Made by a program: the position numbers and the translations under genes
Shown here: positions 1 to 36,356 of the stretch, one piece after another
Layout of the letters: each line of letters starts with the position of its first letter
How positions within the stretch are numbered: the stretch's first letter is position 1
The notes under the pieces: generated by a model
The model's input: only the letters and a program-made list of their open reading frames with translations
Told to the model about the DNA's origin: nothing
The model's database searches: none
IMG/VR virus record: IMGVR_UViG_3300008952_000148
Span: 1-36,356 of that record
From: a virus
Direction: 5' to 3' (one strand)
DNA length: 36,356 nucleotides

Positions 1-534
1 AGAGCAACCTTTACAGGCACATCAATGACCGTGGACATCGATCAAATAGGTGATACAAATACACTAGCGGCAACAGTGGCTCAAGGTAATAGCACCTCAT
101 TCACAGCAACACACACTGGAGACAGCAACACCACCACCCTAGCTTTAGGGGCTACAGGCGATGTTGCCAATACAGACTTTGATTATGCGGCAACAGGAGA
201 TTCTAATGTGCTAACTGTTACACAGGGAGCAGCAGCCACCGCCACAGCAGGGAACCAAGACATAATAGTAGCGGGTACTTCCAACAATATTAACGCAACT
301 TGTGAAGTAGTAGGCTGTATAAACAATTGGAATGTAGATGGAGATTCAAACGATATTGATACCACACAAACCGGTAATGCAGATCATTCTATAACCGCAG
401 TAATTACAGGAAGTACCAATAATATAGACATAGATCAGACCAATAGCACGGGTTCGGTATCTGATGTGGTGGTTATAACATCGACTACGAGCAGTGGGAC
501 TATAGACATAGACCAATGCACAAGTGGCTGTTAA
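1..534 (+). CDS. curlin-repeat (CsgA/B-like) protein, 5' truncated by window edge
   Basis: The reading frame is open from base 1, so the N-terminus and any signal peptide lie outside the window; the first internal Met is at base 25. The visible part is built from degenerate curlin-type repeats of the form D-Q-x-G-x2-N, for example DIDQIGDTNT, QGNS, HTGDSNT, ATGDSN, QTGNAD, ITGSTNNIDIDQ. Curlin repeats (PF07012) form beta-strand/turn units of secreted functional amyloids such as CsgA and CsgB. It is rich in Thr, Asp, Asn and Ser and poor in Lys/Arg, as expected for an exported repeat protein. Two closely spaced Cys pairs (CEVVGC and the C-terminal CTSGC) are unusual for curlins. The end overlaps the next gene by 19 bp, which suggests translational coupling. 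A role as surface fibre or adhesin subunit is inferred; a phage fibre or beta-solenoid protein is the alternative. Confidence 0.72.
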   Translation, partial: RATFTGTSMTVDIDQIGDTNTLAATVAQGNSTSFTATHTGDSNTTTLALGATGDVANTDFDYAATGDSNVLTVTQGAAATATAGNQDIIVAGTSNNINATCEVVGCINNWNVDGDSNDIDTTQTGNADHSITAVITGSTNNIDIDQTNSTGSVSDVVVITSTTSSGTIDIDQCTSGC

Positions 535-1616
535 TTGCTTTAATTTTTTCATTAAACTCTTATGCAGAGATAGGTGAAATATCGGAATTAAGAGGAAATG
601 GAGAGGTTCTACGAAAAGATCAATCAGATAAACTGCTTGCCGAGACTGCTCTTGGTATTTTTAGCTATGATGATGTGCGCACTGGTAATGGCCGTATTGG
701 CATTACATTTCTTGATTCTACTGTCATTCGTCTCACTGAGCATAGCAAGATTATTATTGATGAGTATATCTATGATCCTGACCCAAGCAAGAGCAAGATG
801 GCGCTCAAGATGGCAAGCGGAACAGCCAGATTTATTACTGGTGCGCTTGGAAAAATAGATAAACAAAACATTAAGATAAGAACCCCCAGTGCCACAGTAG
901 CGGTTAGAGGAACAGACTTTACAACCACCGTTGATGAACTAGGCAGAAGCCTGGTTATATTGCTGCCTAGCCCTGACGGCAGTAGCTCTGGCGAAATTAC
1001 AGTAGAAACAATGGCAGGCATTGAAGTATTGAATCAACCCTTTCAAGCCACAATGGTCAGTATGTCCGAAAGCCCGCCTACAAAACCAGTTACCCTATCG
1101 AACATGACGTTGGGTTTCATAGACAATCTTTTAATAGTCACCCCACCCGATGAGGTACAGCAAGCGGTAGAGGAACAATCACAAAGCTCAACCAATGTAT
1201 TGGATGCTGATTTCTTAGAGGAAAATGACCTGGATGATGACAGTGATTTATCTAAAGACGAGCTACAAGAAGAAATAACAAGACTAGATATAGACTTGTT
1301 AGCGGTTGATTTTCTACAAGACCTACTAGAAATGATTGAAACAGTGGCCGCAGGAGGCAAGGATGACGGAGCCGCAGGAGAGCTAGACGGGGTAAAACTA
1401 GAAGGTATTATTCCTGGGTTTGATCCTAATGCTCAAGTCTATACTTTTGTAGAGGGAGAAATCTTTACCTTGTTCAGACAGGTAGAGAACACAATAGATT
1501 TGGAGCTGGATAAGGCCGGTGGCTATAACATCCAAATCTTATCGGCTGGTAGGCTTATAAATGTTACAGTGAACGGAGGAGGCGAGAATGAGATCGTTAT
1601 TAATCAGTCTGATTAG
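516..1616 (+). CDS. exported FecR-domain protein
   Basis: 366 residues. The N-terminus MHKWLLIALIFSLNSYA followed by EIGE is a clear Sec signal peptide with cleavage near residue 17. Residues about 19-160 fit the FecR domain (PF04773): VRTGNGRIGITFLDST, then an LKMASGTARF-type stretch, then the hallmark TPSATVAVRGTDF at about 123-135. It is not an anti-sigma protein like E. coli FecR, since it lacks the N-terminal cytoplasmic segment; it resembles the stand-alone secreted FecR proteins found beside CHASE2 proteins in bacteria (recalled family knowledge). Residues 215-290 are very acidic and probably disordered. The C-terminus GGENEIVINQSD ends in the same INQSD as the next gene product. The gene overlaps both neighbours (19 and 29 bp). 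A periplasmic or surface sensing/anchoring role with the CHASE2 cyclase is inferred. Confidence 0.82.
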   Translation: MHKWLLIALIFSLNSYAEIGEISELRGNGEVLRKDQSDKLLAETALGIFSYDDVRTGNGRIGITFLDSTVIRLTEHSKIIIDEYIYDPDPSKSKMALKMASGTARFITGALGKIDKQNIKIRTPSATVAVRGTDFTTTVDELGRSLVILLPSPDGSSSGEITVETMAGIEVLNQPFQATMVSMSESPPTKPVTLSNMTLGFIDNLLIVTPPDEVQQAVEEQSQSSTNVLDADFLEENDLDDDSDLSKDELQEEITRLDIDLLAVDFLQDLLEMIETVAAGGKDDGAAGELDGVKLEGIIPGFDPNAQVYTFVEGEIFTLFRQVENTIDLELDKAGGYNIQILSAGRLINVTVNGGGENEIVINQSD

Positions 1617-2301
1617 TTTATCTGCCCTCTGCGCCTATGCGGGAGACAATTCTACCGAGGTTAGAATAAAAGGAAGCTCAACGGTTATCTATATTGATCA
1701 AATAGGTTCGGGCAATACCGCTAGAGTATGGTGCGGAATATCTGAAGGCACTTACACTACCCATAATTGCAGCAATGCAACCATAGACATAGACCAGGAA
1801 GGCACCGGGAATACTGCTAGAGCCTATAGTCAGGTGGCTAACCACACCGGTAATGAGTATAAAATAGATCAAGACGGTAATGATAACTTTGGTTATATAG
1901 ACGCTGATGACGATTCAAATGACATGGATGTAATACAAAACGGCAACGATAATGATGCCGAAATCTACATGCAGGGTGATGACAATGTTTATAAAATCAC
2001 CCAGACAGGCGATGATAAAGAAGGCGAGATAAGGGCTTTTGGTGATGATTCAGAATTTACCATAACTCAATCAGGGACAGGGGAACATTACGCTAAAATA
2101 TATGCCAGCACTTCTGCTGATAATAATGACGCAGAGATTACACAATCAGGGAGTGGCGATCATTACATGAGGCTTAATTTTTATACAGACGACTACACTG
2201 TGGATGCCACACAATCAGGAACAACCAATAAAAGCATTACAGCTACTTATAATTGCAGTACCAACTGTAATAAGACCATCACCATAAATCAAAGTGACTA
2301 G
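1588..2301 (+). CDS. curlin-repeat (CsgA/B-like) secreted protein
   Basis: 237 residues with signal peptide MRSLLISLISLSALCAYA, cleaved before GDNSTEV. The mature part has about nine curlin-like units: IDQIGSGNTA, IDQEGTGNTA, IDQDGNDN, IQNGNDNDA, ITQTGDDKE, ITQSGTGEH, ITQSGSGDH, ATQSGTTNK and the final TITINQSD. The Q-x-G-x2-N-x-A pattern is the core of CsgA/CsgB repeats, so a cross-beta secreted subunit is likely. Two insertions carry Cys pairs (CGISEGTYTTHNC and CSTNC). The start ATG lies inside the end of the FecR gene in another frame (29 bp overlap), and the stop overlaps the GTG start of the cyclase gene by 8 bp, so the cassette is translationally coupled. No csgG/csgE/csgF-like secretion gene is visible, so export beyond the periplasm would rely on the host or on genes outside the window. 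Confidence 0.8.
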   Translation: MRSLLISLISLSALCAYAGDNSTEVRIKGSSTVIYIDQIGSGNTARVWCGISEGTYTTHNCSNATIDIDQEGTGNTARAYSQVANHTGNEYKIDQDGNDNFGYIDADDDSNDMDVIQNGNDNDAEIYMQGDDNVYKITQTGDDKEGEIRAFGDDSEFTITQSGTGEHYAKIYASTSADNNDAEITQSGSGDHYMRLNFYTDDYTVDATQSGTTNKSITATYNCSTNCNKTITINQSD

Positions 2302-4072
2302 GTTTTTCCAACTGTTGGTTATTGTTGTTCTGTTGGGTGTGCCTTTGGTGCAACAATGGATACCCCTTGAAATACTAAAACTCAAGACCTTTGATGCGTT
2401 CGTTACGGAGCAACAATCTTCTGGGTATTTTTCTATATTAAACATTACTGAAGAAGATGTTGAAGTAGAAGGCGGTTATCCGTTTCCCAGAAAACGATTA
2501 GCTGAAATACAAGATGACCTTGTAGCACAAGGCGCATTAGGGGTCGGTTGGGTCATTAGCTTTCCGCAGAAGGATCGCCTTGGTGGCGATCTGGAGTTTG
2601 CTAAGAGTCTTGCGTCTGCGCCTAGTGTGGTTGCAACTTTTGAAAACGATAACGGCACTTACCCCATGACCACGGGCACCGTTATTTTGGGTCAGGATCA
2701 CGGCGGCTTTAAAGCCAAAGGCGTGGTACAAAACATTCCGTTGCTGCGAGAAGCGGCCTATGAAGGGATTGCGGTTGCACCAACCGAGGTTGACCAACTG
2801 GTAAGGCGTATGCCATTATTACTAAGAACCCCTGACGGATGGGTTTCTGCCTACGGCACAGAGGTTCTAAAAGTTTTAACTGGTGCGGACACCTACCTAA
2901 TAAAAACTTCAGAAGCAGGTATACAAGAGATTAGAGTTAAGGGCCTGCCGCCAGTTAAGACCGATACCTTGGGCAGAAAATGGATCAGTTGGGTCAACAC
3001 CCCTGAATTTTCTCTAACAGAGATTAAAAGCACAGAGCTCATTAAAAATCGTTTTGTGTTTGTCGGTGTCACAGCAAAGGGGGTTATGCCTCAAATAGCA
3101 ACGCCTGCGGGTCTTTTAGAACCACACAAAATACAAACAGCGTTGTCTGAAAGCATTTTAATAGAAGACAGTCCGTTAATTCCTGATTATGCGTTGCTCG
3201 TTGAGTTGGGAATATATTTAACCACAACGGTTCTGGTTTGGGTGCTATTAAACTTTTTTGGTGTCACCTGGGGATTAGTCTTCTTTTTAATACTAAATGG
3301 CGCTGTTGCTTATTCAGGGTATTATTTAATTCAGTCCAATTTATTAATTGACGTTACCTGGTCATTAATATCCGGATTTATTACAGGCTCTGTAGCGTTT
3401 TATTTGAATTTTAGAGAGCAGTACAGGCTCAGACAAGAGATTAAAAAGCAGTTTGAACACTACCTTGATCCCAGACAAGTAAAAAAACTACAGGACAACC
3501 CAGAACTGCTTAAATTAGGCGGCGAAAAAAGATACGCAACCTACTTGTTCACCGATGTTAGAGGGTTTACCTCTATGTCTGAGTCGTTGCCACCCGAAGA
3601 TGTGACCTATATTATGAACCGGGCGTTGACGGCACAACAACTATCGGTGCAGAAATACGAAGGCATGGTTGATAAATACATAGGGGATGCAATGATGGCG
3701 ATATTCAACGCACCTTTGGATCAACCGGCCCATGAAAACCTGGCAATTAATTGTGCCTTGGATATTATGAAAAATATGAAAGAGCTAAATAAAGAGCTTA
3801 AAGGTAAAGACTTGCCTCCGGTTGCTATCGGTATCGGTATTAATTCAGGTGAGGCGGTAATTGGCAATATGGGCAGCGATAGTCGGTTTGACTATACGGC
3901 GATTGGCGATGCGGTAAATACGGCAGCACGACTTGAATCGGCGACCAAAGAGGTGGGTGTTGATTTGCTCATAGGCAAAAATACTGCTCAATTCACAAAA
4001 TTTAAGTTAAACTTAATAACAACAATTAAAGTTAAAGGCAAGGCTGATGCCTTGGATGTGTATACGGTATAG
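2294..4072 (+). CDS. CHASE2-domain class III adenylate cyclase, membrane bound
   Basis: 592 residues, GTG start overlapping the previous stop. The order is an N-terminal TM helix (about 5-20), an extracytoplasmic CHASE2 sensor (about 25-285), three TM helices (about 297-320, 323-343, 349-371), a short linker and a C-terminal class III nucleotidyl cyclase domain (about 412-590). This is the standard CHASE2 topology. Catalytic residues are all present: metal-binding D421 (FTDVRGF) and D465 (DKYIGDAMMAIF), adenine-selecting K461, and transition-state N542 and R546 (VNTAAR). Thr535 in DYTAIGD marks the class IIIb subgroup. It should convert ATP to cAMP in response to a periplasmic signal, and acts as a dimer in family members. 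The placement after FecR and curlin proteins suggests it senses surface assembly. Only 7 bp separate it from the lysis cassette, which is remarkable for a signalling enzyme. Confidence 0.92.
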   Translation: MTRFFQLLVIVVLLGVPLVQQWIPLEILKLKTFDAFVTEQQSSGYFSILNITEEDVEVEGGYPFPRKRLAEIQDDLVAQGALGVGWVISFPQKDRLGGDLEFAKSLASAPSVVATFENDNGTYPMTTGTVILGQDHGGFKAKGVVQNIPLLREAAYEGIAVAPTEVDQLVRRMPLLLRTPDGWVSAYGTEVLKVLTGADTYLIKTSEAGIQEIRVKGLPPVKTDTLGRKWISWVNTPEFSLTEIKSTELIKNRFVFVGVTAKGVMPQIATPAGLLEPHKIQTALSESILIEDSPLIPDYALLVELGIYLTTTVLVWVLLNFFGVTWGLVFFLILNGAVAYSGYYLIQSNLLIDVTWSLISGFITGSVAFYLNFREQYRLRQEIKKQFEHYLDPRQVKKLQDNPELLKLGGEKRYATYLFTDVRGFTSMSESLPPEDVTYIMNRALTAQQLSVQKYEGMVDKYIGDAMMAIFNAPLDQPAHENLAINCALDIMKNMKELNKELKGKDLPPVAIGIGINSGEAVIGNMGSDSRFDYTAIGDAVNTAARLESATKEVGVDLLIGKNTAQFTKFKLNLITTIKVKGKADALDVYTV

Positions 4073-4079
4073 GTGAATT

Positions 4080-4475
4080 ATGAGTGATGACCATTATCCT
4101 AGCGGAAGATTTGGCGGCGACATGGATCGCAATGAAGTCGAAATGGACCTTAACAAGTTCATGGCAATGATCGAAGAGATCGGTGGCCTTAAAGACAAGA
4201 TCAGGGAGTTGGAGGACGTTAATAACAATAACCCTTATCAAAAGATTATCTTTGTGGCTCAAGCTGTTGATAGCTGGAGAATCTTTCCTAGAGCCTTTTT
4301 GTCTATTTATATGTACTTGCTGTACTACACAACTTTCTGGTTCATGGATTTACCAGAACCCAGTTTTGAACAATCAGGTTTAATCTCCATTGTTGTCGGC
4401 GCAGGTGCTGCCTGGTTCGGACTCTACGCAGGAACATCAGGGAGTTCAAAGAGCTTTAAAGGTGAAAAAGAATAA
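4080..4475 (+). CDS. small two-TM membrane protein, holin candidate
   Basis: 131 residues. An acidic, amphipathic N-terminal stretch (about 15-48, FMAMIEEIGGLKDKIRELED) looks like a short coiled coil. Two hydrophobic segments follow (about 71-90, AFLSIYMYLLYYTTFWFMDL, and 100-118, LISIVVGAGAAWFGLYAG), then a charged tail GEKE. Two TM helices with a charged tail fit a class II-like holin, and the position directly before an i-spanin/o-spanin pair supports lysis. No homology was tested, and no endolysin is visible in the window, so the holin call rests on topology and context. The start follows the cyclase stop by 7 bp with a weak GGTGA ribosome site. Confidence 0.6.
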   Translation: MSDDHYPSGRFGGDMDRNEVEMDLNKFMAMIEEIGGLKDKIRELEDVNNNNPYQKIIFVAQAVDSWRIFPRAFLSIYMYLLYYTTFWFMDLPEPSFEQSGLISIVVGAGAAWFGLYAGTSGSSKSFKGEKE

Positions 4476-4487
4476 ACGGAGAATAAT

Positions 4488-4673
4488 ATGGCTATTGGTT
4501 TAAGTAAGTGGTTTAAAGAAACGTTTCTAGGTGTCGAAGAAAAGGTAGTGAGAAATCGTACCAAGAAGGGAAGATATGTAGCGGACGATAAGTCAACACC
4601 AAACATTAATGAAGCATATAAAACCATTAATATTAAGAAAAAGAAAACTCTTAACATTAAGAAAAAGAAATGA
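4488..4673 (+). CDS. small very basic protein of unknown function
   Basis: 61 residues, preceded by a good ribosome site (CGGAG, 7 bp upstream). The N-terminal half, MAIGLSKWFKETFLGVEEKV, could form an amphipathic helix. The C-terminus carries a direct duplication, TINIKKKK then TLNIKKKK, so the tail is strongly cationic. The stop overlaps the next start (ATGA). Found between the holin candidate and the spanins, it may belong to the lysis cassette or bind nucleic acid or phospholipid, but nothing identifies a function. Confidence 0.62.
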   Translation: MAIGLSKWFKETFLGVEEKVVRNRTKKGRYVADDKSTPNINEAYKTINIKKKKTLNIKKKK

Positions 4674-5092
4674 AGTTGGCTATAGCCCTGGGTGTGGCTT
4701 TCTTTATATCGGCTTCTATTAATGCGATTATGTTTACTAAATTAGACACAGCAAAAGTTGAGCTACAAACCGCTATTAATAATCAAGCGGTGCTTGAAAG
4801 AACTGTTCAAGAGCAAAATGAACAGATCGTAAAAGCTCTTGAATCGGCAAAAAAGACCCAAGCTCAGATTCAAAATCTGAACTCCCAATACTCTGCAAGC
4901 CAAGCGCAAGTAACAAACTTAAGAAATAAGTTTGCTAAACACAATCTTGAAGGCATGGCTCTAGCTAAGCCTGGATTATTGCAAGGTAAAGTTAATAAGG
5001 CTTCGGCAAGAGTGGTTGAGAACTTGACTACAATAACCCATCCAGATCAATTTGATGAAAAAGCTGCTGATAATACCATTACTACTAATTAA
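4670..5092 (+). CDS. i-spanin-like (Rz-like) inner-membrane protein
   Basis: 140 residues. A single N-terminal TM anchor (residues 2-22, LAIALGVAFFISASINAIMF) is followed by a long heptad-rich, Gln/Ala-rich coiled coil (about 25-90) and a soluble tail. This is the architecture of Rz-type inner-membrane spanin subunits, which bridge the periplasm and fuse inner and outer membranes at the end of lysis. The identity is strengthened by a lipoprotein gene starting inside its 3' end in another frame (38 bp overlap), the classic Rz/Rz1 arrangement. Sequence-level homology was not tested. Confidence 0.72.
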   Translation: MKLAIALGVAFFISASINAIMFTKLDTAKVELQTAINNQAVLERTVQEQNEQIVKALESAKKTQAQIQNLNSQYSASQAQVTNLRNKFAKHNLEGMALAKPGLLQGKVNKASARVVENLTTITHPDQFDEKAADNTITTN

Positions 5093-5441
5093 CGGGTGTG
5101 GCACATATTCACTTTTAGGTGAATTGGCAGACAGACAACCACAAGTTAAGCCTGTGGAAGTGGTTAGCGTGGCAAAAAGAGCGCCGATTTATCATCCACC
5201 ATTGCCAGAAGCTATTGAATCTGCTGCGATTGAGTGGAGAATACTTTCTCCTGATGTGATGCAGGAATACTTAAACGCAATTGAGGCTGGAGAAGAACCG
5301 CGAGTAGCGTATTATGGTCTAACTTCTCAAGGTTATGAGAATTTATCTATGACAATGGGCGAAATTACCCGATACATAGAACAAATCCTTCATGTTGTAG
5401 GGTATTATAGGGAGTTAGACGAAGAAGAGGAAAAAGAATAA
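5055..5441 (+). CDS. o-spanin-like (Rz1-like) outer-membrane lipoprotein
   Basis: 129 residues if read from the upstream TTG at 5052; the ATG at 5055 is the likelier start and gives MKKLLIIPLLLINGCGTYS. LINGC is a lipobox, so the mature protein should begin at the Cys and be acylated. A Pro-containing linker (IYHPPLPEAI, about 47-56) recalls the proline-rich Rz1 linker. The C-terminal half (WRILSPDVMQEYL, YYGLTSQGYENL, EITRYIEQI) looks folded and helical, so the protein is roughly twice as long as lambda Rz1. It starts within the i-spanin gene and its stop abuts the following ATG (TAATGG), so it links lysis and virion genes in one operon. Confidence 0.72.
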   Translation: MKKLLIIPLLLINGCGTYSLLGELADRQPQVKPVEVVSVAKRAPIYHPPLPEAIESAAIEWRILSPDVMQEYLNAIEAGEEPRVAYYGLTSQGYENLSMTMGEITRYIEQILHVVGYYRELDEEEEKE

Positions 5442-7327
5442 TGGCTTACAATAAATTTCAAATGCGTCCAGGGATTAACCGAGAGGGGACCGCCTTTTCA
5501 GCCCAAGGCGGGTGGTTTGACGGCAACCTTGTTCGCTTTAGAAAAGGGTACCCTGAGAAAATAGGGGGTTGGGTCAAAGAACAGGTTGCCACTTATTTAG
5601 GCACTGGTCGTGCTTTACATGCGTGGGTGTCTCTAGCCACCACTAAATATTTATCTGTTGGCACGACGGTAAAATACTATGTTAAAGAAGGGGATAATTT
5701 TTATGATATTACCCCAATAAGAGCTACAACTTCAGCGGGGGACGTCACGTTTTCAGCGAGTAATGGTTCCTCCACTGTCACTGTTGCTGATACTTCTCAC
5801 GGCGCTAGTAAAGGAGATTATGTTACCTATAGCGGAGCCGCTTCATTAGGCGGACTGGTTATTGCCGCAGCACTCAACCAAGAATACTCTATTGATTCAA
5901 TCGTTGACGCCAATAGCTATAAAATTACAGCAAAAGACACAGACGGGGATACGATCACGGCTAATTCCAGTGACTCTGGAAACGGGGGCAGTAGTGTTGT
6001 GGGCGCCTATCAAATCAACGTGGGCTTGGACAATTACGTGTCTGGCTCAGGGTGGAGTGCCGGTCCTTGGGGCGACGGAACCTTTGGTTCTGCTTCAGGA
6101 CTTGCTTTTAATAATCAATTAAGGCTTTGGACACAGGACAATTTTGGAGAAGACCTTATCATTAACCCAAGAGCCGGGGGGATTTTTTATTGGACCGAGA
6201 ACAACGGAACAAGCGTTCGTGCTGTCAGTTTAACCGCTCTAGGGGCCAATTTACCTCCCACATTAGCACTGCAAACTTTGGTTAGTGATATTGACAGACA
6301 TGTTATTTGTCTAGGTGCAGACCCTTTGGATGATGCAGGAGTAGCTAGAACCAGTGCCATTGATCCCATGTTTATTTGTTGGTGCGACCAAGAAAATATT
6401 AATGAATGGGAACCCACTTACACCAACACCGCCGGATCACTAAGACTCTCGGCGGGAACTCAAATAGTGGGGGGACTGCGTTCCCGACAAGAAGTTTTAA
6501 TTTGGACAGACGATGCGCTTTATAATATGCGCTTCATTGGTCCTCCGTATACTTTTGGAGTCAACCTGATTAATCAAGGGATAGGTATGATTTCACCAAA
6601 AGGTGCTATTAATGCACCACCAGGAGTTTTCTGGATGGACCGCTCAGGTTTTTACACCTATACCGGTACTGTTAGCAGGCTCCCCTGCTCGGTGCACGAG
6701 TATGTGTTCACTGACTTTAACCAAGAACAGTCTTTCAAGGTGTTTGCTTTCCTAAACCGTCAGTTTAATGAGGTGGGATGGTTCTATCCTTCCGGCGACT
6801 CTTTAGAAATTGATCGCTATGTGACGTACAACTATCAGGAGAAAGTTTGGGCTTATGGGCAATTAACCCGTTACGCATGGCTGGATGAAGGGGTACAGCC
6901 TTATCCGAGAGCAACCGGAGTAGACACAAGCAATTATGTTTATAAGCATGAAACAGGGAACGATGCAGACGGTTCACCCATGGACAATGTTTATATTGAA
7001 TCCGGTGATTTCGCCTTGGACGGTATAGGCAACACCTATACACAAATACAAAATGCTATACCCGATGTTCGTTTTCTCGGTGACGGTGGCTCGGACCAAG
7101 TGGTTAATTTTGTGTTAAAAACAAGAAATTTTCCTAATGAGACTTTAACAACCAAAAGCACTAATCAAGTAACAGCGAGCACAACTAAAGTTGATCTACG
7201 AGGAAGGGCACGACAAGCAGTGGTTCGCTTAGAGTCTGACGACGATGCGACAACCAATGAAAGGCTTGGGGTTGGTTGGAGGCTCGGGGACATGAGGCTT
7301 AATACTAGGTCTGACGGGCGAAGATAG
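5441..7327 (+). CDS. tail hub / packaged-DNA stabilisation protein (P22 gp10-like)
   Basis: 628 residues. The N-terminus FQMRPGINREGTAFSAQGGW followed by DGNLVRFRKGYPEKIGGW is the recognisable signature of phage stabilisation proteins (PF11134, P22 gp10-like), which plug the portal and form the tail hub of short-tailed phages. Later segments match the same beta-propeller-like style (QNLRLWTQDNFGEDL-type, GGLRSRQEVLIWTDDALYNM, FWMDRSGFYTYTGTV, RYVTYNYQEKVWAYG). Residues about 95-195 are a Ser/Thr/Gly/Asp-rich insertion not expected in the core and may be a small beta-domain for surface display. The gene starts at the o-spanin stop, and its TAG overlaps the next GTG. A short-tailed (podovirus-like) morphology is implied if this call holds. 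Confidence 0.7.
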   Translation: MAYNKFQMRPGINREGTAFSAQGGWFDGNLVRFRKGYPEKIGGWVKEQVATYLGTGRALHAWVSLATTKYLSVGTTVKYYVKEGDNFYDITPIRATTSAGDVTFSASNGSSTVTVADTSHGASKGDYVTYSGAASLGGLVIAAALNQEYSIDSIVDANSYKITAKDTDGDTITANSSDSGNGGSSVVGAYQINVGLDNYVSGSGWSAGPWGDGTFGSASGLAFNNQLRLWTQDNFGEDLIINPRAGGIFYWTENNGTSVRAVSLTALGANLPPTLALQTLVSDIDRHVICLGADPLDDAGVARTSAIDPMFICWCDQENINEWEPTYTNTAGSLRLSAGTQIVGGLRSRQEVLIWTDDALYNMRFIGPPYTFGVNLINQGIGMISPKGAINAPPGVFWMDRSGFYTYTGTVSRLPCSVHEYVFTDFNQEQSFKVFAFLNRQFNEVGWFYPSGDSLEIDRYVTYNYQEKVWAYGQLTRYAWLDEGVQPYPRATGVDTSNYVYKHETGNDADGSPMDNVYIESGDFALDGIGNTYTQIQNAIPDVRFLGDGGSDQVVNFVLKTRNFPNETLTTKSTNQVTASTTKVDLRGRARQAVVRLESDDDATTNERLGVGWRLGDMRLNTRSDGRR

Positions 7328-7653
7328 TGGCACGATTACTGGACACACGATTGCCCACTGCCATGGACGAAGTGGACTCCGATTTATTTAACCGTTTAGT
7401 AAGAATCCTGGAATTAAATTTACAAGGCTTTGATCCCACGGCAACTTATCAGTATACTAACACGGTCCGCGATAAAAACTTGTTTAGTCGTGGAGACATC
7501 ATTTGGAACCTGACAGAAGACGGTCTTCAGGTCTTTGATGGCAAAGAGTGGCAAACATTATACGCGCCCAGTGGAAAGGGTGTGAAGGCCACGGGACAGC
7601 TCGGCAAACTAACAGTGTCGACAAACGGTGCAACCACGGTCCCAATACTATAA
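7327..7653 (+). CDS. small phage virion-associated protein, unknown
   Basis: 108 residues with a GTG start overlapping the previous stop (TAGTG). N-terminal DTRLPTAMDEVDSDLFNRLVRILELNL looks helical; the middle GDIIWNLTEDGLQVFDGKEWQTLYAP has the short beta pattern of phage fibre or adaptor proteins. The end NGATTVPIL runs straight into the next gene (TAATG). Its place between the tail hub and internal-virion genes suggests a tail or adaptor accessory protein; no family was recognised. Confidence 0.65.
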   Translation: MARLLDTRLPTAMDEVDSDLFNRLVRILELNLQGFDPTATYQYTNTVRDKNLFSRGDIIWNLTEDGLQVFDGKEWQTLYAPSGKGVKATGQLGKLTVSTNGATTVPIL

Positions 7654-8360
7654 TGCCTATAACAAAAACAAACGGCGGCTATAAATGGGGTAAGTCCGGA
7701 AAGACTTATCCAACAAAAGCCGGAGCAGCAAGACAAGCCCGGGCAGCATATGCTTCGGGATATAAAGGATACAAATACGGAGGAACTGTGGCTGGTAAAT
7801 TTGGTGGAAACCCCCCATGGAAAGGAACCAAAGGTATTGCCGGAATTGCGGCACAAATGCCTATGGGACAAAGAGGAGGCTACAAAAGACCTCGACCTGG
7901 AGGCAGGAACACCACTGCGCGGGGAATAGAATGGGCAAGAGTGGCTGAAGACAAACAAACGTCCCGTGACATGGCTTTCATAGCTGAAAAAATAGATCCT
8001 CAGACCTATATAGCTCAAGGCATGTCTGAAGCAGATGCAGTGGCAGAAGCTCAGCGCCAACAAGACAAATACGGCACCCCTGCGGAATACCGGCAGTGGC
8101 GCTACATGAAAAATTTTGGAAGAGGCAGCGAAGTAGGCACAAGAGAAGAACTAAGAGCAGCGGGTGTTAATGCTTTACCGAGCTTGGCCACAAGCTATGG
8201 AATGCCGAAAAACTTTGTGGAGGAAATAGCCCCCTACATGCAAGAACACGGCACCGCTGTAGGTGCTCCCGCGCCAAGAATACCTCAAGAGGAACTGGAA
8301 AAGTTTCTCTCTGAAAACCCTTTAGGCATAAGGTCCTTGCCGCAATGGTGGGGAGGATAA
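7653..8360 (+). CDS. basic Gly/Lys-rich phage protein, probable virion component
   Basis: 235 residues from the ATG at 7653, which overlaps the preceding stop (TAATG); the frame is open further upstream, but that would run through the previous gene. The N-terminal 75 residues are rich in Gly, Lys, Arg and Tyr (GYKWGKSGKTYPTKAGAARQ, GGYKRPRPGG), as in DNA-contacting internal or adaptor proteins. The C-terminal part is helical and less charged (MSEADAVAEAQRQQDKYG, LATSYGMPKNFVEEIAPYM). It is in the late operon between the tail-hub and core protein genes. Function unknown. Confidence 0.68.
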   Translation: MPITKTNGGYKWGKSGKTYPTKAGAARQARAAYASGYKGYKYGGTVAGKFGGNPPWKGTKGIAGIAAQMPMGQRGGYKRPRPGGRNTTARGIEWARVAEDKQTSRDMAFIAEKIDPQTYIAQGMSEADAVAEAQRQQDKYGTPAEYRQWRYMKNFGRGSEVGTREELRAAGVNALPSLATSYGMPKNFVEEIAPYMQEHGTAVGAPAPRIPQEELEKFLSENPLGIRSLPQWWGG

Positions 8361-8361
8361 T

Positions 8362-9546
8362 ATGTCAAATGCAATGACAAACCCTTTTGAAAACGAGCTA
8401 CCAACAGTTGAAAGTTTAGGCATGCCTGTAACTATGACGCCTATGGATGCGTTTAAATTTGCCAGGTGGTACATAGACAAATTTGGCCATAAAGGTCCAA
8501 TGGGTCCCGAGGAATGGATACAGTTTGGAGACCAGTGGAAAGAAGAAAGTGGTTATGCCTCAAGTGGGACAACTGTTGCGGGACAAGGCAGTGGTTTAGA
8601 CGATTACTTGAACGATAGAGGCTCTGGTAATAACAATAATGCTGACAACAATTACACAGGTTCTTCGGCTAACAATTACACTGAGTCTTCGGCTAACAAT
8701 TACACTGAGTCTTCGGCTGTGGATTATTCTGAAGATCAATTAGATGAAGATGGGTACCCTAAAGAAGCTAACGAGGGAGATGTTTTTACAGACGGTCAAG
8801 GAAAACAATGGGAAGCCCATAATGCCCAGACAGTTGATTCTGAAACAGGGGAAGTAGTTAGTGAAGAAACAGAGTGGCGCCCTTATTCTGGTTCTGCTTC
8901 CTCAAAAATGTCCGGAGGTCTAGCTGATCTTTTTGATCTCTTAAGTGGCATTAAAGGTATTGAGGGAGACTATGGAAGAGCAGGAAAGTGGGGTCTTCTT
9001 GGACAAATATTTGGCGGACAGTTTAGTGACGGCATTGGAGCAGGGCTGCCTGGAGCATTAGGAAATATTTTAGATATATTCGGTCTTGGCCAAGGTTCAA
9101 TAGGAGATTCGGCAAAAGAAGGAGACTGGTCCGAACTTTTAAAACAACTATTAGCGGGGAAAAAAGATTTGGAAATGGTTAAACGGTTGGAGGTCCCCGT
9201 AGGACAAATGGCATCGCAAAGCAAGGTCGGAAAAGACTGGGGCCTGCCTTCCAAGGAAAGCATGGTAATGCAGGGACTAGGGCCTAACTATCTTGAGGGG
9301 CAAAAATACGCAATGAACAAAGGGGTACCAATGCCCGCAGCCACGCACGTTGGAGGACTGCCTTTAGTGGAAGAAATAGAGGGCGGTGAGCAAGGCGGAA
9401 TTATGGGGCTTAAAAGCCATGGGGACATCACTCCAGCTTTCCTTGAACCGGGAGAATTTGTGTTTACCAAAAAAGCAACGGATAATGTAGGGGCCAAACG
9501 ATTATATAAATTAATGCAACAAGCGGAACAAATGGGAATGAGATAA
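8362..9546 (+). CDS. phage structural protein with SSANNYTE repeats
   Basis: 394 residues; ATG with a strong GGAGG site 5 bp upstream. N-terminal about 70 residues are a compact helical region (TPMDAFKFARWYIDKFGHKG). Residues about 85-125 are low complexity, including tandem SSANNYTE units encoded by a 24-bp repeat. The C-terminus GDITPAFLEPGEFVFTKKAT followed by GAKRLYKLMQQAEQMG is a motif (PGEFVF...AT..G...L..L) commonly seen in tail or ejection-type phage proteins. Its stop overlaps the next start. A virion-internal or tail role is inferred from motif and position; the enzyme or fold is unknown. Confidence 0.68.
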   Translation: MSNAMTNPFENELPTVESLGMPVTMTPMDAFKFARWYIDKFGHKGPMGPEEWIQFGDQWKEESGYASSGTTVAGQGSGLDDYLNDRGSGNNNNADNNYTGSSANNYTESSANNYTESSAVDYSEDQLDEDGYPKEANEGDVFTDGQGKQWEAHNAQTVDSETGEVVSEETEWRPYSGSASSKMSGGLADLFDLLSGIKGIEGDYGRAGKWGLLGQIFGGQFSDGIGAGLPGALGNILDIFGLGQGSIGDSAKEGDWSELLKQLLAGKKDLEMVKRLEVPVGQMASQSKVGKDWGLPSKESMVMQGLGPNYLEGQKYAMNKGVPMPAATHVGGLPLVEEIEGGEQGGIMGLKSHGDITPAFLEPGEFVFTKKATDNVGAKRLYKLMQQAEQMGMR

Positions 9547-10526
9547 TGGGCGAGTATTATACTAAAGACGCTGAAGGAAATTTTGTTTTGGCAGACACGA
9601 TGCCGGGGGGAGAATACGGTCCTAGCTCCACGATTGGTTTTGAAGCCCCTTGGGTCGAGCAATATCGACGTGGGTTCTTTGACAATCTAACAAACCTGGT
9701 TCGCGACCCTATGCCTACGCCTCAACGGGGGGTGGCTGGACTAGATCCGTTTGAAATGCAGGCACGAGCGCTCAGTGGCGGCTTGGGCGGTTTTCATCCC
9801 TACTTACAACAAGCGGGGGGAGCTTATGGACAAGGGCTCGGGGCCCTGGGCCAAGGGACACAAGCCGGATACATGGGAGCACAGGCGTATGACCCAAGTA
9901 TGGGCAAAGCCTTTTACAACCCTTACGAAGATCAAGTGGTACAAAAATCTCTTGATGATGTGTACAAAAACTTTACACAACAAGACATGCAATCAAGGGC
10001 CGGTGCAGTAGGTTCAGGAGCCTATGGTGGCGGTCGTGGACGACTCATGGCACAAGAACGCTTTAATCAACTCGGTCAAGGTATGGCGGGCACAGCCGGA
10101 CAACTAAGACAACAAGGATACTCTCAAGCACAACAACAAGCACAAAACGCTTTTGCCGATCAGCAACGAAGGATGCAGCAAGCAGGGCAAATGGGTATGA
10201 CAGGAGCTGGTATGTACGGGACCCTTGGATCGGGGATCGCGGGCCTCGGAGGAACAGGACAACAACTCTTACGTAACCAAATGGCGACACTAGGCGGTCT
10301 TGGTCAAACGGCCAGAGGTATACAAGACACTATGTACGGTTCGCAGTTCGATGCTGCCAATCAATTAGCTAAAGAGCCTTACCAAAGAATGCAGTTCCTT
10401 TCCCAGATGATGCAAGGAATGTTGCCGCAAGGACCAACAACGGGGATTAGTACAGTCTATAACCCTTTTCAAGAAGGACAGCCCACTATACAAGACCTCC
10501 TTTTTGAATATTTTGGGACCCAGTAA
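9546..10526 (+). CDS. Gly/Gln/Ala-rich phage virion protein, probable core/ejection protein
   Basis: 326 residues. Composition is dominated by Gly, Gln, Ala and Met (for example QQAGGAYGQGLGALGQGTQ and QLRQQGYSQAQQQAQNAFAD). The segment NPYEDQVVQKSLDDVYKNF with SRAGAVGSGAYGGGRGRLM (about 122-160) recalls a conserved internal protein of marine podoviruses, from memory only. Long Ala/Gln-rich helices and glycine stretches fit proteins that must pass through a narrow portal and re-form in the envelope. It is coupled to its neighbours by TAATG overlaps on both sides. Function is inferred from composition and position. Confidence 0.66.
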   Translation: MGEYYTKDAEGNFVLADTMPGGEYGPSSTIGFEAPWVEQYRRGFFDNLTNLVRDPMPTPQRGVAGLDPFEMQARALSGGLGGFHPYLQQAGGAYGQGLGALGQGTQAGYMGAQAYDPSMGKAFYNPYEDQVVQKSLDDVYKNFTQQDMQSRAGAVGSGAYGGGRGRLMAQERFNQLGQGMAGTAGQLRQQGYSQAQQQAQNAFADQQRRMQQAGQMGMTGAGMYGTLGSGIAGLGGTGQQLLRNQMATLGGLGQTARGIQDTMYGSQFDAANQLAKEPYQRMQFLSQMMQGMLPQGPTTGISTVYNPFQEGQPTIQDLLFEYFGTQ

Positions 10527-12949
10527 TGGCAGGCTGGAGTCACAGACCTTTATTTAAAAACCCTACTAACATGATGGGCGGTGGTCCCGTGGGTATGCCT
10601 AAAGGTATTTCTGGGTACGAGCAAGGAAGCGTGGTCGAAGAAATGCCTGCGTACAGACAAGAACAGTTGGCTAAAGAAGCGGAATATCAAAAGGAAATAG
10701 AAAAAACAGCGCGTCTTTTTTCATCGAGTGACCCGAATCGTTTCCGTTTGCCTAGAGACTATGAGTCGGAGATTCACTGGCACGCTAAGAACATTGCCGG
10801 TGGGCACCAGGTTCCTAAAGAACAAGTCATGCAGGACTTGGCGAAAGCTATAGAGACACAAAGAGGCGCTCCTAAAATGAGGCACGGAGGCATTGTTAGA
10901 CTTCAAACAGGGGGGTTGTTTGAAGGCGAAGAGATTGTAGAAATTAATCCAATGTTAAACCAGATGGCTGGACAGGGGGGATCAGGCATTGCGTCTGTTT
11001 CCGCTGAACCCGCACCTGGGGCTGCACCTGAGAGAAATGTTCCAAACGAACGGGGCATTATTGAACTGGCTATGGACGCCGAAGAAGTGGAAGACGACGA
11101 ACCTATAATTGCGTTCGCTAAACAAGAAGCCAAAAGTAAACTGGATGAAGAGTTTAATATATTAAAAAGCACGGCTCAAGCTGAAGCAGCACAGGGCGAA
11201 GACCCTTCTTTCATTATTAAACGGAGCATGGACAGCCTTGCTCGTTCCGCCAATGTTATTGAACAAGAGGTTATGGAAAATTATCCAGAAGTTCCAATGG
11301 ACGCCAATTTAATTAGCAGTGAAGACCTTGAGCCTTACCAACAAGAACTGGTCGCTGTGTTTGAAACCCCTGAAGTGGGTAGTGAAGAACCGTTAATGGA
11401 CACCGCTATCCTAGCCAAGAGAGGCGGACTGATTCCAGGGTATGAAGACGGTGGTGTAACGGAAGTGCCGGAGGAATGGGCTTGGATTGATGAAGACATA
11501 AGAGAGAGCGGGGTGTCTTTAAAAGAGGCCGAAGCCCTTATGATTAAAAAATACGGCCCTGAAATAGCTAAGCTGAGAAAAATGTATGAAACGGAAACAG
11601 ATCCAGAAACACTTACCAAAAGAAGAATGGAAGAAAGGTTAATGCCTGCCGATGAGCTTATAAAAAGAAGAAAAGAACAACTGGGAGACACCCGAGTTGC
11701 TGATCTTGTCGAGGCCATGAAAACCGGGAAGTTTATGGGTTCTACTAAACCTAAAATACTTCCTCACGTTGGAGGAACAGGAACAACAATATTACCTATG
11801 GAAGCGGGAACTATAAAAGATAATATGGAACTTATAAGACAATACGGTAAATCTTTTAATGAAGAAGGTAATCTCAGGCCCATGCCTATCGAACTCGAAG
11901 AGATTGTAGTTGATGCGAAGAAAAGAGGCGGACCAAACCAACCACCACCGGGTCCAGACGGAACAACACCGGGTCCAGACGGAACAACCCCTGCTTCTAC
12001 TCAATCTTCCTCTATTCAAGCAGCATTAGACGCAATAACGGACCTTCAAAAAGGTTTTGAAGGCAGGGCAGCTACTCTTGAAACAGGGATTAAGAAAGGC
12101 GCAAAAGACCTGACCGACGTCTATGACGCCGAGATAGAGAAATCTAACACGGCTATTACAGATGCGAACACGGCTATTGGTAAGACTCTAGTTGCCTATG
12201 AAAAAAATATTCCTGAACTGGCTGTTTTAAGAGCGCAGACCTCTGGAAAACCGTCCTTTGCTCAAAGAAGAACCTTAGCAAAACGATATGAGTTAGAAGC
12301 AAAAAACAATGCACAAGACGTAAGGGCGCAATTAGCGGGCCTAGACAAAAAAGCAGCGGAAGCCAGACGCACTAACGATGTTAAGGCTTTAAGAGACGTT
12401 AAGCTGGCACAACTTAACGCCATCAACAGCCTAAAAGAAATGGGTCTTGAAGAAGGAACAAAAATGCAAATGGACAGGCTGATTACAACCCTGGAGCATG
12501 AAATGAAGTTAGATGAAATTAGAATGGAGGCAGAACTTGCAAAAACAAACACAGGTGTAAACCAACAATTGATAGACGCCATGAATGATCTTAAAACAAG
12601 ACTAGCAAATGAAACAGATCCAGAAGCAAAAGCCTTACTTAAGTCAGAGTTGGATACTTATAGAACCGTGGTCCTAGGACAAAAAAGCCCTCAAGCTCAA
12701 ATTACGAATGCTTTACTTGAAGGAAACTATAAAGAACTTTTCTCTGCGTATTCGGTGGAAGATATGCAAAGATATGCGCCTAGTTTACAAGGAGAAAAAA
12801 CCATACAGATTGAAGGCAAACCTGCTCCTATAACGGGAACTTTCCCTGAGTTGTACAACATGCTTGTTTCTCAGAAAAAACCAAACAAAGATGTTTTTTA
12901 CACAGACAAAGAAATTGTAGAGATTTGGAAACGCGGCACAAAGAGGTAA
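10526..12949 (+). CDS. large coiled-coil phage virion protein
   Basis: 807 residues. The N-terminal third is acidic and mixed, with recurring short Gly motifs (MRHGGIVRLQTGGLFEGEE near 116-133; AKRGGLIPGYEDGG near 298-311) that resemble the tail of the SSANNYTE protein. Residues about 470-490 hold a Pro-rich linker with a duplicated PGPDGTT encoded by a 21-bp direct repeat (11948-11989). Residues about 490-770 are heavily charged, Ala/Lys/Glu-rich and helical, most likely a long coiled coil. It is followed after 3 bp by the 1825-residue gene. It is best seen as an internal-virion or ejection protein, or a tail component; no catalytic motif was found. Confidence 0.68.
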   Translation: MAGWSHRPLFKNPTNMMGGGPVGMPKGISGYEQGSVVEEMPAYRQEQLAKEAEYQKEIEKTARLFSSSDPNRFRLPRDYESEIHWHAKNIAGGHQVPKEQVMQDLAKAIETQRGAPKMRHGGIVRLQTGGLFEGEEIVEINPMLNQMAGQGGSGIASVSAEPAPGAAPERNVPNERGIIELAMDAEEVEDDEPIIAFAKQEAKSKLDEEFNILKSTAQAEAAQGEDPSFIIKRSMDSLARSANVIEQEVMENYPEVPMDANLISSEDLEPYQQELVAVFETPEVGSEEPLMDTAILAKRGGLIPGYEDGGVTEVPEEWAWIDEDIRESGVSLKEAEALMIKKYGPEIAKLRKMYETETDPETLTKRRMEERLMPADELIKRRKEQLGDTRVADLVEAMKTGKFMGSTKPKILPHVGGTGTTILPMEAGTIKDNMELIRQYGKSFNEEGNLRPMPIELEEIVVDAKKRGGPNQPPPGPDGTTPGPDGTTPASTQSSSIQAALDAITDLQKGFEGRAATLETGIKKGAKDLTDVYDAEIEKSNTAITDANTAIGKTLVAYEKNIPELAVLRAQTSGKPSFAQRRTLAKRYELEAKNNAQDVRAQLAGLDKKAAEARRTNDVKALRDVKLAQLNAINSLKEMGLEEGTKMQMDRLITTLEHEMKLDEIRMEAELAKTNTGVNQQLIDAMNDLKTRLANETDPEAKALLKSELDTYRTVVLGQKSPQAQITNALLEGNYKELFSAYSVEDMQRYAPSLQGEKTIQIEGKPAPITGTFPELYNMLVSQKKPNKDVFYTDKEIVEIWKRGTKR

Positions 12950-12952
12950 GAC

Positions 12953-15900
12953 ATGGCTCGAGAAAACCCCTTTTCTGCATGGTTTGAAGACACTCCTCCT
13001 CCAACAACCCCACCCGAAGAAGAAAGAGAAAACCCTTTTTCTGCGTGGTTTGATGATGACCAAAGCATAACTCCAATTACAGAAATGCCTGAAGAAACTT
13101 TGCCTTCCGGTGATCCAAGAGACGAAGGCTTTTTCCCCATATTAGGCAGAACCATTGACGAACTACAAGCAAGTGGTTGGGCAGGGTTACGCGTTCTTGG
13201 AGAAGCAACAGGGTCAGAGAGGCTTATAGAAGTAGGGGATGAGGGAGTTAGGTTTAACGAAAGACAGGTTGCTAAGTACGGCAGGCCTATGCAAGTTGAG
13301 GACTTTGAAGATATAGGGGACCTCGTGCCTTTTATCAAACAAGGGATTGCACAAATCCTTCCCTCCATTGCAATTTCTATGCCGACAGCGATCGCTGGCG
13401 GTAGAGCGGGGGCCACGGCGGGAACCTTTGTTGGAGGAGTCCCGGGAGCTGCGGTTGGTGCGGTTTTAGGTGGTGCTTTAGGCGCTTTCCTTCCTTCTTT
13501 TATACTCAGCACCGGTGAGGTAGATCGTGAGATGAAAGCCAGAGCCGGGGAAGACTTCGAGGATCCCGGTGCAGCGTTCACCGGTGGAGCACTGGTTGGT
13601 GCTCTTGACGTTGCCTCGGTTGCTTTCGGTCTTAAGCCATTGATGCCTGTTATTTTAAAGAAGGCCTCCATTAAAGACATTACCGATAAACTAATTTCCG
13701 AAGGGGTAGAAAAAAGTGTAGCACAGGCTGCTGTTTCTCAAGCCCTTGCCGCTTCTTTAATTGAGGGTAGCACAGAGGCAAGCCAAGAATATATCGAAGA
13801 CGCTATGGCAGAATCAGCAACAGGAATAGCCAGCGAAGAAGGGCAGTTGCAAAGCGCTTTACTCAATGCGTTTTCTTTAGGCGCCATAGGTGGTGTCAGC
13901 ATGGGTGGGGTGTCGGGTTATATCAGCCAAGGGAAAACCAATAAACTTTTACAAAACGAAAAGGAAATTGCTACGCAACTTGAAACCATGGAACAAGAGG
14001 TTCAAGATCAAGTAAACCTTGAGGGTAAGACATGGAAAGACATGAAGTTACGAGAACTAAAAGAAGAGGGTAAAGCAAGAGGGCTCGATCTTGAAAAAGT
14101 AAGAACAAAGAAAGAGGCTATAGAAAAACTCACAAATGACGCTATTACCGAAAAGAAAAAGGACCTTATGTATGCGTACCTCGTTGAAGAGTTTGGCAAC
14201 CTTTCGCCACAAGAAATTGTAGAAAGACAAAAACTTCGGGCAGAACTAGAAGCAATTGCAGAAAGGGGTCCAGAAGGTATTAACGAGCTAATTCTTATAG
14301 CCGAAGGCTCTACCCTGGAAAAGAAGGGCGAAAAAGACATCCCTACAATTGACACTAATCGAAAGCAATCGGTAGGCTCTTTAATTAATCGAATCCTTGA
14401 CCGTCATGCGATAGACAGAAGAGCGGAGGAAGGCAACTCTACGTCCCTTTTGTTTAGGGCCGCTTTGACCAAAGAATATCAAGACAGGAAAAAACTTTTG
14501 TTAAAAGAAAAGCGTCCGGCCCTTGTACAAATGCTTAAGGCCCGAGGACTACGCGCCTCCACAGAAGTGTTTGATAAAAAAGGAAAGGTGATAGGAAAAA
14601 AAGTGGCTACTAATGAACAGATAGTGCAAATGCTTTTAGACCATGATGTTTTTCTTTTTCGACACAAACAAAGAATGGAAAATTATTATGAGGGTAAAGG
14701 CTATAATCGCACAAAACTTTTGCCGTTTACCAAAGGCCGTTATCGGAAAAAAATAGAAAAAGAAGGGCCTAGTCAAAAATACAACATCGTGACAGTTAGG
14801 GAAGGCGATGTTGAGAGAACGACCTGGGGAATAGACGAGACTTGGGAACAGTTTGTTGACAGAGAGACAGGAGAAGCCGGTACTGCTGTGGAGATCACTT
14901 ATGAGGTTGACGGCAAACCCTTGCACGAAGTAATGCCCGAAGGCTCTTCTAATATAAGAAAAGACGACCTTGATTTTGAACAAAGAAACGTGGTGGCTGA
15001 CGAAGAAGGTGTCCTTACAGGGGGCTCAGGTCTTTTTGATAGCTATGAAAAGGCAAAAAGAGATAAGCGTAAAAAAGTGGTGGTCAAAGAGGTAAGACTA
15101 GAGCACAACCCGGATCTTACTCCTCAAGGAGATCCAATAGGCGGAATCATCGGGGCGCTTAGGCATTGGTTTGCTCCTAGTGGTCCTTTGGGGTGGAGCG
15201 GTTTTATGGCAAAGCGTCAAAGAATTGCGAACATCCGTAAAATGAACCAGTTTATAAACCAGGCCGCTAAAAGAACAGAGATGGCTCTCTCCCATTCGGT
15301 GTCTCACGGAGAATACGCGAACGAAGAAATGGCACAAGAGGCATTAAGACGAGCGCTTAACGCAACCACTCTAAGATTTAAGCGTACCACAAAGAACATT
15401 AAGGACGCTGACGGAAACGTTGTTGAAGAGGCCGAAACAGCGGAGGTAGAAAGGGAGCTAGCTGAACGCAGGGAGAGGGTTAAAGCAATAGAAAAAACGC
15501 TGGCTACTTTTGAGGCCCTTTCAGGGGAGGACATTGCTGCTTATGAAGGCCCTAGCCGGGAAACCTGGATTCAATTAAATAAAGAGGAACAAAAACTTTT
15601 GATTACCAGACATATTTTAAAAGGAGATATTTTAGAGCTCGAACAAATACTAGATCCAAAGGCAGTTAAGCTTAATCCGGCTCAAGCGGCCAACCGGCTT
15701 TTGTCGCCGTCTCTCAGAGAACCCTTCCTCGAGATACGTTCTTTTATTGATATGATGAGTGAGCGTTTATTAAGAGAACTTCCTCAAGAACTTCTTCAAA
15801 CCAAAAGAAAAGGAGCGGCTTTAGAAGAGGTAATTAAAGAAAACCTCGGCAATTACATGACGCGTTCTTATAAGATATTTGAAGCGGGTGGTTTCTATGA

Positions 15901-18430
15901 TCCAACAAGTTGGTGGCAAAGAAACCTGCCGACAAAAAGCGCTAAGGAAATAAGGAAAAACATCGCTGCCGTTGAAGAAATGCTTGTTGAAAGAGGTTCT
16001 TCTAGGGAAGCAGCTAAACAAGAGACAAGAAGAATTGCTGCGGGAATGGCCCACCAGCAGCCTATTGAGTCGTTTACTGGGTTGCGTGTATTAGGGAGAG
16101 ACGATCCAGCCTCGACAGGGGAAATCGGGTTTGAGTCTTTGACCAAAGATGTTTTGTTAATAAGGCAAAGAATACCTAAGCCAATAAGGGCTTTAATGGG
16201 AGAGGTGACTAACCCGCTAGAAGCGGCAGCCGTGACCACAGCTAGGCTTTCTGCGCTGCTTGAAAACAATCGTTTTTGGCAGACCTTAGCTGTATTGAAC
16301 GAAGAAGCGGGACAAAGACTTTTTTCTCCTGTGCCTTTAACTGGAGAGCAGCTAGGAAAGGCTCCGGGATGGTTGGGCAAAGACAAGGGGTTTTATTATC
16401 AAGTTAATACAGAGGGCTACAATCCTTTTAATGGAATGTACACAACTAGGGGTGTTGCTGAGGCTTTAGGGCAAATGGGGGCAGCGCAAGAAATGATTAC
16501 CAGTGGTATGAACGCGTCTATTTGGAAAAACCTTGTACTAACACCTAAGGCATGGACACAGCTTGGTAAAATCGTGCTCAGTCCGCCCGCACAAATCAGA
16601 AACTTTATCAGTGCGACCATGTTCGTAATGGGGAATGGACACATCCTAGGAATAGCCAGAAATTTTCCCAAAGCCATGAAAATAATTTCTCACGAGCTCT
16701 GGGAAGGAGGCATTGATTCTCAGGGGCGCCCCATTAGCGCAAGACAAAATGCTCAAAGAACCTATAGGCGCCTACAAGAATTAGGGGTTCTTAACACCAG
16801 TGTCCGCTTAGGAGATGTTTTGAATACGTTTAGGCTGGCTAATTCCGGAATGTTCCAGGAAGCCGGAGACTTTACGGCTATTTTATGGAGCCCTCTCAGG
16901 GACAAATATAAGAGAGCCGAACAGTTTTATACCGCTGCGGATGATTTTTGGAAAATTATTGCGTATTACTCTGAACTACAAAACTTTGAGAAAATATTTA
17001 AAACAGAGGCGGACTACAAGGAAATGCTCGACTGGTCCAGAGAATTGGGTATGCAAGAAACACTAAACAAAAATGATTTTATAGCGGCACGAGAAGAATT
17101 AGCCGCTTTCTATGTTAGACAAACGGTGCCCAACTATGATTATGTGGGAGGTTTTGCTGATATTTTAAGAAGCGGGGTGGGCGCTCCCTTTGGAAACTTT
17201 ATTGCCTTCCCTACAGAGTTAGTTAGAACCAGCGCCAATATCAATGCGCTTGCGTTTAAAGAAATGGGCTCTAATAACTGGCAAATACAAAAACGAGGTG
17301 CTGCGAGAATGGCTGGATACGGTGTCTCGGCTTTCGGTATCGGAGCAGCAGCTCAGGCTATTGGACAAGCAATGCACGACATAGACGACGAAGACCTAGA
17401 GGCAAGTAGGTTTTTCCTTGCAGATTGGGCAAAGAACAACCTGTTAATTCCGATAGAAAAGAAAGATGAAGCAGAGGGTGGTGGTTTTGATTATATTGAT
17501 GGAAGCTATGTTCTTGTTTACGATGATCTTGCAAGGGTTCCTTTTGCCACGCTTCGAGAGTACGAGGAGGGTCGAGAAGAAGGCAGGGGAATTGGGGAAA
17601 GTGCGTCGATTGCCATGGCCAAAACCATAACTGAGTTTATGGAGCCTTATATGGAGCCCAGTATTTTTCATCAGGCCGCTTTAGATGTCCTCCAAAACAG
17701 GAACAGTAACACCGGTAAACCTATCTTTAATCCCGCTAAGAGAGAGGCGCTGCCTTTTAATGGCGCAGCGGAAGAAGCTACAACCTATCTTAAATATTTG
17801 TGGGACAGAACACAGCCTGGAATAACTGCGGCTGGGGGGAAAATACTGCGTGGACAACGAGCAGAGGAACAGGCCTACGATAATTTTGGCAACAAACAAG
17901 AATTAAACGATGCTTGGAAATCTTTTTTTGGCATAAAAGTTAATCGGGTTAATCCTACTTCCAGTTTGAACTTTGCTTTGTCCGATCTTCTTAACCAGAA
18001 AAGGGACGCTAAAAAGATTTTTAGTCGGGTGGCTTATAATCGTGGAGCAGTGACACCACAAGAGCTAGAGTCGGCATGGCTAGAGTCACAGAAAGCAACT
18101 TATTTTATCAATCAGACTATTCATAATACCTTTAAGGCCGCGGAACAACTAAACGCAAATACCGAGGAGTTGGACACCGTGAAAAAAGACCGGTTTGTCA
18201 GTAAAAAAGAAAGAAGAGATTTGATTGAGGAGGGCCTTAATGTTGCTATAAAGCCTTCAAAAACGCTCAAGAAACAATTTGAAACCCGAACGGAACAACT
18301 AGAACGCGACGAAGGGATTCGCTCTATTCGCTTTTGGGACGACAACGCTATGGAAATTATCTACGATTATTTTAATGGGCTTCCTCTTGGTCCTGAGCTT
18401 GATCCTGCGTCTGTTCGAGAAGAAGAATAA
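12953..18430 (+). CDS. giant internal-virion / large polyvalent-type phage protein
   Basis: 1825 residues, the largest gene here. The N-terminus has two copies of RENPFSAWF(E/D)D (residues 3-13 and 25-35) separated by a Pro-rich spacer. A Gly/Ala zipper-like hydrophobic region (about 132-185, including GGVPGAAVGAVLGGALGAFL) could insert in a membrane. Two SAP-like helical motifs (about 361-395 and 519-563, RELKEEGKARG and MLKARG) may contact DNA. The rest is helical and charged with no catalytic signature that I recognise; the C-terminal third resembles the long helical tails of ejection proteins. Size, position at the end of the late operon and membrane-like segment suggest a DNA-ejection protein comparable in role to T7 gp16. 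The last 59 bp overlap the convergent nuclease gene. Confidence 0.72.
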   Translation: MARENPFSAWFEDTPPPTTPPEEERENPFSAWFDDDQSITPITEMPEETLPSGDPRDEGFFPILGRTIDELQASGWAGLRVLGEATGSERLIEVGDEGVRFNERQVAKYGRPMQVEDFEDIGDLVPFIKQGIAQILPSIAISMPTAIAGGRAGATAGTFVGGVPGAAVGAVLGGALGAFLPSFILSTGEVDREMKARAGEDFEDPGAAFTGGALVGALDVASVAFGLKPLMPVILKKASIKDITDKLISEGVEKSVAQAAVSQALAASLIEGSTEASQEYIEDAMAESATGIASEEGQLQSALLNAFSLGAIGGVSMGGVSGYISQGKTNKLLQNEKEIATQLETMEQEVQDQVNLEGKTWKDMKLRELKEEGKARGLDLEKVRTKKEAIEKLTNDAITEKKKDLMYAYLVEEFGNLSPQEIVERQKLRAELEAIAERGPEGINELILIAEGSTLEKKGEKDIPTIDTNRKQSVGSLINRILDRHAIDRRAEEGNSTSLLFRAALTKEYQDRKKLLLKEKRPALVQMLKARGLRASTEVFDKKGKVIGKKVATNEQIVQMLLDHDVFLFRHKQRMENYYEGKGYNRTKLLPFTKGRYRKKIEKEGPSQKYNIVTVREGDVERTTWGIDETWEQFVDRETGEAGTAVEITYEVDGKPLHEVMPEGSSNIRKDDLDFEQRNVVADEEGVLTGGSGLFDSYEKAKRDKRKKVVVKEVRLEHNPDLTPQGDPIGGIIGALRHWFAPSGPLGWSGFMAKRQRIANIRKMNQFINQAAKRTEMALSHSVSHGEYANEEMAQEALRRALNATTLRFKRTTKNIKDADGNVVEEAETAEVERELAERRERVKAIEKTLATFEALSGEDIAAYEGPSRETWIQLNKEEQKLLITRHILKGDILELEQILDPKAVKLNPAQAANRLLSPSLREPFLEIRSFIDMMSERLLRELPQELLQTKRKGAALEEVIKENLGNYMTRSYKIFEAGGFYDPTSWWQRNLPTKSAKEIRKNIAAVEEMLVERGSSREAAKQETRRIAAGMAHQQPIESFTGLRVLGRDDPASTGEIGFESLTKDVLLIRQRIPKPIRALMGEVTNPLEAAAVTTARLSALLENNRFWQTLAVLNEEAGQRLFSPVPLTGEQLGKAPGWLGKDKGFYYQVNTEGYNPFNGMYTTRGVAEALGQMGAAQEMITSGMNASIWKNLVLTPKAWTQLGKIVLSPPAQIRNFISATMFVMGNGHILGIARNFPKAMKIISHELWEGGIDSQGRPISARQNAQRTYRRLQELGVLNTSVRLGDVLNTFRLANSGMFQEAGDFTAILWSPLRDKYKRAEQFYTAADDFWKIIAYYSELQNFEKIFKTEADYKEMLDWSRELGMQETLNKNDFIAAREELAAFYVRQTVPNYDYVGGFADILRSGVGAPFGNFIAFPTELVRTSANINALAFKEMGSNNWQIQKRGAARMAGYGVSAFGIGAAAQAIGQAMHDIDDEDLEASRFFLADWAKNNLLIPIEKKDEAEGGGFDYIDGSYVLVYDDLARVPFATLREYEEGREEGRGIGESASIAMAKTITEFMEPYMEPSIFHQAALDVLQNRNSNTGKPIFNPAKREALPFNGAAEEATTYLKYLWDRTQPGITAAGGKILRGQRAEEQAYDNFGNKQELNDAWKSFFGIKVNRVNPTSSLNFALSDLLNQKRDAKKIFSRVAYNRGAVTPQELESAWLESQKATYFINQTIHNTFKAAEQLNANTEELDTVKKDRFVSKKERRDLIEEGLNVAIKPSKTLKKQFETRTEQLERDEGIRSIRFWDDNAMEIIYDYFNGLPLGPELDPASVREEE

Positions 18431-19106
18431 AGTTTTCCAGTCTGGTGTTCCAGGCGTCTGCTGCGCGTTCAAATTCACGTCCTTCTAGGACAAACTCCTG
18501 ATAAAAGCCGTCCACTGAACACATCATAATCACGCCCTTCTTAATTTCAGTGGCGTGAATTTCGTTGTGTGCTGTCGCATAAGCGGCAAGCTGTTGGAAG
18601 TAGTCCCAAACATAGCGCCTTCGTCTTTTAGGTGTGTTGGTTTGTTTAAAATCCATGATAGCTTCCTCGCCTAAGTGTTTTCCAATCACATCAGCGGTGC
18701 CGGCATACTTCCCTGGGTAATATAAAGGCACTTCACAGCCGTACACTTGGTCAATGGACGGAAACCCTTGGTCCATGATAGTGCAAGCCATTTTATAAGC
18801 TCTCTTTTTTTCGTGGGTGTCTGGGTAATAGTCCCAAATGCTGCCTTCCCTTAACTGTTTTTCAAGAATCTCGTGCATTTCGGTACCTCTGGCCGCAGCC
18901 TCGTTCCGTATGCGCTCTGCTTCCTCTTTCCCTACCCGCTCAATCCACTGTTGTAGGCTGTCGTTTTCCGGTTTGGTCTTAGAAAGAATGGTGGTGACAG
19001 AGGGCAGCCTTTCCTCTCCGTTTAAATAAACGCGGCCTTTGTCCGTGGTTTCACGAGAAAGGTCAGCGTATTCATAGGGAGAGGAGAAAAGAATGTCTTG
19101 TTTCAC
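18372..19106 (-). CDS. PD-(D/E)XK (RecB/Cas4-like) nuclease
   Basis: 244 residues, GTG start overlapping the stop of the upstream RHH gene (GTGA). Motifs of RecB-like nucleases are in order: GTEMHEILE (His78), GTADVIG (Asp139), IMDFKQT (Asp152, Lys154) and YFQQLAAYA (Gln171, Tyr176). These residues form the metal-dependent catalytic site of the PD-(D/E)XK superfamily. Phages use such enzymes as exonucleases for recombination, DNA processing or host DNA breakdown. Cas4-type iron-sulfur cysteines are not evident. It is the last gene of the leftward replication cluster, and its end overlaps the convergent late operon. The C-terminal tail (QTQDQAQDQEEAH) is low complexity. Nuclease assignment is firm; the exact role is inferred. 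Confidence 0.86.
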   Translation of the reverse strand: MKQDILFSSPYEYADLSRETTDKGRVYLNGEERLPSVTTILSKTKPENDSLQQWIERVGKEEAERIRNEAAARGTEMHEILEKQLREGSIWDYYPDTHEKKRAYKMACTIMDQGFPSIDQVYGCEVPLYYPGKYAGTADVIGKHLGEEAIMDFKQTNTPKRRRRYVWDYFQQLAAYATAHNEIHATEIKKGVIMMCSVDGFYQEFVLEGREFERAADAWNTRLENFILLLEQTQDQAQDQEEAH

Positions 19107-19258
19107 TGAGCAACGCCTTTATCAATATCCTCGGCCAAACGTTTAATAGCGTAGGCAAAAACATAGCTCTTAGGTCTCTCTGTTCTCTTTGAAATTTTCT
19201 CTGCTATTTTTACAATGTCTGTGCGTATAGCTACGCTTTTCCATTTAGTCGTGTCCAT
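19103..19258 (-). CDS. small ribbon-helix-helix (CopG/Arc-like) DNA-binding protein
   Basis: 51 residues with an ideal ribosome site (AAGGAGGT, 4 bp before the ATG). The layout is a short beta strand (KWKSVAIRTD), helix (IVKIAEKISKRTER), Pro-containing turn and second helix (KSYVFAYAIKRLAEDI). This is the ribbon-helix-helix fold, which binds DNA as a dimer through the paired strands. Its own promoter carries a 16-bp palindrome over the -10 box, so autoregulation is likely. It is coupled to the nuclease gene by a GTGA overlap. RHH antitoxins look similar, but the partner here is a replication-type nuclease rather than a toxin. Confidence 0.8.
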   Translation of the reverse strand: MDTTKWKSVAIRTDIVKIAEKISKRTERPKSYVFAYAIKRLAEDIDKGVAQ

Positions 19259-19286
19259 GGGACCTCCTTATATTAAATCGTGTTAA

Positions 19287-19315
19287 ATTATACAAAAGTA
19301 TAAGATGAATAGCAA
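19287..19315 (-). promoter_or_regulatory. sigma70-type promoter for the RHH-nuclease pair
   Basis: On the minus strand TTGCTA (19315-19310) is followed after exactly 17 bp by a perfect TATAAT (19292-19287). Transcription would start about 20 bp before the ribosome site of the RHH gene at 19258. This gives the RHH-nuclease pair a start independent of the long replication operon. Confidence 0.68.
19288..19303. promoter_or_regulatory. palindromic operator over the -10 box
   Basis: TTATAC and GTATAA are perfect 6-bp inverted arms separated by AAAA (plus strand). The dyad lies between and over the -35/-10 spacer and the -10 element, where a bound repressor would block RNA polymerase. The small RHH protein encoded just downstream is the obvious candidate ligand, by inference. 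Confidence 0.55.
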
Positions 19316-19322
19316 CTGTGGA

Positions 19323-21197
19323 TTAGGACATAGAGTCCCCCCAATTTTTTCCCAGTTCTGCGTCCACCTTGTTCGGGACCTCCAGTTCAACGGCGGCTTC
19401 CATGATCTTTACTATGCCTTCGACTTCCCTTTTATCGGAAACAGAGAAGACAAGTTCATCGTGTACCTGTAATAAAGGCGCGTAGGACGCATTATAGCAG
19501 TCCAGCATCGCTTTCTTTGTCATGTCGGCGGCTGACCCCTGGATTAGCTTGTTCAATGCCTTATAAACGAAAGCGCGTTTTATGTCTCCGTTGTATTCGT
19601 GCATCGCTTCTTTGTATTTCATTGGTCGACCTGTCCCGTACTGGCGTGGTTCCCACATATCGAAATGGCAACGTCGTCCGAGCAGGGTTTTAATATACCC
19701 TCGCGTGGTTGCACTACGCATAACCGTGTCAGCCATTTGTCTAACAAAAGGCGCATAGGTATTGAACCGCATTAAAATATCACTGGCCTCTTCAACATCC
19801 ACACCCAACTGATCCGCCAACTTGCCTTTGCCCATACCGTACATAATCCCTAGTCCTATGGTCTTGGCTGTCTTACGATCAATGCCGGCGAGTCGAGCGA
19901 CCTCTTGATGGAAGTCAGCTTCTCCGGCTATAAAGGCTTCGGCAATAGGATCAACCCCTTCATACCGTGAACGATAAGCAAAGTGGGTTAATATCCTAGG
20001 CTCTTGTTGTGAAAAATCTGCCGAACACCATTTTTGTCCCTCTTCTGGGAGAAACAAAGAACGGATAAGCGGACCCAGTTCCTTATCTCTTGCCGGGACC
20101 TGTTGTAAATTGGGGTTGCTCATGGACAGCCTTCCCGTCACTGTGCCTCCGGCCTCTCCTTTAAGTTGTCTAATATCAGCATGAATCCTGCCGTTGTGCT
20201 CGTGCTTGATGATGGTGTCGATAAAGGTTTTGTGGGCTTTGTTCAGTTCTCTTACACGCATAATCATCTGCGCCACGGGGTGTTCTTGGTTAGCTAAAAA
20301 CGCTTTGGTGAAACTAGGGTTGCCTTTAGCTGTGTGGCTGTAAGGAATTTTGCAAGCATCAAAGACTTGTGCCACAGAGTTGGCTGCCCAAACTCTGACG
20401 TCTTTAATCCCTGATTCTTTTTCCACATCTTTTAAAGTCTTCTCTTCCTGTTTAACCAACTGTTTCTTTAATTGGTCGGCTCGCTCCAGATCAACGCGTA
20501 CCCCTGTTGTTTTCATATTAAACAGTACCGGAAATAAATCCGTTTCCAGGTTAAAAATGTTCCATAGGTTCTGGTCTTCGAGGTGAATTTTAAAGTGGTT
20601 CCAAAGTTTTAAAGTGAGTGCCGCGTCTTGTGTGGCATAGGTGCCAACATAGGCTGAAGGCAATCGCCACATCTCTGCTTTAGGATCAACCCCCCACTCC
20701 TCGGCGGCTTGTTTAAGCTCTGCTTCGGATTTACCTTCTTGTAAATACTCTATGCCAAGAGAATTAAGGGTGTACCAATACATGTTCTCATTAATTAAAG
20801 GCGCCACAACCATGGTGTCTACAATGCGGCCTTTAACCTCAACCCCTGCTTGTCTTAACCAACCGACATCGTACATGGCGTTATGAAATACTTTGTCGTT
20901 GTCTCCGGACACAATGTCTTTAACAAATTGTAAGACTCTTTTCTTGGGAAAGTTAAAGCCGGCTTCGTGGGCAAAAGGAAAGTAGTCGGCATAGCCGTCA
21001 CAGGCAACTGAAACCCCGACAATCTCTCCGTCATCTCTAATATAACCGGGACCTTTGCTCTTTAAATTAGGGTCTCGGGTCTCGAGATCGACTGCAATTT
21101 CGTCAGCATCGCGTAGTTTCTGGGTAGGGAAAATATCCGGTGGTGTCCATTCTGTTGGCGGCTGAAATGTTTTATAGGCCATATTGTAAGCTCTCAT
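19323..21197 (-). CDS. polA: family A DNA polymerase with 3'-5' exonuclease
   Basis: 624 residues from the first Met; a second Met at 21182 (MAYKTFQPP) has the better, though weak, ribosome site. The proofreading domain is intact: Exo I D37-x-E39 (VDLET), Exo II N106 and D110 (HNAMYD), Exo III Y187 and D191 (YATQD). Polymerase motif A is SADFSQQEPR with D394; motif B is RKTAKTIGLGIMYG with R441, K445 and Y453; motif C is QVHDELVF with H579, D580. The position equivalent to E. coli Phe762 is Leu449. There is no 5'-3' exonuclease domain, as usual for phage polymerases. It replicates the phage genome with the neighbouring helicase and primase. It overlaps the SF1 helicase gene by 26 bp (11 bp from the second Met). 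Confidence 0.95.
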   Translation of the reverse strand: MRAYNMAYKTFQPPTEWTPPDIFPTQKLRDADEIAVDLETRDPNLKSKGPGYIRDDGEIVGVSVACDGYADYFPFAHEAGFNFPKKRVLQFVKDIVSGDNDKVFHNAMYDVGWLRQAGVEVKGRIVDTMVVAPLINENMYWYTLNSLGIEYLQEGKSEAELKQAAEEWGVDPKAEMWRLPSAYVGTYATQDAALTLKLWNHFKIHLEDQNLWNIFNLETDLFPVLFNMKTTGVRVDLERADQLKKQLVKQEEKTLKDVEKESGIKDVRVWAANSVAQVFDACKIPYSHTAKGNPSFTKAFLANQEHPVAQMIMRVRELNKAHKTFIDTIIKHEHNGRIHADIRQLKGEAGGTVTGRLSMSNPNLQQVPARDKELGPLIRSLFLPEEGQKWCSADFSQQEPRILTHFAYRSRYEGVDPIAEAFIAGEADFHQEVARLAGIDRKTAKTIGLGIMYGMGKGKLADQLGVDVEEASDILMRFNTYAPFVRQMADTVMRSATTRGYIKTLLGRRCHFDMWEPRQYGTGRPMKYKEAMHEYNGDIKRAFVYKALNKLIQGSAADMTKKAMLDCYNASYAPLLQVHDELVFSVSDKREVEGIVKIMEAAVELEVPNKVDAELGKNWGDSMS

Positions 21198-22719
21198 TTT
21201 GTGCGTTAATAAGGAAAAGATTTTCTTTGGCTCTGGTCACGGCGACATAGAATTGCCGATGGAGACTGTCGGCGTTGAGCATCGCGTTTAGTTTTTGTGC
21301 CGGCGACAGGTCCAACAGTACCGCTACGTTATCCGCTTCTCCTCCCTTGGCTTTGTGTATCGTTGACAAAGCTATCCGCGGCTCAACCTTTAAATCTTCG
21401 TTGTTGTTTAGAGCTTTCTTAATGAAGGCTCTTTTTTCTTCTTTAATTTTTTTTGTAAACACCTCTTCCCAAGGAAGCCCTAGACACTCTTCCTTTAGTC
21501 CAAAGAGGCTTACTATTTGTTTCTTTGTTAGTTTGTTTTCTTTGTTCTCTTCTTTCCCAGGGGCGGAAAGAAACCCTCTTTTCACTTCGTTCTTTGTTAA
21601 GTATCTATAGACTACTTCTAGTTCTCCTATGGTTATATTAGTGCGTTTCTTGTTTAGTTTTTTCCACCCTTCTATTGCTTGGACCATTGAAAAAGGAATA
21701 TAGCGAAAGCCGTTGTGAGAGAAAGGGGCACCTTGGTTGATTAGTTTTTTGCGTATGTTGTAGCCCTCTTTCTCTCCGTTAAGCATGTAGTCACAAGAGG
21801 CCAGGATTAACCACTCGCCTTTTTCCATAGGCAACACGTCCACGGAGGGCAGGTGTTCCAGTCTTCCTTCCTCGTCTCTGGGTAAATAGTTTTTGCTTTG
21901 GCGGTTTTGAATGCGGTTGGCAATTTTCTCAGCCACAGTGTGTACTTTTTTAGGGACCCTGAAGGACTGATCGAGGACCACGGTCCTGCCTTGCATAGCG
22001 ATAAACCGATCCGGTCTAGCACCGTTCCATTCGTAAATGGCTTGGTCATCATCGCCGGCGATGTAAGAAACGGGGACCACGGACATGAGTTTTTCTATTA
22101 AGCGCCAGTTTAATTCTGCTAAATCCTGGGCTTCATCTACAATTAAAACCTCCAGTGGGGGCACTTTGCCTTTATTAATAAACTCATTAATCATGTCAGC
22201 AAAAGAAAAAATGCCTTGCTCTTCTCTGTACTGAGCCCATGCTTTATCAATGGCTTCGAGTAAGGGAGCCACGACTTTCTGGCGTTCTTTTAAAGGGGTC
22301 TTTAAACGTTCCTTGTTGACAGAACGGCAGTTGGCTTTAGCGTTTTCTATGATTTGAAAATAGGGGTCTTCCAGCATCGCTTCCAATGATTTGCGGGTGT
22401 TGGCTTGGTAGTTTTGAGTTAGAGGAAAACTATAAACCTCTAAAAATTCTTTAATGTCTATCCCTTCCATGACACGAGTGATGCCCATGGCTCTTTTACA
22501 AAAGGCATGGCTGGTACAAAAATAAACCAGGTCTTCCTTAGCAAAACCAAAACGGGTTCGTGCACGATGCTTTCCTTCCTCTGCCGCTTTTACGGAAAAA
22601 GAGATAAAGGCTATGCGGTCTGGGTCAGTGCCGTGGTCAAGGTGTTCTTCTATTTTCTTTAGTAGGGTTGTGGTTTTGCCGGTGCCCGGAGGTCCAAAAA
22701 ACTTATCGACACTACTCAT
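21172..22719 (-). CDS. SF1 (UvrD/Rep-like) DNA helicase
   Basis: 515 residues. Walker A GPPGTGKTTT is at residues 9-18, Walker B VDEAQD at 194-199, motif III GDDDQAIYEWNGA at 222-234, and near the C-terminus STIHKAKGGEADNV (motif V) and QFYVAVTRAKENL (motif VI, with the arginine finger). These are the UvrD/Rep-type SF1A motifs; length is short, as in phage Dda-like helicases. It should translocate 3'-5' or 5'-3' along ssDNA to unwind the fork; polarity cannot be told from sequence. It overlaps the primase gene by 8 bp and the polymerase gene at its end, forming one replication operon. Confidence 0.93.
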   Translation of the reverse strand: MSSVDKFFGPPGTGKTTTLLKKIEEHLDHGTDPDRIAFISFSVKAAEEGKHRARTRFGFAKEDLVYFCTSHAFCKRAMGITRVMEGIDIKEFLEVYSFPLTQNYQANTRKSLEAMLEDPYFQIIENAKANCRSVNKERLKTPLKERQKVVAPLLEAIDKAWAQYREEQGIFSFADMINEFINKGKVPPLEVLIVDEAQDLAELNWRLIEKLMSVVPVSYIAGDDDQAIYEWNGARPDRFIAMQGRTVVLDQSFRVPKKVHTVAEKIANRIQNRQSKNYLPRDEEGRLEHLPSVDVLPMEKGEWLILASCDYMLNGEKEGYNIRKKLINQGAPFSHNGFRYIPFSMVQAIEGWKKLNKKRTNITIGELEVVYRYLTKNEVKRGFLSAPGKEENKENKLTKKQIVSLFGLKEECLGLPWEEVFTKKIKEEKRAFIKKALNNNEDLKVEPRIALSTIHKAKGGEADNVAVLLDLSPAQKLNAMLNADSLHRQFYVAVTRAKENLFLINAQNESLQYGL

Positions 22720-24310
22720 CTTCCCAATCCTTTTTCGGTTTGTTCAGTTTAAAGTCGTCAGCACTCACGCTCAGGGCGGTGTTGTCTTCGGTTTTTAGTA
22801 CCCAGACAGAGGTGTTCCCTGCCCCTTTGTCAATATACTTTACCGCTGTCGTGGCTCCTAGTGTTTTTAGTTCTGCGTAAATTTCAGCTTCCTTAATGCC
22901 TTTCATGCCTTTGAAATCTCTGACATATTTTACTAGGTCTCGACCCCGAAACCACCATTCATGTGCGGCTTCTTCTTCGCTTCGATACACCGCCCCGGCT
23001 AAGATCGCCACTCGTGCAGAGGACTCGGTGTTCTTACAAAACTCGGCTATAGCGTCTTGCAGTAGCCCTGATTTTGTCATGTCCGGCGGCACCTCTATTT
23101 CCTGGACATTTTGAAGCAGCTTATTGAGCTTGGCTACCCAGTCCCTTTTCTTAATATCGGGAGGACACTGGTTCAACACATCCATGCAACGCTGTTGATA
23201 CAGGTTAAAGCTGTGCAGTTCCCGTGTCTCAAGAATCAGAGTCTTGCCTTCTATGTTAAGGTGCCATAAGGGAGGGTCCGTCAGGTATTTTCTAAGACCT
23301 GATATTTCCACCTCTTTTTCAGAGGGGTCTATACCGTACCTTCGGGTCACGCATATTCCGCTTTGGCAATGGTTCACCAATGGCGGTGTGGTACACTTGT
23401 AACGATAGTCCGATTTCTCAAGACTATTCATTAAGGTATTCAGCTCAGCATGTGACAGGGGCTTGTGGCACGCTGTTTTGTTTACCTCCTGAAGTTTGTC
23501 GCGCCACTCATCACTTTCCGGGTGTATTTTTCTAAACAATACCCCGTAAGAGAAAAGAGCGTCGTTGCGGGTGCCTTCAGGTATCCCGTTTAGCTTCATG
23601 TGTACCAAACACGGCGGGGCCTGATCCCAAAAGGAATCGGCCGGACCCTCCCCGTTTGTCTTTCTGCTTTTCTTTGTTGGTTTAAGTTGGTCAAGTTGTT
23701 CCTCTGTAATAGCGGTTTTCTTAACGGCTCTAATAAATTGTTCCGGGTCGAGCATGTCTCCCTTCTTGTTCAACCCATAGCGAGTGGTGTCCTCTCCTCC
23801 GAAATAGGGCATGTTTAACCAGTTCCCTGTTTGTTTGTGCTTCTCTGTCTGTTTACTCCACTGGTGTTGCTTGGGAAAAATCTCGTCTCCGGTTCGACCC
23901 ATAGCGGCGGCAATCTCTTCGAGTTTACTTTTAAATTTGAACGCAGGCACCGGCTCTTTTGTAAAGAGAAACAAATGCACCCCGCCCGATTTGGTCAGAC
24001 AGGGGACCAAGGGCAACTGCATGTCTTTGATTAATTTTTGTAGGTGTTTTATGTCAACCGGGTATTCATCAACGTCAATGCACCCCCATCGACAGGTTTC
24101 GTTATCGGTGATCGGAATGACTCCGATAGAGGTTGTGCCTTCCAAGTGGGACTGCCAGTGGACCAAGGACAAAGGTTCTTGTAAAGTGCGACCTCTACCG
24201 TCTTTCTTTGTGCCTTTTGCTGTTTGTTTTGTTCCCTGTATTTGATAGATGCCATAAGCACGGTCAAGTCCCGCGAAAATCGACATAAATTCTACTGCTA
24301 TTTCCTTCAT
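22712..24310 (-). CDS. archaeo-eukaryotic-type primase (TOTE/AEP-like)
   Basis: 532 residues. The N-terminal domain carries AEP catalytic motifs: GCIDVDEYP (D79, D81), TKSGGVHLFLF with H112, and DEIFPKQ (about 142-148). This pattern matches the AEP domain of TOTE-type and plasmid/phage primases rather than the DnaG/TOPRIM type. A Cys/His cluster (CTTPPLVNHCQSGIC, about 300-315) may bind zinc or an iron-sulfur cluster. The C-terminal third (about 400-532) is a further helical region resembling primase C-terminal domains. It would make primers for the family A polymerase. A 14-bp palindrome sits across its ribosome site. Confidence 0.82.
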   Translation of the reverse strand: MKEIAVEFMSIFAGLDRAYGIYQIQGTKQTAKGTKKDGRGRTLQEPLSLVHWQSHLEGTTSIGVIPITDNETCRWGCIDVDEYPVDIKHLQKLIKDMQLPLVPCLTKSGGVHLFLFTKEPVPAFKFKSKLEEIAAAMGRTGDEIFPKQHQWSKQTEKHKQTGNWLNMPYFGGEDTTRYGLNKKGDMLDPEQFIRAVKKTAITEEQLDQLKPTKKSRKTNGEGPADSFWDQAPPCLVHMKLNGIPEGTRNDALFSYGVLFRKIHPESDEWRDKLQEVNKTACHKPLSHAELNTLMNSLEKSDYRYKCTTPPLVNHCQSGICVTRRYGIDPSEKEVEISGLRKYLTDPPLWHLNIEGKTLILETRELHSFNLYQQRCMDVLNQCPPDIKKRDWVAKLNKLLQNVQEIEVPPDMTKSGLLQDAIAEFCKNTESSARVAILAGAVYRSEEEAAHEWWFRGRDLVKYVRDFKGMKGIKEAEIYAELKTLGATTAVKYIDKGAGNTSVWVLKTEDNTALSVSADDFKLNKPKKDWEDE

Positions 24311-24315
24311 GGTGC

Positions 24316-24329
24316 CCCTTAGATAAGGG
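24316..24329 (-). promoter_or_regulatory. hairpin covering the primase ribosome-binding site
   Basis: The arms CCCTTA and TAAGGG pair perfectly around a TC centre. On the minus strand the 3' arm contains AAGGGG, the ribosome site of the primase gene 4 bp from its ATG. Folding of this element in mRNA would hide the site and could lower primase translation. Confidence 0.45.
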
Positions 24330-24381
24330 ACCCCATACTCTCCTTGTGTTTAAAAGTATAGAGTCCCTAAACTAGCAATCC

Positions 24382-25185
24382 TTATTCCCAATCCTTGTCG
24401 GACTGGTCTTCGATCGCGGCTTTACCGGCAGGTTTACTCAAGGTCGACATGCCTCCTCCCTGACAGAAGTTTGCGAAGTCTTGTCCTTCGTTAAACTGCT
24501 CTGGGTCAGTAAGTAAAGAGTCCATGACCACATTAAACCCAAACCAGGTGCCCTTGCTATTGGACTCCTCTTTGATGTTTATGCGGTAGAGTTGAGCAAA
24601 GGCAGGTGGATTAAACGTGCCTTTTTTGCCTTTAACTACTTGAGTCACGACCATGTTGTTCCATGCTCTTGAGTGTTTTAACTGTGAACCAGACATGTTA
24701 ATAACCGCACGATATAAGACATCGTTGTGGTGTAAAAACCCGTAATGGTTTCCAGTGTTCACCAGTTGAGTTTTGGAGCCGTCTGATTTTGTCAAGATGT
24801 CACGGTACCTATCGTCCCGTTCTGCCTTAAAAATCATGTCGGTGTCAGAGGGGTGCACAGTGACTAAGCCGCCACCGTCTTCTCTGAGTCTCCACTCAAC
24901 GTAGTTTCTATCGTACCAGCAAGGCTGAAATAAAAATCCCTTTTGCCCGTCGATAATAGCGTTGCTCCCGGTAAACAAAAAATCCCCGGCACCTGCATCG
25001 GCACGGTACTCGGGTTTTGTTTTGTTTAGAACAGGGGATAACGCCTGTATGATTTGTATGCGCGGAGAATTTAAATCATCCGTGCCTACTTCTCCGAATC
25101 CTTGACCCGCATGTTTTTCAAACAATGCGGTAAGGTCGGTCCCTTTTTTAGTAGAGCTACTACCATTCGCTTTTTTATTAGCCAT
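24382..25185 (-). CDS. probable phage single-stranded DNA-binding protein
   Basis: 267 residues, ribosome site AAGGA. The middle is beta-rich with conserved aromatic residues (GFLFQPCWYDRNYVEW, NHYGFLHHNDVLYRAVI, NNMVVTQVVKGKKGTFNPPA). The C-terminus is short, acidic and aromatic (EDQSDKDWE), like the tails of T7 gp2.5 and other SSBs that recruit replication proteins. The N-terminal 20 residues are low complexity and basic. It is first of the large genes in the leftward operon, just before the primase, the usual place for an SSB. The assignment rests on tail, fold pattern and context. Confidence 0.62.
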   Translation of the reverse strand: MANKKANGSSSTKKGTDLTALFEKHAGQGFGEVGTDDLNSPRIQIIQALSPVLNKTKPEYRADAGAGDFLFTGSNAIIDGQKGFLFQPCWYDRNYVEWRLREDGGGLVTVHPSDTDMIFKAERDDRYRDILTKSDGSKTQLVNTGNHYGFLHHNDVLYRAVINMSGSQLKHSRAWNNMVVTQVVKGKKGTFNPPAFAQLYRINIKEESNSKGTWFGFNVVMDSLLTDPEQFNEGQDFANFCQGGGMSTLSKPAGKAAIEDQSDKDWE

Positions 25186-25205
25186 TTTTCTTTGTCCTTA
25201 TATTA

Positions 25206-25799
25206 TTAGCCTTTTATTATTTTTGTGCGTTGTCCCGTGTACACAGAAAATAGTTTCTGTATACCGCTGTCGAACGCGGTTTCCCCACTCTCAATAAGCT
25301 CTTTTACATTCGCTTTGAGGGTAGATGGGTGGACGGCCTCCTTTTGCATAGGCTCTAGTCCCTGTTTTTCCAGGGCATCCATTGTTTCTGTTGCTTCGTC
25401 ATCTTCGCCTGCCGCAAAGTTGACACTGACGGTGTTTTTTATAAGGTCGCCAAGGCCATTCTCTCGTAGCCACTGGTGCGCCGCTCCCTTATTTTTCTCG
25501 GTGATCCGTGCAGAGTAGAAAGGATCAACAGAGATTCGTGAACCATCGTCCATACGCAGATCACTGATTCCCAGTTCTCTCATTTTCTCAGGGATGGTTT
25601 CTTCGCTGTATTGCCGATACTGCTCTCTTAATCGTTTAAGGCTTTCCTCGGCGTTACCAATGAGGCCGCCGATCTCGAGCATATCATTCATGTCTTTGGA
25701 CAGGGAACCAAGGTCCTGGTCCTTAATTTTTGTGATCTTCTTTTCAACGGACTGTTCAAACAGATCAAGGATGTTGTCTTCTTTTTTAGTTGTGCTCAC
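25206..25799 (-). CDS. conserved phage protein of the replication cluster, unknown
   Basis: 197 residues. Residues about 15-75 are charged and helical, probably coiled coil (LSKDMNDMLEIGGLIGNAEE, LKRLREQYRQYSEE). The C-terminal part includes EAVHPSTLKANVKELIESG followed by KLFSVYTGQRTKIIKG, a motif seen in other phage proteins beside SSB genes (from memory, no named domain). It overlaps the next upstream gene by 4 bp. A role with the SSB or in recombination is possible but not shown. Confidence 0.62.
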   Translation of the reverse strand: MSTTKKEDNILDLFEQSVEKKITKIKDQDLGSLSKDMNDMLEIGGLIGNAEESLKRLREQYRQYSEETIPEKMRELGISDLRMDDGSRISVDPFYSARITEKNKGAAHQWLRENGLGDLIKNTVSVNFAAGEDDEATETMDALEKQGLEPMQKEAVHPSTLKANVKELIESGETAFDSGIQKLFSVYTGQRTKIIKG

Positions 25800-25984
25800 T
25801 GAAAACTCTCCCGAACACGCTCCTCGGCAATCTTTACTTTAATATCGTCTCGGTCATCATCTGCATGAAGGCTGTGTTCCTTGGCCAATGTATTTATTTT
25901 GTCGTCCAATAAACCCTTCTCGTCTTCTGAGTCTATGTCTTGATAGATCAGTTCCATGACATAATCATAGTAGTCATTACTCAT
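25796..25984 (-). CDS. small acidic protein, unknown
   Basis: 62 residues, strongly acidic (MSNDYYDYVMELIYQDID, LHADDDRDDIKVK) and helical. It overlaps both neighbours by a few bases and belongs to the leftward replication transcript. No family recognised. Confidence 0.58.
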   Translation of the reverse strand: MSNDYYDYVMELIYQDIDSEDEKGLLDDKINTLAKEHSLHADDDRDDIKVKIAEERVRESFQ

Positions 25985-26228
25985 TGCCCACCTCTTTCGT
26001 CAAATCTTTTATTGTTTCTTTGCTCACGATGCTAAGGTTTCTATCTAGGTCAAATATTTCACCATTAGCAATGTCCACAATCTTTTGGTCCTCAAATCTA
26101 AAGGGGCTATTGTCTGCATGGTAAACTGTAATAAGATCGTGCATATCATTACTTTCTGCATATATCTCCATACAACCAACCTTAATTCTTATGTGGTGTT
26201 CGTTTTGTTCTACTTCGCATTTATCACT
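25977..26228 (-). CDS. small protein, unknown
   Basis: 83 residues from the ATG at 26228 (MSDKCEVEQNEHHIRI). An in-frame ATG at 26246 is possible; the DNA here has a doubled GACTATGAGTG, so two starts lie 18 bp apart. The upstream gene's stop overlaps the 26228 start (ATGAGTGA), which favours it. A GGGAAGA site precedes it. The protein is a mixed alpha/beta sequence (HIRIKVGCMEIYAESNDMHD) of unknown role. Confidence 0.55.
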   Translation of the reverse strand, partial: SDKCEVEQNEHHIRIKVGCMEIYAESNDMHDLITVYHADNSPFRFEDQKIVDIANGEIFDLDRNLSIVSKETIKDLTKEVGNE

Positions 26229-26442
26229 CATAGTCTTCCCACTCATAGTCTTCCTCCAAACCTTCGGGGGCAAGCCTTATGGCTGTGTTCTCTTGTCGAG
26301 CACGCATTATGGCTTCGTCGGTAACGTCTTCGATAGCGAGTTCGTTAAGCGTGCTTAAGAGTAAAGCCGCTGATATTTGTTTTCTTTCTGCTTCTGTCAA
26401 CTCTAGGGCTAGAGTCAGGAGTGCCTTCATTCGTTCGTTCAT
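26224..26442 (-). CDS. small helical protein, first gene of the replication operon
   Basis: 72 residues with a good ribosome site (AAGGAAGAAG). It is helical (MNERMKALLTLALELTEAER) with an acidic, aromatic C-terminus (EEDYEWEDYE). The pattern LTEAERKQISAAL is also seen in small regulatory and addiction-type proteins but is not diagnostic. It is the first gene after the leftward promoter, so it is probably expressed early. Confidence 0.6.
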   Translation of the reverse strand: MNERMKALLTLALELTEAERKQISAALLLSTLNELAIEDVTDEAIMRARQENTAIRLAPEGLEEDYEWEDYE

Positions 26443-26500
26443 TCTTCTTCCTTATATAAACTTTATGCAATCGCCTTTATCATTTTCAGGTTGCAAGACA

Positions 26501-26519
26501 AGTATATACCAGATATACT
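26501..26519. promoter_or_regulatory. inverted-repeat operator inside the leftward promoter
   Basis: AGTATAT and ATATACT are perfect 7-bp inverted arms around ACCAG. The dyad overlaps the -10 box and spacer of the leftward promoter. TATAC/GTATA half-sites are also the core of the operator at 19288-19303, so the same small RHH protein might bind both; this is inference. Confidence 0.5.
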
Positions 26520-26530
26520 TTTATTGTCAA
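26501..26530 (-). promoter_or_regulatory. strong leftward sigma70-type promoter for the replication operon
   Basis: On the minus strand a perfect TTGACA (26530-26525) is followed by -10 candidates TATATA (16-bp spacer, 26508-26503) and TATACT (18-bp spacer, 26506-26501). It points to the gene at 26442 and the genes beyond it. It is the best -35 box in the window. Confidence 0.75.
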
Positions 26531-26558
26531 ACACAATAAACAATAAAAAGAATTGTTA

Positions 26559-26571
26559 TATAATATAAGGG
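26559..26571 (+). promoter_or_regulatory. rightward -10 region before the SNF2 gene
   Basis: A perfect TATAAT is followed directly by ATAAGGG. No good -35 box is visible 15-19 bp upstream. The same 13-mer TATAATATAAGGG occurs on the minus strand at 30619-30607. It likely starts the SNF2 transcript about 12-15 bp before the ATG at 26583. Confidence 0.4.
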
Positions 26572-26582
26572 ATCATATAAGA

Positions 26583-28025
26583 ATGAGGAACTACGAATAT
26601 CAAACAGAGCCGTATAAGCACCAAGAGAAAACCTTAGCTCGGTCCGCCTTTCGCAAAGAATTTGCTCTATTTTTAGAGATGGGCCTGGGCAAATCAAAGG
26701 TTCTTCTTGATAATGCCGCGGTGCTTTTTGAGGCCGACAAAATAACTGCGTTACTAATTATAACACCAAAGGGAAACTTACGGAATTGGGACAAATTGGA
26801 AATACCAAAGCATTTTCCGGAACGCATCGAGAAGAAAGTGTTGGTGTGGCAACCGAACCATACAAACAAGTGGAAACAGGAGTATTGCTCCCTGGTTTTA
26901 GAAGAACATCCCGAAAGATTGGAGATTATGACCATGAATGTTGAGGCCTTTTCCACGGAAAAAGGGTTAAAGTTTGCGAGAGCCTTTGTTTTGGCTCACG
27001 AAACCATGATTGCAGTGGACGAGAGCACCTTAATTAAGAACCCACAAGCCAAGCGAACAAAAAGTTTATTAAATTTATCAAGAGAAGCACCTTATAAACG
27101 GATTCTGACCGGTTTTCCGGTGACTAAAACTCCTCTTGATCTGTATTCACAGTGCGCCTTTTTAAATCCCCTGCTTTTAGGTTTCAAAAGTTATTACGCG
27201 TTCAAAGCACGATACGCGATCACTAAAATGCGGCGCATGGGACACAATAGTTTTCAAGAAATTGTGGGTTATCATCGGATGGATGAACTGCAAGGGATGC
27301 TCAAAGAGTTTTCCGCACGCTACACCAAGGACAAGTGTCTTGATCTTCCGGAAAAAGTTTACATGCAACGAAGGGTTGAACTAACGGCTGAACAGAAAAA
27401 GGTTTATGAACAAATGCGGAAAGAAGCGCTGATGATTCTAGCGGATGAGCTCTATACCACGCAAACGGTGCTGACTCAGTTAATGCGCTTGCAACAAATT
27501 GTTGCGGGCAGTCTGCGTTCTCCTTCGGGGGAGGTGCAGGTGCTTAAGAACAATCGGGTGAAGGAAACGCTTAATGTGTTGGAAGAAATTAGCGGCAAAG
27601 CAGTGATTTTTGCGGTGTTTCAAACCGATATAGAGCAGTTGACCAAGAAAATAGCCGAAGTTTATGGGGATGATAGCGTGGCTTCCTATTACGGAAAGAC
27701 TCCACAAAAGGACCGAGAAGCAATCCTTGAGAACTTCCAGGACCTAGAGCATCCATTAAGATTCTTTGTCTCCAATCCGCACACCGGGGGCCGGGGACTG
27801 ACGTTGACGGCGGCTTCTCACATGATTTTTTATTCAAATAGCTATGATCTTGAGTTGCGCATTCAAGCAGAAGACAGGATTCACCGGATCGGACAGGATA
27901 AAAGTTGCACTTATGTTGATTTAGTGTGTGAAAATACAGTGGACGAGAAGATTTTAGCGTCTTTAAAGAAGAAAATCGCAATATCTAATGAAGTTTTAGG
28001 GGAGGTAAGACAGTGGTTCAAGTAA
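26583..28025 (+). CDS. SNF2-family (SF2) DNA helicase/translocase
   Basis: 480 residues from the ATG at 26583 (MRNYEYQTEPYKHQEKTLAR); the frame is open from a TTG at 26553, but that would include the promoter. Motif Q/I: EPYKHQEKT and EMGLGKSK (32-39, Walker A). Motif II: AVDEST (144-149). Motif III is LTGFPV where SNF2 proteins usually have TGTP. The C-terminal lobe has GGRGLTLTAASHMIF and the hallmark QAEDRIHRIGQ (motif VI). It should hydrolyse ATP to move along duplex DNA. No nuclease domain is fused. In phages such proteins help replication, recombination or counter-defence; which applies here is unknown. It overlaps the next gene by 13 bp. Confidence 0.92.
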   Translation: MRNYEYQTEPYKHQEKTLARSAFRKEFALFLEMGLGKSKVLLDNAAVLFEADKITALLIITPKGNLRNWDKLEIPKHFPERIEKKVLVWQPNHTNKWKQEYCSLVLEEHPERLEIMTMNVEAFSTEKGLKFARAFVLAHETMIAVDESTLIKNPQAKRTKSLLNLSREAPYKRILTGFPVTKTPLDLYSQCAFLNPLLLGFKSYYAFKARYAITKMRRMGHNSFQEIVGYHRMDELQGMLKEFSARYTKDKCLDLPEKVYMQRRVELTAEQKKVYEQMRKEALMILADELYTTQTVLTQLMRLQQIVAGSLRSPSGEVQVLKNNRVKETLNVLEEISGKAVIFAVFQTDIEQLTKKIAEVYGDDSVASYYGKTPQKDREAILENFQDLEHPLRFFVSNPHTGGRGLTLTAASHMIFYSNSYDLELRIQAEDRIHRIGQDKSCTYVDLVCENTVDEKILASLKKKIAISNEVLGEVRQWFK

Positions 28026-28279
28026 CCAAACAAAGAACACCGAAATTGAAGGACAAAAAAGACACGCAAATTAATATCCGGCTGACAACTATTGAAAAAC
28101 GAAACCTGGACATTATGAGCAAACACCAATGGCGAAGTTCCAGTGACTTCGTTAGACGCCTAATAAGTCGGGAGTGGAAACGAGTCCGACAAAAGGAAGG
28201 ACCGGCCTCAGTGGACGCCATGATTGACAGCTTTGAGTCGGGAGAGGTGAATGGAAAAGACGTTGGCAACATTTTTTAA
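28013..28279 (+). CDS. ribbon-helix-helix DNA-binding protein
   Basis: 88 residues, GTG start with a strong GGGGAGG site 7 bp upstream. A basic N-terminal arm leads to the RHH core: strand DTQINIRLTT, helix IEKRNLDIMSKH, loop QWRSS, helix SDFVRRLISREWKRV. A second part (about 62-88) is acidic and may mediate oligomerisation. It is coupled to the SNF2 gene by overlap. Likely a transcription regulator; targets unknown. Confidence 0.76.
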   Translation: MVQVTKQRTPKLKDKKDTQINIRLTTIEKRNLDIMSKHQWRSSSDFVRRLISREWKRVRQKEGPASVDAMIDSFESGEVNGKDVGNIF

Positions 28280-28316
28280 TTGCTTTTTCCGCCCTTTTTA
28301 TGCTATCTTATGGGAC

Positions 28317-28520
28317 ATGATAAGAAAACATAAACAAATAATAAGATTATCTTTGAGCGCAGAGGTTTTTGACAAAGCCAGGACTGCGGCTCTTGCAAGA
28401 GGCATTTCTATTGAAGCACTGTTTTTGGGGTATTTGGACAAAGACTACTCCTTGAACGGTTCGACCATGGAAGCGCACCTTGATGCTAAGAATGATGCAA
28501 ATGAAGCACGGTATTCATAA
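28317..28520 (+). CDS. second RHH-like small protein
   Basis: 67 residues from the ATG at 28317 (MIRKHKQIIRLSLSAEVFDK). The core is a strand IIRLSLS followed by two helices (AEVFDKARTAALARG and SIEALFLGYLDKD), the RHH pattern. The frame is open back to an ATG at 28251 with a fair ribosome site (GGAGAGG), which would add 22 hydrophobic, aromatic residues not typical of RHH proteins and overlap the previous gene by 29 bp. The downstream start is preferred, but the longer form cannot be excluded. Confidence 0.58.
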   Translation: MIRKHKQIIRLSLSAEVFDKARTAALARGISIEALFLGYLDKDYSLNGSTMEAHLDAKNDANEARYS

Positions 28521-28539
28521 CGGGTCCCCTGCTCGAAGT

Positions 28540-28666
28540 CTAGTTGTGTCCGTGCTTTTTACTAATACACGACTAGATAAAGGGAAGCACACTTGTTGAA
28601 CCGGATTCGTCCCAGTTCGTCAGTCTGTAAGTAAAGTGTGCCTTTATCCTAATTGATGCTTACAGA
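28540..28666 (+). ncRNA. probable structured RNA with pseudoknot-forming helices
   Basis: This 187-bp gap between genes holds several long complementary pairs. CTAGTTGTGT (28540-28549) pairs with ACACGACTAG (28567-28576) with one G-U. GATAAAGG (28576-28583) pairs with CCTTTATC (28641-28648), continued by CACACTT (28588-28594) with AAGTGTG (28634-28640) past a GAAG bulge. Inside is a small GGA-TTCG-TCC hairpin flanked by GAAC/GTTC. TCTGTAAG (28624-28631), in that loop, pairs with CTTACAGA (28659-28666), which makes a pseudoknot. Strand is assumed from the flanking plus-strand genes. It could be a small RNA or the leader of the next gene. No RNA family was recognised. Confidence 0.45.
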
Positions 28667-28687
28667 TAATGGGACACTCTATATATG
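28660..28687 (+). promoter_or_regulatory. possible promoter before the alpha-CTD-like gene
   Basis: TTACAG (28660-28665) and TATATG (28682-28687) are separated by 16 bp; TATATA is also present at 28680-28685. The -35 overlaps the last helix of the structured element. The match is moderate. Confidence 0.35.
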
Positions 28688-28706
28688 CTGAACATAATTA
28701 AAAGAC

Positions 28707-29198
28707 ATGAACAAAGACGAAATCTTATCAGAGATTAAAGAAACGCTTTATCCGAACCTTATAAAAGAGCAGATACTTTTGCTTTCACCAAAGCTACTTA
28801 ATGAGTTGTTTCGTGATGAGTATAAAACTTCCTTCCCTGGAAAGTGGCCATTGAAAAACGAAAACGCTAAAAACAATATGTTCTTGAACAAAAGGGCTTT
28901 TAATACTTTAGATTCTTTAAACGTGAAAACTATGGGGGATCTACTAGAGGTGACTATAATAGAGTGCCTAAGAGTCCATGGGTGTGGTGGAAACACCGCT
29001 TTAAAAATAGATAACTTTAAACATGCTGTAGAGAGCACATGGTTTTATGTGTCGTGCTCTAAGATAGAAGGGCTATTGCCTATGTGGGACAAAATGATCG
29101 GTACAATGAACGACTATATAGAGAGACTAAACTCCACCAGAGAGAACGAAAGACGATATGCTGAACATAATCAAGAAAATACTGGACCTTCCGTTTAA
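28707..29198 (+). CDS. protein with RNA polymerase alpha-CTD-like helix-hairpin-helix
   Basis: 163 residues. Residues about 60-108 (NKRAFNTLDSLNVKTMGDLL then EVTIIECLRVHGCGGNTALK) follow the layout of the RNA polymerase alpha C-terminal domain: R-A-x-N-x-L, then T-x-G-D-L, then a helix, then G-x-x-x-L. The alpha-CTD binds upstream promoter DNA and activators. The N-terminal 55 residues are helical and charged; the C-terminal tail is polar. No alpha N-terminal assembly domain is present. It may mimic alpha-CTD to redirect or inhibit host RNA polymerase, or be a simple HhH DNA-binding protein. The identification is by pattern only. Confidence 0.55.
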   Translation: MNKDEILSEIKETLYPNLIKEQILLLSPKLLNELFRDEYKTSFPGKWPLKNENAKNNMFLNKRAFNTLDSLNVKTMGDLLEVTIIECLRVHGCGGNTALKIDNFKHAVESTWFYVSCSKIEGLLPMWDKMIGTMNDYIERLNSTRENERRYAEHNQENTGPSV

Positions 29199-29277
29199 TC
29201 TGCTTGACTGGATCAGGCAGGCATGGATAAGGATTAAACGCCTACCGGTGCAAAAAATTAAACGGAAAGGGCCGTGA
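29158..29277 (+). CDS. 39-residue cationic amphipathic peptide
   Basis: The ATG lies inside the 3' end of the previous gene in another frame, and the stop overlaps the next GTG start (GTGA), so it fills the only gap in this stretch. The peptide MLNIIKKILDLPFNLLDWIR followed by a Lys/Arg-rich tail (KRLPVQKIKRKGP) is strongly amphipathic and basic, typical of membrane-active or membrane-anchored peptides. Its first 16 bases repeat those at 28683. No clear ribosome site; coupling to the upstream gene is likely. Confidence 0.42.
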   Translation: MLNIIKKILDLPFNLLDWIRQAWIRIKRLPVQKIKRKGP

Positions 29278-29561
29278 CAGAAGAATCGAACGCACTACAG
29301 CGACTGGGAAACTGGACGGAGTATCTTGATGCGACCGGGGAGTCGATGCTGACTGCGGACGGGTTCGATGATGCTTTTATGGGGGTGTCCCTGGAATGGG
29401 GTCCACCGAGAGCGGTGTACAGTTATGACAAGTGTGTTGAGATGCTGAGAAGAGACATGAATTATGAAGAGGCGGTCGAGTACATGGAATTTAATGTGGT
29501 CGGAGCCTATGTGGGCGAACAAACGCCGGTGTTTGTAAGAGAGGACGCCGGTGTTGCCTAA
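29274..29561 (+). CDS. conserved small phage protein, unknown
   Basis: 95 residues, GTG start coupled to the preceding small ORF (GTGA) with a GGAAAGG site upstream. The sequence ends with YMEFNVVGAYVGEQTPVFVR, a pattern I associate with uncharacterised phage proteins. Helical middle (YSYDKCVEMLRRDMNYEEAV). Overlaps the next gene by 11 bp. Function unknown. Confidence 0.64.
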   Translation: MTEESNALQRLGNWTEYLDATGESMLTADGFDDAFMGVSLEWGPPRAVYSYDKCVEMLRRDMNYEEAVEYMEFNVVGAYVGEQTPVFVREDAGVA

Positions 29562-29970
29562 GTACCAACTTGATTTGTTTAGTAAAGAGATCAGAGTGCC
29601 GAGTGAGCATGACGGGTATTGGCATGAGCATAAACAACGACTAGAGAAGGAGAGGACTTTGGCTAAGATGAACGGGAAGAAGGAAAAGAAAGAGGCAACA
29701 GTCGACCTGGTGAACCATCCACCGCACTATAATAAAGGTGGCATGGAAGTGATCGAGGTGATTGAATTGGTGACCGGTGGGAAAACTGGTGGGAAACGGA
29801 CCGGGGACCAGGGCTTCGTTGGCTACCTGCTCGGTAATATTTTGAAATATCTTTTGCGGTTCGAGCATAAGAACAAAGACAACCCAGTTGAAGATTTAAA
29901 AAAGGCCCGGTGGTACTTGGATAAATTGATCTCGGTGGTCTCAGACAAAGAAAAACCCACACCAGGTTAG
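29551..29970 (+). CDS. DUF3310-domain phage protein
   Basis: 139 residues, GTG start (MLPKYQLDLFS). Residues about 52-130 carry the DUF3310 (PF11753) signature: VNHPPHYNKGGMEVIEVIE, then FVGYLLGNILKYLLRFEHK, then NPVEDLKKARWYLDKLI. The domain is common in phage genomes and some are called nucleotide kinases in databases, but its activity is not established. A Gly/Lys insertion (GGKTGGKRTG, about 76-85) is unusual in the domain. A terminator hairpin begins within its last codons. Confidence 0.84.
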   Translation: MLPKYQLDLFSKEIRVPSEHDGYWHEHKQRLEKERTLAKMNGKKEKKEATVDLVNHPPHYNKGGMEVIEVIELVTGGKTGGKRTGDQGFVGYLLGNILKYLLRFEHKNKDNPVEDLKKARWYLDKLISVVSDKEKPTPG

Positions 29971-29984
29971 TGATGTGGGTTCTT
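29951..29984. terminator. bidirectional rho-independent terminator
   Basis: AACCCACA (29954-29961) and TGTGGGTT (29974-29981) form a perfect 8-bp stem. On the minus strand it is followed by TTTTTCTTTG, a good U-run, so it ends the gene at 29989-30519. On the plus strand it is followed by CTTTGGTTT and ends the DUF3310 transcript. The convergent genes share it. Confidence 0.82.
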
Positions 29985-29988
29985 TGGT

Positions 29989-30519
29989 TTATTGTTTCTC
30001 CTCTTTTATGTATTCTAAACATCTTTCATAGGCTTCTTCGTAGCTGTCGCAAAAATGATTATCACAATAAGGGTCGCTTTCAGAGTATCCTGTAGGTTCA
30101 TGTTCATCCCTAAAGTCATCTGAGTAAACCCAAGTTGTATAAACATCATCGTCACCTTGATAATCAATAAACAAGAACAAATATTTTTTTGCTAGTCTAT
30201 TCATCTTTTGCCTATATGATCTCTCAACGCCTATAGCCTTGATTCCGCCTTTTGTGTTTCTTTTAAATACACGCAGAGCAGAAACCTCATCGTTTAGTTT
30301 TTCGATCTTAGCTTCTAAAGATTTGATTCTTTTTTGCCTTCTTTTGATATGGTTGTCAAAAACATCAAGGCTTTCCTCAAATATTTTTTTCGCTCCGGTC
30401 AAGTAGGTTCTATAGTTATACCAGTTCCTTTGAACGAATCGCATAACGTAATCACCTAACATTTCTTTTGCTTTTTCCAAGCTGTCGTGGGCTTGGTCAA
30501 GCGTTCCTAAATTATCCAT
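29989..30519 (-). CDS. coiled-coil protein with acidic C-terminal domain, unknown
   Basis: 176 residues, ribosome site GGAG. Residues about 8-85 are helical with a clear heptad region (HIKRRQKRIKSLEAKIEKLN). A basic stretch (RNTKGGIKAIGVERSYRQK) leads to a Tyr/Asp-rich C-terminal part (FIDYQGDDDVYTTWVYSDDF). It is transcribed alone towards the terminator at 29951-29984, probably from the extended -10 promoter near 30615. Isolated single genes like this in phage genomes are often early host-takeover or regulatory genes, but nothing here shows which. Confidence 0.66.
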   Translation of the reverse strand: MDNLGTLDQAHDSLEKAKEMLGDYVMRFVQRNWYNYRTYLTGAKKIFEESLDVFDNHIKRRQKRIKSLEAKIEKLNDEVSALRVFKRNTKGGIKAIGVERSYRQKMNRLAKKYLFLFIDYQGDDDVYTTWVYSDDFRDEHEPTGYSESDPYCDNHFCDSYEEAYERCLEYIKEEKQ

Positions 30520-30606
30520 AAGATTTCTCCATAATAGTTAAATTAAAGTTAAAATTTTGCTCGATGGCATCTGGTTGTTAAAGATCGCAATGTACTTTTT
30601 TAAGTG

Positions 30607-30622
30607 CCCTTATATTATACCA
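30607..30622 (-). promoter_or_regulatory. extended -10 promoter for the 30519 gene
   Basis: On the minus strand TGGTATAAT is an extended -10 box (TGn plus perfect TATAAT at 30619-30614), followed by ATAAGGG. No TTGACA-like -35 box is visible. The leader to the coiled-coil gene is about 85 bases. Confidence 0.55.
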
Positions 30623-30793
30623 TGTGTCCCATAGCCCTTTGTTTATAGGGGTTTTGGGAGGGGTCCAAATGAAAAAGGGCCGGGGACCAGGGTCAAAAGA
30701 GAGTGTTTTGAGCTTTTTTCTTAGAATCATTCTAAAAAAGAGCCTTATAGCATAAGGGTTGCTTTGTTGTTCCGCGACAACAAGTGGGGAAAA

Positions 30794-31027
30794 ACCTCAG
30801 TTCTACAAAAGTAGAACTGAGGTAGGACTGAGGCTCTGAACAAACCCTATACACTGTGTTTTTAACTAAAACTCATTTCTCAGTTCTATTTTCATAGTTT
30901 TATCCTTCCGACTATCAAGACAAAGAATTGAAAACACGGCTGAGGAACTGAGGTTCGTTGGAAAACCAGCACCTATAAGGGTTTCGACCTCAGTTTGAGG
31001 AACTGAGGTTGAGCTGAGAAACTGAGG
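30794..31027. repeat. AACTGAGG repeat array upstream of terS
   Basis: Exact AACTGAGG occurs on the plus strand at 30815, 30946, 31001 and 31020, and inverted (CCTCAGTT) at 30795 and 30988. Variants occur at 30826 (GACTGAGG), 30878 (TCTCAGTT) and 31011. Two pairs form dyads: ACCTCAGTTCTAC/GTAGAACTGAGGT around AAAA, and CCTCAGTT/AACTGAGG around TGAGG (30988-31008). Candidate TerS-binding pac site or iteron-type origin. Confidence 0.68.
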
Positions 31028-31087
31028 TTACTCTTAGCTACCTTTTTAGTGTAGAATACAAACATAACCTATAAAAAAGGAGAGAAA

Positions 31088-31615
31088 ATGGGAGTCAAAG
31101 GGCAAAAAGGACCAACAGGATCGAATAATCCGTCAGGAAAAAACGTCAGACACCTCACTGATAAACAGAAACGCTTTGCCAGAGAGCTTGTTTATAATGA
31201 TGGCAGTAAAACCAAAACCCAGTGTGCTATTGATGCTGGATACTCTAAAACCAGGGCCGGCGTGTCCTGTGCTGAATTAACTAATCCTCGTAAGTACCCT
31301 TTGGTGGTTCGTTACATTCAGGAACTGGAAAAAGAGTTACAGCAGAAGTTTGATGTCACTTTTTCTCGACACATAAGGAAACTAGCAGAAATCAGGGATC
31401 AGGCCATGGATAAAGGCAATCTGACCGCCGCCGTCTCTGCTGAAGTGCAACGTGGGCGTGCGGCTGGACTGTATGTGGAAAGAAAAGAAATAAGGACGGG
31501 AACGCTTGAATCTTTATCAGAAAAAGAGATTAAGCAAAAGATTGACGCGTTGCTCGCGGATTATCAACCCTTAATTGATGCAGAAGAAGCGGTGTTTGAG
31601 GAAGTGGAAGGATGA
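31088..31615 (+). CDS. terS: terminase small subunit
   Basis: 175 residues, ribosome site AAGGAGA. A low-complexity basic N-terminus (GQKGPTGSNNPSGK) precedes the terminase small-subunit domain (PF03592-like): LTDKQKRFARELVYNDGSK then TQCAIDAGYSKTRAGVSCAE and TNPRKYPLVVRYIQELE, a helix-turn-helix DNA-binding region. The rest is helical (oligomerisation) with an acidic C-terminus that would contact the large subunit. It recognises the packaging site and regulates TerL. The large subunit is not adjacent, which is unusual. The array of AACTGAGG repeats ends 60 bp upstream, a strong candidate binding site. Confidence 0.88.
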   Translation: MGVKGQKGPTGSNNPSGKNVRHLTDKQKRFARELVYNDGSKTKTQCAIDAGYSKTRAGVSCAELTNPRKYPLVVRYIQELEKELQQKFDVTFSRHIRKLAEIRDQAMDKGNLTAAVSAEVQRGRAAGLYVERKEIRTGTLESLSEKEIKQKIDALLADYQPLIDAEEAVFEEVEG

Positions 31616-31621
31616 TTACTC

Positions 31622-31663
31622 CTTTGCTTTTGCTACTTTGCTTTTGCTACTTTGCTTTTGCTA
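31622..31663. repeat. 14-bp tandem repeat, three perfect copies
   Basis: CTTTGCTTTTGCTA is repeated three times head to tail between the convergent ends of terS and the next minus gene. Because 14 is not a multiple of three, copy-number change shifts the minus frame; the minus gene stops with TAG inside the second copy. Confidence 0.9.
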
Positions 31664-31952
31664 CTTTTTTAGCGTAGTCCTTGAACTCAGGCGTCATGCC
31701 CGTTGCTTCAGGCACAGGTTTTGAGGTATCGTATTCAACCCACTTGAAAGTTAGGCCCAAAGAGTCTTCTAGTTTGTTGGCGATCCTTGCTTTGCTGTCT
31801 ATCGGGCAGTCAATACATAAACGATAGTTTTTCTTTGCACCCTTTTGACCGATTCTAAGGAAGGGGAGCAGGTCATGTAGTTGGTTCTGACTAAAAGCCT
31901 CTATTAAACTTTTTGCCTGGTCTATCTCTAACACTGCTTTTTGTCTAATCAC
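31647..31952 (-). CDS. small protein, unknown, C-terminus in tandem repeat
   Basis: 101 residues, GTG start overlapping the upstream stop (GTGA). N-terminal helices (AVLEIDQAKSLIEAFSQNQL), then a mixed region with CIDCPIDSK. The C-terminus KKVAKAK is encoded by the 14-bp tandem repeats. Last gene of the leftward small-gene ladder. Function unknown. Confidence 0.58.
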   Translation of the reverse strand: MIRQKAVLEIDQAKSLIEAFSQNQLHDLLPFLRIGQKGAKKNYRLCIDCPIDSKARIANKLEDSLGLTFKWVEYDTSKPVPEATGMTPEFKDYAKKVAKAK

Positions 31953-32101
31953 TTGTTTCCCCTGTGTAAATGCTCAAGGGAGCGTTTTTTAGCTAGTTTT
32001 AGATCGGTTGTTCCAAGCCTAATAGCTTGTCCCTTACTATTAATGAGCCTGTACTCGTTGCTTTTGTTGTCCTGTTTGAGCCTGTGTGTTTCTTTAACCA
32101 T
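31949..32101 (-). CDS. 50-residue basic protein, unknown
   Basis: 50 residues with a GGAGG site 9 bp before the ATG. Basic (MVKETHRLKQDNKSNEYRLI, then LAKKRSLEHLHRGNK). Overlaps both neighbours: its start lies inside the end of the upstream gene, and its TGA overlaps the next GTG. Coupling and the ribosome site support a real gene. Confidence 0.58.
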   Translation of the reverse strand: MVKETHRLKQDNKSNEYRLINSKGQAIRLGTTDLKLAKKRSLEHLHRGNK

Positions 32102-32318
32102 TGCGCGTTGCCTCCGTTTCGTTAAATTTATCTATTACAAACTGATGGTTTTTCCTGAAGTAAGAAAAGATATTTTTGTATTCCCGTTGCCCGTGTTCCC
32201 TTCTCTCCCTACAGTTTTCATCAAACATATTTTGTACGAAACATTTAAAATTTGGGTTTTGTGTGTAGTGGGTCTGTTCTTTCTCAAATAAAGGGAGTTG
32301 TTCCTGTAGTGCTGTCAT
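32094..32318 (-). CDS. small protein, unknown
   Basis: 74 residues, helical and charged (ENCRERREHGQREYKNIFSY). It begins with a LPLFEKEQTHYTQNPNF segment resembling short linear motifs. ATGA-type overlap with the upstream gene. No family recognised. Confidence 0.56.
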   Translation of the reverse strand: MTALQEQLPLFEKEQTHYTQNPNFKCFVQNMFDENCRERREHGQREYKNIFSYFRKNHQFVIDKFNETEATRNG

Positions 32319-32500
32319 TCTTTTTCTTCGTTAATAAAAATCTTTTTAAATGATTGCTCAAACTTGTCCGTTTGTCCAGTAAAGTGTTGTTTTGGATCGC
32401 GTTCTGTCCCATGATACTTGCACCCTTGTCCCTTTGACGCACAGTAATGGTCAAAATCGGGATAGTGCGTCATGCAAGGCTTGTTTCTAACATCACTCAT
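32315..32500 (-). CDS. small Cys/His-containing protein, possible zinc site
   Basis: 61 residues. CMTHYPDFDHYCASKGQGCKYHG holds three Cys and several His at spacings compatible with metal binding, though no named finger matches. It overlaps the upstream gene by 8 bp and the downstream gene by 4 bp. Function unknown. Confidence 0.56.
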   Translation of the reverse strand: MSDVRNKPCMTHYPDFDHYCASKGQGCKYHGTERDPKQHFTGQTDKFEQSFKKIFINEEKE

Positions 32501-32723
32501 CTGTTTTTCCTTTTTGTTGCTCTTTACGGAGAACAGCTTTTGCTCTACTAATAAGCAACGCGCTTACATTAGGCTCTTTGTCTCTGCCGAGACACCTCCA
32601 TTTATCTTCTATGGGTTTTCCTGTCTGTTCGTCCAATTCAAAAGAACACGTGCCTCTGCCCCAACCAAGAAACACTCGTCCTTTTCCTTCCCTTCCGTAC
32701 GAAACCTTTGCGCTATTGCTCAT
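32493..32723 (-). CDS. small protein, unknown
   Basis: 76 residues. A Gly/aromatic beta-like N-terminal part (SYGREGKGRVFLGWGRGTCS) and a basic helix (LLISRAKAVLRKEQQKGKT). The start is preceded by the recurring GAGGAGGTGTCCGAATGAG junction. Function unknown. Confidence 0.56.
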   Translation of the reverse strand: MSNSAKVSYGREGKGRVFLGWGRGTCSFELDEQTGKPIEDKWRCLGRDKEPNVSALLISRAKAVLRKEQQKGKTDE

Positions 32724-32896
32724 TCGGACACCTCCTCTACTAATAATTTTGCATAATAATCTTCGTTTGGTTTATGAACAGTTATCATTAGTTTTCCGTC
32801 ATTAAAGTTATGGTCTTGTTCTATTCTTATTTCTTTGCCTTTGAAATCTATCCACAGCAAGTCATCAGAAGTTATTTCAACTATTGGTTTACTCAT
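32720..32896 (-). CDS. small protein, unknown
   Basis: 58 residues from the ATG at 32896 (MSKPIVEITSDDLLWIDFKG), preceded by the AAGGAGGTGTCTG junction; a longer frame to 33061 would overlap the neighbour extensively and is not favoured. Beta-rich, ending LLVEEVSE. Function unknown. Confidence 0.56.
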   Translation of the reverse strand: MSKPIVEITSDDLLWIDFKGKEIRIEQDHNFNDGKLMITVHKPNEDYYAKLLVEEVSE

Positions 32897-33119
32897 CAGA
32901 CACCTCCTTGACAACCACCACAAAAGGTGTCCTATCACCATACCAATCAACATAATCATCTTCAGTTGGTTCTGTTCCGTCAGACCGTAAGTAGTCGTGC
33001 CATTTTTCCTGTTCCTTTTCCAAGTCAACCGTTTTAGCCTCAGTTTCAGAATAAACTTCATAGTCGTGGCCGTACTTGGAATTTTTTATCAAAATACAAA
33101 CCCTCATTTGCTCACTCAT
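32889..33119 (-). CDS. small acidic protein, unknown
   Basis: 76 residues from the ATG at 33119 (MSEQMRVCILIKNSKYGHDY), with a GGGAGG site 5-6 bp upstream. Acidic/aromatic middle (DYLRSDGTEPTEDDYVDWYG), ending VVVKEVSDE, where the final codons double as the ribosome site of the next gene. Function unknown. Confidence 0.56.
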   Translation of the reverse strand: MSEQMRVCILIKNSKYGHDYEVYSETEAKTVDLEKEQEKWHDYLRSDGTEPTEDDYVDWYGDRTPFVVVVKEVSDE

Positions 33120-33372
33120 CGTTTGCCTCCCATTTTCTAATTTGCTCAAGTAAAGCATTAGCAGACTCAACCCGACCTTCTATTATGTCGTCTGTTCCGT
33201 CTGTGCATTTTGGTCGTAAACCGCTTTCATACTCATCAATAACCTCTTGACCTTCTGCTTCTTGGTCTAACCACTCCTTCACATTTTCCAGAATGTTATT
33301 GAGATAAAAAACATGGTCTCTCAGTTCCTTAATCTCCCAATCCATTCGTTTTATTTCGTGTTTATCACTCAT
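33112..33372 (-). CDS. small coiled-coil protein, unknown
   Basis: 86 residues, helical and charged (MDWEIKELRDHVFYLNNILE, then ALLEQIRKWEANDE), likely a short coiled coil. Coupled to both neighbours by overlaps of 4-8 bp. Function unknown. Confidence 0.57.
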   Translation of the reverse strand: MSDKHEIKRMDWEIKELRDHVFYLNNILENVKEWLDQEAEGQEVIDEYESGLRPKCTDGTDDIIEGRVESANALLEQIRKWEANDE

Positions 33373-33575
33373 TTTTGTCCCCCAAAATCTTCAAAATTAT
33401 TTCTTGAATAAACACCAAGAATCTCGTCCATTCTCCGTTGAATGAAATACATTCTTGGCTCGAATTGTGTGATTCCTAAATCGTCAGCTTGTTTGGTTGC
33501 CTGTATTCTGGCTTGGTCAAACTGAAGGCGTTGCACCTCTAGGAAATGTTTTAAGTTGTCGGTTATTTCACTCAT
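33369..33575 (-). CDS. small helical protein, unknown
   Basis: 68 residues (MSEITDNLKHFLEVQRLQFD, helical), ending EDFGGQK. Start preceded by the GAGGTGTCCGAATGAGTGA junction. Function unknown. Confidence 0.57.
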   Translation of the reverse strand: MSEITDNLKHFLEVQRLQFDQARIQATKQADDLGITQFEPRMYFIQRRMDEILGVYSRNNFEDFGGQK

Positions 33576-33769
33576 TCGGACACCTCTTCTGCGTCTTGGA
33601 CAAAGTAATCTCTATGGACACAATCAGCTTGATGTTTTTTAGGGTAATCTGTGCCTCCAAACTCTTCTGCAATTTGATATGCTTTTTCTTCGGCTTGTTC
33701 TGGACTGTCAGCTTTTACCTTAACAACCTGTCCTTCTTCTAAACATATTGCTACTCTATAAGTCTTCAT
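33572..33769 (-). CDS. small protein, unknown
   Basis: 65 residues, beta strand then helix (MKTYRVAICLEEGQVVKVKA, SPEQAEEKAYQIAEEFGG), ending KHQADCVHRDYFVQDAEEV. The beta/helix start and conserved-looking HQADCVHRDYF tail suggest a small folded domain seen in other phages, but no name is claimed. Start preceded by the GGAGGTGTCTG junction. Confidence 0.58.
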   Translation of the reverse strand: MKTYRVAICLEEGQVVKVKADSPEQAEEKAYQIAEEFGGTDYPKKHQADCVHRDYFVQDAEEVSE

Positions 33770-34118
33770 CAGACACCTCCAATGGCGGTATGTACTCAGT
33801 CAACTCATCACACTCCCACTCATTATTAAAGTCCTGATAAGCTAAACCCAATGCGCCTTCAATATCCCAAATATCGTGTCCATCGCTGTAGAAAGGATCT
33901 TCTTCGCCTTCTCGATACACCGCGTAAGAATATTTGCCTTGTATGTGTGACCCATCGTGGTTCATAAAATGTTCGTCCCATTCTTCCTCCGTTTGTGGCA
34001 TTGGCACTTCAGGTTCGTGTTCATAGACTTCAATAATTATGTTTGGTCGCTTGCTTGCACCTCTGTTGTGTTTTTCTGTTTTAACAAGTATTGGAAATTT
34101 TCTTTTGTCACTCATCAT
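33756..34118 (-). CDS. small acidic protein, unknown
   Basis: 120 residues (MMSDKRKFPILVKTEKHNRG). The middle EVPMPQTEEEWDEHFMNHDG is acidic and aromatic; the end EYIPPLEVSDEDL holds the ribosome site of the next gene. A GGGGAAGAATGATGAG junction precedes its start. Function unknown; acidic DNA-mimic-like composition is noted, not proven. Confidence 0.57.
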   Translation of the reverse strand: MMSDKRKFPILVKTEKHNRGASKRPNIIIEVYEHEPEVPMPQTEEEWDEHFMNHDGSHIQGKYSYAVYREGEEDPFYSDGHDIWDIEGALGLAYQDFNNEWECDELTEYIPPLEVSDEDL

Positions 34119-34533
34119 TCTTCCCCTCTAAATGTTTGTCCCAATATGTCCCTCTGTCCCAGACCGTTTTAGACTTCATCATAAGCTCGTCAAAGTTATC
34201 GTTTTCGACAATGATTTCATCAATATCTACCAAGTCTATGATGACATAGTTGTAGTCCGTTGGATCGCCCTCAAAACCCATGTTATGACCAATGCAAGCG
34301 AGAAGAATATCGTCCAATGTTCCTTCGGTTAAATCTTCGGCATATTCGTGAATGAATCTGTCGTCAACATACTCATAGTATTCGTCCTCTTTGTCTTGTT
34401 CAAAGGCTTTTTGTTCTAATGTCTCAAGAGTACTGTTCGGCATATGTAGGAACATGTTTCTGTTCCCCATTCCATATGTTTCAAATTGCGCCCAATAGGA
34501 TTTTCCTTTTTCTAGTATCGGTTCACTCATCAT
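34108..34533 (-). CDS. acidic protein, unknown
   Basis: 141 residues, strongly acidic with many Asp/Glu/Tyr (EDEYYEYVDDRFIHEYAEDL; VIIDLVDIDEIIVENDNFDE). Start preceded by AAGGGGAAGAATGATGAG, the same junction as the next gene. Function unknown; composition resembles DNA-mimic proteins only in charge. Confidence 0.58.
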   Translation of the reverse strand: MMSEPILEKGKSYWAQFETYGMGNRNMFLHMPNSTLETLEQKAFEQDKEDEYYEYVDDRFIHEYAEDLTEGTLDDILLACIGHNMGFEGDPTDYNYVIIDLVDIDEIIVENDNFDELMMKSKTVWDRGTYWDKHLEGKNDE

Positions 34534-34541
34534 TCTTCCCC

Positions 34542-34817
34542 TTAATATAAAATTCCATATTGTCTTAAAGTTTTTAAGTCCTGTTCAGATATATTTAAAA
34601 CATTGCTTACCCAAACAGCACTTGTATCATTCCAATACTTCTCTCTATCTTTATCAAAGTAATCATCGTCAGTAAGACTAAACCCCAAAAACTCAGATAA
34701 AATTTCTCTATCAGTTATTTCTCCCTCTAAATAATCAGTTTGATTAAAGTTTTCGTAATAAGTCCAATCAGAATATTCTCTTTCTCCGTCTTGGATTCCA
34801 ATACTAACTAATATCAT
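34542..34817 (-). CDS. acidic protein, possible ArdA-like DNA mimic
   Basis: 91 residues from the ATG at 34817 (MILVSIGIQDGEREYSDWTY), with a GAGGAGGTGTCAG junction as ribosome site; the frame is open to 34835, but that start lacks one. Acidic, aromatic sequence (GFSLTDDDYFDKDREKYWND) after a beta start. The opening loosely recalls phage DNA-mimic and host-takeover proteins, but no family match can be claimed. Confidence 0.55.
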   Translation of the reverse strand: MILVSIGIQDGEREYSDWTYYENFNQTDYLEGEITDREILSEFLGFSLTDDDYFDKDREKYWNDTSAVWVSNVLNISEQDLKTLRQYGILY

Positions 34818-35160
34818 CTGACACCTCCTCAACATATCTTGTTGGGCTTGCTTTTAAATCACATGAAAAACATCTTGGATAACCAGTCTCGGGATCTGGT
34901 TCGTATTCTTCATCCTTTGTGTTCTCACTTTCAAAAACTAAGGGGCTTTTTCCACAGTCAATACAAGTTTTTATCTCATTACCCACACCCTCATCACAAA
35001 CTAAACAGCAGTTTTTATGAATAGGCGAAACAATTTCACACGGATCACAGTACTTCCATGAGTCTGCTTTCAATGTTCCATCTTCGACTGCTCTGTGAAC
35101 CGCAAACTGTCCACCTTTTTTGTCGGTGTAAATTTCATAGGCTTTTTCAAAATTAGTCAT
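34804..35160 (-). CDS. cysteine-rich protein, probable zinc ribbons
   Basis: 118 residues from the ATG at 35160 (MTNFEKAYEIYTDKKGGQFA); a frame to 35208 lacks a good site. Cys pairs CDPC, CCLVC, CIDC and CFSC (about residues 38-100) suggest two zinc sites; CIDCGK followed by CFSCD is reminiscent of DksA/TraR-type zinc fingers. The start helix is followed by a basic segment (VHRAVEDGTLKADSWKYCDP). A regulatory role is possible. The end EEVSDDIS carries the next ribosome site. Confidence 0.6.
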   Translation of the reverse strand: MTNFEKAYEIYTDKKGGQFAVHRAVEDGTLKADSWKYCDPCEIVSPIHKNCCLVCDEGVGNEIKTCIDCGKSPLVFESENTKDEEYEPDPETGYPRCFSCDLKASPTRYVEEVSDDIS

Positions 35161-35389
35161 TACCCACCCCCGTGATTCTTTCAATCGTTGTAGTGAACAA
35201 TTCATCAATAGCTTTTTGATTCTTCTCGTTGATCTCGGCTACTTCTTCAGGTGTGAGTTTTGGTCGTTCTTCGATAAGCCCTTGAATGATGAATTGAACA
35301 AGGTTTAATTCAGCTTTGCTCAGTTTGTCCAACTGAGACAGAATGTTCTGCAACTCAGGGCTTTGGAATATAGGTGTTGGCTTACTCAT
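35153..35389 (-). CDS. small helical protein, unknown
   Basis: 78 residues from the ATG at 35389 (MSKPTPIFQSPELQNILSQL); helical (KAELNLVQFIIQGLIEERPK, then LTPEEVAEINEKNQKAIDEL). The start overlaps the upstream stop (ATGAGTAA), with no clear separate ribosome site, so it depends on coupling. Function unknown. Confidence 0.57.
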   Translation of the reverse strand: MSKPTPIFQSPELQNILSQLDKLSKAELNLVQFIIQGLIEERPKLTPEEVAEINEKNQKAIDELFTTTIERITGVGND

Positions 35390-35615
35390 CAGTAAACCAG
35401 TACATATTGCCACGAGAGGGTTTTCCCATTAAAAAATCTTCAATGTCGTAATAAAGTTCCCTACCTTTAGGTGTGTTCCTTGTACCACCATCTTCGCTAT
35501 CGGGATCAGGCTCAACATACTTTTCTTTGTCCACATGAGCCATGACAAGAAAATATATGTCGTTCGCTAAATCGCTTGCCTGTTCGTTGGTTTCATCTAG
35601 TGTCATTATTTCCAT
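35382..35615 (-). CDS. small acidic protein, first gene of the ladder
   Basis: 77 residues, ribosome site AGGGG 7 bp upstream. Helical N-terminus (MEIMTLDETNEQASDLANDI), acidic middle (EKYVEPDPDSEDGG). First of the leftward small genes after the divergent promoter region. Function unknown. Confidence 0.6.
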   Translation of the reverse strand: MEIMTLDETNEQASDLANDIYFLVMAHVDKEKYVEPDPDSEDGGTRNTPKGRELYYDIEDFLMGKPSRGNMYWFTDE

Positions 35616-35663
35616 AATTGTTCCCCTAATAAGTTAATATAATATAAAATAGTCCTACTACAT

Positions 35664-35691
35664 ATACTACACTAATGTATATACAATGCAA
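35664..35691 (-). promoter_or_regulatory. possible promoter for the leftward small-gene ladder
   Basis: On the minus strand TTGCAT (35691-35686), 16 bp, TAGTAT (35669-35664). Match is fair only. The 103-bp divergent gap at 35616-35718 is AT-rich and contains the 8-bp palindrome GTATATAC, but no other clear signal. Confidence 0.35.
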
Positions 35692-35718
35692 GTACTTATC
35701 CCATAAGGAAAAACTACT

Positions 35719-36132
35719 TTGGCGAAACTGGAAACAAACTTTTGGAAGGCAGTTAAAAATAACCTGACTGATTTTCAGTGGGTTCGACTAGAATCTTGGG
35801 CAACAAAAGGTGTTCCTGATTTAATGGGCTTTACTAAAGGCGGACAGATATTCACTATTGAGTTAAAAGTAACCAAAAGTAGAGCAGTTTATTTCTCTCC
35901 CCACCAGATCGCCTTTCATGTTGAACACCAAAACTCTCCCTGTTTCATCTTGGTCAAGAGGGTCTTTGACAAAGTACCCCGAAAATCTGAGGTTTACCTC
36001 TACCACGCTGAGCAAGTGCGTCAGATCGTGGCTCAAGGGCTTGATGCCCCTCCACGATACAGCACCCTATCCCCTGTCGACTGGTCAGTTGTCCGTGATT
36101 CCCTGTTGACTGAGCTTGATGCCCTTGCATGA
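35719..36132 (+). CDS. VRR-NUC / Holliday-resolvase-like nuclease
   Basis: 137 residues; TTG start with AAGGA 9 bp upstream. PD-(D/E)XK core: GVPDLMGF (P33, D34), then FTIELKVTKSR (E48, K50) and FSPHQIAFH (Q63). This order is typical of VRR-NUC and archaeal-type Holliday-junction resolvases, with the small size of a stand-alone enzyme. It would cut branched DNA during recombination or before packaging. The C-terminal third (about 95-137) is unassigned. It is the only plus-strand gene near the window's right end. Confidence 0.82.
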   Translation: MAKLETNFWKAVKNNLTDFQWVRLESWATKGVPDLMGFTKGGQIFTIELKVTKSRAVYFSPHQIAFHVEHQNSPCFILVKRVFDKVPRKSEVYLYHAEQVRQIVAQGLDAPPRYSTLSPVDWSVVRDSLLTELDALA

Positions 36133-36181
36133 TACTTGTGACCGTTGCCTGTTGCCTGTGCATGATAAATTTAGGCCTGTT

Positions 36182-36193
36182 ATCACTTGTGAT
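36182..36193. promoter_or_regulatory. 12-bp perfect palindrome
   Basis: ATCAC and GTGAT are inverted around TT (ATCACTTGTGAT) in the gap before the promoter at 36247. A possible binding site for a dimeric regulator. Confidence 0.4.
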
Positions 36194-36223
36194 CTGTCCC
36201 ATATTGTTGTATAGTATGTTAGT

Positions 36224-36263
36224 ATGGGAGAAGTCTTATTAAATATTTGACTTAATGGGAGAA
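36224..36263 (+). promoter_or_regulatory. paired direct repeats at the promoter
   Basis: ATGGGAGAA occurs at 36224-36232 and 36255-36263, 31 bp apart (three helical turns), with similar flanks. The second copy lies in the promoter spacer, so a bound protein would affect transcription. Confidence 0.45.
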
Positions 36264-36275
36264 ATATGTTATACT
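36247..36275 (+). promoter_or_regulatory. strong sigma70-type promoter
   Basis: TTGACT (36247-36252), exactly 17 bp, TATACT (36270-36275). It reads into the gene starting at 36308. Confidence 0.75.
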
Positions 36276-36307
36276 AAGCCCGTGTTTAATTTAATCAGGA
36301 GAACAAC

Positions 36308-36356
36308 ATGAAAAAAACAAGACTTTTTAAAGAAAGAACAAAACGATATTCAGATG
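36308..36356 (+). CDS. start of a small basic protein, cut by the window edge
   Basis: ATG with an ideal CAGGAG site 7 bp upstream and the strong promoter at 36247. The 16 visible residues (MKKTRLFKERTKRYSD) are very basic. The rest lies outside the window. Confidence 0.6.
   Translation, partial: MKKTRLFKERTKRYSD

Follow-up and report, generated by a model that had tools for sequence, protein, structure and literature searches.

The window, as we call the whole stretch of DNA analysed here, is the 36,356-base IMG/VR virus record IMGVR_UViG_3300008952_000148, which has no end repeats. It opens with a cassette of four open reading frames, all on the + strand and each overlapping the next (1-534, 516-1616, 1588-2301 and 2294-4072). 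The first, whose 5′ end is cut by the window border, encodes a CsgA/B-like curlin-repeat protein (curlin1). It is followed by genes for an exported FecR-domain protein of 366 amino acids, a second curlin-repeat protein of 237 amino acids (curlin2) and a CHASE2-class III adenylate cyclase of 592 amino acids. Next on the same strand come a 131-amino-acid protein of a family of unknown function (4080-4475, phrog_10198), an Rz-like inner spanin and an Rz1-like outer spanin of phage lysis (4670-5092, phrog_739, E-value 7e-7; 5052-5441, phrog_812, 7e-11), and a virion structural protein (5441-7327, phrog_3287) that marks the phage structural module downstream. An earlier note, made from the sequence alone, had placed four overlapping genes before holin and spanin genes. 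The gene calls, the placement and the two spanin-like genes were borne out. The holin was not, as the 131-amino-acid protein matches phrog_10198 and a hydropathy scan found no segment in it at the threshold used; some relatives have a homologue of it ahead of the cassette rather than behind. Further along the window, positions 12953-18430 encode an 1825-amino-acid protein whose N-terminal part is related to the virion structural family phrog_6958.

Since the window starts inside curlin1, its left end cuts the cassette, and it lacks csgF and csgG as well as a pair of small membrane genes, all located upstream of curlin1 in relatives. The missing part can be read in a relative, locus L008, whose cyclase is 91% identical to that of the window. 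There the order is a tail-fibre-like gene, a gene for a 106-amino-acid protein, a 2OG-oxygenase-like gene, a nuclease-like gene, the two small membrane genes (TM1 and TM2), csgF, csgG, curlin1, FecR, curlin2 and cyclase, followed by the 131-amino-acid protein, an HNH-like reading frame, a small reading frame, two spanins and the structural gene; the oxygenase, nuclease and HNH labels were given by eye from the sequence. The tail-fibre-like protein (L008:3-2588) contains many TTGxxNxAxGxxAL repeats and probably ends in a C-terminal intramolecular chaperone/peptidase.

Curlin2 matches the Pfam family Curlin_rpt (PF07012, 4e-17) in five stretches. The window copy of curlin1 scores 0.019, below the cut-off, in part because the gene is truncated at its 5′ end; the full-length relative in L008 reaches 7.5e-4, still just under the cut-off. 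Of the two curlin-repeat proteins claimed in the earlier note, curlin2 thus stands above the Pfam cut-off, and curlin1 is a truncated gene with sub-threshold repeats. Other phage curlin1 proteins (L083:4816-5502 and L082:5107-5826) likewise fall below the cut-off despite curlin-like repeats. Full-length relatives of curlin1 are about 227 amino acids long with an N-terminal Sec-type signal sequence, and most podovirus copies carry one or two terminal cysteines (CTSGC, TSC), which may perhaps form a disulfide cap. At the sequence level curlin2 also matches a solved curlin, 8c50 (2e-11), and E. coli CsgA, 8enq (0.0016). Its AlphaFold model has beta strands at regular spacing (pLDDT 83) and gave no Foldseek match in the PDB at E ≤ 0.001; sequence is therefore the basis for calling it a curlin. 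CsgG (PF03783, 2e-52) and CsgF (PF10614, 4e-11) were identified in L008, outside the window, and CsgG is present in the relatives that reach far enough upstream. The CsgE gate has been reported to be absent from phage modules (PMC9599517). Pairwise comparisons with near relatives gave dN/dS ratios of approximately 0.02-0.09 for the curlins, FecR and cyclase, rough values since several dS estimates were saturated, and these indicate purifying selection on all of them.

The FecR protein (516-1616) has a signal-like N-terminal segment and a FecR domain at about residues 52-145 (PF04773, 8e-13). Its AlphaFold model is useful for the FecR domain only, where the fold matches PupR/FecR-type periplasmic structures (1e-4 to 4e-5); the C-terminus has a pLDDT of 40-50. 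Pfam and hydropathy scans of the protein found no anti-sigma part, no inner transmembrane segment and no other Pfam domain, and this predicted layout does not support the label of iron-dependent regulator. At its C-terminus the protein carries a curlin-like strand ending in IVINQSD. An [IV]x[IV]xQ ending was found in 73 of 74 FecR proteins and in 1 of 569 control reading frames; it was also present in 24 of 35 curlin2 and 21 of 57 curlin1 proteins of phages, the sequences counted being related and so not independent events. Profile comparison of the last 60 FecR residues with the curlin2 C-terminus gave scores of 27-29 (E 9e-6 to 5e-4), whereas 60 column-shuffled versions scored at most 17 and unrelated families at most about 13. 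The tail scored 17 against curlin1 and 20 against curlin2 with its last 40 columns removed. Against bona fide bacterial curlin tails the match was not significant (E 0.027), and the phage FecR proteins are not picked up by Pfam Curlin_rpt. The tail could be an artefact of the overlap with the curlin2 gene. This was rejected, as the motif persists in loci without curlin2 (for example L026, L038 and L048): where the cyclase gene directly follows FecR the motif is kept, and gene overlap is therefore no explanation. It appears likely, and because of the weaker bacterial match only likely, that the FecR tail and the curlins share common descent.

The cyclase (2294-4072) contains a CHASE2 domain (PF05226, 5e-24) and a class III catalytic domain (Guanylate_cyc, 7e-19), arranged as an N-terminal transmembrane segment, the CHASE2 domain, predicted to be periplasmic, at least two further transmembrane segments and a cytoplasmic cyclase domain. 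Among 84 cyclase sequences, one of which (L001) duplicates the window, the metal-binding residues D421 and D465 and the purine-binding K461 are invariant, the second purine-binding position, T535, is threonine in 82, and 83 retain the transition-state residues N542 and R546. The enzyme is thus predicted to be active, as the earlier note had concluded from the presence of all catalytic residues. In class III cyclases a lysine and threonine pair denotes class IIIb adenylate cyclases; judged by K461 and T535, the window cyclase is of this type. Its solved relatives are class III cyclases, with bacterial ones ranked first, and in a quick, midpoint-rooted tree the cassette cyclases group together on a single branch (SH-aLRT 99) that excludes the bacterial CHASE2 cyclases. 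A phage-encoded cAMP receptor was considered and rejected, as neither the window nor any of 13 carrier phage records showed a cNMP-binding domain (PF00027); cAMP would therefore need a host receptor.

TM1 and TM2 are tandem small membrane/coiled-coil proteins of about 80-116 amino acids (L008:4539-5110) that precede csgF in phage cassettes extending far enough. They have no Pfam match. The genes upstream of csgF in the published module were labelled histidine kinases (PMC9599517). HATPase_c (PF02518) had no match in the 13 carrier records, some of which are fragments, and was found in 14 of 14 control genomes, so a histidine kinase in the phage module was rejected. The published kinases, matched here by position only, appear to be short membrane proteins lacking a kinase domain.

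In IMG/VR, cyclase relatives turned up in at least 597 stretches, and 80 loci were fetched. In those long enough, csgF, csgG, curlin1, FecR and cyclase occur in a constant order, and curlin2 was recognised in approximately half. The same order is found in the cultured Methylophilales phage Melnitz and Pelagibacter phage HTVC008M, and in L008 and L021 phage genes flank the cassette on both sides. Because many independent viral contigs and cultured phages carry it among phage genes, the cassette is phage DNA, and the earlier view of it as phage cargo holds for contigs from many samples as well as for isolates. The window phage itself resembles HTVC023P-like marine podoviruses, an assignment made on PolA, which is 53.8% identical to that of 023Pt_psg01 and 50.9% to that of Pelagibacter phage HTVC023P; the published screen for this type used a PolA amino-acid similarity of at least 45% (PMC9599517), a range that includes the window protein.

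The earlier note had proposed searching phage and bacterial genomes for the gene order. The order was recovered in many phage loci; the bacterial contigs found with a whole cassette lie in metagenome-assembled genomes (MAGs) and are probably phage. These candidates for a bacterial source (L084, L085, L088 and L103) were rejected on that account. The genome containing L084 has a second cassette contig, L205, with the phage structural gene phrog_3287, and L103 and L204, both candidate phage contigs, carry genes frequent in phages (ClpP-like head protease, glycosyltransferase, radical SAM). One MAG clearly has phage contigs, and the rest are probable phage. In a Rhodobacteraceae MAG (G002, Water_Bin34) we observed four separate phage-type curli cassettes on contigs C129, C173, C200 and C240, likely several phage contigs binned together, which calls for caution over claims of bacterial origin.

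The curli operons of five alphaproteobacterial genomes, all with strong CsgG matches, consist of csgF, csgG and curlins, and profiles detected no FecR, cyclase, TM1 or TM2 in the 19.5-kb region around csgG. Conversely, bacterial FecR genes adjoin CHASE2 cyclase genes (for example L101 and L102), beside which the phage profiles found no curlin genes. In a search of 385 alphaproteobacterial genomes including G002, the listed FecR-profile matches outside G002 do not extend beyond the FecR domain and adjacent sequence. With the curli operons lacking FecR and cyclase and the FecR-CHASE2 pairs lacking curlins, the two halves are seen joined only in phage or phage-like cassettes within the genomes sampled.

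Curli-based adhesion together with cAMP signalling, as the earlier note suggested, remains the natural reading of the predicted proteins. The interpretation we favour, held with slightly more doubt than belief, is that the window carries the 3′ part of a phage type VIII secretion (curli) module in which FecR couples the state of the fibre or its export to cAMP. During infection a CsgG/CsgF pore, encoded just beyond the window in relatives, would export both curlin-repeat proteins, which would assemble into fibres on the infected cell. The FecR protein, periplasmic or surface-located, may dock on the fibre, or on intermediates of export, and also contact CHASE2. The state of fibre or export would in this way set cAMP production by the cytoplasmic class IIIb cyclase, and a host cAMP receptor would read the signal. 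Several findings weigh against such coupling. Curlin2 is dispensable, being absent from many carriers; the FecR tail does not match bacterial curlin tails significantly; the carrier phage records yielded no cAMP receptor; and cells infected with Melnitz showed no clumping (PMC9004378).

The fibre module and the cyclase may instead be independent cargo, a somewhat unlikely reading that has been proposed in part before (PMC7029224, PMC9599517). Fibres would then make cells clump together or prevent superinfection ('sibling capture'), the cyclase would raise cAMP and shift host metabolism, and FecR would be a fibre anchor or a CsgB-like nucleator, roles that its curlin-like tail suits equally well. 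The curlin2 protein of HTVC008M (I899_gp018, L083:6583-7908), annotated as hypothetical, combines curlin repeats with a PA14 domain, which suggests a glycan-binding adhesin on the fibre and fits this reading too. The neighbouring FecR and CHASE2 cyclase genes of bacteria argue against independence, since they adjoin where curlins are lacking and so point to a FecR-CHASE2 partnership. A bolder form of the coupling makes FecR a fibre-tethered sensor in a phage-encoded relay, its curlin-like strand joining the fibre or export path, its FecR domain driving CHASE2 and cAMP signalling fibre assembly within the infected host. In this form we consider the proposal unlikely; if true, it would give a FecR-domain protein a signalling role without anti-sigma function.

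Control of lysis is improbable. The authors of the Melnitz study, who described csgF and csgG in that phage in 2022, proposed a role in lysis (PMC9004378), in which the CsgG pore and its partners, acting as a gated pore or in the manner of a pinholin, would set the moment of release, and the podovirus cassette does lie directly upstream of spanin genes. In HTVC008M and Melnitz, however, it is tail and baseplate genes that follow the cassette, not annotated spanins, and the curlins, needless for a pore alone, appear to be under purifying selection. That paper states that csgA and csgB are lacking, yet two curlin-repeat proteins are annotated in the deposited Melnitz record. We think it very improbable that the curlin-repeat and FecR proteins are fibres or adhesins of the virion: although the podovirus cassettes lie near structural and lysis genes, the signal-like N-termini, the dedicated CsgG/CsgF exporter and the membrane cyclase suggest a place in the envelope of the host. 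Host DNA outside phage borders, the outcome that the earlier note named as its refutation, or an assembly artefact fused to the phage contig, has next to no likelihood; the cassette sits at the contig's left end, but the isolates, the contigs of many samples and the phage flanks of L008 and L021 refute it.

Phages of very abundant ocean bacteria thus carry a multi-gene module for a surface fibre and a second messenger, and the hosts have been reported to lack the curli part of it (PMC9599517, PMC9004378). If the coupling of fibre state to cAMP is true, the phage rewires the infected cell at two points, its envelope and a global regulator. A concrete, testable link from the fibre half to the cAMP half comes from the curlin-like FecR tail, and the kinase and iron-regulator labels of the literature merit re-testing.

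The earlier note did not know the cassette as phage cargo; the module had in fact been published. Genes csgF and csgG were described in pelagimyophages in 2020 (PMC7029224), and HTVC023P-type podoviruses were reported in 2022 to carry a type VIII secretion module with CsgF, CsgG, CsgA/B, FecR, often a second curlin, and adenylate cyclase, which is expressed in metatranscriptomes; the module with FecR and adenylate cyclase also occurs in pelagimyophages (PMC9599517). The window cassette, one more example of a module already known in SAR11 viruses of the same group, agrees with the HTVC023P-type module in phage type, in gene families and in the order csgF-csgG-curlin-FecR-curlin-adenylate cyclase, and differs in being one more member, known from a fragmentary contig. 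The cultured myophages HTVC008M and Melnitz share the homologous order TM1-TM2-csgF-csgG-curlin-FecR-curlin-cyclase, but their FecR, curlin2 and cyclase are only about 29-42% identical, tail genes rather than spanins follow the cassette, and the HTVC008M curlin2 has its PA14 domain. Alphaproteobacterial csg operons share CsgF, CsgG and curlin-repeat proteins with the phage module, several of their curlins ending in a similar strand (ITITQH, VTVTQN), and differ in the four genes undetected within 19.5 kb of csgG in the five genomes. Bacterial FecR-CHASE2 pairs have the same adjoining FecR-domain and CHASE2-class III cyclase genes, but the phage profiles found no curlin genes with them, and the bacterial FecR proteins examined have no curlin-like tail. 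To the published picture the present analysis adds five alphaproteobacterial curli operons without FecR or cyclase, 13 carrier records in which no cAMP receptor was found, short and apparently kinase-less membrane proteins at the positions of the 'histidine kinases', and the curlin-like tail of the phage FecR protein.
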